Shown here piece after piece: positions 1 through 64,000 of a DNA stretch of 64,000 bases. The translations under genes and the position numbers were made by a program. The notes under the pieces were generated by a model. It was not told the origin of the DNA. It saw only the letters and a list, made by a program, of their open reading frames with translations, and searched no databases. The stretch comes from Annona cherimola (taxonomy: Eukaryota > Streptophyta > Magnoliopsida > Magnoliales > Annonaceae): NCBI GenBank assembly GCA_030490835.1, contig CM059974.1:1991501-2055500 (forward strand), written 5' to 3'. How positions within the stretch are numbered: the first letter of the stretch is position 1; every line of letters starts with the position of its first letter.

Positions 1-2193
1 CACCTGCAGTAGCTGCTGTAGAATGTGCAACTTCCAGCTCTCTATCGTCCTCAAGAAAAGCAGCTCGCTGCAATATCAGAGAGAAAAAAATGTCAGAAAA
101 GCTTTGGAATGATCAAAGCCGCAGAAACAGAAAAACATCAGCGGATTATAACCTCCAACGGATTCATTTTTGCAGTTGATTTGAAGAACCTATCCAAGTA
201 CGATCCCTCAACTGCAAGCAAGCAAACGAAAAAACGAAAAATATGAAAAGCCACCATGAGTTGGAATCTGGAACCCACAAGAGTATTATTGACATCAAAC
301 ATAACAACAGTGAATTCTCATTCAGAAGCAACTTCTCACTTTCAGGCCGGAGTTGCATGCTCTCTAGTCCAGAGCAAATGAATAGGTTTTGATCAACATT
401 AGTATATTAAATAATGCAACCACTTTTTCCAAGTGATGCCATTGAACAAATAGAGGAAGAGGATGTAGACGTATGTGAAACGAGAATAAAAAGCAAGAAG
501 ATAAAGGAAAGTGAAATAGAAGATGAAAATAACAAAGATACTATATGCATTCTAGAAGACAGTGGGAAGTCATACAGAAAATAAAAATAACAAAGATCAT
601 ATGCATAATTAAAGTACGACTGTAGCCGCCAAGACAGAACTCACGTTTATCCCATCCAACTTTTCTGCAGCCTCCTGCATCTCAGTAATCAGTGTCTAAT
701 GATCGACTTGAACCCATAGATGTGCCACTAAGGGCTGCAAATCAGGTCACTTTTGACTTGGGTTAGAGCCAGCACAACCCTAACCTTATTTGGTACTCTT
801 AACCCAAAACAAACACCAATCGCTAACCATATTTTTAAAATCTCACCCCCAAACATAAAAATTCTATGGTAATCATAGAAAGTTGTGTAAATTTAATTTC
901 AAATAAGTATTTTGTGTTTTTTAGTACCGAAATGAAGAAAAAATGAGGAAGTGAATGTTTGGGTTGAATAAAGGACACTAGTTGTAATAGGAATAAAATT
1001 CTATAGTATCGATGTTTTACATAGGTCCATTGATTCATTTCAAATAAATATTGTACTTCTTGGAAAAATTTTAAAATATTAAAAATAGCTTTTTAGCATG
1101 AAATGAAGAAAACCATACACATGCAAGGGCCAAAGAGTCATATCAACAACTGGTTGCCGGTTTTGTCCACCTGCATCCCTTTTCCAATCTACACCAGTGT
1201 ACCATCAACACCTATAGGTACAAACTGCAGAGGCCGGTACATACAGTTAAGACTTATCCATAATAGAAGCCCATCCACTTTATGAAAAAAGCATAAACCT
1301 GACAATCTCAGGTAACATCTCTTAATATCTCTAACTTTGTGGATGCATACACAACATAAACCATGGAATAAACCTTAAAATTAGACATGAAGTCTGATCT
1401 GTGTGTAATGAAATGATAATGCAAGTTAAATGCATTACAAGTAGTTCAACCATACGTTTCTGGTTATAAAAAAACAACATTAGACAGAACATATAGTTCT
1501 CGAACAAAACTTCATGGAACAGGATGGAAGTGCCAAAGATACAAGAAAATGGTTGCTCCCAAAATGATAACAACACAACAAGAGAGCAGCAACCAATACT
1601 GAAATAAGCTCTCTGAGAAGATAGATAGATTTTGATCCAAACAATACACCGTTCCCCTTACAGGACAGATACAAGGAATTTGTTGATGTATGAGACATAT
1701 AAATTGCATATTTATTTAATATTATACCTGCAGCCCCCATGCAGTGGGAAACATCTTTGATGGGGATTTATATCTAAGATATTGCAGCAGCACAAAAATA
1801 GCCCAGTAGTAAACTCTTTACTAACTGGCTCACACCCGTATAATTATAAAAGCACAAAAGAGAATTAGCTGCAATGCTCTCACGGCTTTAGAATATTAAA
1901 CAAATGCACATAAGTTAGCAAACTCTTGATGTAGGACGAATTGAAATCACAGGAAAGACTTACTGAGATTGATCTCTGAGGTCACATTTCCTACTGCATG
2001 AAGAAGGCCAATTGTTCCACAGGCATTTCCCACAGTTTGTTTCAAAAAATACACTTTTTCAAATGGGTCCTACAACCAAAAAGCCACCATACTCTTAGTT
2101 TCTTATGATAATTCGGAACTTATATCATTCTTTATTCAGAAACATAAACTAGTCACTAGTTAATTCGCAAAACAAGGTGGTCTGCAGAGCCAA

Positions 2194-2245
<52 letters not shown>

Positions 2246-5200
2246 TCTACGGAAGTTGATGTACAAATGCAGTGATCCCAAAAGGAACAATAAACTTGAG
2301 ATCTACATGTGGAAATCATAGTTGTTAGAGGTGCAAGGCGTGCTAAGGTGCAAGGGAGTCCTGGGACCTAAGCACAAGCCACACATTCAAGGCGTGGGCC
2401 TAATTGAAGCAAGGCGCACCTTATACAAAATAGTATTAACAGTCTAAGAGTCAAACAAATGCATACCTACAATTGTTAAGAACAGAAAAACAATTCAAAC
2501 CTACCATACAACAATCATAAATTTCATTTTAACATAGTAATATAATTTTCAATGTAATTAGATTCATACTGCAAAAGAAATTCAAAGTTCACCGTTCATA
2601 AAAAAAAAAGTAACAACATTAAGTCAAAGTTAAAACATTCAAAATTTCAAAAGGAAGTTTAAAAACTACAAATCATCATCTACAAGTAGCCCATCACCCC
2701 ATCACCATTAGATCTATATCCTTCAACATCTTCTTCTTTTGAGTCTTCATTTTTATTGCTTCTATTCGATTTTCCTCCTTTTTCCTTCCATTTTCATTGA
2801 CAGGGTGCCCTAACAACTACCCCCGTTTTATATTTAACCATTTTTTTATTTATCAAAAAAATTATGGCCACCTGGTTGAAGCCCATGAGGCGCGAACTGG
2901 GCCTTGAGCCTAGGCGCGAGCCTTACTGCGTCCAGTTAAAGTAGTGCGCCCTGTGATGTGTATAAGCACACCCCCTGCGCCCAAGTGCGCCTTGTGCCAA
3001 GGCTCACCTTTGACAACTACGGTGGAAATAGAAAAGAGGATCGATAAACATGAAAAGTGAAGGGGGAAAAAGGCAATGATGTTATGTGGTAGGGTAATGA
3101 TGGGTATAAAATGAATAAAGACAAACAAGTAGACTTTCGTGTGAACAGATGGCATCTCCCCATTCCCAAACAATTAGGTTTAAATATGTAGAAGAAAAAT
3201 ATGATTTAATGCAGACAACAGAAAATAAATTAAATAAGTTATCAATTACACATTTTCAACATGAACATCACAAATTTACAATCATATATCTCCAGAGATC
3301 AGAACTGGCATGCTCAGAAAATTCATTCACATTGAGAAAAATAAATTTACAATACAAGAAGATAAATCTGGGCACATTAATCATTAAAATCATACCCGAA
3401 TTTTCAAACAAATATCTCCAGAGACTAGATCTAGCATGCGCAGAAAATTCACGTTCAGATTCAAGTGTTTAATTAGAATTTCAAAGATTAAAATGTAAGA
3501 AAACAAGGATGATGACAATGGCGGCGGCGGCGGCGTTTAGTGAAATTAACATCAATGGAGAAGAAGATGATGATGAATTATAATCAATAAAGGAGAAAGA
3601 ACAAAAAAAAGTGCCTACAATTTCCAAGGGAGACACAGCAGTGAGCACTTCAAAAGGATGCAAAAAGTTCTCCTCTCTTCCATTCATTCTGTTCCTTGAA
3701 ATCCAATATGTATCACATTTCTACAGAAAAAGTACTCTATAGTTCATCATTATATGGTCCGAGCGGTGCTTAGATAGGTTCTTCAACAACTTGAATGTGT
3801 GTAGCCTGAATCATTAACAGCTAACGCAACAGGCTATCAAATATGACTTGTTTCATACCAATACACTCTATTTAGTGCCTCAAAAATGACCCACAAAAGA
3901 ATTGATGAAAATACATTATTAGCCTATGATTCACAATAACCACAAGCACTAGATTCTATAGACTGATACTGCTAAACTATCCAATGGTGAAAATTAACGA
4001 AGCCAATCTCCAAATACTGAATATGGATCATGTCATCCATATTGTTCTGGTTGTAGTAAGATGCTGCTTCTGTAATTTCCAGTAGAATCCAACTATCCTA
4101 GACATCCTTGATAGACCAGCATAGTGAAATCTTTCATTGTTATGCCGTGATAGTGACAGGAAGTCCTTACATTGCAAACCTAATGGAAATGGCTGAAATG
4201 GGATGAAAACAATGTTTTTTTGAAACCACCTTCATAGCAAATTGAATTTGTGCCTCGGCTAGAATTTTTCCCACCTACATCTATATTGACAGGATCCATA
4301 GATGAAGGCTGACACATATTGTTCAACGTGAAACTAGTTTTCATGAAAGAAGCAATTTCCTTAAATAGTTAGGAGAGGAAACAAAACATTTTTCAAGGGA
4401 TATTCAAACCAGGCAAAAGCAGCTGATATGCTGTTCAAAAAGCTGTGTTCATTCAAGGGGGCATTTATCTCCTCCTTAGAAGAGACTAGTATGAACATGC
4501 GATGGACCACTGATAAGGCAGGTTAAATCTGCATAAATGTAACCTTCAATCTCCTCATATAACTAAAAGAAAAAATAAATTAGTCCACCTGATTTATTTA
4601 TTTAACTTCCCCTACCTTGCATGTGCCTAAGGTCCATACTTCCTGATTTATTAATCCGCAATTTTGCAGCTAAGCCAACGGTCAGTGCCACATGTGTAAA
4701 CCAATTTCATTGCACAATCAAGAATTTCATGGAGAAAAAACAAGTATGAGGTTCTCAACAACTTCAGAAATTCCAAAGACATCAACAGTAAAACTCGGAG
4801 CCTATCTGGGCTGTCTTTTTCAAAATTGAAATTCAGTGGGTAAATGGCATATAATGTCTAAACATTCAATCGTCTGAGAGGTTAAGAAGTACATGTTTAT
4901 TGAAAAAACTATGTATTAACTGCAAAAGTATGAATGCTTGCTAATTGATAAATTGTCTCCTCGGCCCATATTTTTGCACTCTCATCAGTGAGAGAGGAAA
5001 GGAGACGTGTGCGCTCAAAAAAGCAGAAAGCATACTGTTTGAGCATGATTCTTAAAAGCAGATGGAAATGAGATATGGAAAGAATAAAAGCCACTGCATT
5101 AAAATAATCAGTATTTTGACACCAAATCAAAATAGCCGTGTGAAGCAGATGACCAGCTAGAAAGCAAGAAGATATCTATCAATTAGTTGCCATGCAATTG

Positions 5201-7241
5201 ATACATCGATGAGCTTATTGCTCACTCCAGACCTAATATCTAACCAAAGCTTTACCTTATTCGCACCAGAATGGCTCTGTTCTTCCTCCAAGATCCTCTC
5301 TGATTCAGACTAAAACAAAGTCAATGAAATGATAAGAATTCCAGTGGCACTCGATTTGGAGAAAGAAAATAAAAAATCGAAAAAAATAACAATCTATTGG
5401 CACATAATATCAGGAAAAAAAAAAAAAAAACAACTGCGTTGTAGAGAACAGCAACTCATGCCTCTGCCAACAAAATATGAACGAGTGTACACCAATCATA
5501 TTTAGAATGGCACTGACTACATTGATGGAGTTAGCCTTCTCACCCTCTCCCCCACAAACTTATGATCACAATAGAAACTGCAATTTATGGTCCAACAAAA
5601 TATCAAGACCAAGGCCCTCAACCATTGCAATTATATTCCAAACTGCCACAGACTCTGGATAGTTAGCCATGTAATATGATGAAGATTCCCAAAAGTATTC
5701 CACGTTGAAGGCTTCTCATCCAAGTTGGGGTATTTGGAGGCATCCCCACAGACCCCATCAATAACTGGACTCGGCATACAAATATACAATGACTAACCTA
5801 TGTACGGAGTCAACTCTTATGGACAGTTACCTCATGAGCAGTACAACAGAGTCAGCTACTCCAAAGAGATTGTTAAATAAGCATCAGCAAACAGATAGTA
5901 TGCATATAAATCAATGCAATCACTCAAAAGATTTACTAGAGAGGAGAATTGTATGCGCTTCAGATTTCTCACTAAGCAAACCAGCTCTCTGATTAGGATC
6001 CATCAAATTGTCAAAATGATAGATAGACAAAAAAAAAAAAAAAAAAAAACTCAAAATAGTCAATCCAATTACGGATATTTCAAGCCAACCATCCACAGAC
6101 GGTCAATGGGCAAATATCAATGTCATGCATGAAGAATATCTCAAACCATAAGTATAAAAATTGCTTGTATGACTACCCTATAATCAGATTCAAACCGACA
6201 AATGACAACTAAGCACAAAAATACCTCACTTTAATTGAAGATTAAACGTGTGTTTGGAAAGTAATAAAACATTGGCATGAAACATTTTTGGTGTAAAAGC
6301 TGTTAAATTGATAGAAAATTATGTAATATGAAAAGGGTGATGATGAGGAGTAAAGAGAACAAAATTAAAATATATAGGTTAGCGGTATATGTAATTATGT
6401 AGAAATGATTGAAAACTATAATAGTTAGTGTGGGAAGATGTGAAGAAATAATTAAAAAAATAATGTAGTTGCAGAGAGTGAAAAGTTGTAGGCCAAATGT
6501 TTTACTTGTTGCCAAACATCTCATAACATAAGGGGGAAAAAAAAAAGGCAAATGATTCAAAGCTTAGAAGGATCCAATCGCTTGGAGGGCTGATCTTACT
6601 TCTGCAGTAAGCGGGAAAAGGAAAAGCACTGCAAGCACGGGCTTGGGGACCATTGACAATAGCTCATCATCAAAACCATACACATCACAGAATTCCACTT
6701 CATCCTCTCGAAGACCAAGCCCCCAAAGATACTGCGAATGGATAAAATCAGCATTCAGCACAAGAAAATCAAGCAATCTGTATTGATACGTAATCATGAG
6801 ATTTACTGCAAGAAATATCACAGTCAATCAAACTCCTTGATCGAAAATTTATTCCTCCATTCTCAAGATAAAGTACATATCAACTCTAATTTGTTCATTC
6901 AAGGAAAAATCTTAATATTTATCAAGCGGAAAATTAAAAATCAAGCAAACGATGAATGGGACGTCAGAATTTTTTTAAAAAAAATCCGCTCAGAATCTGA
7001 TTACCTTGAAGTAATCAACGTTAAATTATTGAAAATTAATTCTACAGAAAAATGGAAATCTTGACAGAAATCAAGAAATTTAAAAAAAAAACATCGATCA
7101 CAGAACTCTATATATATTCTTCCAAGAAATAAACATCCGTCATCAAGGAAACGCTGCAGGAAGAGAGAAAAATACCTGGTTCATGATTTCTGGGTTGGAT
7201 TCGAGAGGCAGCCATCGCTTAGCAATAGGGCTTTCCTCCAT
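1..7241 (-). CDS. UCH3: Ubiquitin C-terminal hydrolase, UCH-L3 type (3' end off the left edge)
   Basis: Cysteine deubiquitinase of peptidase family C12; the family releases small adducts from the ubiquitin C-terminus. Exons on the minus strand: 7176-7241, 6600-6731, 5256-5309, 1964-2069, 153-211 and 1-67 (open at the edge). All junctions are GT-AG and phases match, giving about 161 residues. Exon 1 starts [17 protein letters not shown]. Exon 2 carries [15 protein letters not shown] and [15 protein letters not shown], which follow plant UCH3 closely. Exon 4 holds the active-site motif [16 protein letters not shown], with the oxyanion Gln near residue 95 and the nucleophilic Cys near 101. Exons 5 and 6 encode [15 protein letters not shown] and then [15 protein letters not shown]. 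The catalytic His and Asp and about 70 C-terminal residues lie outside the window. Intron 3 is about 3.2 kb and contains a hAT element and a TAA microsatellite. Identification rests on family recall and is strong. Confidence 0.93.
212..1963. other. UCH3 intron 4, no other feature
   Basis: A 1.75-kb intron between the active-site exon and the LDRFFKST exon. Short open frames on both strands show no family resemblance. A short stretch near 725-800 faintly resembles a decayed hAT end but has no partner. Confidence 0.7.
2194..2245. repeat. (TAA)n microsatellite in UCH3 intron
   Basis: About 17 uninterrupted ATA/TAA triplets, intronic and just outside the left TSD of the adjacent hAT element. Probably length-polymorphic. 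Confidence 0.95.
2317..3021. mobile_element. Non-autonomous hAT element in UCH3 intron 3
   Basis: A 705-bp insertion. Its ends are inverted copies: left CATAGTTGTTAGAGGTG, and the right end read inverted is CGTAGTTGTCAAAGGTG. It is flanked by a perfect 8-bp direct repeat GTGGAAAT (2309-2316 and 3022-3029), the hAT-superfamily target-site signature. Subterminal regions at both ends are rich in AGGCGC/GCGCC-type words, while the centre is AT-rich. No transposase frame is present, so it would need a hAT transposase in trans. It lies in the 3.2-kb intron between exons 3 and 4 of UCH3. Confidence 0.87.
3030..5255. other. Remainder of UCH3 intron 3
   Basis: AT-rich intron between the hAT right TSD and exon 3. 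A GCG trinucleotide run lies at 3520-3535. I see no coding or RNA feature here. Confidence 0.6.
6248..6520 (+). repeat. MITE-like repeat, GTGTTTGG family, copy 1 (UCH3 intron 2)
   Basis: Starts GTGTGTTTGGAAAGTAATAA and ends with the inverted counterpart GCCAAACATC. Its centre (TGTAGAAATGATT, ATGATGAGGAGTAAAGAGAA) recurs in copies at 8.2-9.2, 10.95, 24.0, 46.2, 52.2 and 62.4 kb. No coding capacity. It sits between UCH3 exons 2 and 3. Confidence 0.75.
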
Positions 7242-8219
7242 TTAAGACGGACGGAAAAGAGAAATGCAGCTGCGGCAGCGGAGTAGTTCGCAAGCAACTG
7301 ATTGAGCAGCTTTCTCCCCTCTAGTGACCGATTCCTTCCATTCCTTGCCGCTTTTTGTATGTATAAGTTTGGCTTGGCGGTGGAATCCTGACGGGATATT
7401 TGCAAAAATGACCCTCTGCTTTGCGTAGTGGATTTCTCATCTAGTCTGAATATTTGCAAAACCAATCTTTCAATGTGTTCGGAAAGTATTTGCAAAACCA
7501 ATTTTTCAATGTGTTTGGAAAGTAGGGGTCGGAAGTGGGGCCGGCCGGTAATGCCCTATTTTTTTGTACTGAGTTGTGATAAGGTCAATTTTTTTTATAC
7601 TAGCCCAAGATAAGGTGAATTTAATTCTCATTTTTTTAAAAATATGTCATAGGACAAACTCCGAGTTGGTGTCGGATTGGTTTCGGGACACCTAGTCGAG
7701 TAAATAATGCAGGTCAAATAAATCGATTTTAAGAATTTATACATCTATTAAGCATAAAGATACATCCATACTAAGTTTAAATGTTATATACTTTAATATT
7801 TTATTAATTATTAAAAAACACGTCATTAGCAAAATAAAACATGAAAAGATATAGTATAAATTTATTAAAATAGGATAACATACAATTCTATATAGGAGTT
7901 ATATATATGTGCAAATTTCTCTTATTAATTCTTATATTATTTTTTGGATAAATTGATTCTTCTACTTCTAATATAGTTAATTATAAAAAAATATGAAAAT
8001 TTTGAAAGAAAATAATAATAAGACGTAAATATAGGCTTATAGTTTTTAATAAATTAATGTATGTCATGCCAGTCGGAACTCTTTGGGTCAAGACATAATC
8101 GACCCACCTCGACTCTATTTTTAAATTCAAGTCAAAATTTCTGACTCATCCTTATATTAGGTCAAAAAAACATTGGTTTAGATCGAGTCATCTATCGACC
8201 CGTCCTAATTCTCACCCCT
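7242..8219. other. UCH3 upstream region, then AT-rich spacer
   Basis: The first 200 bases or so upstream of the UCH3 start codon probably hold its 5' leader and promoter, but no unambiguous TATA box or initiator is visible. Beyond about 7560 the DNA is AT-rich. Patches such as GACCCACCTCGACTC (about 8099) resemble decayed hAT ends. No gene seen. Confidence 0.5.
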
Positions 8220-9170
8220 ATTGGGAAGTTTTATGGCGTTTTGGGAAGTAAAAAAATTGTGTGCTCCGGAAGTGATAAAATTTTTGATGAAAGTTTGTAC
8301 ATTAAAAGTTTCTGAATTTGTAGAAAATTATGTGATATAATAAGGATAATGATGAGGAGTGAAAAGAATAAAGTTAAAATTGATAGCTTACTTATACGGG
8401 AAGTGATGTAGAAATGATATAAAAATAGAGTAGTTGTATAAAAAAATAATTTAAAAATAGGCTAGTTATAGAGATTGAAAAGTTTTAAGAGCATGTTTGT
8501 TTAATTAAAAAAGTTTTCAATGTAAAATTTTTCACTATTTATAACTACCTTAGATTTTAATCATTTTTTATATTTTTCTATATAACTATCCTACCTATTA
8601 ATCATTTCTACATAACTATATATACAACAAATCTATCTATTTTAATTTTATTTTCTTTACTTCTCATCATTACCCCTATCATACATAATTTCCTCCAAAT
8701 TCAAAAATTTTTACCTCAAAAAATTTTCATTTGAAAGTTTTATCATTTCCAAAACACACCCTATATTGAAAAGTTTTTCAATTCTTTTTACATCACAACT
8801 CTACTTTTTAATCATATTTGCATAACTACCTATACATCTAACATATATGTTCTAAATTTATTCTTTTTACTCCATCTTATTATCCCAAATATATTACATC
8901 ATTTTTCATATTTCAAACACTTTTATACAAAAAACTGTTCATCGAAAGTTTTATCGCTTCTTGAACACACACTAAATTGGAAGATAATATGATATAGGTA
9001 ATAATAAGAAGTAAAAAGAATAAAATTAAAATAAATACATTAGTTGTATAAATAATTGTGTAGAAATGATTAAGAAGTAGAATGACTATATAGGAAAGAG
9101 AAAAACTAAATAAAAATAAGATAATTATAGAGAGTGAAAAGTTTTAAATTGGAAATTTTTGATGATAACC
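8220..9170. repeat. Cluster of GTGTTTGG-family MITE copies, both orientations
   Basis: Four adjoining copies or fragments: a plus copy at about 8220-8495, a minus copy at about 8490-8762 ending CCAAAACACACCC, a second minus copy at about 8763-8972, and a plus remnant at about 8973-9165. The order suggests insertion of one copy into another. All share the central ATGATTAAAAA and GAGTAAAAAGAATAAAATTAA words of the family. Confidence 0.7.
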
Positions 9171-9255
9171 AAAAGCATCCTTATTTTATAATTTTAACTT
9201 GGCGCCATTACAGCATCAAAAAATAGCTAGGTGAAACTCGGGTTTAATAAAATCT

Positions 9256-9643
9256 TAGAGGATGTTTGGGAATTAAAATTTTTATGGGATGGGATGGGAA
9301 ATATATTATGAAATACTTTGAAAATTGTATGATTAATATAGAATGATAGGGATAGAGTTAGAATTAATAGTGATACATTTGTTTTCTTACAGCTGCAGGG
9401 TGGGATGGGAAGTCGTAGTCCACGGTCTCTTAAGGCAACAACTCTCTCAATTAATAATTATATTTTTCATTTTCACCCTTATATTCTAATCATTTTTCCT
9501 ATTAGTTATCTTCATCAAACCTATTTATCCTAACTTTACCTCTATCATTTCTTATCAATCATATAATTTTCAAAATATTTTATTTCTCTCTTCCCACCCT
9601 ATCCTACAATCTCAAAAAAATATCAATTACTGAATATCCTCTA
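9256..9643. repeat. Fold-back MITE-like element with long inverted arms
   Basis: The left end TAGAGGATGTTTGGGAATT is mirrored by the inverted right end, TAGAGGATATTCAGTAATT. Imperfect complementarity continues for more than 100 bases (for example TTTGAAAATTGTATGATTAA against TTTGAAAATTATATGATTGA). The centre contains a GGGATGGGAAG word. No clear TSD, no frame. Confidence 0.65.
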
Positions 9644-9649
9644 GGTTTG

Positions 9650-10565
9650 ATGGAGGTAGTTTGTAAAAAAAATAATTGGAATATAAGAGTAAAAGTATAA
9701 AAATATTATTATTAGCAAAGCAATCATCGGCTGTGGAAAACAGATTCTCATCCCCTCCCACTTTCTCCCACTTTCACACAATGCCAAACGTCCCCTTAAT
9801 TTGTCACAAGCGTAACTTGAACCTAACTTTATTTATAAAAATTTAAATCTAAACTCTACCACTACTTATAAAATCTAAACTTTAATGAGGTTTATATGAA
9901 TCTTTTTTTTATAAAAATCTAAATTTGAACTCGACTACCATTTATAAAATCTAAACTTTAATGATATTTATATAAATCTTCTTTTATAAAAATCTAATTC
10001 TTAATTCTTCATTGTAATCATATTTATAAAATGTAACGTTTAATGATATTTATATAAATTTTATTGATAGAAATTGAGTTAAAGTTTAGGTTGCCAAGTT
10101 TCTATTTTGAATTAAGCATGATAAGTTTAAAATTATACAAATATATGATAAGTTAAAAATATGCCAAAAAATAGTGCACCATCCAATTAATTTTATAAAG
10201 ATAGTAATTGTTATATTTTTAGAAGAAAATTAAATTTTCAAAATAAAATAAATGGAGAAAACTAAATATATAATGTAAAAATTACTATAATTCACCTAAA
10301 GTATAATTTTGATATAACAAGCATGTATTTAAACATAATCTAATTAATACAAATACATAAATATGAAAAGTATTCTTTAAGTTGTTGATATATAATATTT
10401 TATGTTAAATATAAATAAAAATTTTGGTTTAAATTTCTTGAATTTGGATTCACTTGAACCTTGACTATATTTACAAATCAAGTTTTTCGTGTTTAGATTT
10501 TCAAAATGCAAACAATCATGCTAACTTTTTATAATGGCTAATTTATAAGTGATTAATTGCATACA
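9650..10565. other. AT-rich spacer
   Basis: Very AT-rich. Imperfect direct repeats of AAAATCTAAACTTTAATGA-type words lie near 9840-10040. No gene, RNA or element with ends recognised. Confidence 0.6.
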
Positions 10566-10866
10566 ACCTTCCATACAATTTTTTTATTCTTTAGTTTTTT
10601 TATTTTTCTTCATAAACATGTTTTCATAAGTGTATTTAACTCATCTATTGAGTTTTACCATTTTATAATATTTTATATTTTTATTTTTATTTTTAAAAAT
10701 ATTATTTTCAAGGGTATTTAGTCCATTTCACTCCTTAAAATCTTGAATTTTGAAAATAAAAAATAAACAAGTAAATATATTGTGAAATAATAAAATTTAA
10801 ATATGGGTTAAATACAATTAAGAAAACATATTTACGAAGAAAATCAAAAAATAAAAAATATTAAAT
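10566..10866. repeat. AT-rich fold-back repeat, copy 1
   Basis: Imperfect palindrome. The left arm contains GTGTATTTAACTCAT and TTTTACCATTTTATAATATT; the right arm contains the complements (AATAATAAAATTTAAATATGGGTTAAATACAAT). Similar fold-backs recur at 35.8, 38.5, 39.9, 41.0, 49.3, 53.1 and 55.9 kb. Confidence 0.6.
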
Positions 10867-10949
10867 GGAGGACCTACATGCAATTGGCCCTCAATTTTTA
10901 TTGAGTTTAACAAGCTCACGCTAACCTCAGCTTAAGTTTCATTCATAAA

Positions 10950-11221
10950 GTGTATTTGGAAAGTAATAAATTTTTTATGAAACAGTCTTTGGTGTAAACG
11001 TCTTTAAGATGAGATAAAATAATGTGATGTAATAAGGATAATGATAAAGAGTAAATAGAATAAAGTTAAAATGGATATGTTATATATATTAATAGTTGTG
11101 TAGAAATGATTAAAAAATAGGGTAATTATATAGAAAAGGTGAAAAAATTAATTAAAATACGGTAATTGTAGAGAATGAAAATTTTTAGTTTGACGAATTT
11201 TTGGTGAAAATAAACATGCCC
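10950..11221 (+). repeat. MITE-like repeat, GTGTTTGG family, copy at 10.95 kb
   Basis: Begins GTGTATTTGGAAAGTAATAA and closes with AAACATGCCC, the inverted partner of the GGGTGTGTTTG-type end. Central TGTGTAGAAATGATTAAAAA matches the other copies. No frame. Confidence 0.75.
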
Positions 11222-12189
11222 ATAATTTACAAATAACAACTCCAAAAGAGGGACAGCATGGTAATGCCTCTAAACTAACTTCGAATATGGACTTTCTACT
11301 CTATACATTTTTAATTTACTCACGTCAACTATTAAGTCATTTAAATGATGACACAATCATTTAGATTTTAACTAGACAAAAATGCGGTCACATATTATGA
11401 TGGGCTAGTTTTGAAATTTTATCAATTTAAAAGGTTATTTTAACAAAAATATGATAAAATAATATTTTAAAATAATCCTCACATTAAATAAATAAATTTA
11501 GACCCACTTGGATTTGCAAATTTCTGCATTTTAGGATTTCATTTTTTAATTCCTTATTCTATAAGAAAATGCAAAAAGTTTAAAATCTAAACATGTTTAT
11601 AAAAATAAAAGTTTAATATTTTAAAGTAGTTTTTTAAGTTTAATAGTTTTAAGGTGGTTTCAAAATATTTTTTGTATTTCTATTATAGCTAGAAAAATTT
11701 TAAACTATTTATCGTAACAATTTAAAATTTATGATTCCTTAGATCTATATTTTCTGTTTTTTATTTTATACTCGACGCGTCGAGTATAAACGCTAACTTA
11801 GCTCGTCCGTTGTTTGCTCACTAATCAACGACTAAGCTGTGATTGCATCGGTGGTAGACCAAGCTGGAGTGGAAACAAAAAAGAAGGAGAAGGATTTTTG
11901 GATGTTGACTTGGCTTGGTGAGTGACGGTCCCTGAAGCATGAACCCGGAAATCCTTTAATCTCCTTTGGGAGAAGAAAGACAAGTCTGGTGATCCGACTT
12001 TCATCATAGAATGACAAGAGAAACATGCGAACAGGTATCTGTAAAGTTCCGGCGCTCAAGTATAGGGTGACCCTTCGCTTGTTAGTGGTGGGAAGTGAAA
12101 CGCACGAGGCTAGCGCTCGATTGCAAAAGCTACGGATATCTCATGCAGCATGACAAGACGGCTCTGGTCGGGTGGCTTAGGGATAGCCC
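11222..12189. other. AT-rich spacer leading to the MULE target site
   Basis: AT-rich to about 11770, then a more balanced stretch (11770-12189) that continues after the MULE at 18256. Without the MULE the two flanks form one unit of roughly 700 bases. Short minus-strand frames occur at 11825-12059 but none is recognisable. Confidence 0.5.
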
Positions 12190-12198
12190 GCGCCCGGA

Positions 12199-12336
12199 GG
12201 GTTTTTTGCATGGTAAACCCTCTAACTTTGGCCAATTGCTTTCCAAACCCCGAAGTTTGGCCGTTTTCTTATTAAACCCTGCGAACTTTCAGCTTTTGCA
12301 TTTTGAACCCCGGGGCATAACGGCGTTTCAGAACAC
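12199..12336 (+). repeat. MULE left terminal inverted repeat
   Basis: 138 bp, matching 18109-18246 in inverted orientation with one difference. Contains GTAAACCCTCTAACTTTGGC and CCCCGGGGCATAACGGCG. In Mutator elements TIRs carry the promoter and transposase-binding sites; here it would drive the plus-strand transposase. Confidence 0.95.
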
Positions 12337-12525
12337 CGTCAAATGGAGTGAAATGTCCAAAATGTCCTCACTAAAAAACAAAACTGAACCCTAGCAGATA
12401 CCCCAGACGGAAGGACGATAATCTGAAAAACCCCAAATCAAAAATACCCAAATCGAAAACGAATTCGAAATCCCTAAATCAGAAACCCCAAAGAAGAATC
12501 CACGAACGAGATCGAGCTCCGGAGT

Positions 12526-12645
12526 GTTTCTCGGTGGGTCGTCTCCATCACAGTCGCTGTGTTGCTCAGTGGGCTGTCTTCCTCACAGTCGCTGCGTTTT
12601 TCGGTGGGTCGTCTTCCTCACTGCCGCTATGTTTCTCGGTGGGTT
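12526..12645 (+). repeat. 35-bp tandem repeat near the MULE left end
   Basis: About 3.4 copies of a 35-bp unit starting GTTTCTCGGTGGGTCGTC at 12526, 12561, 12596 and 12631. The period is not a multiple of three. Subterminal repeats in transposons often bind transposase; that role here is inference. Confidence 0.85.
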
Positions 12646-12869
12646 TTGCTGGCTTACACTAGATGGAAGATGACAATACAACGGTTGAATGAAGGTATAT
12701 ATATGCTGTCAATTTAAGTTTAAAAAATATTTATGACTGTAATGGATGATGACAACAACACACGGACATTGTTAATTCTTGTGATGGGGTGGAATGCAAT
12801 GAAGACAGTGGACAATGATGTGTTTTTTGTCGTGGTATAGGAGTGGTCCCAAATGGAATAAAAAAGCCC

Positions 12870-13975
12870 GGTCTTGTCTAATTTTTGGAATGCAGTGGTG
12901 GTCTCATTTAATTAAAAAAGAGGATGCTTGGATGCTTTGTCTTTGAGTGGTTGCCCGCCTCATTTTTGTGCTCCAATCAATGTTCATGCGTATGGGTTAG
13001 CCACAAATGAATGACGAATTGGCTCGACTAATCCAAGCAGTGAATGACGAATCATCTGTGCAACCAATCTCATCTACAGATATTGAGTCATCCAATGAAA
13101 TACAACTTGACTCAGTCGAGTCGCATGGCTCCTTTCCAAATCCAAGAAACTCACCACCTTGGTCCGATTGAATCCTCCCCACATCCTTCTTTTCCTCCAA
13201 GATGGGCAGAGAATTATCCCTTGACAGAGGAGAAGGTGGTACTACCCCCATCCTTCTCTCTGTCCTAGAAAAATGAGCCTGGATTCTCAGAGTAGAAGGG
13301 CTACTGGAAGGGCACAAGTGGGTGTGTGTTGCAGTCCTTGATTGAGGTACACGGCAGTACACATGCTGAGCATTGACTGATGAAGGGCTGGAAGCCACTA
13401 GAGAGACCTTGCTGAATTGCCTGAAGATTTGAAAATCTCTAACATTGGTGCAGCCGGGCTTCATTGCTGGAGAGCTGTGTATCCATTCCTCCAATGTTCG
13501 AGCTATTGTGACCTTGGCATCCTGATAATTCTCCTTCTTTTTTTGGTGCAATGAGTGATACAAAGGTTGATTGTTGGAGCAGCCATTGCTGCCCTTGGCT
13601 GATCCTTGCAGGTCATTGGGTTTCTTAAGACAGCACAAGAGGCCCCCCATTTTCCTTTCTATGATGAGAGGGATAGCTAACCATGCAGAAGAATCCCATG
13701 AATCCTTCACTGAATCTTTGGAATAAGAAATAATGGAGTGGCTTAATTGTCCTAGTGGTTGGGGCTTTTTAATTAAAGAAAAAATGAGGCGGGCAACCAC
13801 TCAAAGACAAAGCATCCAAGCATCCTCTTTTTTAATTAAATGGGACCACCACTGCATTCCAAAAATTAGACAAGACCACTCAAAGACATCTATGTCATGT
13901 CCTTTCATCAGCTAGAGCGAGAGAGGCATGTTTTCTCGAATTTAATTCTTCATTTGTGGCTAACCCATACGCATG
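12870..13975. repeat. Scrambled inverted duplication inside the MULE
   Basis: Block A (12870-12967) recurs inverted as A' (13780-13877) with one or two differences. Block B (12985-13011, CATGCGTATGGGTTAGCCAC) recurs inverted as B' (13949-13975). The order on the plus strand is A, B, spacer, A', B'. A simple palindrome would read A, B, B', A', so an extra rearrangement has taken place. The spacer between the copies holds the unknown frame 12997-13800. Confidence 0.8.
12997..13800 (-). CDS. Unrecognised 267-codon open frame in the MULE, possible captured gene fragment
   Basis: An uninterrupted minus-strand frame from MVARLIFSLIKK to SRANSSFICG, long for this AT-rich window. It lies in more GC-balanced DNA than its neighbours and between inverted copies of block A/B. 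The product would be Ser-rich with a CC pair (GGLLCCLKKPND), a Pro/Ser stretch (CPSSSPSTLRIQ) and an acidic tail (SLDDSISVDEIGCTDDSSF). No family recognised, no signal peptide, no clear membrane segment. It could be transduplicated host exonic sequence, as in Pack-MULEs, or a chance frame; the opposite strand also gives protein-like stretches interrupted by stops. Start and any introns are unknown. Confidence 0.35.
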   Translation of the reverse strand: MVARLIFSLIKKPQPLGQLSHSIISYSKDSVKDSWDSSAWLAIPLIIERKMGGLLCCLKKPNDLQGSAKGSNGCSNNQPLYHSLHQKKKENYQDAKVTIARTLEEWIHSSPAMKPGCTNVRDFQIFRQFSKVSLVASSPSSVNAQHVYCRVPQSRTATHTHLCPSSSPSTLRIQAHFSRTERRMGVVPPSPLSRDNSLPILEEKKDVGRIQSDQGGEFLGFGKEPCDSTESSCISLDDSISVDEIGCTDDSSFTAWISRANSSFICG

Positions 13976-14106
13976 AAGTTACTATCATTTAATTCTCATA
14001 AGTTAACAAATAAGATAACTTCTCATATTGAAGTTACTATCATTTATTTATGTTGCATCGTGTAATGTTCATATAATTCAGAAAGAAAAATATGTAATAG
14101 TATACT

Positions 14107-16437
14107 TTGCCTTCCCATAATTTATTTGACCTGAAGCATATGATGTGCAGGCATACTGTTGGGAATGAAAATACTAAAAATAGGCATGATGATTGGATGG
14201 AATGGTATTATGAGGTGATGATGCGGGAAATAGAGCGGGAGAATGCTGAGACAGAAAATGTAAAAGATAGAGAAAGGAAACAAGCGGCAGTAGAACCCGA
14301 GGAAGACGATGCTTGTGACAGTGACGACTCGTTTGTCAAGGTTCATGAAGGTGATGACGGAAATGTTACATCAAACCATGACTATGATCCCTATTTTGAT
14401 ATTATGGATCCATATCTACATATCAGACTTCAATTTGAGGATAAAAAGCAATTGGAATTGGCCATTCGACAGCATGCTATTGTTAATGGGTTTGACGTGA
14501 AGTTTTCAAAGAATGAATGCTACCGACTGACCCCCATCTGTAAAGCTGATGGTTGCCCATGGAGATTGCATGCATCGTGAAAGGGTACAGGGGCCGCATT
14601 TGTAATCAAAACCTACAACAACGTGGAATATACGTGATCAGTTGCTAAAGGTAGTGGAAATAAGTCTGCAAATAAGGTTTGGATTACCACCACTCTTGAG
14701 AAAGACCTTAGAGTCAACAACAACTTAACTGTGAAGCAGTTAAATAACAATATGCATTCAAAATATGGTCTAACTTTAAATTATCACAAGATTTGGAGAA
14801 GCAGAAAGCAGGCTATGGGTTCCATTCATGGTACTTCAGATGAGTCCTTTGCATGCCTCCCTTCTTTCTTTGCAACAATATCGAGGACAAATTCAGGCAC
14901 AATCACACACATCAAGACTGATGGAGACCACCACTTTCAGAGAGCATTTTTGTGTATTGATGCCTGTAAGAGAGCATTTCAAGTTGGTTGTATGTCATAT
15001 ATTGGATTAGATGGTGCATTTCTCAAAGGCGATTTCAAAGGGAGCTTGCTAACTGCAATCAGTAAGGATGTTGAAGGACAAATCATGCCTATTGCTATCG
15101 GTGTTGTCGAATACGAGTGCAGTAGTAGTTGGACATACTTCTTATCACTTTTGAAAGATGCAATTGGAGATGGAGAATATACCATAATGTCTGATCGTCA
15201 AAAGGGTTTAATGATGGCAGTGGCCAGAGTGTTCCCAACTTCTAAGCATCGTTATTGTATGCGACACTTACGTGGAAATTTAGCTAGGAAGGAGTGGGGA
15301 AAGAGTGACTTGGTTAAGAAATTATTTTGGGTAGCCAGTAAAGCATATACCCAAGCCGAGTTCAAGGTTCAAATGGCAAGATTAAGAATAATTAGCCCAG
15401 AGGCATGCGAATGGATGGAGCGGACTGATCCTTCACACTGGTCACAGGCATTTTTTCCGGATAATAGTCCATGTTCAGCCACCGATAACAACTTCGTTGA
15501 AGCATTCAATGCTTGGATTGAAGATGCAAGACACATGCAAATCATTCAGTTGTTTGACAGCTTCAGGACAAAAGTAATGGAGTGGTTCAATAAAAGGAGT
15601 ATTGAAGGCAATTCTTCCAATGCACTTTTGTCAGGGAAATGCCTAAGGAATTTGGAGGCAATTGGACAACATGGAAGGAGGGAAACTTTCCTACATTGTG
15701 AGAATGAAGAGTTTGAAGTCTCCTTTGGTGAGAACAGGCATGTTGTTCAATACTCACAAAGGAAATGCAGTTGCAGGCAGTGGCAGTTAGAAGGAATGCC
15801 ATGTCTTCATGCTTTTCGAGTTATGCTGTGGAAGCGGGAGGACCCAACTTCTTATTGTAAATGGTTTCATACTATGGACGCATACCGGAAGACTTATAGT
15901 CATGGATTCCATGCTATGCCAAGCCAACTTTTTTGGGAGCCAGATATAGATAGTAAGTTTTTCATATTGACTTAGTTCTTGCTTGTTATCTGGTTAAGTT
16001 TTTTCTTACTTAATAGTATAAATTATCTAATTAGTTTTTTGTCATTCTTAGATAGGGTAGTGCTCCCACCCGATATTCAAAAAACAGTAGGCCGAAAGCA
16101 AACTGAAAGAAGGAGAGGGCAAGAAGAAGGACCATCTCAGCATGTTAAACGAACAAGTGGGAAGATACATTGTAGTATGTGTAAAGGGGAAGGCCATAAT
16201 AGAAGAGGGTGTCCTATTACAAAGCAAGGTTCCACAAGCCGACCACCATCACCAATGAGAACCTCACCATCACACTCTCAAAGTCAAAATTCCACGCAAA
16301 CAGAAATGTCACAAGCCTCCCGTGGTCCATCATCTTCACAACCAATTCCACAACCGATTCAACGGAAAATGAAGACTCTAGCTCGAAAGAGAACATTTTT
16401 TTGCAGCAGCCACACAATGACAACTCATGTAGTTTAG
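14107..16437 (+). pseudogene. MULE transposase (MuDR type), two premature stops
   Basis: The catalytic protein of the element. An acidic N-terminal region is followed by a MuDR-type DNA-binding domain (CKADGCPWRLHAS). Then comes the MULE transposase domain with YIGLDGAFLKG (first Asp), IMSDRQKGL (second Asp), CMRHLRGNL and ATDNNFVEAFNAWI (probable Glu). A SWIM zinc finger follows (CSCRQWQLEGMPCLHAF). Exon 1 ends at 15952, a 99-nt intron spans 15953-16051, and exon 2 (16052-16437) encodes a CCHC-like knuckle (CSMCKGEGHNRRGCP) and a Ser/Pro-rich tail. In-frame TGA codons at 14578-14580 and 14635-14637 break the DNA-binding domain. The second falls where related MULEs have the Cys of an HTC motif. 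The true start is unclear: a candidate splice acceptor lies near 14150, so a 5' exon may exist upstream. Confidence 0.9.
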
Positions 16438-17078
16438 ATGTTTTTATATATCTAAATTATGAATTTTTGATTAAGATAGTTAAGTTAGTTAATACCTCAC
16501 AATATCCTATGTAGCATTATTTTGTGATGGATATGGACATGGTGTATGAATTTGTTGACTACTTGTATTTGCTTCACAAATAGACTTTAGCTAATCTTTT
16601 GTGTAAAAGACACTTCAATTTATTCGCCTTCATCAGATGTTACAGGGTACAGTAAATGCATCCTTCGAGATGTAGCCATAACATTATCAATTGCATCCTA
16701 TGTACAGGGTAAAATTACTACGAGTATTTCTTTGCTATCTTGGGTTGGATGCAAGCTGCCTACAAATTTTTGCATATCGATTCTTTGCTATCTTGATAGT
16801 GCTTCTTAAATAGAAAGTCTATTGCTACTGCTGCAGCTGGGCATTCCAAAATAATTCATTTTCCCATGTGTGCTTCAAAGACATTGGCTTATTTGTAGCA
16901 ATTGTATTAAATTAAAGACTATCAATTAAATAGGAACCCAATGGGAAAGATAAACAGTCCATTGGTCATTCAAGAAAGAAAAATATAAGTCTCCATACTA
17001 CATGTTCAACAAAAAACATTACATTAATACATCAAAAATATCCATACTCCAACAAACATATTATCAAACAAATACAAT
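16438..17078. other. MULE intergenic region between convergent genes
   Basis: About 640 bp between the transposase stop and the stop of the minus-strand GRF gene. It should contain the 3' ends of both transcripts. No other feature seen. Confidence 0.6.
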
Positions 17079-17960
17079 TCATCCCTTCATATTAGGGGAA
17101 CTGTAAACATTAATATTTATAGTCAGGTTGCTCATTCCCTTAGTAATTTCATCAGCTTGGCTTGTTTTCTTCATTTCGGCTAATTCTCTCTTCACATTTT
17201 CTAATTCTACCCACAGGCTGCTACCGCTGCATTCAGTTTTGACCTCCATTATACTTTCTTCTGCCAACGACTCTTCCACATTGAGTTCATATTCATCACA
17301 CCAATGAAAGAAATTACAATTCTTTATATCCTGCATCAGAAATATTTATGATTAATTACAATAGTAGCTCAATATATATGACTAGCATGAATATGTTCAA
17401 TTACAATTATAGGTAATATTTTATTCTTACCCGTTTCGGGCAGCGATAAAACACCTATTTGGATTCTTTTTTGTCCTTGATAAGAACACTTTGCACATTC
17501 CCATTCCACATGGACAGTGAATTTTCTTGATCCAGCTAGGAATATTCCTGTTTCAACAAATTTAACACAAACTAACATGTTGTAAAAAAAAATATTCAAC
17601 TCAATTCAATGGATCATTACATGAGTTGCAAGAGATGTATTTAAACCAAAGTAAGCAGTCATGTTCAAAATCTAACCACAAATGTTTTTAACTGGAATCT
17701 GGATGAATACATTTCAACAAAACTTGAAAAATCCTGAAAAACTTTCATAAATGGTAAAAATCAGAAATGCCTTTAAGATAAACTCTCATGTTTGTAGGGA
17801 TCCGAATTTCCATATTACTGAGTACAACAGCGGCTCACATACCCATTTGAAAAATTCAACAGACCGTTGAATGTCATTTTTGCTGAAACAACGGTACGGA
17901 GAAATAAAATACGTCGCCCGAATTCTGAAAATAAAATACAAGATACCTGTTGGCATCCAT
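17079..17960 (-). pseudogene. GRF-type zinc-finger/coiled-coil protein of the MULE, frameshifted
   Basis: Three exons on the minus strand: 17947-17960 (ATGGATGCCAACAG), 17431-17547 and 17079-17330, all with GT-AG introns. Exon 2 encodes WIKKIHCPCGMGMCKVFLS and TKKNPNR. Read one frame over, it continues VFYRCPKR into exon 3 NCNFFHWCDE. Together these are the Cys pattern and FFxWxDE end of a GRF zinc finger. Exon 3 goes on with an acidic/heptad stretch (LWVELENVKRELAEMKK), a likely coiled coil. The frame change after NPNR (around 17456-17458) implies loss of one base, probably a G from AGGG. The intact form would be about 128 residues. Small GRF proteins (At4g04775-like) are common in plant genomes; their function is unknown to me. 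It would be transcribed from the right TIR. Confidence 0.82.
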
Positions 17961-18108
17961 TCTTGATCACGCGTCAGCTCAGCAACTCTTCTAAGTGCGT
18001 CTTCTTTTTACTTGGAAATGAACTGACGATTTCTTATAAGGGATGGGTTTTTACAAGGCCATTTTTGGGATTTCCAAAAAATTGAACGTTCGAGCCCTTT
18101 GAATACGC

Positions 18109-18246
18109 GTGTTCTGAAACGCCGTTATGCCCCGGGGTTCAAAATGCAAAAGCTGAAAGTTCGCAGGGTTTAATAAGAAAACGGCCAAACTTCGGGGTTT
18201 GGAAAGCAATTGGCCAAAGTTAGAGGGTTTACCATGCAAAAAACTC
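18109..18246 (-). repeat. MULE right terminal inverted repeat
   Basis: Inverted match to 12199-12336 over 138 bp. Lies about 150 bp upstream of the GRF gene start, so it probably supplies its promoter. Confidence 0.95.
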
Positions 18247-18255
18247 GCGCCCGGA

Positions 18256-21242
18256 TTGCTCACAGACGTGGCAGCCAGCCGCTCACTGACCGACAGACGT
18301 AGCTCGGTAGAAAAAACGGGATAGATGCCCCTCCTTTACGTAGGGTGTAGAATTCGGCTGGTTTTCTTACAGCTCAAGGAGAGTTGTCACTCTGTTTTTC
18401 AATCATTTTTGGAATCAGCTCACGCCGCACGTTGAAAGCAAGGAAGCAGCACTCAGGCTGCCCGACTAGGGCATCCCAAGCTTACTACTCTCAAAAAGAT
18501 CGAATAATAGAAAGTAAAACTTCAATGATTCATCTGTTAGACGACCCGTCGAAAAGTCGATTTCTCTGCATTCTACTAGTAGGATAGAAGGTAAATGATC
18601 TATCTGGTACACACACTAAAGAAATGTTGCACTGAGGGTTGAAAGAGAGATTTTAGGAGTCATGGCGCGGAGGGAGCGCTTCTCAAAATGTTGATTTGCC
18701 AAATCAGGAAATGAGGGACATCATAATCAAAAGAAAAAAATACTGATGGTTGTGTTCCTGTTAACTGTTCTTCCTCTCGAGTTAAGACTAATCATTTAAA
18801 TAGATGGGGGTTAAAAGAAAATACCTATTGAATCAATCACAGAAATACTGGTTACAGTACCTATCAGCCAAAGAGAAATCCTTCCGCTAGTATTGGCCAT
18901 TTACCCTACTTTCCACCATAGAGAAGAAAGTGGATTTTATGGATTTTTTGTACATACTTCTTGATATAATTTTATATTTTTTTATCTTCTTGAATACCAG
19001 GGAATAACTTTTTGATTATGCAAACTAAAGAGAGTGATGCCTTTGGGTTTCCCAGTTGTACACCAAATGGATTTATTTTTTAACCCATATTTTTGTTCTC
19101 TCTTTCTCCCTTTCTTTAAATATCTCTTTGTTATAAGATCCTTCCATACGTCGTTTGTTCCTAAATAAATATCTTATTTGGTTTCTTTTTAGAGTGATTT
19201 CTCACTACAGTAGTTATATGACAGGTGGGTCTTTTTATCAGATGTTTAAATATACATGAAACTAATATATTTGATGTTAAGTAATATGTTTAAAAAATAA
19301 AAGTGCACACTAAAATTATTTCTTTATTGTTCTCTTACACTATCAAAAAGTAATTTTTAAAATTGTTCAAAAGGTAGGAATTTCTAAAATCTGACCAACA
19401 TGAAATTAATTTATTCAATGTTCGAAATATTTTAAAAATAATTTTTTTAAAAGTATTCTTAATTTTATGTTCCGATATCAGGAATAATTTAAAATTACTT
19501 ACCCTGAAGACTTTCAAGATCCAACAGACAACATTATTTTATTTCTTATGAGAAATATATTTTATTTCTAAACATACTTTTTAGAAATATATTTTACAAA
19601 TAAATATTTATTATTTTATTTTTATTATGGTATAAAAAATTTATATATTATTATGGTGTAAAAATTAAAACTTAGAATTATTTTAATAAGAATTTCCAAA
19701 ATCAGTGGAAGTGGGAAAAGGTAGTCATTGGACACACTTCTTACTAAAGAAAATCACTTTTTAAAGAACGCACCCATGTAAGTATTCTTATTTCATTTTC
19801 TAAACTAATAAAAACTTAGAGCAAAAGGGTGATGCATTTGGATGACCACGTAGTCCATGGTATAATATTCGAAGTTGAGTAAATACATTTGTAATGATTT
19901 GAACCTATTAGGGCCTCTTGAAAATGAGTAATGATAAAGAAATATTGCCGGCATGGCGCGAAACTTTTCATTTGTTCATTATTTTGGCATTAGATTTTTC
20001 ATTTCTTAATTTTTTAAATTTTCTTCAATTTTACTATTTAATAACTTTCCTTTTCCAGTTTGCAATACTATATTTATCGTTTGCAATACTATATTTATCC
20101 TTATGATATTCCGCATCGGAATTTCATACACCATATCTAGTTCAGGGCGTAGAGAATTTTTTTAAAATTTTTCTATAGACCTCCTACCTGAGGGAAATTT
20201 TGTATGAAACTCCACACGGAGAAATTGTAAAACTCCCACTAATTCGAATGAACGGTTAAAAACATATATTCAAAATAATTTAAAATGACTTAAATACATC
20301 TGTATTTAAAAATTCAAAATAAATATGCATATATACCCAAAAATAGTAAAACTAGGCTTAAAGAACGAATAAAACTAAGTTAACATTTTTAAAAAAAAAA
20401 AATTGAAGAAAATCCCTGCTAGGAATTATGTCGGCAGCAGAACACGTCAGCAACAGTACACAACAGCAACACGTAAAATGCATGCAGCAGCTAAGCCAAG
20501 AGGCAGGATGTCAGTGTGGGATGTATGAAAGGAAATCATTTTTTGCTTGATTGAGTGTGCAGAAAATCAGCTAATGAAGCTTGTTTTCGTTCTTTGATAA
20601 TTGCATTTCTGTTTACTGATTAGTGGGAAGTTCTCACTTACATTCAATAAAATTCAGTGAGTTTTCATTAGATTCAATTTGGAATCTATCACTATCCTGT
20701 TTTACCGTCGTGCGGTGATTCGATATCTCATTTTACTCACCATCCTGAATCGCTTAAAAGATCAGTTTCATCTATTATTTTTAAATTTTTTATCTAATTA
20801 TGAGTATATTAATTTTATTTAAAAAGAGTACATATATGGCCACAAAATAAGTATGAATTTAACGTTAATATGAACCCTTTGAAATCAATATCTTAGATAA
20901 CCTACACGGATTTCTAATTAAGATGATTTTAAGTGTTATTATTAAATAAATAACACCAAATAAGGCGGGTGGAGCGAATGCCCTAATAAAATGGTCAAAA
21001 TCGGGCCATCTGAACCAGTGCAATTGCTGATAATTGAACCATTCTAAGCCAGCAAGCGAACACTGCCCAATAATAAATAGGTTGGGTCACTTGAGCCCTG
21101 CCCTACAAGAAATAGATGGTTGACCCGTTCGAACCGACTCAACACGTTGCTCAGTTAAACCCGTTATGAAGTGAATAATGCGCCGTTATCATTTTTTTTA
21201 AAAAAAAAGGTGAATAACGCCCTATTGTATTATATTAGTGGT
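18256..21242. other. Spacer right of the MULE, no gene
   Basis: 18256-18600 continues the more balanced sequence interrupted by the MULE; the rest is AT-rich. A stretch at 20960-21180 (GGGTCACTTGAGCCC, GACCCGTTCGAACC) resembles decayed hAT sequence but has no definable ends. No coding or RNA gene recognised. Confidence 0.5.
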
Positions 21243-21565
21243 ACAATGCTGCCAGCAGCACTCGATTAAGGCGCTGCCCTTTTAATTTTATCACGACGAT
21301 TAAACAAAATTAAACTATTCATCATCTTTAAATTCACATACTAGTTGTCTTCATAAAATATTCACATATAACTAGAAAATATTATTTTTGGATGCATTTG
21401 GATCCGTTAAATTTTTTTTAATTAAATTATGATATATAAAAGGATTTGATTGCCTAAGCAAATGATGTAAAATGTAATAAGTGGCTTAGATATGATTTTA
21501 ATATTCTAAAAATGGATTTAAAAGGGCAATCCCTTAATTCCAGTGCTGCCCGCCGCACTGGATCA
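21243..21565. repeat. Possible MITE with GC-rich inverted ends
   Basis: Left CAGCACTCGATTAAGGCGCTGCCCTTTTAA is, in inverted orientation, close to the right-hand AAAAGGGCAATCCCTTAATTCCAGTGCTGC. The arms are about 40 bp and imperfect, the interior is AT-rich, and there is no clean TSD. A weak call. Confidence 0.45.
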
Positions 21566-23287
21566 AGCCCAATATATAGATGGAATCACTGTCCAGAAAA
21601 TAAGATGTTTTTTTGTTGCTGTTGTTCAGAAAATAAGATTTTTTTTATCGTTGTTGCTGTTCAATCCAAAATCATACTTTAAGATAACTCATTTTTTCAT
21701 ATAAATTTTCACAAATTAAGGACTAGTTCCAAACCATACAAGCTATTGAATCTTCGAGATGAGAATTTGTTTTTACAAGATTCTAAGATTCCGAATTAAG
21801 ATTCAGCCAAATTAAGATTGAATCTGTATTTCAGATGAGAATTTAAGACGAGAATGTAACTTCCGTGGATTTAGGATGAGAATGAATGTAATGTAATTAT
21901 TCATATTCGGAAATGAATAAATTATATTAAAAATTAAAATAATATCTTAAAAATTGAAAATTGAAAAGCGGTCTCGACAATGACAATATAGATGTATTTC
22001 TTTGAAAAGGACGTAACAGGTTTGAACGCTCGCGTGGAGCTTGCGTTAACCAAGCGAGTTGAAAACAAGGATAAGTTTGGGAAGGTAAAACAAGGATAAG
22101 TTTGGTAAGGTAAAAAATTACGAGATTACAAGAAACAGTGCGAAATGAAAAAAGAATATTTTGATAAATATACATAAGAAATTATAGAAATATAGTTAAA
22201 ATAAATAGGTCGTAGTATATAGTTTGTAAAAAAATTATTAAAATATAGAAATAAAAATAGAAAAAAATATAATTAATGAAATCATTATTAACCTTCAAAA
22301 ATAAAATCTTACCGTTTACATCTCCTTCTCACGTTAGCTCGTTACCAAACAACCCCGAGATTGCTAAAGACCGAAGACGAACCGGATATCCCACCGTCAA
22401 AATAAAAAAAATAAAAAAAAACAAAAAATTTCCCACGTAGAGCATAGATTACCATGTAACGCGCCTGGTCGTGGATGGGAACCTATGCCACGTGACAGAT
22501 GCGGCCCCGCCGGCTTTCTTGCCGTGCGCCCGTGCCCCGTTTTCCCCCAGCGAGACCGAAGAAAACTGCGGCGGACCGAAGAAGGGGCTGTCATCCAATG
22601 CGGCATCCATGCACCCTTTTTTATTATTATTTTTTAAAATTTAATGATTTGTATTCGTTCTTAAAAGGTATTAGATTTTTTTTATAAAAAGGAATTAAAA
22701 TCTTGAAACATAGAAAGTATTTTTTTTTGATGACATAGAAAGTATTTTTAACATCGTTAACTCAGATTTATTAATAATTATATTTTAAAAAAATTGCCTA
22801 TGCTCAGGTTTCTTAGATCGGAACCAATAAAAATACATCTTCAAAAAATGACCATACGCTCGGGTTACCTTAGATCAGAACCCCCAAAGAAGAGCTCAAT
22901 CCCTGCGTCCGGCTCTAACGTGGCAAGTAATGCATACATAGATGCAGATCATAATAATCTGTTTGTCAAAATGCATCAACCAACCAAAACTGCAGGAGGT
23001 AAAAGAAAGCGTTTGAAAGTTTGAAACATAAAAGAACAACACATACATGGCCGATCGATCATCGATCGACTTCATTCATTGATTCTAGTGCTCCAACATG
23101 AGGAGGGAAAAAAGAAAAAAGTGACAGTAACGGAAACGAACAAACGATAGAGCTGAAGAAAAACCAGATCAGACCAACTCAAGCACTCGCTGCTGCAGCC
23201 TTTTTTTTTTTATAAGATCCGTGACAAAACACAGCCCAACTAGCCAAGGCAGACACCCAACCACCATGTGAGCAGACCAGGTGCTGC
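21566..23287. other. Spacer and probable oleosin 3' region
   Basis: AT-rich except 22440-22620, a GC-rich patch with a CACGTG palindrome and short frames on both strands that are not recognisable. The last 300 bases or so (22990-23287) probably include the oleosin 3' UTR. Confidence 0.45.
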
Positions 23288-23719
23288 CTAAGAAGCCTGC
23301 GCCCCTCCTTCGCCCCTCTGTGTCGCCTGCTGGATCTGCTGCCCGTAGTGCTCCTTCATGTCCCTCGCTTTGCTTGCCAGCCTCATCCGCGCCTGCTCCA
23401 GCTGATCGGCTCCTGGCGGATGCTTCCCGGTCACGTACTTATATATCCACGATAGCACCGACACTGCCGCCACCCCGAAGCCACCCGACGAGAGGAACCC
23501 CGTCATCAGGAGGAACACGGTGAAGGCCGCCGGAACCAGCACTGGGCTGCACAGCACCAGCACCGGCGTGGCTACCGTCAGACCCACCACCGTGGCCGCC
23601 AGCGTCAGGCCTGAGAGGACAAGGAGCGATCCCCCGATCGTGGCCGCGGTCGCAGCTTTCACGAGCTGGCGAGAGCGTGAAGGGCTTGGCTGCTGCTGTG
23701 GTTCGGCCATTCTAGCCAA
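23288..23719 (-). CDS. OLE: Oleosin (oil-body structural protein), 143 aa
   Basis: Coats and stabilises seed oil bodies by inserting a hydrophobic hairpin into the triacylglycerol core. Single exon. Residues 1-21 are polar and Gln/Ser/Arg-rich. Residues 22-92 are a long uncharged Ala/Val/Leu/Gly stretch with the proline knot P52-x5-S58-P59-x3-P63 at its turn. Then [20 protein letters not shown] opens the amphipathic C-terminal arm, which ends GEGGAQAS. The short C-terminal arm and 143-residue length suggest an L-form oleosin; I did not align it. A second Met at residue 4 (MARMAE) is an alternative start. No introns, no lesion, and markedly GC-richer than the surroundings. Confidence 0.97.
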
Positions 23720-23767
23720 AGAGGTGGTCTGTGGAAATGCAGTGGTAAGAGGAGGTCCGGGAACGTG

Positions 23768-23991
23768 TATTTAAAGGGTTCGGGAAGATGACACGTGGCG
23801 TTTGTCGAAGCTGGCGTGGCACGTGTGGGATGAGTTCGGAGGTTGGCGGTTGCATGAGGGATGGGAAAGACGCGTGTGTTTTTGTACTCGACGATGGCGA
23901 CAAATTTCCAGCAATGGCAGCGGGTTGAGTCCGGGAAGACGAACCGGCCGGTTTTTAGCCGGATGGGCTCTAGTTACTGCTTTTTTGCATG
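23768..23991 (-). promoter_or_regulatory. Oleosin promoter: TATA-like box, ABRE/G-boxes, RY cores
   Basis: Read toward the minus-strand gene: a TTTAAATA box at 23768-23775, about 50 bases upstream of the ATG; an ACACGTGGC ABRE/G-box at 23791-23799; a CACGTG palindrome at 23820-23825; and TGCATG (CATGCA, RY core) at 23851-23856 and 23986-23991. G-box/ABRE plus RY elements are the usual bZIP and B3 (ABI3/FUS3-type) inputs of seed storage and oleosin promoters. Site identity is direct; seed regulation is inferred. Confidence 0.75.
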
Positions 23992-24021
23992 TTCGCATAT
24001 GCTTTCCCATCGTTTTTGCCT

Positions 24022-24294
24022 GGGTGCGTTTGGCGATAAAAAAAAAAAAAAAAAAGAAGTAAAGCTATTACTTTACAATTTATAATTTTTTCACTTTTCA
24101 TAATTATTATATTTTTAATTATTTTTCATATATTTCTATATAACTATTATACATTTAAATCATTTCCATACAACTAACCTACTTATTTTAATTTTATTCT
24201 TTTTACGTCTCCTCATTACACACATCATTCACATTATTTTCTTCTAATTTAAAAACTTTTATATCTAAAATTTTTATCACTTCCCAAACACAAC
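24022..24294 (-). repeat. MITE-like repeat, GTGTTTGG family, copy at 24.0 kb
   Basis: Opens GGGTGCGTTTGGCGATAA, followed by a poly(A) run, and closes TTATCACTTCCCAAACACAAC. Internal TTTTAATTTTATTCTTTTTA and CATTTCCATACAACTA words are the complement of the plus copies. It lies about 300 bases upstream of the oleosin start codon. Confidence 0.75.
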
Positions 24295-26432
24295 TTAATT
24301 ATAAACAAAATTGCAAATTTAGAAAAAAAGAAGACAAATTCAAACAAGCCAAAATCTTAATATTATTAATCCCGTAAATTAATTATATATCATGCAATGT
24401 TATTTTAATATAACAAATCAATTTTAATTGAATTTTACATTCTAACTTTTCAAACTTGTAAATATTAAATATTAAATTGATTAAAAGATTGAATAGAACA
24501 TTAAACCGGTTAATTTGGGCTATGATGCCCATGATACAAGAAAGTGAGATTGTGTTTACCTATGTAACAACTTCATGAATGGGATGACATGAAATTCCTT
24601 TAATCTTCCGTGTTTCTCGTTCCCAAAATATAAAAACTAATTTTTCTCATTTTTCGATATAATTTTTTTAATTCTCATATAAATTTTTTATTCTTAACAA
24701 TGTTTATTATAGTAAAATATACAACAACAATTTTTACATCTTACATCTTCATTTATCCCTACCCAATCGAAGTCGTTAACATGCTTTGAAACATTTAGGC
24801 TGGAGTTGGTCACATGGTTACTTGATCTATCTCGATCGATGAAAAAAAATGTAGAAATTTTGTCAAAATCACAACAAAAGCTCAATTACAAGGGTTAACA
24901 TCCTCTCACTCATCTCTATCTAGTATTCTATCTAACTATATGAATTTCATTCCAAACAATTCACAAAAGCTTCTTCTGCCTTCCTTTTCGTATTTAATCA
25001 TCAAAATTAGTCAGAGGGTGACACCATTGAAATTTGCAATGATATAAAACCATAAAAGTATTTGCCATTAAACCTGCTTCATTTAACAAAACAAACATAC
25101 TCATTTATTTACAAAAAGTCAAATATAATTACGACATGACTAATGTCCTTGCATTTTATTTCTCATACTTCATTAAGGATGATTTTCCAAAGAGGTTGGA
25201 ATGATTAATAAACCAATATGCCAATTTCTTCACGAGTTAATCAACATGAAGGTAAAAAAGAAAAGGTAAAAACAATAGTATGTGGCAATCTATTATGGCT
25301 AACCTTCTCGGTTCGAACAGTGAACACACAGCGTCTTACTTTCTCATACAAGTGACATATTCAAGTGAGGACTCTTGTTGAGTGGAGCTCATGTTTGCTC
25401 AAGTTATATACATGCTAAGGAGCTTATCTCAACACCATGCTTCGGACTAAATTTCAACAAATTGTAAATCACAGGAACAACAATTGGTAACATGAACACC
25501 TCCAACAAGATATGATAAAACAATACTATCTCTCCTTGAGAGCTAAATCCAAATGGATTTTGTATGCCATGGTGAGGTTTGGATTTCATTTATTTATGTT
25601 TCTTATATTGTGATCTATACTTGGATTTGTGCTTTAAAAAATCTATATAGCTTAGATTTTTAGAGTAAGGCGAGGTCAAACCTAATAGGAATTTTTTTTT
25701 TCTAGCGTTTATCTTCCCATTCACAAGATTTGTGCGTTGAGTACTCATTCTTTTCGGTTTTTTTAGCTCACTGCTACAATTTCTTAGCTTGTCTATTTTT
25801 AGTAGGACAAAGCATGACTTCCACTTCCTGCTTCTAATATTTGAGAAATGCCGACTTCTCTGGCCTGAGAACATGTTACTGATTTTCCTCTATCATCCGC
25901 ACGTCAAAATCTTCTATAAGTTTTCTTTTCTGGCCAAGAGATGTTTAAAGATATGGACTCAATTCATCCATGCTCAAGCCAACAATGCATCTACTCTCTC
26001 TCCACTTCATCTTGTCATATGACATTTATATATTTATTTAATTTAAAGTTAGCAATACATATTTTGTAATGCCTTGATGATTAACTTCCAAACTTAATCA
26101 ATGATTGTTATATTTCACAGAAAAATTCAACAGTATTTCTTTTTAATCATTAGTTTGAGGAGTTAATCATCCTATATATATACATTCTCACATCAGACAA
26201 ACTATTATAATATATAACATAAAAATTAGGAAGCTAAACAGAATAAATTATCTAAATCTCTTCAAATCCACCATCAACATAATAAATCACACCTCAACTC
26301 CTTAATAAAATGAATTTTACAAAACAATCCTCACTATATCGCTCATTTATGCATCAACTACAACGTGAAATTAAATTTTTTCTACTCGCTACTGTCTGAA
26401 TACCGACCCTATGTTGAGCACCTATCTCGGTT
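24295..26432. other. AT-rich spacer, no gene
   Basis: Short frames on both strands (for example 25590-25874 and 25789-26022) have no recognisable motifs and biased AT codons. No RNA gene or element with ends seen. Confidence 0.55.
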
Positions 26433-26452
26433 CTATCATCTAAAATATATCA

Positions 26453-27357
26453 TCATCATCATCATCATCATAAGCCATTTCCCACCTATGTGGGGTCGGC
26501 TGCATGGATTCTGTTACGCCATTCTTGGCGATTTAAGACTAAATTTTCAGTAATATGTAATATTTTTAAATCTTGTTTAATTACTTCCATCCATGTTTTT
26601 TTGGGTCTTCCTCTCATTCTTCTACCACCTTCTACTTGGATAAACTCTGTTTTCCTAACCGGTGCTACTTCAGGCCTCCTTTTAACATGACCAAACCATC
26701 TTAATCTATTTTCTCTCATTTTATCATTAATTGGTCTCACTTTTAAGTTTTCTCGAATTATTTCATTCCTAATTTTATCTTTTCTTGTTTTACCACTCAT
26801 CCACCTTAACATTCTCATTTCCGCTACGCTCATTTTTTGTATATGTTGCTCTTTAACTGCCCAACATTCTGCCCCATAAAGCATAGCAGGTCTAATCGCA
26901 GTCTTATAAAATTTTCCTTTTAATTTGACTGGAACTCGACGGTCACATAAAATTCCTGACGCACTTCTCCATTTCTTCCATCCTGCTTGAATTCTATGTA
27001 TTATATCTTTCTCGATTTCCCCGTTCTCTTGAACTATTGATCCTAAGTACCGAAAGTGATTAGTTTTTGTTACTGTTTGATCTAAAATCTTAATTGGTTC
27101 ATCATCCGGGTTCTCACTATTATTAAAATTGCATTTCATATATTCAGTTTTTGTGCGACTAATTCTAAAACCATTAGATTCTAGAGCATCTACCCACCTA
27201 TTCAATTTTAAATTTAGTCCTTCTTTACTTTCATCTATTAGAACAATGTCATCTGCAAATAACATACACCAAGGTACTTCTTCTTGGAGATGTCTAGTAA
27301 TTTCATCTATTACTAAGGTAAAAAGGTAAGGACTCAAGGCTGAGCCTTGATGTAAAC
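26453..27357 (-). mobile_element. 5'-truncated RTE-clade LINE with 20-bp TSD
   Basis: Non-LTR retrotransposon 3' fragment. A perfect 20-bp direct repeat starting CTATCATCTAAAA flanks it (26433-26452 and 27358-27377). In minus orientation the element ends in a short 3' UTR and a (TGA)n/(ATC)n tail at 26453-26472, the usual RTE terminus. Truncation is at the RT domain, so this is a typical dead-on-arrival copy, apparently recent. Confidence 0.92.
26486..27357 (-). pseudogene. RTE LINE reverse transcriptase, C-terminal part, open to its stop
   Basis: The RT core is entered at the conserved GLHQGSALSPYLF motif. CMLFADDIVLI follows, carrying the catalytic FADD box, then SRTKTEYMKCNF and NHFRYLGS. 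The thumb/C-terminal region has AMLYGAECW, MSVAEMRMLRWM, ENRLRWFGHVKRR and GRPKKTWMEV, all typical of plant RTE elements. The frame is intact for about 290 codons. The endonuclease and N-terminal RT are missing, and the ATG at 27364 belongs to the flanking duplication, not the element. It is therefore not a functional gene. Confidence 0.92.
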
Positions 27358-27377
27358 CTATCATCTAAAATATATCA

Positions 27378-28655
27378 ACATAAAAAAATATGAGTCAGGG
27401 GCAACTAGGATAACGGTAAAACTCAAATGATAACTCAAACATCATAGTCTCTACAGTTAATATGCTCGCTCATACTATGCTTATGTAATGTAAATGTTTA
27501 TCCTGAACATAACATCCATGTCGTTCCGGTAGACTCATCATCAACAAACTTCTTATACAGTTATACCGCAGTATATCATCGCTCCTCTTACTCTCCGGCT
27601 TACCTAGAGAATTATCATATGTTATGCTTAATATGCACTATGTACTCATACATTATGCTCAAGCTCATGTGCTCACTCTAAATATATTCCTCAAATTCAT
27701 TACAATTTCAAACCCTAGCAAATAAGACATGTCCATTCATGAATAAGGATGATCCCCTCCTAACCCATTTAGACTAATCTGCTACAGAAAGTGTATTTAT
27801 GCTGCTCTGCTATAAAAATTGTATTTATCCTGCTAGGATCCAGGTTGATAGTTGGATCAAGTAACATGATATCATCCCTCCCTTGAGCTCTCAAAGGAAA
27901 AATTTATCAATCCAACTGAATTGAAAGAAACAAATCATATAAGCTCTTGGGCCTTCTAGCCCATGGCTTTTTATAAGCCTTGACTCGTACAACATAATAC
28001 TCAAAATGTCCCCTCTTTATGGCCCACTTGGCCTATATATGTAACTACTCATTTCCATAGAGCTGCATGGTCTCCTTATTTACACCATATCATTCTTGCC
28101 CACTTAGTATCTAACTTGGTTATCCATGTTATCAACTATAAGTAACCCGTGAGCTCCACGTTTTGTGGCTTCTCCTCGGTAAGCCTAACACATGGAAATA
28201 ACAGCTTGATGAGTTGCATATTTTTCATATATATTTTTATGTTAATATCAAACTTTTAATTATAAAAAGAATAAGTATATAAAAATTTTATAAAAATTAT
28301 ATTTTAATAAAAATTTTACTTTTACGAAAATTTGAATCTTAAAATCAGTATCTTATGTCATGGGAAATGAAATGCACCATCTTGCATTATTTTCTAAGTG
28401 ATTTCATTTACTTCAAACATGAATGAAATTAAAATAAATAGCTTAAAAAAATTCATTGGTCTACTAAATTGATTTAGGAAAATTCGCATTTTAAAAGGGG
28501 TAAATCAATATATAAATGTTCACACTATGGAGGACAAAACGGGTTATTATGCATTATAAAAATATATGACTTTAAGTTTGAAATAAAATAAATATATTGA
28601 ATTTAGTCGCGGTCTAACTGATTTTGTTTCATTGATTAGCTTATCACATAATTTT
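27378..28655. other. Spacer right of the LINE
   Basis: Moderately AT-rich, noncoding. Stretches at 27830-28230 read like retrotransposon LTR or untranslated sequence (GGTAAGCCTAACACATGGAA), but I found no paired LTR, primer site or frame. Left unassigned. Confidence 0.4.
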
Positions 28656-29991
28656 GGCATGATTACATAGTCTTTCTGGCGAAAATCATTTAAGAAGGGG
28701 CCTGTGGAGTGTATACGCACCAATTCACGTGCCCTGCGAAAGCATGGAGATTCAGTACCCCATCATCCCCCAAGTGACCAGTAATGGCAGCCGACCAGCC
28801 GCTCCAAGTCTTCAATCCAAATCTGTTTGAAAGTTGCAGCCGCACCCACCTCGATTCATCGAGCGGCAGCTACAACCAACCGGCAGAAATTCGACGGCAG
28901 CAAGGATACAGCATCCGTCCAGGTCCAGCAGCCCGCGTCCTCCATTTTTGCCAGATGAATCCCTCTAACCGACAACCAGCCGCCCTACCTTGTTTTGTCT
29001 CTCGTATTCGGCCGCACCAAGCAGCCTGCCAGCTCGTCCCAAATTCAACCCAATTCCATTCTAGCAGCCTCTGCTAGCACCACACCGATCTCCACTCAAT
29101 CAGAGCAGCAGCTCAATAAATTCGATCGGCATCCTCGCCTCCAGCAGAAATGACCCGCAACCATTGCACCGATCGCAACTCTTAATTTTAGGAATGCAAG
29201 GATAGTTCAAGAGGCATATTGCAGCAGCCTATTTACAACATCCTCCAGTCCCATTACCGTTCTGCTCCCAATCAGAGGAAATTCATTGGCCATGGCTGCC
29301 AGTTAGAAGCCCGCCATGCAGCAATTTTGGCAACAACCCATTTGAATTTCAATCGGCCAGGGACTTGGGTCATATAAACCCGTTCATCATCGCCCATCTG
29401 CTCCAACCGAGAGAACCTGCTGCCATTGAAGTCCAAAGCCGCAGCATAAAAAATAGAAATCAGCAGGGATCTATTCTGTTCCTATTCGAAGCTAATAGAA
29501 AACTCAAACGGCTAGAAAATTCCAGCAAACCCAATTGCTGACAGCCATCTTCGTCAATAAGAAAATTGCAGCATGCATCGGCTGGCCCCAATTACCACGT
29601 CGGCAGCAAACGAACCGGCAACCCTCTTGCCGTTAATCCCTTTCCAGATTCAATTCTGGCAACTGTACGAGCATCAGCTGCTTCTATTTAATTTGGAATT
29701 CGTCTGATTTTCAAAATACTCACCGCCCCTGTATCCAGCTATCAGAGACTAAAATCAGCAGCCAGCATAGTCGAGCAATGCAAAAAAGGAAAAATTCAAG
29801 GCAACAGAGGCAGCCAGCGAGCATGAAAAGAATCCCATGTCAATTGGGAAACCTTTCAGCCTTGTGACTCCTTGACCGGAAAGAACAATAATGTCCTTAA
29901 CTCTGTCTCAAGGAATCACAGATTCCTTGAAGTCGATTCTGAAATGAAAATTTTTATTTTCTAAAAAGAATTTTTACTATGTAATCATGCC
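28656..29991. mobile_element. Unclassified TIR element without recognisable gene
   Basis: GGCATGATTACATAGT at 28656-28671 is repeated exactly inverted at 29976-29991. Further imperfect inverted similarity lies just inside (AAAATCATTT against AAAATTTTCATTT). The 1.3-kb interior is unusually CAGC/GCAG-rich and more GC-balanced than its flanks, with no frame over about 97 codons. No TSD could be fixed. It may be a non-autonomous DNA transposon that picked up unrelated sequence. Confidence 0.5.
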
Positions 29992-31416
29992 AGAAGTAGG
30001 ATAGTAAGGTAATTTTTTTTTAAATGGACAATATAGAAATTCCTTATTTACATTAGGAGTTGAATTACATTACAACTAACAAATAATAAAAAATAGAATA
30101 CGAAAGTATATAGTTAACAGCCACGATTAATGATCAATAATCATGTACAGTTATCAAAAATCTGCACAAAATATAAATATCATATAATTTCTCGGTACAG
30201 TATAAATAATATAAATACAAATGTATTTATTAAAGTAATCAAACAATTAATGAATGTTAAATAATTAACTTATTTAATTATAAGCATTTTATTATCAAAT
30301 GTTAAAACTGACTCTCATTAGTTTTATAACATCGCACCAACCCATCAAAAAAATATATATTTCGCACCAAGGTAAAACCAATTCGTTAAAAAATAATAAA
30401 AAAGGTCGAAGTCGCCTGAAAAAATTCCTTCCACCCCAGTATCCCCGGGCAAGTTACCCGTTGCCATTAGGGTTTTCTCTTCTCTGCCGCCCGTTCTCTG
30501 CGCTGTAGACTGTTATATCGAAAAAATCAGAGCGCCGGCGGTGAAAAGCAGCGATGGAGAAGAATAAATCAATGGAGAAGCGGCAGTACGGTCTGAATAT
30601 ATTTGTAAGGAAAAGGATTGATGAGCTAAATTAGGAAGTTGTGGACCAAATACGTGTGAATAGAATTTAAATACCATCTTAGGCTATCATCCTCACGGAT
30701 TTAGCATGGATTGATTGTTTTAATTTGTGATATTGTTGGGTGTGAAATTGGTAGGAAGACAGAGAAAAGAGGGCCTCGCAAGATGATTATGTATATTTGA
30801 AGTCAAAATAAGATTAGTCTTGTTTGTGCTAAAATTTTGACATAGGACTTGCGAATTTCTTATTGTTTACGGGATGATCCATAATAACGTAAAACTTCTA
30901 GTTGAATTTACGAAGTAGTTTCAGAGAGGGAGGGAGGGAGAGATTGATGAGGATGTATGTGGCTTCAATTAGCTAAATGTATTATACCGCATCAGGAAAA
31001 GAAAGAAAAAATCATTATTATACTGTTTAGTGCAGTTTCCTGATTAAGGTAAAAGAAGAGGAGAATTGAGATAAACCTCAGCTCTTGCAAAGAATTTTTT
31101 TTTTTTTAAAAAAAAAAACAAGAAAAAAACGTCAACTGATTTTTGGAAGTGCCCCAGATCGGCCCACATAATGTTTTTAAGAAGCCCATTTTTACCATGA
31201 CCCTTTTCCGTGTGATTTTGTCTCCATTTGCGATTGTATCTGACTATTCCTTTGCCCATCAATTAATATTAGTAAAAATTCATTTTTAAGTTTTTTATTG
31301 TTTTAATCATATTCATGTGGGTAAAATTTTTTAAAATATGCATTTTATTGGCCAATACGAATGTTAGAATCCTCTCGTATTCTTCATAAGTAATACTTGT
31401 AATTTAAATATAAAAA
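29992..31416. other. Spacer with a telo-box leader
   Basis: AT-rich apart from 30420-30640, which is annotated separately. A (T)n(A)n stretch at 31097-31120 is low complexity. No recognised gene beyond the small candidate at 30554. Confidence 0.5.
30466..30634 (+). other. Telo-box leader and small ORF, possible gene remnant or first exon
   Basis: ATTAGGGTTTTCTCTTCTCT at 30468-30487 combines a telo-box (AGGGTTT) with a CT-rich leader, as in plant ribosomal-protein and translation genes. An ATG at 30554 opens MEKNKSMEKRQYGLNIF, then a good donor GTAAGG at 30605. Read through, the frame stops at 30632. No downstream exon was recognised within several kb. It may be a truncated gene copy, a 5' exon whose partner I cannot see, or a short noncoding RNA. 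Confidence 0.35.
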
Positions 31417-31866
31417 GGGTTAATTTCAAATATACCCGATACATTTGCCCTTAATTATAAATATATCCACTAAGTTTGAAAACTTTCACTTGTACCCACT
31501 AAGTATAAGTGAAATTTCAAATATACCCATTATGACAGTTATAAATATTTAATAATTTTAAATTCCAAAATACCCCTCATTAATCTAATATTTATTGTGA
31601 TTTGTGCAATATCAAAACCGTTAAAACTCATTCTGTCTAGCTTTTCTCTCATATTAGATATGTTTCCATTATATTATTTAACTTCTATTATAGTTAAATG
31701 ACTATTATTATTAAATAATAAAGGGCATTTTAGACATTTCATATAATGAATAACTGTGATTTTTGAGTTATGCCTGATGAAATTGGTATATTTGAAATTT
31801 CACTCATACTTAGTGAGTATATTTGTAATTAAAAGCAAATGTAGCAGGTATATTTGAAATTAATCC
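31417..31866. repeat. Fold-back MITE-like element, about 100-bp arms
   Basis: Left GGGTTAATTTCAAATATACC is mirrored by the right GGTATATTTGAAATTAATCC. Complementarity continues over CATTTGC, AATTATAAATATA, CCACTAAGT and TTTCAAATATACC words. No frame and no certain TSD. Confidence 0.75.
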
Positions 31867-32512
31867 GGTAAAAAATTATAAAAGATTAAGATTTTTAAAA
31901 GAAGCTTAAAAGCTATGTGCGTTATGTCTAAGTTGGTTGAAGAATAATTTCATGTTGCTTTTCAAAACCCAAAGGTTATTTTAATTTACATCTACATTTC
32001 TTTATAATTTATAATTTTTACTCATAGTTTAATTTGCAAGAATGCTCCTCCTACGAATTTTGTAGGTCGAAAATGCTCTTGCCACGAACATTTAAGATTT
32101 TTGGTAGGACTTTAAATTCAACATATCCATTCATCTGTATGAAGTAGGGGTAGGGGCGACATCTAATTTTAAGCTTCCTTCTCAACCTTACGTGCAATTC
32201 AGCAGGTGAGGCTATTTAAGAAACTTCTTTCTTTCTTGTAAAAAAAAAAAACAAAACAAAACAAAAGACATTTTATTTGACACGGATTGTTATAAGTAAT
32301 AATTCAGTACTTATTGTAAATAGAGGAAGCCTCGGATATTTGCCGCTGGAGACAGCTCTGCGGTTAACCGCGTAAGAGCCACACGTGTATTCAATTAATT
32401 AATTAATTAATTAATTAATTTTTATATATACTTGCGAGAGCCCTCAGCCCTACCTAAACGAGTACATGTGAAATGCATATTTTTTATTTTTTAAAAAAAT
32501 CCCCAAAACACA
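31867..32512. other. Spacer with an AATT microsatellite
   Basis: AT-rich noncoding sequence; (AATT)n runs from about 32392 to 32422. Nothing else recognised. Confidence 0.6.
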
Positions 32513-32520
32513 TCAGTATA

Positions 32521-33455
32521 TAGGGGTGCAACTTTGGCCGGGTTCGGCCCGCCGAACCCGAAAAATGCAGTGTTGAAACTCTGATATTTTTCAACCCGAA
32601 CCCGAATTCAAATAGGTCTCGGTTTCGGGCCCGCCGAACCCGAAAAATGCAGTGTTGAAACTCTGATATTTTCAACCCGAACCCGAATTCAAATAGGTCT
32701 CAGTTTCGGGTTCAGGCAAGCCCGAACCCGAATTTGCATTTATATAAAATATATAATTTATATTATAATAATAACATATTACTCATGGATGGATGATGGA
32801 CAACAGGAGTACAGCATGGCAGGCATGGACAACTCATCGCCGAGACAATCTAACGTCTTAAGTGATTTCAACAAAATACTTATTCCCAATTTACATTACG
32901 ATACAGGTCCAACAGTTTTTTTAAAAAAAATTACTCTTCACGCCTTTTCTACTGAAGCCTTTTGACCAACGAAATCCTGTGATACTAAATATTAAATTTT
33001 TTTGAGATCTTTTTTTCCAACGGGAAAATTTATGAGAACTTTAAAACTATAGTTGTAAAATAAGCTTAAAACAATAGAGGAGTAAAAAAATACAATTAAT
33101 GATTAATAATACAATTTTATTGATAACGTTTACACATAATCCATATTCTACTTGATACAAAGAGAATGCTCAAAACAGGTTTCTTTCTTTCTACTCTTAA
33201 GAGGTAGTTGAATTTTTCTTAATTTCATACAATAAATTGTTTTTTAAACTTTTTTATATAATAGATTTGTGATAAAAAATTATATATAAGATGAATAACA
33301 AAGACATATTAATAGAAGATGTCAACCCGAAACTCAACCCGAACCCGAATTTCAAAAATAGGGTTAGAGTTAGGGTTAGGGTTGAAGTTTTACAAATAGG
33401 ATTAGGGTTAAGGTTGAGGTGAACCCGAGTTTCATGAGCCCGAGTTGCACCCCTA
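32521..33455. mobile_element. Non-autonomous hAT element with TAGGGGTGCAACT ends
   Basis: A 935-bp insertion with terminal TAGGGGTGCAACT at the left and its inverse AGTTGCACCCCTA at the right. It is flanked by a perfect 8-bp duplication TCAGTATA (32513-32520 and 33456-33463). Subterminal regions carry many CCCGAACCC/GGGTTCGGG words. The interior is AT-rich with no transposase. Near the left end an 82-bp unit is tandemly duplicated. A run of GGGTTAGGGTT near 33361-33383 is telomere-like but part of the subterminal repeats. Confidence 0.9.
32547..32709. repeat. 82-bp tandem duplication in the hAT element
   Basis: Two copies of a unit starting GCCCGCCGAACCCGAAAAAT (first at 32547, second at about 32629), differing by one T and one G/A change. 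The near identity indicates a recent duplication. Confidence 0.88.
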
Positions 33456-33463
33456 TCAGTATA

Positions 33464-36400
33464 GCTTTAAAAAAATCTGAAAATTTTATAGGCATATATA
33501 CCTTACATGGGCCTCACAAGTGCATAAGAGAGCAGAAGAAACAATTTTAAAAGATACATATGGGGTTCATGCGATCAACAGCATGACTATGTCTCTTTAT
33601 TTAAATGCACAAAATCAGGAGGCATGAACGTTTTTGTGAAAGAAATATTGGTTATGAATCCAGGTTACATTCACGCTCCCTTTTTAGTTTTAATTTTACA
33701 CCATTTTTTTTTTTACTAACAGGTATACATTTATGATGTCAAAATTCACTAAAATTGGAAACTTTTTTTTTAAAAAAAAAATTTAACATCTTCTAAGAGT
33801 GTATGCATAAAAAATGTTCAATCTATATAATTTTTAAAATTATAAATAAATACATGTCGATCATCAATATTATAAATGGTTTACATTTTTTAAATTTTAA
33901 AAAATAAAGAAAAGAAAGGTTTGCAGGACATGTCCATGCATAGGTTGCATTAGAGCATAACCTATGAACATTTGTTATATAAAAATTATAAAATTGCAAA
34001 ATGGCAGAAAGGGAAAATCTAGATATCCCAAATAAAAATTATTTTATGGAAGTTCCTATTTTTCGTTAAAGTCCCAAGTATCTATTCAGATTTATAAAAA
34101 ACTCCCTTTTTTCAAAATTTTTTAAAAAATACGAAGACAATGAAATAGTGATGGCTAGACATGTCCACATTAGCTGAATATCTAGAGAGAATCTCATGAG
34201 AGATGTGCCGTCACCACCAATTCTGAAGTGGGCACATGGAGGGGTGGACCCATGCCAAGCAAATACGAAGCCCCTGCCCTGGGCAGCCCTGTGCGGAGGG
34301 AGCTCTCACCCTTTTCCTCCCCTTAAGGGCAAAGGAGGAAATTACAAAAGGGTAATAGCCCACACGACACCCAAAAGTCTGATATGGACATGATCATTGG
34401 ACAACACTTTCAAACGTCGTTATAATTACATCTAATCATCATGTAATAAAGGGTCCCATGGATCTCATTTTTTAGTCCGTGTTTGTAATTAATTTGGAAT
34501 CAGTCCCAACGAAAATGAAAGGAGATCATCCCTGACAGCTTTTCTTCTTCTTCTTCATGTTTGCATCATCAGTTCCACAGGATCTCTGACAACAACGGTC
34601 AGGCCTGCAGTTCTTAGGCCGGCATTCTCTGTCAGACCCACATTCCTTGGTATATATAAAAAAAACCTTCTCTTAAAAATTCAGTCCAATTTTATTTTTT
34701 GTTTTCTTTACCTTCATCTCCGCATCTTTTTCAAATTTTCTAAAATTTTTCTCGTCAATATTGGCTTTTCAAAAATATTTGCATTTTAAAACTTTGTTGG
34801 CAAAAATACTCATATTTTTTTTTCTTTAAGATGATTTACTGATTTAATGACGCTGCTAAACTCGATAAGGGTCACATAATTGCAAGCCATTTTGATAGTC
34901 TGCGCAAGAAAGTAAGATCCATCGTGCCCCACAATAAACTTTGTCCTGGGGGTAATTTAGAAAGACAATTTTCCCGTGAAACCAGTTGCAACTTGCAACT
35001 GTCGTATTTCTATTATAATATAAAAAATAATTTTTAATTTATTTATCATGAGAATTTTCAAAATGTTATGTACGCTGAATTAATTCATTTAATAAATTTA
35101 TATTTTAAACGTATTTTCTATTATACTATTAGAAAATTAATTTCTAAATTGTTGATGGTGGAAATTCGACAGATGCAGCATTAATATAGTTAATATGAAA
35201 AGTATTTTAAAAAATAAATTTTGCACTTTAAAAGTATTTTCTCGCCATTTAAATTTAATGCAAAAATATATTTAATTGTTTATTTTTATCTTCTAAATAA
35301 TAATAAATTTCTTTTGCAGCAAATTTTACAATATTTCTAATGAAAACGATAGTTGCTAATAATAACTATAATTTTCATCACTTTTTTCTTGGGTATTTTT
35401 ATCATTTTATGAAATTTTAACGACCATCGTTGAAATCGTAATGAAACAAATGCAATTTCATACAAATAAGTTTTATCATTTTGCAATAAATTTACATATT
35501 TTTATTTTTTTAAATCAGCAACTACCGGGGAATTTCAATCAATTTCATCCTTTACAAAACTTGATTGTTAAAAATAAAAAATAAATATGTAAAAATATTA
35601 TTGTTTTTGTATTACCAAAATTTATCATTTTTGAATTTATATATAACTATTGATTATTCAAATTATAAACTATAGAAATAAATAATGATAAATTTTGGTA
35701 TTGAACTAAATGGTGTTACACAAAAATTAGAAAAAAAAAAAACTCAAGATATATGCATGTTATCTATGTATGATATTTATTTTTTGATTTTTTTCGTATA
35801 AAATTTCCTATGTGTATTTAAGTCATGGACAAACTTTTATCATTTTATAATATTTTTATAAATTTATTTCTATTTTTAAAACTCATCAATTTTTCGGGAT
35901 ATTTAACTCAATAATTTCACCCCCTTAAAAATATTATTTTTAAAATAAAATGTAAATATATAAAAACATTTTTAAAATGGTAAATTTTGGTATATGAGTT
36001 AAATAATCTAGAAAAATGTGTTTATGGAAAAATTAGAAAATTAAAAATACATATATATTGTATGGGGTTATCAACATGGAAAATATTCCAGTGCACTTAA
36101 ACTACACCATAATTATATATAATCATTAGTTCTGTAATATATATCTGTATGTAAGCAAGTATGGCTCACCCAATACTTGAATTGAAAATTTTTTATTGGG
36201 TAATTAGAAAATACACCCACATAGTTTGACCATAATAATAAATATATTAAATAACTAATGATGTTATTATTGCACCGTCATGACATGAGTACATTTGCAA
36301 AAATATTCAAATTACATGAATATATTTGTAAAAACTAAATATATTCATTTAATTTTTGAAATTGCAAATATACTTATATAATTTACATATTTTTGTAAAT

Positions 36401-37382
36401 ATACTCACTTATGTGGTGCATTAACAATGTTATAATGACATGAGTATATTTGTAATTATAATTAAACTATATAAGAGTTATTTATAATTTTTGAAATTAT
36501 ATGAGTATATTTGCTAGTATGGTCAATGTATTTGCAAATCAGCCTAACGATATTATTGAGAGCTGATTGGACTCTTTGTTATTGTGATAAGATAAGATAA
36601 TTTTTTTTGAAAGCTTAAAATAAGATAATTTTAAGCAATATAAAAAAAATGAAAATTTGATTTTATCTCCGAAGTAGGGCCCATTAAACCTCGGTCCTTG
36701 TAAATGCAATTCAAATCCATATACGGATATCAAGATGGCACATGAGGCACTGTGGTAATCACAGCTGCCACAAAACCAGCAATTGTGGTTTCGAGCGACG
36801 GTAACTGCAGCGTCTGCCTGGTATTTTATGAGGGTTCACTAATTAAAAAAACTAAAGATATTGTTAAATATTTGTTAAAATATTATTAGAAAATTGTAAT
36901 AATTACTTTACTGTAATACATGTTAAGATGATTAGAATATACATAAAAAATATTATATATGAATATCACGAGAAAAAGTGAATTTTTCTATGAATCAACC
37001 TTGGGAAAATGGAAATTTGCCAATGTTTTTCAATCAATGCTGCAGATCGACAGACACACCAGGAATAATAAATTCATGTCCCAGGAACAAATGGAAAAGC
37101 GAAGAAAGACCACATCTTTCATGTGACAATTGAAAAGCACCATTTATTTGCAGCCGATCCATGCAACAATCCAGCAATTTCCTGTACAAACATACCTCCC
37201 GCCTTTCCCAAAAACGAAATCAAAACAAAATTCAGATCTATACATAAAAGACCCAAAAAGAACCTGATGAGAATTCAAAAAAGAAAAAAGAAGTTCCCAA
37301 CCCTCTGTGGTTGCTGGTTTCTTCCCGAAACTCCTAAAATAACAGGAAAAGACATTTTATTTACTAGGACTCTTTAATTACT
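33464..37382. other. Long AT-rich intergenic region with fold-back relics
   Basis: No gene recognised. It contains an AT-rich fold-back copy at about 35783-36046 (GTGTATTTAAGTCAT on the left, ATATGAGTTAAATAATC on the right), a half-copy at about 35510-35745, and imperfect repeats of GAGTATATTTG words at 36200-36530. A more balanced patch at 34196-34400 has a 65-codon frame with no known motif. Confidence 0.5.
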
Positions 37383-40300
37383 CTATCGAAGAGCACCTGC
37401 ACGCGTGCACACTCCCTCGAGCGACTCCGCAAACACGCCTGAGAAGCCAGTCATCGCCTGAAACACTCCCGGCAGCCCTGTCTGTATGTTATTCAGAGTC
37501 ATCGCCCGAGTTGCTTCGATTGCCTTTTTGTGCCTCAGCATTTCATCCTCCACCTTGGAACGGCACGCCGCTATCTCTGCCTTCTTCTCTGCAAGTGGAT
37601 CGCGAGCATCAAATACCTGCCCACTGTCTGCTCCACTATCAGGAAGCCCAATCCCAACCATAGAGTATGACTGGTAGAACTTCCTCTCGATGTTCCGAAG
37701 AGCAGATGCTTTCTTCTCGAGCTCTTTTGATGCTTTGTCTGCCCGCTTCTTGATCTTGAGCTCTTCCGACTGCTTCATGGTTATGGAATGGACGACTGTG
37801 ATGAAGCTCTTGATAGCCTCGGATGCCACAGTATCAGGAAGGCGGTCTAGAGCCTGCTTCCATTCATCACAGAAAGTGAAGAGTTCGGATGAGATATTGG
37901 TTGCAACGGGCTGGTCTTGTTCATCACTGACAGGGTGCACGGTTAGTCTAAGCCAGCCATGGAGGGACCGGACATAGTCACGCTGGTAGCTGATGAGGCG
38001 AGAGAAGCTGGAGTGCCAGGCTGATACCGCTGCCTCGAGGTCACGGGTTGCCTGCCGGTGTGGCTCAGACGTCGAATCGCTGGCCAATGATCGATTCACA
38101 AGGCCACGGACCTGTTGGACGATATGATTCTGGACCTCATGGAACTGGTTCATTAACCGCCACATGAGCGTAAATCTGCATACAGAGAAAAAAAATTTAA
38201 AGGTTTGTTTGACAAGATTGCATTTGACAATAATCACTTCAGTTTTTTCCATCATCGCAATATTTATAATCATTATTTTTTACCTTTATATAAAAGCCCG
38301 TTCTACTCACCTACTGTCGTCATAGCCTCCCAATATTATATCCAAACAAATTCTTCTAATTCATTTTTTTTGGATTAAATTCTTCTAATAAATTTTTATT
38401 TTATAAAAAAAGTCCTATTGAAAACACAAACCAATGACAGAATCAGCATTCAAAAATGGGGGACTGGTGTATTTAATATGTGTATAAAATTTTACTAATT
38501 TTGGAGTATTTTAGATATTTATTTTTAATTTTTGAAAATCAGTGCCACTAATTTTTAAAAATAAAAAATAAATATCTAAAATAAAATGACCTAAAATGCA
38601 ACTGATTTTCAAAAATTAAAAATAAATATCTAAAATACTCCAAAAATGGCAGATGTCTAATACACCTAGATTAACAGTTTTATAAAAAAAAAATTCAAAA
38701 AAATAAAAATAAAAAGGGTGTATGCACCACAACGCTCCCAGAAGCATAGAGCAGGCTCCTCAAAAATGTGCACTCTTCGAAATAATAAGCTGCTAAACAT
38801 CCTTACTGAACGCATTGAAGCGCCTGTGCCTTTAGTTCTACAATGCGCACTGTACAGAGAACAGTGTGCTGAGCTGAGCTATCGTATGCTATTGCAGTCA
38901 ACAGTGTTTTTAGTGCTATTCTTTGGAAATCAGTGATGCATCATCCCCATTTCCCCGTGACCATTGAATTTGCTTTCTTGTCACAGTAACACCATTGACC
39001 TATTTACAGAAGATGGTGAGGTGATGCACAGAAGAAATGAGGCTCACAGTTCACGGTGATGGTTGAAAAGCTAGGCGGGTACTTCACACTTTGAACATCC
39101 ACAGAGAGAGAGAGAGAGTACCCATTGCAGAGTTCAACAAGCTGTGAGGTAAGCTCATTGTCCCTCAGATTTACAATCGCTGAAGACGTGGTGGACACAG
39201 CCTGAGAAGTAACCAAGATTAAGGACTGCAGCTTCTTTATTGATGCTTTGGTTTTATCCAGCTTCTCTTCATCATGCCCCCTGTATTCTTGACTCTGCAA
39301 CGCTGACAACTTCTTTTGATGTGCAATCATCACCCCCTGTCTAGCCTACAAAGACCAACAACATATTCTGCCAAATTAACAACGTTGAGTGGTTTTTGTC
39401 TTAACAATTCTCAAAAATGATGTAGTCACTGTGAGACTGGGCTAGGAAAAGACTTCAGGCATGTTTCAGTCCTGCTCTAGAATCTGAACGGAACTACAGC
39501 AATCATACCATCACTAGAAATCCAGGAAACGCATGATGAACATTGATCTTAAGCAGATAGAATAATAGAAGCACTCTCTCCCCATTCTTCATAACAATGC
39601 AAAAGTACGAATCCACACTGCTATGCATACAAAAATGATCAATATGTATCTCAGTGAGAGAAACTCCCCATGCGCGGCATCATTCTTCTTTCTGACAGTC
39701 GGACACTCACCAGCAATCACACATCCTTCCCTAGTTGGACACTGATGCATAGCAACGCAGAACATCCACTAGTCTCTTTCTCTCTCACCTGCAATCACAC
39801 ATCCTACCCTAGTTGGACACTGATGCACAGCAACGCAGAACATCCACTAGTTAGTTAAAGCAACAACGTTCGCTTTTTGTGGAGGCATGATCGCCTCAAC
39901 TCAGACCAAAAAATCTATTACTTTTTTTTTTTTTGCTTTATTATAAACTTATTAATATAAGACTATTTAATATATAAATCAAATTTTATCGTTTTTGAAA
40001 CTGTGTGTATATATATATATTAAGAATTTTAAATACAAGATTATTTTAGTAATTTCCGACCGTTAAAAATGATTGAAATACCTGTATGTTTAAAAATCTG
40101 AAAAATATATATATATATTTCTAAAAATATTAAAACTTAATTTATATACTAGGTACATATATATTAATAAATTTTTAGAAAAAAGTAAAAAACCATTAAA
40201 AATAAAATTATTACCGTGAACTAAGTAAACTGTTACTTAATCTAGACTAACAGGATTATGGCCCTTTTTTATATATAGAATTTAATTTCATTTTTCCTTC

Positions 40301-43130
40301 CTGTTTTCCCGAAACAACTACCCCAAAGGTTTGAACTTTGAACATCACCAGCAGCACTGCCCCCAGAAAAAAAAAAAGAAAATACCGTTGGTGCAGCTCC
40401 TTCGACCAAATCTGGGTCGCAAAAATGCCCAACGCATCAGTTTCCATAGTCAGGATAATAAGGAATGAGAATCTAGCCTAGCCCACCTTGTTGATAGAAA
40501 TCAACGTTCCAAACTATCTCAAAACCAAAGCCACAAATTAATCCATCTATTCTCACAAGAGAAATGAAAAAATGCGACATGACATCCAATCCAATTTCCC
40601 GTCATCTATGCGAAGATATGCGTTAAAATATTTTAACCCTGTTGGTAGCACTCTCCAGTCTCCACGATGCAAGAATTCAGAGCTTGCTTCTTCAAACTCT
40701 CGCACAAATAATGGCATGAGCAGCCGAAACGTTAGAGCTAATCCTCCACTTTTGGCATCAAGAATATGATTCCTAATAGCACAAAAATGAGTGAAGGTAA
40801 CTGATTTAGGTGCCCCATCGCCATCAAGGCCGTGGGCAGAATGCTTAAAGGACGAGACTAGAAACCGCACTGTTTTTTTTTCCCCCTACTCGATTGCCGG
40901 CAAGTCTGTTATATAGCGTGAATGAGTTGGGTCCCACGGTAGCTGGGAGGGAGGCCGATCGTATGCGCCCAGGCTGCATGCTCCCGGGCGCGTAAACCTA
41001 CGCGTAAACCTATTTTTTAAAAAAAAAAAAAAAATCATAAAATTATTAATATAAGTATATTTAACATCTTTATAAATTTTTTCCATTTTTGAAGTATTTT
41101 AGATATTTATTTTTTATTTTTGAAAATCAAACCATTGATTTTCAAAAATAAAAAATAAATATCTAAAACACTTCAAAAATGGTAAAAATTTATACACATA
41201 TTAAATACAAATAGATTAACAATATTGTAAAAAAAATAAAAAATAAATTAATAAAGAGTGTATGTGCCTGAGAGCATACGATCGGCGTCCAGTTGGGAGT
41301 GCGAGCTTTCCGATTTCCGAATTCAAGAGGGAATTTTTCTAATTAAAAAGCCAAATTAATCCAACTATATCAATTGGTTTTGATAAAAATATGTCGGAAA
41401 AAATATAGAAAAAAAAAATCCTGTCTGTTCAATAATATCCGTCTTTTTTAAAAAAAAAAAAAAAAAAAATCATTCATTTTCTATTCAATTTATGGCTAAC
41501 ATCATCCGCACATCATTGTCATCCATACCGCCCTCTTCTAGATTTATAGCTGTTGAAAAACATGATCGGGCTAATTACACAACAGCGTTGGGTCACAAGC
41601 AACCAAATGGACTGTTCTAGATTAGATCTATAAACGATAAGTAATCATTCCAATCAGTCGGGTACTGCAGGAAGCCTATCTCATCCTCGCATCACCCATT
41701 GAAAGCAAGTGGAGCTGACAGGAGGGCATTTACATCATTTCACACAATGCGGCCTAATGACGCATGGGCAAAACCGTCTTTTCCCGAAAAAGTGAAGAAA
41801 ATTCGGACAAAAAATAATAAATAAACGAAAATACCTTCACTTCCTCGTAGAGCTTCTTCTCCCACGCCAGCAGCCGCTCCAGCGTCGACGCGTGGCTCTT
41901 CCCTCCGCCGGAATTCTCGATCCTGCCGGCGTCGAGCTGGTACCTTATAGCCAGCGGCGGCTTCGAAGTCCAGCTCGACGAAAGATTGCTCAGCACGCTG
42001 TTGGAGTGATACACCGTCTCTGAAATCCCCCCCAAAACAGTGACAGTCAGTGAATTACAATAAAAATCCAGAAGGCATAAACCCTAACAATTCGGTCTTT
42101 TTTGGAATTTCAACGCTCTCCACCACCACTCACTCTTCAATTGCCGGAAGCTCCGATCGAACTGGGCCCTCCCCGTCTCCAGCAGATCCGACACTGGCCC
42201 TCCCGCCACCGCTGCCTTCTCGAAGTACTCCTCGATCGCCTTCACGATCTCTGCCAGGTTCCGATGCCGCACCACCATCCTCATGTTCGAGATCTCCCCG
42301 TCGACGGTGGACCCCGCCTCCGATCTCCCCTTGGCGGTCTTCTCCTCCGCATTCCGCATGGACGGCGCCCACTCCACTCCGGACGACGACGCCGCGTAAT
42401 TTGATCGCGTGGCGACCGACGGGGTTGCCTCCGATCTCGCGGGAGACTCTTTGCGGCTCGTCTCGTTCTCTTCGTCGGACAAGCTGCTGCTGCTGCTGTG
42501 GCTGCCGTCGTGCTCGAACCACTCGCTGCAGCGGACTTCTTCCTGCTCCGTTGCTGTTTCTTCCTCTTCATCCTCGCCGTCTTCGTTGTAGGTGCGCTCG
42601 CCGTGGGCTTTGTTCCGGTAGAAATCGGACCCAGGAGGCGAAGGAGGGTAGAAATTCTCCCAATTCCAGGCGGAGGAGGACTGAGAAGGCGTGGTGGAGT
42701 AGGTGGAAGCGTTGGAAGGGAATTGGGGGTATTTATGGGAGGGGTATTTCTGAGGCGGGGTTGGAGGAGGGCTAGATTCGGAGAGGATGTGAGGCAGCTT
42801 AGAGCTAGCGATCGTCGGCGAAGGCGGCGTGAAGACCGGCTGTGAAGGCGGGGGCGGAGGCGTGGGAGCAGGTGAGGGCGCCGGGACGTAGCTGGAGGCA
42901 GTGGACATGGAGCGGAGGAGGACGGGCGGGGTGTCGTCGGAGACGGTAAGGGGCTCATCGGCGGCGAAGCGGGAAAGTGCCGCGCCGGTCTGGCGGAGGG
43001 AGCGGAGGTAGTCAGCGTGGGCGGAGGCGAGGTGGTGGCGGGAGTGGACGGCCTGCTTCATGAGGCCCCGCCGCTCCTTGCAGCGGCGGACCGTGTCCTC
43101 GTTGTCGAGCTTGGAAGCAGTGCAGCCCAT
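37383..43130 (-). CDS. DUF630/DUF632 protein, NRG2-like, 732 aa, four exons
   Basis: Plant-specific family; Arabidopsis NRG2 is a nitrate-signalling regulator, and most members are uncharacterised. Exons: 42134-43130, 41835-42019, 39122-39345 and 37383-38175; all GT-AG, phases match, 733 codons including stop. The start [14 protein letters not shown] begins the conserved DUF630 domain (about 1-60), and Gly2-Cys3 suggests N-myristoylation and palmitoylation. Then come a Pro-rich stretch (about 95-170) and an acidic/Ser-rich region (about 205-250). DUF632 begins near residue 291 ([17 protein letters not shown]) and spans [48 protein letters not shown] and [10 protein letters not shown] Lys/Glu coiled-coil precedes the C-terminus. 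The frame is open 38 codons upstream of this Met, but the conserved DUF630 start supports MGC. Exon 1 is GC-rich. Function is inferred from family only. Confidence 0.95.
38460..38715. repeat. AT-rich fold-back repeat in DUF630/632 gene intron 3
   Basis: GGAGTATTTTAGATATTTAT and its inverse ATAAATATCTAAAATACTCC form the arms, with a third partial unit between. It lies within the 946-bp intron 38176-39121. Confidence 0.75.
39713..39868. repeat. 78-bp tandem duplication in DUF630/632 gene intron 2
   Basis: Two copies of a unit starting GCAATCACACATCC at 39713 and 39791 and containing CCCTAGTTGGACACTGATGC and GCAACGCAGAACATCCACTA. They differ at a few bases. Located in the 2.5-kb intron 39346-41834. 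Confidence 0.9.
39935..40200. repeat. AT-rich fold-back repeat in DUF630/632 gene intron 2
   Basis: Left arm TTAATATAAGACTATTTAAT and right arm ATTAATAAATTTTTAG/TATACTAGGTACATAT words are related to other fold-back copies in the window. Weaker palindrome than the 41.0-kb copy. Confidence 0.5.
40945..41300. repeat. Fold-back element with GC-rich tips in DUF630/632 gene intron 2
   Basis: The tips are CCGATCGTATGCGCCC (left) and GAGCATACGATCGGC (right, inverted). The core arms are CCATTTTTGAAGTATTTTAG and its near-perfect inverse, meeting around 41142. Most complete member of the AT-rich fold-back family here, so it best defines the family's ends. Confidence 0.75.
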
Positions 43131-44270
43131 GGCGCGGCCGATGCTGGTGCCTGCGAGGTGTTCGTGGGAATGCGAGGTGGAAGGACGGAGGAAAGGTGGG
43201 AAAAGAGATCTGATTCTCCTTTTTACAATTTCCACTACCACCACAGTGGTACTGCTGTCTGCATTTGCAGCCGATTGGGTCGCTCGCTCGCCGTCCGATC
43301 CAATCCAATCCCGTGGATTTATGGTTTTCTTTTTTCTTTTTGGTGCATCGCAGTCAAATTCCGACTATAAATACTCACTTCACTTTACCAAAAAGTAGCA
43401 TTTTGTGTGATTATTTTAGCTGATTTATGTTGCAAGGCTGTTCTTTGTCTGCTTTGCATTTCTTCCCTTTTAAAATATTGGACATCTTATTATAATGATT
43501 TTCGACCATATGTTTGCCTGATTCATCTAAATCGCCCTTATTAACTGGGGAAATGATTGAACGTGCTCTTTGTTTAATTTTTCCCTGTCGACACTCTAAA
43601 GAGATTCAATAATATCTAAGGACAATTTGCATTGGCCTCCCCATCTTTTTCTGGACTGTCTTATTTTTATCCCATAATTATCGATTTTGCAGCAATACAT
43701 GCATTTGTGACTTTTGTCTTAAAACAATCATCAACATTAACGAGAATTTGTGACATAATTAGATAGGATCACAGCTATCTAATAAAATATTTTTAGATCA
43801 TTCCTTGCTTAATTTTAGCGAATAGTTAGACAGATTTGACTTCTTTGACTTCCTTACAAAAACATGGGCAAGTAAATGCAAATAGCCCTATAATAAAAAA
43901 AAATCTATCATAATTTTTTATCACATGTGCATAATACATATAGATAAGCGTTCGTACGAAAAGTATAGGAATGAAATTTTAGATGGGACATAATAATATT
44001 CTCATGAGCACTTGTATATTTAAAATTTTTAATTAAATTTGCAATTTATTGGTACATAGATGAGTCATAAATTAACTTTTAGAGAGTTTATAATGTCATT
44101 TTTTATTTTTACGCAAAACCTACTATTTCCTAGGACGGCAATAATTGTTTTCTAAAGAAAATAATTTATTCAATTTAGATAGTTTGGAAAGAGGTAATAA
44201 AAAAAAGTAGAAAAGCGGGAATATGAAATTTTTAAAAATATGAGAAAGCCATATGATGTAATAATGGCCT

Positions 44271-44745
44271 TTGACTAAATATTCTCATTATATTTGACTC
44301 TAATTTCAAAAATATCAATTGTATTTTAAAAATCTTGTATATACCCATTACATTGGTATTTAATTCGAAAAATGATTACTTTGTTACAAATGTTAATGAA
44401 CATTAGCCTATATATAAAATTACCAGTATGCCCATCAAATTTGGGATTAAATTGAAAGAATCAAATGTCATAATTCATCTCTACTCTAATTGCATAAGAG
44501 CTTTAAATTGCATGTTCCTAATTTAATTTCTCTTCTATTTTGTTTCATCTTTTATTATTCTTTACTAGGGGTATCTTAGGCATTTATGAAAATATAACCA
44601 ACATTTAAATGAAGGTTTGTTAACTTACTTAACAAACTTCAGCCGAATAGTCATTTTGAAACTAAGATATATTTAAGATTTTTAAAATGTAATAAGTATT
44701 TCTCTGATAGGGTCAAATATGTCGAGTATATTTGAAACAATAATA
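44271..44745. repeat. Fold-back MITE-like element
   Basis: Left words TATTTGACTCTAATTTC and TTTTAAAAATCTTGTATATA are mirrored on the right (GATATATTTAAGATTTTTAA; AGGGTCAAATATGTCGAGTA). Similar in style to 31417-31866. No frame. Confidence 0.55.
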
Positions 44746-45716
44746 ATTATAAACAAGGATAATAGAGATAAAAACATACCATGCGAAGAGATGTAAAAAA
44801 TAATTAGAATAACAAGCACTAATGGAAAAAGTGAAAATGCTTATATGAAAATCACTCCATTTTTGAATATTTGATAATTAATAAAAAATTCGCTCAATGT
44901 ATTATATTTAACATCATTTATAGTGTCTTAAAAGCTATTTTATTTATCTTATATTATTTTATACAGACCCTATCTATAAGTGTATAAAATCAACAGAACG
45001 AAATGACTTAATATTAAATATCAACTCTGAAATTGTATTTTTAATATTTAAACCATCTCAAATATTATTTTTAGATGGATAAATGATTCTATAAATCATT
45101 ATTACATTTTAATATATATAAAAATGAATCTAAGTATTTTTCTAATGTATACATAAATATACCTATTTTTAAATTAGATAAAACTCAATATTCTATATAA
45201 ATAAACAATGTTAAATATGATAAATGAATTAATTTTTCATTAAACATTAAAAACTTAAATTTTGAAAGAGTTACATAGAAACACTTGTATATAACCTGGT
45301 TACATAGATTGAACTCATTTGAAAAAAAAAAAAAGAATACCATGTTAAAATGTCAAGAGCTTATCAAAATTTAAGTAGAGCTTTTTCTTTTTCCCCACGT
45401 CGTACCAGACGAACGAACGATAATAAATAATTTATCGTTGATAAAATGAGTGGGCAGCATTGAAAATTTGGTTGCCTGCTGGCAGCAATAAATCATGGTC
45501 CTGTTAGTGGGCCCACCGATGTTTGGCAATTGCTGTGATGCCGTCTAGTTTGGTGACGATAGAGAGTAGACAGTAGACAGTAAGACAGGCCGGAAAGAAA
45601 TGGATCCTCAGAGGAGGGGCACGGCACGGGTGCGACGCGCTGTACATTTGCAAAAATAAACCTTTATGTTGCTCCAATATCTCATACTTTTAAATCTTTA
45701 ACGTTTTGCCCTCGGT

Positions 45717-45890
45717 TGGTCACGGCGGCAATGATAGTGCTGTGGCTGGCCGTTGTGCCTGGTTCGAATTCCCCATGCGAACCTGCACGGGCGACTTGGA
45801 CGGAAATTTTAGCTTGGAGCATTGGTTTCTGTTGAAAATAGGTGGGGAGCGGATCTCCGTTCACAAATAAATGAGGACTTGCTGTTTTTT
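45717..45890 (+). mobile_element. Possible tRNA-derived SINE
   Basis: GGTTCGAATTC at 45761-45771 matches a Pol III B box, and TGGTCACGGCGG at 45717-45728 is A-box-like, about 44 bases upstream. A 110-base unrelated body follows, ending in poly(T). No TSD found, so the call is tentative. Confidence 0.4.
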
Positions 45891-46178
45891 TTTTTTTAAA
45901 AAAAAAAAAATAGGTATGAATGGGTTTAATATGTAATATCAAGATGTCATGATGTATAATATCAATCAAAAAAAATTTAAAATCTTTTAGTTTTGCAGAA
46001 ATAAACTGCAAAAAATGAATTGACTTATTTTTGCTATTTGTGAAATAATAAAAATTTTTGGATAAAAAGACTTTTATATAAAAGTTTTTTGAATTAAAAA
46101 AATATATGAGTAATGATAAAGAATAAAGAAAATAAAATTAAAATAAACTAAAAATTGAATTGACTTATTTTTGCTAAA

Positions 46179-46434
46179 GGGTGTATTTGTAAAATAGTAA
46201 AAAATTTTGGATAAAAAGACTTATATAAAAGTTTTTTGAATTGTAAAAATAATATGATATAATATGAGTACCGACAAAGAATAAAGATAATAAAATTAAA
46301 ATAAATAAATTAGCTGTGTAAATAGTTATATAAAAACAATTCAAAAATAGAATAAGGATAAGCGTGAAGAAAATTGGTTACTTTTGATTTTTTAGATTTT
46401 AAAATTTTTATAATACATAATCGAAAGCATTTAT
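46179..46434 (+). repeat. MITE-like repeat, GTGTTTGG family, with duplicated left part
   Basis: Opens GGGTGTATTTGTAAAATAG. Its left third, with the adjoining ATTGACTTATTTTTGCT, is repeated about 140 bases upstream (from about 46018). So part of the element plus flank has been duplicated in tandem after insertion. Confidence 0.65.
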
Positions 46435-49190
46435 CTAGTTAATCCATGCTAACAAATGCGAGCGTTTGCCCAACAGGAGCATAATCTGATTATATAAACC
46501 CCACTTCGAAATTATGCAAGTAGATGCCAAGAAAAAAAAGCCAGGGAAGAGCAAGAGTGAGTGATTCATGGCCCACATAGACGGCATGACATGGCCACTG
46601 CCGTATCAGTGGAAGCATTAGCCATTAGGTGAAGGTTGATTGACGTCATGACTGATTTGGATTTCAGAATAATCTGGAAACGAAGCAAGTGCGTGGCCGC
46701 CTTTACTTTACGTGACATATATCACAATTTTTGTTGATGATCCATAAAAATCTACTCCATCAATTTAATTTCATTCAACATTATTTGTATTGTTACGAAA
46801 TTATTGTACAAGAATCCTGTTTAAAATGTATAAAATCAATATAATAAAAATAATTTAATACTACATATTAAATTTCAAGTTGTATTTGCTACGTCGATGT
46901 TGTTTAAAATATTATTACATGTTGATTAATGATTTTGTAAAGTATCACAATCTTTTAATGCATACTTTAATATATCTAAATTTTTTTCATAATTTACGCA
47001 CAAATATATGTTTTAAATAAATATAGCTCATTTACATCTTTGGTTTGGATAAAACTTAGTAACATAGTCACACAAATGATGTTAGTAATTTTTTTTATTG
47101 CAAAATGATATTAGGGATTAAAGGTAAATATTGTGAGTATGAAAAAAAAAATTCTTTTTACAATAATTTTAGTTTCAGGAAGCTAATATAATTATTTCTA
47201 TAAAGTAATCCATTTTTAACGTCTTATCCCAAAATATTCTAATATTAAAATAAACAGTAAAATATATTGAAAATAGAAGCACAGGGCATGACTTTCGGTT
47301 GAAATTCTATTAACTTACCGTGTCAGTAGGGCTTGCCATGTGTGTAGGTTTCTAAAATATCTTAATATTTGAACCGTTTTACTCCTTTGTGCCTTTCCAC
47401 ATGCCATGATTGAATCTAGTTTCGATTTTTATACAGTTATTTTATTATTAGCATAATTTTTTACCGAAATATGTTTTCGTATTAGATTTCATAAGTTTAA
47501 AAACAATTAATTTAACTTAAAGATTTGTTGTCATGGTTTCACCACTGGGATGAAATTTTTTTCAAACATTTAAATATTTTAATAAAAAATTATCAACAAA
47601 GAAATTCCAAAAAATTGACTCCAAGACGTTCGAACCTTTAACCTCATCTTCAAGTCCCAATACTCTCAAACTTCAACATCATTTCTAAAGTGTGTTTTTT
47701 CAAAGATTATAATATTTAAATCAAGTTTCATACCTACTCCATTTTCCTCCAGCAACGTATAAGTGGAGTACGGAAAACATAGCTATTGAAACGATATTTT
47801 TTCCCTTTTTTTTATCACCTATTATACAACAGATATTACAATATTTTTCCCTTCTTTTTTTTTTATCTCTTATTATACAATAAATATTATAATCAAATAC
47901 ATTCTAAATTCTGACAATATAGAAAAAATTCCTACAAACCCCCATCACTAGAGGGAAATTATAACTCCCACGATTTAACATGTTTTTTTTTTTACCATTT
48001 TACACCTATTTATATCAACCTATTTACCATAACTAGATGCTGCAATTTATATTATTTTGTTGACCATGGCTAAATGCTGCATTGTAAACAGTTGTTGATG
48101 GATAAGCCTTTATGTAGTATAATTCTATCTGCAACTTAGCACGATTCTATCTTCAACTTTGCATGTTACGTGTTATCTTCTTATTACATTACGTTTATTA
48201 TTATTATTACTACTACTGCTACCATTTTCTATACTACGTAGAATTTTCAATAGTTACAAGTTTTAAAATTATTTTATTATTAAATATTTTCTTGATAAAA
48301 TTAAACTAAAATGTTCGTATGTTTAGAATAGGGTTATAATAATTTTATTTAATCTATGAGGGTAATATAATAACTTAAAATAAGGTATACGTTGGACAGA
48401 CCAAGAAGGCAAGAACAAACTGAACCTAACATCAGAACCGGATTTAAACATAAAAAAAAAAATGCTGCATTGCTATTTTTAATAAAATTGTAATATAGTG
48501 AATTTATGGGAATGAGTAGGCAAAAGGCCCATTAGCGCCGACCATCGTCGGTAATTCATTTCATAATGCTATCCATCATCTTCCTTCATATTCACATCAA
48601 CGCATATTGTCTGTCAACGAGTCAATTGATTACAAGGTTAGGATCATAATGAATAATGCTCCTAATTTTTGTATCCTTCTATGATTATTTGTTTAGCCAG
48701 TTATTAGAATGTTATTTTGGGAGCAATAAAAAGTTCAAATTTATCACAGAAAGTTAATATCATTGGGACCTACTATGTACAAATGTTTTAATAAAAAATC
48801 AAAAAATAAATTTAAATATCCCTTTTACACTTTTCTGTTTTCTCTAAGCTTGAGGAACCTCGATTGCAAAACACATCAAAAAAGGGTTTTGTTGGTCCAT
48901 TAAGAATTGTACTTTTTTATTGTTTCATTCGGAAGTAATATATATGTAATATCCTATTTTTCATCTGATTATTATATATGAAGCCTATAAAACTTTATAA
49001 ATTTCTGTATATATCCACCTCATAAATCTTTGTATATTATCTTTTAATATTAATGAAGAAACTATAAAACTCTTGAAATTGGAAAGATTATTACTTTCAC
49101 GTGTGAGAACAACACGAAGAGTGGATCTCTCATGGGGGCTAAGAATGTCCTTTTGACTGGTTAGAAAATCCAGACGTGATCGAATGCACC
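46435..49190. other. AT-rich spacer, no gene
   Basis: A TATATAAAC box at 46491 is followed by a 16-codon Lys-rich frame at 46514, which I do not consider a gene. The rest is AT-rich, with low-complexity runs near 47800-47990 and 48200-48225. Nothing recognised. Confidence 0.5.
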
Positions 49191-49500
49191 CGGTTGCACT
49201 CGGGTATATTTAACCTATTTTTTATTGTTAAAATTTTTCATTAAACTGTTAATCTAAGTTTATTAAATATGTATTCAAGTTTTACTATTTTTGGAGATTT
49301 TCGGATATTTATTTAGATTTTTTAAAATCAATGACATTTTTCTTCATTTTAAAAAAATATTTACAAATCTCAAAAAATGTAAAAATTAATACACATGTTA
49401 AATACACTTAAATTAATAGTTGTATAAAAATTTCAAAAAATAAAAAATAAATTTTAACACTAGAGTGCATTGAAGCTAAGTGAACTAGTACTCTTAAGAC
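49191..49500. repeat. AT-rich fold-back repeat, copy at 49.3 kb
   Basis: Arms TTTTTGGAGATTTTCGGATA and TTACAAATCTCAAAAAATG plus TAATCTAAGTTTATTAAATA / GTTAAATACACTTAAATTAA words, as in the 53.1-kb copy. A GATCGA/TCGATC word lies near each tip. Confidence 0.6.
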
Positions 49501-49562
49501 GATCGATGTCATGCACTAGCGATTCATTTTTTTATTAGTATTTTTGAACAACATGACAGCAA

Positions 49563-49793
49563 TTTTTTTTTTTTTTTTTTGATTGGGAGATATTTACATA
49601 CATCTCAACACATATTACACTGAAGGTCGGAGACATTCTTACAAATTTGGAGACACTTGCTCCACCAAGTAAATAGGAAGACACAGCTTCCAACAATTAA
49701 ACGGGAGACCACTTTGCTCCCACGAACGGGCTGAAATCCAATTGCTGGATTCGAACCCGTGACAGCGCTGCCCGAGAGACTTATGCCGACTGT
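49563..49793 (-). mobile_element. tRNA-derived SINE with poly(A) tail and 9-bp TSD
   Basis: Flanked by TGACAGCAA on both sides (49554-49562 and 49794-49802). Read on the minus strand: a tRNA-like head with GGCATAAGTCTCTCGG (A-box-like) and CGGGTTCGAATCC (B box), a 150-base unrelated body, and an A-tail of about 18 bases (49563-49580 as T on the plus strand). The 231-bp length is typical of plant SINEs. No coding capacity. Confidence 0.85.
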
Positions 49794-49879
49794 TGACAGC
49801 AACTATTACAATCAAATACATTCACACAACTTCTCCCATGTTGAGAGAAATTTAAAACTATCCCTATACAGAGAAAATT

Positions 49880-49968
49880 TGTAAATAACCCCTACAAAGG
49901 GGAACAATTTATAAATAACCCTACAAAAGGGCACAACAGGTAAATATCCCCACAAAAGGGGCACATGA
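49880..49968. repeat. Three imperfect 30-bp repeats
   Basis: AAATAACCCCTACAAAGGGG, AAATAACCCTACAAAAGGGC and AAATATCCCCACAAAAGGGG recur at roughly 30-base spacing. Each unit contains a small CCCC/GGGG hairpin. Confidence 0.7.
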
Positions 49969-50339
49969 TAAAAGCATGCACATACACCGTGGCAAGACGT
50001 GATTCGAAGGCTAGTCTCCACCATGGGGAGAAGCAAGCTTACCACGACTTGCAAGTTGCAATTCATGATATCTGTCAAGTCTCACTTGGTGGATTTTACG
50101 ACCGTTGATTTGGTTTTTGTAAAATAAACCTTGTAAATATATGTGCGTAACTGCATTTTAGCATTTTTGCATCTTTGCACAATAGTTCTTGTGAGTTTAA
50201 CGTAGTTACAATATAAATCATATGGTTAGCGTACTTCACGTGAAAATTATGAGCACATGAAGTTAAAACTTAAAATGTTCTTCTTATTACTAATAAAAAA
50301 ATGTTCTTAGTTGAACATCACAACCATGTAGAGCACATT

Positions 50340-50768
50340 TTGAAAAGGTATTTTTGCAAATATGCTTTTGAAGTTTAACAATACTACATCAATATCTTTA
50401 AATTTGTTGAAATTACAAATATGCCTACAAAGTTTATATAATATTGTAAGTGTGTTTTTTCCATTTGGATACTATCGAAATTTTTTGTAAAATTATGAAA
50501 ATACCCTTTACATCAAGCTATATATTTTCAATGTTTGCAACTATTGTAGGTATATTTATTATTTTAGATATTATTATTTTATATTTTCTGTAAATATGCT
50601 TACAATATTTGCAAAACATACAAGTGTATCCTTAACTTAAAGGACATTATCATCATTTTATAAAAATTTCTACCTCTATCTTAATGGAAAGGATACACTT
50701 GCAATTTTATATAAATTTTATTGTCATATTTATAATTTCAACAAACTTAATGATACTAATAATTAAGC
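50340..50768. repeat. Fold-back MITE-like element
   Basis: TTTGTTGAAATTACAAATATG (left) and CATATTTATAATTTCAACAAA (right) are inverted partners, continuing through CTTGCAATTTTATATAAA / TTTATATAATATTGTAAGTG. No frame. Confidence 0.65.
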
Positions 50769-50769
50769 A

Positions 50770-51030
50770 TTGCTCGATTGGCTGCAGCACCTCAAACAAG
50801 GCATAGGGGTATGTGAGCTTAGTGGTTCAAATCCCATTCTAGATTTTGGCTAATGTAAAAAATTAAGAGTAGCAGGTGATCGCTTTTAATTGATATTTGA
50901 GAGCTCATAATCTCTCCCACTAATATTTTAAAAGCTTGTGGTTTCTCTCTAAGAAAATTCTGAGAATTGTCTCCGAGTATGATTGTAATATAAGTTGAAA
51001 TACGATGTTCTATATACCAATAAAAAAAGA
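50770..51030 (+). mobile_element. Weak candidate SINE
   Basis: GGTTCAAATCCC at 50823-50834 resembles a B box, with TTGGCTGCAGCACC about 45 bases upstream as a possible A box. It ends near AATAAAAAAAGAATAC. No TSD identified. Confidence 0.25.
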
Positions 51031-52155
51031 ATACAAATGTAATGTTGGTCAAAATTCGTATGTATATTTACGAAATTTTTTTTAAAAAATTTGAAACTTA
51101 TATATGCATAGTCATCGGATCCATTGTTCAAAAAGTCTGAATGTTGCCAAAGCGAAGGCAGAGGCATCAGCAGGCGAGGCGCGCCTAAGCAAAAACAGAG
51201 TTTAATAAGAAGAGGGGTCCAATAAAATCCATTTGTAGGATGGTTTGATGTCCACAGCTCCAAGCAACCTGTTGATTTCTGCGATTTAAAACATTAAAAT
51301 ATTTATTAATAAATATTCATTTATGATATTAAAAACCACTTCGGTTGAAAGGCCATGTTGTAGAAATCATTTAAGAGTAAATATTTGGATTATTATATTT
51401 TGAAATTAAGTATATAAAATATTAAAATATGAAGATTTTCAATATATGTGAACTTCTGGAATCATAAATAAATAGATTCGGATGGATTTTATAACTAGTT
51501 TAAATTATCTTTAAAATACAGAAGTGACTGATATACACCACTTCCATTGAACCGCTCCCCCATGTTAAAATAAATAAGTGTAATTCAATTGAATTGCATA
51601 GTCTAATGGTTTTAAAAATAAAATATGTAAATGTAAAAAATTATTTAACAATATTTTCCGAAGAATTATATGTAAAAGTATCGTTACATCATGTCTTGCC
51701 TAATTGGATCCTTACATGAGGGACCATCGAGATCATGAGAGGCTTAAAAGAGAATAATTATATCGCCCACGAAATCCGCAAAGTGGACCTATATATTAGT
51801 TTAGTTACCAGTTCACATCTTGGATAGGATGAGGATGTGATTAGAACGTGGAATAAGAAAAAATATAGTTGTGTACTAGGAATGGGGAAAAGGTGTATTA
51901 AAATTTAGAAAATTTGTATTGAAAATGGAAAAATGTAGTTTTTTTAATGAGAAAATATTTTTAAGAAATAGGAAGTTTCATTATCCTAATTCCACTACTG
52001 TTCTATTTTGACCCCATTGTCTTTTCATCATAATCTCATTCCCATCCCATGTAGTTGTGGTGAACTGATGATTTAACAGTCATTGATAGGTTAAAAATAA
52101 AAGTGATTTTGCAAATAAAGTTTATAAGTTGAAGTGTTTTTGCAAAATACAATCG
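51031..52155. other. AT-rich spacer
   Basis: Contains a short GAGGCGCGCCTAAGC patch near 51175, like the hAT subterminal repeat in UCH3, but no ends. No gene. Confidence 0.45.
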
Positions 52156-52416
52156 GCGTGTATTTGTAAAGTAACAGAACTTTTAGATAAAAAGCCTTTA
52201 TCATAAAAGTTTTTAAAATATGAGAAAATAATGAGATATGATAGAAATAATGATGATGAGTAAAAAGAAGAAAATTAAAATAAATATGTTAATTATATGG
52301 ATAGTTGTGTAAAAATAATTAAAAAGTATGACAATTGTATAAGAAGATATGTAAAAATAATTAAAAAATAAATTAATTACAAAGAATGAAAAGTTCCAGG
52401 GTAAACAAATGCGAGC
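52156..52416 (+). repeat. MITE-like repeat, GTGTTTGG family, copy at 52.2 kb
   Basis: Begins GCGTGTATTTGTAAAGTAAC and ends GTAAACAAATGCGAGC. Central AATGATGATGAGTAAAAAGA is shared with the family. Confidence 0.7.
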
Positions 52417-52989
52417 TTTTATCTAATGAATCGAGTGCATATCTGTAAAAATAATAAAACTTAATATATATGTTGAATATACTTAGATCAATAATTTTAT
52501 AAAAATTTTAAAAATATATATAAAAGTGGGTTGTAGGATAAAAGGTGGAATTTCTTACCTAAAAAATTCAAGTTGAGCTGAGGTAGATTTGATGGCGGGA
52601 ACGCAGAACCCGAGGGGTGAATGGCGCTTAAACGCGGGGAGCGCGCCCCCTCTCAGTTATGGTGGTCAGCAAAGGAAAGTGAGAAAGGCGGAAGGAAAAG
52701 GCCAGTGGGTGGGGCCAAGGCCATGGGGAGAGGAGCATAGAAAGATGGTCGGTTTCGGTGCTTCCCTCCCTCCTGCAGTATTAGAATATTATTTCCCGCC
52801 TTCCAAACGCAAAAGTTGTTTTTCTGCGGTGCGTTTGTGTGGGTAGAAGCGTGTGAAAATGGAAAGGTTAAGGTGGGAGGAAAGTTTCGGCCTTTCTCGC
52901 TCACACCGCACCGCTGGGTCCGCGCGCACCCCTTTTCCGTTGCTCCGTTAAAAGGGGGCAATTTTCAATGCCCGGTTCACTTTCCTTCC
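52417..52989. other. GC-richer patch, no recognised gene
   Basis: 52580-52960 is balanced in composition with overlapping frames of 85-102 codons on both strands and no motifs. Possibly part of a decayed mobile element or a promoter. Not assigned. Confidence 0.35.
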
Positions 52990-53300
52990 ATGCATCCACG
53001 TGTGTTTAATTTATTTTTTATTTTTAAATTTTTTTTATAAAAGTGCTAATCTAAATGTAGTTAACCTTTGTATCAATTTTTACTAATTTCGAAAATTTTT
53101 GAATATCTTTTTTGATTTTTTAGAAGTAATAGCAAGTTCGTAATTCACAAATTACAAAACTGTCAATGATTTTAAAAAATCTAAAAAAATATTTAAAAAT
53201 ATCCAAAAATGATAAAAATTGATATACATGTTAAATAAACTTAAATTAACATTTTTATAAAAAAATATAAAAAAATAAAATTTGGCACCGGTGCACAAGA
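52990..53300. repeat. AT-rich fold-back repeat, copy at 53.1 kb
   Basis: Arms GTGCTAATCTAAATGTAGTTAA and ATGTTAAATAAACTTAAATTA plus ATCAATTTTTACTAATTTCG / ATGATAAAAATTGATATA. Same family as the 41.0- and 49.3-kb copies. Confidence 0.6.
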
Positions 53301-55849
53301 TCAGTCCTCAACACGTTAAAAATGCAGACAGAGACAGAAAGGGTGATGGCAATGCTCGTGCCCACCCCCACTTTTGCATTTTGGCTTCCGTCAACCTTAG
53401 CTTTCGACTCAAATTCTTGAGGTTGCATACGAATGCCTCAAATTTGTAAAATTTGAGCTGTATTATAAACTTACCAAAATGTCTTTTTAATACCATAAAT
53501 ACATATTTGGATCACCCTATTTTTCTTTATTATTATTACTATTATTATTATTATTACTATTATTATTTTGCAAGTTTCTTTTTTTTTTTTTTTGCAAGAA
53601 ACCCATCGGAGAAGGTGTATATAAAGAAATCTAACCGAACTATGCTACCTATTTGGGTTGGAAATTGGGATAAAAATAAAATTGGAAGAAGAATATTCGG
53701 CTCATTTCAACGTCAAGGCTTCACCTTGAGAAAGTTCATGGAACCTAAACCATATCCCTGAAATGAGAAAGTTAAGCGCAGAAAACAAACTTTTCGCAGA
53801 GCCATATGTAAAAGCTGCAAAATGACATTCCAAACCCAAGAGAAGGATTGAACATTTGGACCCAATTGCCGCCGAATCTTTAGCGATTACAATCTACGCG
53901 AAAGACGATAAAACACAATAGCAGAGGGAAAGGTCTCAGTCCAACGGGTTGCATGCTCACAAGAACACCCACACCCAAACAAGACTTCATAAACAATCCA
54001 GTCCAGTTATCATTTTTATCACCACCTATATGCGACAGATGTGTGCTATTTATTTGGAATTTTGAATGCATTTACTATTCCCTGTTCAACTAATACCTTA
54101 ACCACCCTTCAACATTTTCTTGTCATTTCTTAAAAAAATTTCTTCTTGTTCCTAATTTTTTAATTAAAAAGCCTATTCTATTATATCATTTCCAGCTTAT
54201 ATTTCAAATACTAACTTCCAAATATATTCTCTTAAAACACATCTTTGATTGAAGGGTTTTCGTTCCGTGAGGCGCGTCAAGTGAGGGATCCAACAGAAGC
54301 ACTTCAATAATCTCCAATAATATCTAAGCCAATCTTATTATTATTTAATTAAATTTTAAAATGTTTTCTTACAAAAAAGAAACTCATATGCAATTATAAA
54401 ATCGAAATAGTCGCAGACTGAATATGAAAATGTTAAAGTTCCTTCTTTCCTGTGACCTCTGCAAGCCTCTTGTTACAATATTTTTTAGTATTTTAATAAT
54501 ATTAAGTAATATGTAATATAGTGGTTAGCTTAGCCACCAATACAACTGTTATGGCGGCCCAACCAAGAAAGCTACACAGAGATGAAGGGTTCAACTTCAG
54601 TGGAACTGGTTCCCTAAAGCTATTTTAATTATTGGAAGTGATTACCCTAAAAAATTTATTGGAAGTGAGTTAATGCACCTAAACCAAACCTAAATCATAA
54701 TCCTTGTTGAAGTACTTTTAATCAATTTAATAACATTTGGTATCACCTATCTCATTTTAAAATCTATAAATGATACTATTTGTTCGATGTGCATATTCGA
54801 TCTATTCATATACGAGTTGTGATCCAAAACAGCAAGTTATTTTTGAATCGTGAACCAACAGCCTTATGATTTTATGCAAATTTTAACGTCTTGATATGGG
54901 TTATAAACCACCTTTCATACACTGAGATGATATGAAATTTGATAGCGTTATTCATCTACATGGAAAAAGAAAAGCATTGAAAGGTAGCGAATTCTGTTTT
55001 TACCCACCTACTAGCTATTAAATAATCGTAATGGCGTTATAGTCACTTCTAAACTAATTTAATTTTTAAGCATTTCTAAGGTTCCCGTAAAGAGAATTTA
55101 TATCAAAATACGCGCACAAAGTACGTGATAGACTGCTTGGCTATTTAAAACATAGTGGTGGGCTCAAATTGAAAGGAAAATGCATGGTTGCATTAAACCT
55201 CCAGGCCTCAAACCCAATATCCAAAAAGCCAGAACATTAAGACACCCGAATAGTCTGCTTCGCTGGAATTTGGCACGAGGGAATTGGGCAGAACTTATAC
55301 AACTGACGCCTGCGTTCTGCATCTGCCGTGCACAGAGGCATTTATAGACTCTACGCCTAGCGTCTGTTAGGGAACCTGACATACACGATCCGCTGGCTTT
55401 CCCTCCTCCATTACAAGCACATCTACCCCACATTACAAGACCAAGACAAGCCAAATTTTAAAAAGGAAAACCATGCGGAAACCTCTTTTTTTTTTTTGCC
55501 CTCTCTCTCATGTGGTCCGACGGTTTGTTGCCAACCAGCTAGCATTTCCACGGCAAAGAGAGGACGGACGAGTGGGCGGATGCATGTGGATTTTTTGGGT
55601 GCCTTCCCTTTCTTATCTAAGGTTATGATTCCAAAAATATGCCCACCGGCTTTCTTTTTGAGAGTAGATGCCCGCAACCACCTGCACGTGCCCATCTGCT
55701 CTTTCCCATAAGCCAAAATGGAACCAAAAAAGTCTCTATGGAAAAGGGAGAAAAAAATTTAAGAAATAATCTTGTTAACCCAAACTAAGTAAATACCCCA
55801 CTTAGCTCACCTTAAAAAACCTATTTACAACAACTTTTTTTTACTTTTT
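53301..55849. other. Spacer with an ATT microsatellite
   Basis: (ATT/ACT)n microsatellite at 53528-53570 followed by poly(T) at 53578-53593. 55150-55450 is more balanced but has no recognisable frame. No gene seen. Confidence 0.5.
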
Positions 55850-56110
55850 TCTTTGTGCACTTGTTTATTTAAGTGTATTTAACACAAACCAAGTATTACC
55901 ATTTTTGAATATGTTTATCTATTTTTTTGAAAATTTTAAATATCTATGTTTATATATGTATTTAAAATACCCTTATTTTTAAAAATCTAAAAAATATATA
56001 TACACATCCGAAAATTGTAAAACTTAATTTATATATTAAATACACTTAAATAAACAAGTATATGAAGAAAAAAGTACAAAAAAATTATTTCAAATAGAAT
56101 TTTTGAGGTG
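55850..56110. repeat. AT-rich fold-back repeat, copy at 55.9 kb
   Basis: CACTTGTTTATTTAAGTGTA on the left is mirrored by TACACTTAAATAAACAAGTA on the right, a near-perfect 20-base pair of tips. The interior arms are weaker. Confidence 0.75.
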
Positions 56111-56754
56111 AACTAAATGAAACATTTACTTAGCCTGGACTAATACGATCATTCCTCAAAAAATTTTGGGACAAATTCCGTGACAAATTCTGTGACCAAC
56201 GCTGTACAATACCTGGTAACCCACCCACCTTCATTCATTCATCCATCTTCACTTTTTACCCCCACTTATTTATTTTCTAACTCGCATAGCTGCATATAAC
56301 TTTCCTTCCCTCTCGGTTTAACCAATCATCCTTTCAAAAATAGAGAACAATTTTATTTCCCAATAATTGATGCTACATGTACCTTACACGATAATCATAT
56401 TTATCCCATTACAATTTATTTCAGTCATTAAACCTATGTATCGAGTTTGACCTCTACCTCATCCATTTTACGGCAACAACTGTGCTATTACATTTTTTCC
56501 CCTTTCTGTTCTGACCAATGAGTTAAAATGAAAAAATAATAATAGAAAATGTAAATGATAATAAGTTTAATCAAATGTCAAACACACATAATTACATGCA
56601 CAATATGACTATCCAGTAGACAAACAGAGAAAATGGAGAGAGGGCTAGGGCGTACACTTGTTAGACCCACCCGGTTCACTTGATTATTGAAGAGGAATAG
56701 TAAATGATTGGTCTTGGAGTGTTATTTGGGGGAATGTATGGGTACAGAAGACTG

Positions 56755-58834
56755 TCAAGTCTCAGTGGCAGCTCCACTTCCCTCAGGAAACTGTTGGGAA
56801 GGTAAGTTGTTGGCAAATCCGAAATCCTGGAACAATCCCTGCAGTAGGAAGACAGAGTGAAATCCTCGTAAGATGAGCCAGGCAGGGTATAAAATAACCC
56901 ATGGAAACGTGGGAGGACTCTTACCATTGCATCATTGATTGCATACACCACACAGTAGTGCTCCTGCAAACATCGGTTTTTTCCAAAATTTGAAATATGA
57001 TGATGATTAAAATTTGAAAGGAAAAATGTAAATATGGAACCATTTCCCCAGAGGTTTGATTTCGCAAATACGGAATCATTTTCCCAGATTTGGTTTGGTT
57101 CTCATCTTGGCACAAGAAATGGTACTCCACATGTGGAATTGTCGGATTGATGAAGTGCAGACAACTCAATATCAAACCATCCAAAAATATTTACTGTTTC
57201 AGATCCACGCTACACTTTTTTCCTACCTGCATCATGTGCCATTCCTCGAATTCGTCAAATAATTCCAGCCGCTCAATCCTGATAGAAAACAAAATTTCAC
57301 AAGTTACTGCTTTGAAAGAGAATATAGAAAAGAAATTGGTGATATTTTTTTAAAAAGAATAAATGTAGCAGTTCTAATCCTCCAAATCCATAGATTTGCA
57401 TGTGAGTTGTGCAGCACCAGAGAAAATGGTTAAAAATCTGAGTTATGTTAACGGAATCAAAAGCGTTGATTCCTTTGATTCTAAAATCACATAGGGCATG
57501 CCAATGAAAAACAAGTTTTGACTTGGAGATGTTTAGATGTAGGTAATCTTAGATTCACCTATGAAGTAATGGTAGGAAATCAGATTATATGAGTGTAAAT
57601 AACGTTAGAAAGATAACAAAGGAGTGATGGCACAAAAGCAGTTGAAAAATACAATGTTGACAAAAGCGAAGCTGGGATTAATTATAGATATAATGATAAA
57701 ATAACAGATCCAAAAATGCAAATTGGAAAGATAGATATGACTAGAAGATAATGCATTTCATACAGTTTAACATTTCGTAAATGGAATGTTTCCCTGTTTT
57801 CCTTCTTTTCATTCCAATACAATATAGAAGTAAGCAAAATGCAAGAATTGCTCACATTATCAATTTCAAAATAAACAGGGACAACGTTGGTAATAAATTC
57901 TTGAATAGGAAACAGCTGTAACATTTTGGAATCCCCATCTTCCTATTCAATGTCTCAATATTTCCTCCTCTTTGATGACTCATTAGGGTTCACATTATGA
58001 ATTGTTCGTATTATACACCCCTCTGATTCACCTCATCCCCCTCTGCTTCGTCACATCCCTCTGAAACTTATCTTTGACCTCCTTATTTCACTCAATATTC
58101 ATCATATGATCTCCTAGACTCTCTGGGAATCGTCTTAAGTTCCGGTGGAACCTTTTTGGACCCTCTAAGACCCATTTGTACCCTTTGAGAATTTGCATCC
58201 TTCGCGACCTTACCAGACCCTTTGAGACCCTGTTTAAACCCTCTGGTGTTCTTCTAGACCCTCTGTCATAACTCAATAGTCTAATTCAACCCTCTAACAG
58301 ACCCTCTGTAAGATCCGTCCTCTTACATTTGGCCCATCTCAGGTTATTCATGATTTCAAAGATACCACCCAAACCATCCCCACTTCTTCTCGTTTTGACT
58401 TCTCAAATGGCTGTGATAACTTACCCAAACCACCAAAAAACACATATATACTAAGTTCAGTTTATTTTTCAACATCATGATAAAATTGTCGAAAATCTGT
58501 ATAGGTTTCAGCATATTTCCATTGATCATTAAACACTGGCACTTAAAGAAAATGCGTTATTTTAAACGCCTTAGCTTACAAGTCGATGATACAATGACTT
58601 GCCAAGAGAAGCATAAGACCAATTGTGAAAGGCATTTCAAGACCATACATTTTAAGAATAAATTACTCCGGCTAAAAAAAGTGATCCTCTCGGATTTTAA
58701 GAACAGATAAGCAGTGTGAATTGGGTGGAAATGAAATGCATTTCGGAAATTAGAAAAAATAATTTGATAGACACCCAAAGCTTGAAAATGAACTCTTCTA
58801 CGATACTTCCCATCAGGATATTCTCTGGAAAAGA

Positions 58835-58883
<49 letters not shown>

Positions 58884-61800
58884 AAAGCTTTGAGAATCCC
58901 CTTTACAGCATTAAAGAGAGATAACACTCTGCAAGAACTGAGCTGCAACCAGATGTGCCATTACATGGATGAGCCGTCAGGCTGGTTTCTAACAGATTAT
59001 GCGGCACATGAACAATGGAAATGAGCAGTTGAAACAAGTTCATTATCGTCCACATTTAAAATAACTATGGCCCACCAAATGAGTTGACAGGACAAGCATT
59101 TTGACCAGTATGGACTGCAACAAATTTCTGAATCTAGTAAGAGTACAAAAAAGAGGATCCTCAACCATCCAGTTTTCACTAAGATGATTTGCTTTGCTTC
59201 CTATTAAACACAAGGGAAATTAGCCTTTCAAAGAACATGAAAGGAAATTGAATTGCATCATTCTCAGCAAGATTGGCTGGTTTCTCCCTTTGACACCCAG
59301 ACTTGATGTCATTCTAAGGCATATTTGGCAACAAAGAAAAGGGATGAAAATCTCTCTTCCTCCTTTTACTTAAATTTTTTTGAATTGATTTGACATCTAC
59401 CTATAACAGCCTTATTTTATTTCTCACTATTATCCACATTTCCAATCATCATTTCCTATCCGCATTCAAAAAATAAATTTGTTCTGTCGTTATTAACTTT
59501 ATTTGCTAAAGACCTCTCTCTTTTATTTTTTTTCTTTTCTAAATTATACATTTTTCTCTTCTTCTTCTTTTTTTTTTTTAAAAAAAAAAAATTCCCAAAT
59601 GGACTCTTTAGACTATCATTCTTGATTTTGACTCATGGGTATATCATTTGTTCCATAGAGCAATGACACATCTTATTCCTTGTTCTTTTTCATCCATGAC
59701 ATTCCTCTTGTATTCCAAAATCACAATGTTTACCTGCGTCTTTCTTTAGAATCAATGAAATCATTGTAAATCCGAAGCATATCCAGCGCAGTGGCCTTCT
59801 GAAACACCGCACAAGAAAGTGACAGTTAGAAAACATTGCATGAACACCATGGAAATATAAACAGCATCAATATAGAACTTCCATACTCAAACATTGAGGC
59901 CGGAACTCGAAACTGGCTATTCTTATCCACTCAAGTTCTCAAATTCCAGTCAAGAAACATTGCGGCTTGACAAAAAGGTTATCGTGTCTTCCTGCATTTT
60001 TATACTCATCAAGCTATCTTTATTGTCATTCTAAATTTCTTTATCCCATTAACACATAGATGTTATTTCCTATCCGGCTAACAGTATTTTCATCCATCAC
60101 CTATGTAAAAATTACATTAACCCTCTCCAAATAAAGATGTACCCAATGATGAAAGATGGTGGTGCACTTGAATCTACACATCTTTTCTTGAGAGAGAGGG
60201 AGAGAGGGAGAGAGAGAAGTGATGTTACTGGCCAATGCATGTGGCGCCCATAGGGCAACAAGTGGACTAAGAAAAGCAACCCAATTCAGAGAAGGTAGCC
60301 CAACTAATCTCAAAATTCCACTTCCAGCAAGCTGGAGCTCAACGAAGAGCCTCTATGTAAAAAAGGCTGTAATCAAAGAAATCACGTACTTGCCAGCCAT
60401 GATCAAGGAATAATCTTTCTTTAGCTTGTAAAGTTGGTGTAGCATATATACCCAACAGAGGGCAGCCTCGACTCTGTAGGAAAAAATTACAAAGAGGACT
60501 TAGACATTATCGCCAGCATACTGTTTTGTGGATGGTCGTTAGCAATGTGAGTGTGCTATGAAATGGCATACAATGTTGTTCCCTTCCCAGAATCTCATTC
60601 TAGAAGCAATTCACTCTGCATCCGACAGAAGTCAACCACAATAACTCAGGACAAATGAACAGTAAGAATGGGAAGGTATTGAATTAAAGGCATCACCATT
60701 GATATAATCATCATAAATTGTTTTACACTGAAGTGGGGTCAACTACATCAAGTTGTGTCATTCCTTGTGATATATCCTCAACATGACCAAGGATGAGTAT
60801 TGCTGCTGCTGTTGTGGTTTAACTTCCTCTTGCTCTCTTTTCTCTACTCAGATGAACTTATTGCCATTTCTCAGTCTTCCTAGAACATGATCAAACCGCT
60901 TAAATCTACTTTCCCTCATCTTATTACCTATTCATTATGATTGCAGGATATCTTAAACTATTTTATTTCTAATTTTATCTTTCATAGTTTTACAAAGATC
61001 ACCTCATATAATCAAATTTGGCTACATTCATTTTATGAACAGGTTTTTCACTGCCTGCCTAATATTTGATGCCATCAGAATAGCTAGTCTTACTTCTAAC
61101 CGACAAAAAAATTTGCTTTTGATTTTCAGCCAAAAAAATACTTCAAGCACAAGTCTATTTCTTCCATCTAGCTTGGCTTCTACATTCCACATCCTTATTA
61201 ATCTCCTCATTTCTTTAACTATGATCCTAAATATTGAAATTGACAAAAAGGAGGTACTAGTTGAACTTTAATCCTAACTTCTCATCTACATATATATTTT
61301 TTTAATCAGAGTTTGTTGCAGAAGTCGTCTATGACAAAAATATAATGGCTAAAAACATGCATAAATATTGCCTATCAAGAGGAAAATGTTTCCAACCTAA
61401 TATACAGGAACAAGCCTAAGATAGCAACAATAATGAGTAGGAAATATATAATAAATAAACTAATTCAATGATGAATAATAGGCACCAGTTATCAGATGAG
61501 ATGCACATCATTAAGGACATTAATAAGGTCATAGGAGTAGTGCATGTTATTATATATGTTAATACTTACAAGCAAATGACACCAAATAATTCATATATGA
61601 ACATATGCAGAGGATGGAACTAAACAGATAATGATCCTGGTCATGACGAAATGAAGAATGGATAAGAAACAGTGAGGTTGAAAGAAAACACCAATAGCAG
61701 GTGACAGTGCTAACAGATATGGCTTTCATGTACTTCAGCAAAAGGGTAATATGTGGAAGTGGCTTCAGAACGTAAATTATAGAACATTGAATTGGTAAGA

Positions 61801-62089
61801 CCTCTAAATTTATGATCATCTGCTCTCCAAAAGCATCATCAGGGTGGATCTGTTAAGAAGACACAGACAATATAAACAAAAATAAAAAATGAAGATGCGG
61901 CAATGACAAAACAGTCCCTGGAAAATATAGGTAATGGAAAAAGGGTTGGATGGTAGCAATGAATGCACCTGCTCATATAAGAAAAATATTGAAGTTGAGA
62001 ACGTTTTTGAGGCCCACTCAACTATGGCACAGCTTGAATCTGGATCCAAGTATATTAGAACGCATTCTGCGATTATAAATGTTGGCAGG
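56755..62089 (-). CDS. LCMT1: Leucine carboxyl methyltransferase 1, C-terminal seven exons (5' end off the right edge)
   Basis: SAM-dependent enzyme that methylates the C-terminal Leu of the PP2A catalytic subunit; the Arabidopsis orthologue is SBI1. Exons on the minus strand: 61969-62089, 61802-61849, 60390-60473, 59734-59798, 57227-57278, 56925-56963 and 56755-56838. All junctions are GT-AG and phases match, giving about 163 residues. Seen in order: [112 protein letters not shown] and [10 protein letters not shown] before the stop. The AECVLxY and FDE...EHYC motifs follow LCMT1. The SAM-binding GxG region is upstream of the window edge; no further exon was found in 62090-64000. Introns hold a decayed LINE and microsatellites. 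Confidence 0.93.
58100..58320. repeat. Degenerate GACCCTCTG-type repeats in LCMT1 intron
   Basis: About ten spaced, imperfect copies of ACCCTCTGAGACC-like words (GGACCCTCTAAGACCC, AGACCCTTTGAGACCC, AGACCCTCTGTCA). The strong strand asymmetry resembles an old minisatellite. Confidence 0.65.
58834..58883. repeat. (CT)n(CA)n compound microsatellite in LCMT1 intron
   Basis: About 13 CT units followed directly by about 11 CA units. A separate GA-rich run lies at 60190-60219. Confidence 0.95.
60698..61275 (-). mobile_element. Decayed RTE LINE 3' fragment in LCMT1 intron
   Basis: Its plus-strand text parallels the LINE at 26453-27357 in order: an ATCATCA tail and GTGGGGTCAACTACAT near 60.7 kb, ACATGATCAAACCGCTTAAA near 60.89 kb, and TTTCTAATTTTATCTTTCAT near 60.97 kb. 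Many substitutions and stops, no TSD found: an old relic of the same clade. Confidence 0.7.
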
Positions 62090-62396
62090 CTGATGACAGA
62101 ATCAAAATGCAGTCTATTATTCCCTTTGTGTAGCAAAGCACGAAACCAAACATGATATAAATGCTTCTTGAAGGATAGGAAAACCATTGCTTCAACCCAA
62201 TAGACCATAGCAATTCAGAAGATCAGACAAGAAGGAAAAAAAAGGAAACACAGAACTTTAAGCATAACAAGTGCCTGCGGATGGAAATTTTTTGCATAAT
62301 TCCTTAAATAATGATATAAATCAAAGATCGAGCAGACCGCAACTTTTTTCGATTGATCATACAAAATATCAAGAAGGTAAAAATTAAAAAAACGAA

Positions 62397-62661
62397 GGGT
62401 GCATTTGTTTACTATCAAAACATTTCACTCTCCGCAACTACCTTATTTTTTTTTATCATTTGTTTACATCTTCCTATACAACTATCCTATTTTTTAAATT
62501 ATTTTTACACAACTATCTATACAACTAATCTATCTATTTTAACTTTATTTTCGTTACTCATCATCATCATCCCTATCATATCATATCATTTTTTTCTCAT
62601 TTTAAAAACTTTTACACCAAAAACTTTTGTTCAAAAATTTTATCGCTTCCTAAATACACCC
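62397..62661 (-). repeat. MITE-like repeat, GTGTTTGG family, copy at 62.4 kb
   Basis: GGGTGCATTTGTTTAC at the left and CGCTTCCTAAATACACCC at the right are the family's inverted ends. Probably inside an LCMT1 intron. A degraded partial copy may follow at about 62755-62920. Confidence 0.78.
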
Positions 62662-64000
62662 AAAAAGAAAAATAAGGCTCATATATACACATATATTCGT
62701 CATATGTAGAGGATGTATAACATGAAGAAAAGACAAGAGGTAAAAGAATGTCAAAATGGGAAATTTTTTGAAAAAAGTAATGACATAATATGAGATAATG
62801 GTTAGGAGTAAAGGAAATAGAGATAAATTAGCTAGGTTCGTTATATAGAAAGATTTGAAAATTGATTAAAAAGTAGAGGCAATAATAGGAAAAAAAAGCA
62901 GTTAGATAGTTAAGATATCAAATCATATTAATTGCATGCAAGTAGTGGGAAAGTTTGTTTGTTTTATTATTTATTTATTTATTTATTTTGCATCTTACAA
63001 AGCGGACCCTTACCATGACAATCCACAAAGTTTTAGAGTCTAGTAACAGAATTAGAAAATTGGCAAATCAATGTAAACAGAAAGATTAGTGTTGGGTTCC
63101 AAATTTTGCCAGGAGCTCATGGTTTTAATAGAAGGTACTGTTTAGGATGATTCATAAAGATAGAAAAAGAAAACAACAGATGATAAGAGATTAAAAAAAA
63201 CTAATAATCGCACCTAGATTCAAGCATCAGACAAGGAAATTTCTAGCACAATCTAAATCTGAAAAGAACCTCCAAATCCCTCCTAGATTTGAAAGCATGA
63301 GAGTAACTCTTCTGAGTATCGCTTCCAGATTTAAAAATCACCTCCACAATCGACTACCTAAACAAGAGGTTTGAGGAGAATTTCTGCAAACCATTCATAA
63401 ATTAAAGCATCAAACGTATGGAAATCATTCACACAAATCAAAATCTGAAAAGCTTCAAATGATATTGGCTGTTGATACATCTTAACAACATCACATTCAG
63501 TAACAAAGTTCTCCTAATAGCCAAGAAAAAAAGATCGTCAAAATATCTCTAAATCTCTTCATGAGGGCGCACAGGCCCTACTTAATGAACCAAAACTCAA
63601 AGAAAAAACAACAAAATTAAGTGACGAACCCAATGGGCTATCACATACGACTGTGTTCGCATAAACAGGATACTATTTGGTGAACCAAAATTGACCCAAT
63701 TCCCCAATAAAAACAACAAAGATACAAGATATCGGATCCAAAGGAATCTCTCAGTCTAATGCGTTGATGAATTAATATATGCAATCCAAACCATTTATTA
63801 TATTTTAAAAAATGTATGTTTAGCTAAGAATGTAGCTATCACAATAATAAAAGCTCTGATGGGCTACAAAACCAAAGCACTTAGAAGTAAACATGTTCAA
63901 CCCTATAAAAAAATTTATTTTTTCATAATTTATACTGTGCCCCGCCAAAACATATATGAATTTTTAAACCCGTTTATATCTAAACATACACTTCTAAACA
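62662..64000. other. Presumed LCMT1 intron to the window edge
   Basis: AT-rich, no exon matching the upstream LCMT1 sequence found. The next coding exon should end one base into phase with the C at 62089. An (ATTT)n tract lies at about 62969-62988. Confidence 0.5.

What the first reader, a model, noticed from the sequence alone, without database searches (positions are those of the whole stretch)
12199..18246. MULE carrying a GRF zinc-finger gene opposite its transposase
The element has 138-bp TIRs with one difference and a perfect 9-bp TSD. It holds two convergent genes: a MuDR-type transposase and a small GRF zinc-finger/coiled-coil protein whose first exon starts just inside the right TIR. 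This mirrors the two-gene layout of maize MuDR (mudrA/mudrB), with a GRF protein in the mudrB position. If the pair is conserved in other copies, the GRF protein may be an accessory factor of the element rather than a host gene. Coordinates, TSD and exon structure are read directly; the accessory role is inference.
Basis: partly seen in the sequence, partly recalled or inferred. Interest (0 to 1): 0.85.

Follow-up and report, generated by a model that had tools for sequence, protein, structure and literature searches.

The report
Jumping gene with conserved zinc-finger partner
In this plant genome a large group of Mutator-type jumping genes carries, facing the transposase gene, a small zinc-finger gene that has been kept by selection for a long time, so it is probably a working part of the transposon rather than a stray host gene.

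Summary
In detail: a 6,048-bp Mutator-like element (12199-18246) with 138-bp TIRs (one difference) and a 9-bp TSD carries a MuDR-type transposase (+) and, convergent to it, a three-exon GRF zinc-finger/coiled-coil gene (-). Its decisive test was run in the host genome, and the accessory reading passed. Of 124 transposase loci from two capped searches, 102 have a GRF match 0.5-2.5 kb downstream on the opposite strand; none of the listed GRF matches within -8 to +16 kb is on the same strand. The pairing spans transposases only ~38% identical. Complete elements of three subfamilies share TIRs, TSDs and GRF exon structure. GRF and transposase trees agree, and GRF shows purifying selection, though weaker in one comparison. 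Inserts in the left spacer differ between copies; the GRF side mostly stays. Among the 150 best MULE-domain hits, all from other lineages, none has a listed convergent GRF nearby; 3 have a co-oriented one. A convergent second gene is known in MULEs (mudrB, PMD genes); no conserved GRF partner was found in our literature searches. The mechanism (single-strand DNA binding in transposition) is inferred. Only one plant genome was available.

The parts
12190..12198 (.). Left target-site duplication GCGCCCGGA
12199..12336 (+). Left 138-bp TIR
12199..12522 (+). Left ~324 bp retained in the four 547-bp non-autonomous derivatives (probable cis-required end)
12524..12644 (.). 35-bp minisatellite (3.5 copies) in the left subterminal region
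12870..13877 (.). Left spacer with 98-bp inverted arms 12870-12967 / 13780-13877; the left arm is shared by relatives, the right arm was not found as a second copy in them
12997..13800 (-). 267-codon open frame in the spacer; much of this region is shared with L066 but not with the L061-type copies; possibly a captured host-gene fragment (origin not established)
14140..15952 (+). Transposase exon 1 (DBD_Tnp_Mut, MULE, SWIM); start codon inferred; in-frame TGA at 14578 and 14635 in this copy
16052..16437 (+). Transposase last exon with a CCHC-like zinc knuckle (exon join inferred from splice-site match)
17079..17330 (-). GRF gene exon 3: second half of the finger (CNFFHWCDE), predicted coiled coil, C-terminus
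17431..17547 (-). GRF gene exon 2: first half of the finger; one-base frameshift in this copy
17947..17960 (-). GRF gene exon 1 (MDAN, with R completed by exon 2), 149 bp from the right TIR
18027..18246 (-). Right ~218 bp retained in the 547-bp derivatives; upstream of the GRF start codon
18109..18246 (-). Right TIR
18247..18255 (.). Right target-site duplication GCGCCCGGA

Best explanation
The element is a decayed copy of a two-gene MULE family. Shown: GRF gene and transposase form a conserved convergent pair across several diverged MULE lineages of this genome, with conserved exon structure, congruent trees and purifying selection on GRF; the GRF gene is thus an old resident gene of these elements. 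Inferred: each gene is transcribed inward from a promoter in or next to its own TIR, as in MuDR; the GRF protein pairs through its coiled coil and uses the GRF finger to hold single-stranded or nicked DNA (or a repair factor) at cut transposon ends, gaps or target joints, helping insertion or repair of transposition intermediates. Conserved accessory gene: about 0.9. The specific DNA-binding/insertion role: about 0.4.
For: 102 of 124 transposase loci have a GRF match 0.5-2.5 kb downstream on the opposite strand; no listed GRF match within -8 to +16 kb of them is on the same strand. Complete W, A and B elements with TIRs and 9-bp TSDs share three coding exons and intron phases; lineage D has an intron at the same place in the finger (model by eye). 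PF06839 at 3.3e-12 to 9.5e-11 in W, A, B, D. Trees of both genes give ((W,V),(A,B)); Mantel r 0.94, 0 of 5,000 permutations, n=27. Whole-gene GRF pN/pS 0.37-0.38 between W, A, B, bootstrap limits 0.24-0.59. Inserts in the left spacer differ between copies while GRF stays. Profile match to the NEIL3 GRF (E 2.4e-6); GRF of APE2 binds ssDNA and contacts PCNA (PMC6122073, passages).
Against: No expression or functional data. 22 of 124 loci have no GRF match close by (5 of these have one 9.9-13.8 kb away, still convergent). In exon 3 between groups A and B, GRF dN/dS is 0.61 against 0.07 for transposase, and GRF dS (0.38) is far below transposase dS (1.46): weaker constraint, and possibly recombination between subfamilies; within groups the GRF ratio is 0.42-0.73 (W, V, A), as loose as expected of decaying copies. 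Of 6 fetched W relatives with the GRF gene, 2 have a stop in it. The 547-bp derivatives show only that the gene is not needed in cis. Only one plant genome was available.
Confidence: 0.75

Rival explanations
1. The GRF protein is a conserved element gene but works as an anti-silencing or transcription factor for the element (as VANC does for Hiun), not in the DNA-joining steps.
For: Second genes of plant MULEs can be anti-silencing factors (VANC, as cited in PMC6446971, passage); a small zinc-finger/coiled-coil protein could serve. All positional and selection evidence fits equally.
Against: The GRF finger of APE2 binds single-stranded DNA and PCNA, which points more to DNA transactions; no other Pfam family passed its cut-off in the four GRF proteins.
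Confidence: 0.3
2. The GRF protein is a self-limiting regulator of transposition, kept because elements with it burden the host less.
For: Inward antisense orientation could let it interfere with transposase output; the layout is kept in many copies.
Against: Purifying selection on the protein argues that the product itself matters; selection for self-restraint is thought to be weak (general reasoning, no call).
Confidence: 0.12
3. One-off capture of a host gene by a single element or recent family.
For: Elements of this family do carry inserts in the left spacer, one with a clear EDR1/CTR1 domain.
Against: Present beside transposases ~38% identical, with an intron at the same place in the finger and the convergent layout; purifying selection. 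Three GRFs fetched from places without a listed transposase nearby are of other types.
Confidence: 0.03
4. Chance neighbourhood of two abundant repeat genes.
For: Both are multicopy.
Against: Order, strand and distance are fixed; 0 of 150 best PF10551 hits of other lineages have a listed convergent GRF within 8 kb; own arithmetic gives about 0.1% per locus by chance.
Confidence: 0.01

Closest known systems
Maize MuDR (mudrA/mudrB)
   Same: MuDR-type transposase, long TIRs, a small second gene at the other end; in MuDR the TIRs serve as promoters and mudrB is required for integration (PMC8224964, passages). The convergent layout of MuDR is recalled.
   Different: Second gene here is a GRF zinc-finger protein. 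mudrB is described as of unknown function and found only in Zea (PMC3276141, passages); homology of the two could not be tested.
MUDR / MUDRAVI2 group MULEs with an antisense plant mobile domain (PMD) gene
   Same: Recurrent extra gene antisense to the transposase in plant MULEs (PMC6446971, table passages).
   Different: The extra gene is PMD, not GRF; the term GRF does not occur in the held main text of that paper.
Arabidopsis VANDAL/Hiun (VANA, VANB, VANC)
   Same: Plant MULE with element-specific extra proteins, one an anti-silencing factor (passage).
   Different: VANB and VANC were not compared here; the GRF proteins show no Pfam family over cut-off other than GRF.
GRF zinc fingers of APE2, NEIL3, TOP3A and small plant GRF proteins
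   Same: PF06839 over its cut-off; profile match to NEIL3.
   Different: In APE2 and NEIL3 the finger is part of a repair enzyme; here it is a ~127-aa gene of its own with a coiled coil, inside an element. TOP3A and the small plant proteins (At4g04775-like) are recalled, not tested.

Membership tests
Mutator-like elements (MULE), plant MuDR type | MULE/MuDR transposase domains | tested here: met
   PF03108, PF10551, PF04434 over cut-off
Mutator-like elements (MULE), plant MuDR type | Long TIRs | tested here: met
   138 bp, 137 identical; 155 and 158 bp in the group A and B elements. No TIR pair was found in the L070 stretch
Mutator-like elements (MULE), plant MuDR type | 8-11 bp TSD | tested here: met
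   9 bp in window, L061, L063, L065; 9 bp in L068 and L069 with the TIR ends shifted by 1-3 bases (L069 by eye); 9-11 readable in L064; none exact in L066
Mutator-like elements (MULE), plant MuDR type | Catalytic DDE residues intact | not tested
   not examined residue by residue
MuDR two-gene organisation | Second gene convergent to the transposase, starting next to the opposite TIR | tested here: met
MuDR two-gene organisation | Second gene homologous to mudrB | not testable with these tools
   no mudrB sequence was at hand; similarity of role is inference
MuDR two-gene organisation | Both genes transcribed from TIR promoters | not testable with these tools
   no expression data
GRF zinc-finger proteins (PF06839) | GRF profile over curated cut-off | tested here: met
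   42-47 bits against 25.9 for the open-frame W, A, B, D proteins; the window copy's own exon is below cut-off (17.8 bits)
GRF zinc-finger proteins (PF06839) | Single-strand DNA binding | not testable with these tools
   reported for APE2

The most novel reading that the evidence does not exclude
A whole division of plant MULEs is a two-component system: transposase plus a dedicated GRF zinc-finger protein. Many of the small stand-alone GRF proteins annotated in plant genomes would then be transposon accessory factors, doing with a known single-strand-DNA-binding fold what mudrB does in maize by unknown means, and recruited by MULEs at least twice (convergent in the lineages studied here, co-oriented in another).
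Probability: 0.45. Interest if true: 0.78.

Novelty: new variant of a known kind. Interest (0 to 1): 0.64.

Why it matters
How Mutator elements insert, and why some need a second protein, has stayed open; mudrB is described as a protein of unknown function restricted to Zea. A conserved second gene with a recognisable DNA-binding fold, held by several MULE lineages of one genome and with open-frame relatives present, makes the question testable. It could also explain a class of small plant GRF proteins as transposon genes, which matters for annotation.

Tried and rejected
Protein database: no relatives of the GRF protein, singly (4 candidates, none scored) or as a 4-sequence alignment (644 candidates, none scored); it seems to hold little plant protein, so other plants could not be tested. 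PDB search with the helicase-like fragment gave nothing. A genome search with the window's spacer did not complete, so the origin of the 267-codon frame is open.

One-off capture and chance neighbourhood were rejected (see rivals). An early draft said that the window, L066 and L061-type copies hold three unrelated spacer inserts; in fact window and L066 share most of theirs, and L066 has the EDR1/CTR1 piece besides.

Literature, all in the same open-licence library: 'GRF zinc finger' with MULE and transposon, 0 papers; with Mutator-like, 0; zf-GRF with transposase, 0; GRF-type with transposable element and plant, 2; PF06839 with transpos, 0; GRF, MULE, transposase and zinc finger as whole words, 2. 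These 4 papers were seen only as listings and not opened. At4g04775-like gave one listing. Subscription papers and Repbase are not covered.
Full report
What is there. The window holds one complete Mutator-like element, 12199-18246. Its TIRs match at 137 of 138 positions and it is flanked by GCGCCCGGA on both sides. On the + strand is a MuDR-type transposase with DBD_Tnp_Mut, MULE and SWIM domains and a last exon with a zinc knuckle (seen by eye). On the - strand, starting 149 bp inside the right TIR, is a three-exon gene for a GRF finger and a coiled coil (the coiled coil is judged by eye). This copy is defective: the transposase has two in-frame TGA, and GRF exon 2 is one base short, so the frame breaks in the finger.

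Other copies. The host assembly (792 Mb; the seven largest sequences seen are 73-129 Mb; a plant by its gene content, species not identified) could be searched. The TIR gave 475 candidates, of which 40 were scored. I fetched seven stretches with close transposases and/or TIR pairs. Five have both TIRs in the stretch (L061, L063-L066) and all five carry the GRF gene convergent to the transposase; in L065 the transposase is internally deleted. L067, with one TIR in the stretch, also has the GRF gene. L062 lacks the last transposase exon and the GRF gene within its stretch, and no GRF match lies within 16 kb downstream of it. GRF exons 2 and 3 are 97-99% identical to the window's. The GRF frame is open in L063, L064, L065 and L067; L061 and L066 have a stop. 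TSDs are exact in L061, L063, L064 and L065, not in L066.

Deeper relatives. The transposase search listed 98 matches; three were second pieces of listed elements, leaving 95 loci. GRF matches were pooled with exon-2 rows of the same genes dropped (113 places). 75 of 95 loci have a GRF match on the opposite strand 0.5-1.9 kb downstream: 19 of 22 at 80% identity or more, 51 of 62 at 60-80%, 5 of 6 at 40-60%, 0 of 5 at 38%; five others have one 9.9-13.8 kb downstream, also convergent. The 0 of 5 was a limit of the query: a stretch around one of them, L070, holds a GRF gene in the same place, and a GRF search with that protein found it beside all 5. A search with the L070 transposase listed 70 matches: 34 distinct loci of this and more distant lineages, 10 second pieces and 26 rows already in the first list. 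27 of the 34 have a convergent GRF 0.9-2.5 kb downstream: 19 of 19 at 70% or more, 2 of 5 at 55-70%, 6 of 10 at 40-55%. Together, 102 of 124 loci (95 + 34 - 5 shared). No listed GRF match within -8 to +16 kb of any of these loci is on the same strand (which took the pooled 113 and 26 places). All lists are capped by the tool (95 of 817, 64 of 1,073, and 150 of 438 candidates scored; one search's table is also cut), so these are fractions of the best matches, not of all copies. 33 of the 113 pooled GRF places have no listed transposase nearby; the capped transposase list may explain many, and at least one (L065) lies in an element whose transposase is internally deleted. I could not tell how many of the 33 are free-standing.

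Complete elements of two ~72% groups were fetched, one each: A (L068, TIRs 155 bp, TSD ACTTCCATG) and B (L069, TIRs 158 bp, TSD TCTGACGCC, read by eye). Their GRF genes begin MAERR and MAEKR where the window's begins MDANR; intron 1 is in phase 2 and intron 2 in phase 0 in all three. Lineage D has an intron at the same place in the finger but starts translation in exon 2; no TIR pair was found in its stretch (gene model by eye). All four proteins score 42-47 bits against PF06839 (cut-off 25.9).

Selection and co-divergence. I used 27 loci with both genes in hand; loci without GRF in the stretch, second fetches of the same copy, L058 (GRF cut short) and L065 (transposase deleted) were left out. 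Amino-acid distances of the two genes correlate at r 0.94 (0 of 5,000 permutations reached it). Both trees give ((W,V),(A,B)); in the GRF tree W and V have weak support (51, 78), A, B and AB 95-100. Whole-gene GRF pN/pS, one copy per group, is 0.37-0.38 between W, A and B with bootstrap limits 0.24-0.59, and 0.47-0.68 against D. In exon 3 alone the dN/dS medians are 0.23 (W-V), 0.32 (W-A, W-B), 0.26-0.28 (V-A, V-B) but 0.61 between A and B, where transposase has 0.07; within groups W, V and A they are 0.42-0.73. GRF dS between A and B is 0.38 while transposase dS is 1.46, so the two genes did not diverge alike; recombination or codon constraint may explain it.

Controls. The spacer between left TIR and transposase differs between copies: L061-L065 and L067 share, in whole or part, one segment with a helicase-like frame (PF00271, weak, 0.047); the window and L066 share another (12337-13323 and 13501-13717 of the window) with an unassigned 267-codon frame; and L066 has, between those two pieces, a stretch with an EDR1/CTR1 domain (PF14381, 5.6e-28). 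The source genes were not located. So these elements take up other DNA on the left, while the GRF gene on the right stays in all but one of the copies fetched. The 150 best PF10551 hits in the genome (of 1,099 candidates) belong to other lineages, none coinciding with the 124 loci; none has a listed convergent GRF within 8 kb, and 3 have one ~1.5 kb downstream on the same strand. That control is limited by how far my GRF queries reach. Of 17 PF06839 hits, 16 have no listed transposase of these lineages nearby; four of them were read: two join a CCHC knuckle to GRF (L072, L073), one resembles a repair-enzyme GRF (L071, from recall), and one (L074) lies beside one of those 3 other MULEs.

Activity. 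Four 547-bp (one 546) derivatives consist of the first ~324 and last ~218 bp of this family; by eye three have exact flanking repeats of 10-11 bp and one an imperfect repeat. So the family has been mobilised in trans and its genes are not needed in cis.

How it may work. Shown: a conserved, convergent gene pair within TIRs, with selection on both. From the literature: in MuDR the TIRs are promoters and mudrB is needed for integration (PMC8224964, passages); GRF of APE2 binds single-stranded DNA and contacts PCNA (PMC6122073, passages). Inference: the GRF protein serves the element at DNA ends or gaps during insertion or repair, or alternatively protects it from silencing. The data do not separate these.

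What is known. MULEs with an extra gene, also antisense, are known (mudrB, PMD, VANB/VANC, mutB; PMC6446971, passages). That survey, which collected sequences of 1,631 MULEs, does not use the term GRF in its held main text. My searches showed no paper on a GRF partner among the titles listed; the few listed papers were not opened, and subscription papers and Repbase were out of reach. I therefore call it a new variant of a known kind.

Noticed in passing
L066:1199-2600; L061:1000-2500; window 12337-13893: The left spacer of transposase-bearing copies carries different segments: window and L066 share one, L066 has an added EDR1/CTR1 piece, L061-L065 and L067 share another with a weak helicase-like frame. 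This looks like capture of host fragments by full-length, not only Pack-type, MULEs.
   Followed up: partly
G000 C2:122074149-122074695, C2:764467-765013, C5:74834125-74834671, C1:126451572-126452117 (L013, L015, L029, L002): 546-547-bp deletion derivatives made of ~324 bp left and ~218 bp right end of this family, three with exact 10-11-bp flanking repeats; all have nearly the same breakpoint, so they form one mobile MITE family.
   Followed up: yes
G000 C1:79566464/79568314, C3:25544626/25546388, C3:74002145/74000491: In other MULE elements a GRF match lies ~1.5 kb downstream of the MULE domain on the SAME strand (3 of the 150 best PF10551 hits): perhaps a second, independent recruitment of GRF.
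   Followed up: partly
window 12870-12967 and 13780-13877: 98-bp inverted copy of a spacer segment inside the window copy, not found as a second copy in L061-L067: a possible trace of repair by template switching.
   Followed up: partly
groups A and B: GRF exon 3 synonymous divergence (0.38) is much lower than that of transposase (1.46) between the same elements.
   Followed up: no
L069:6946-7475: The GRF first intron of the group B element holds a tandem array of five 105-bp units.
   Followed up: no
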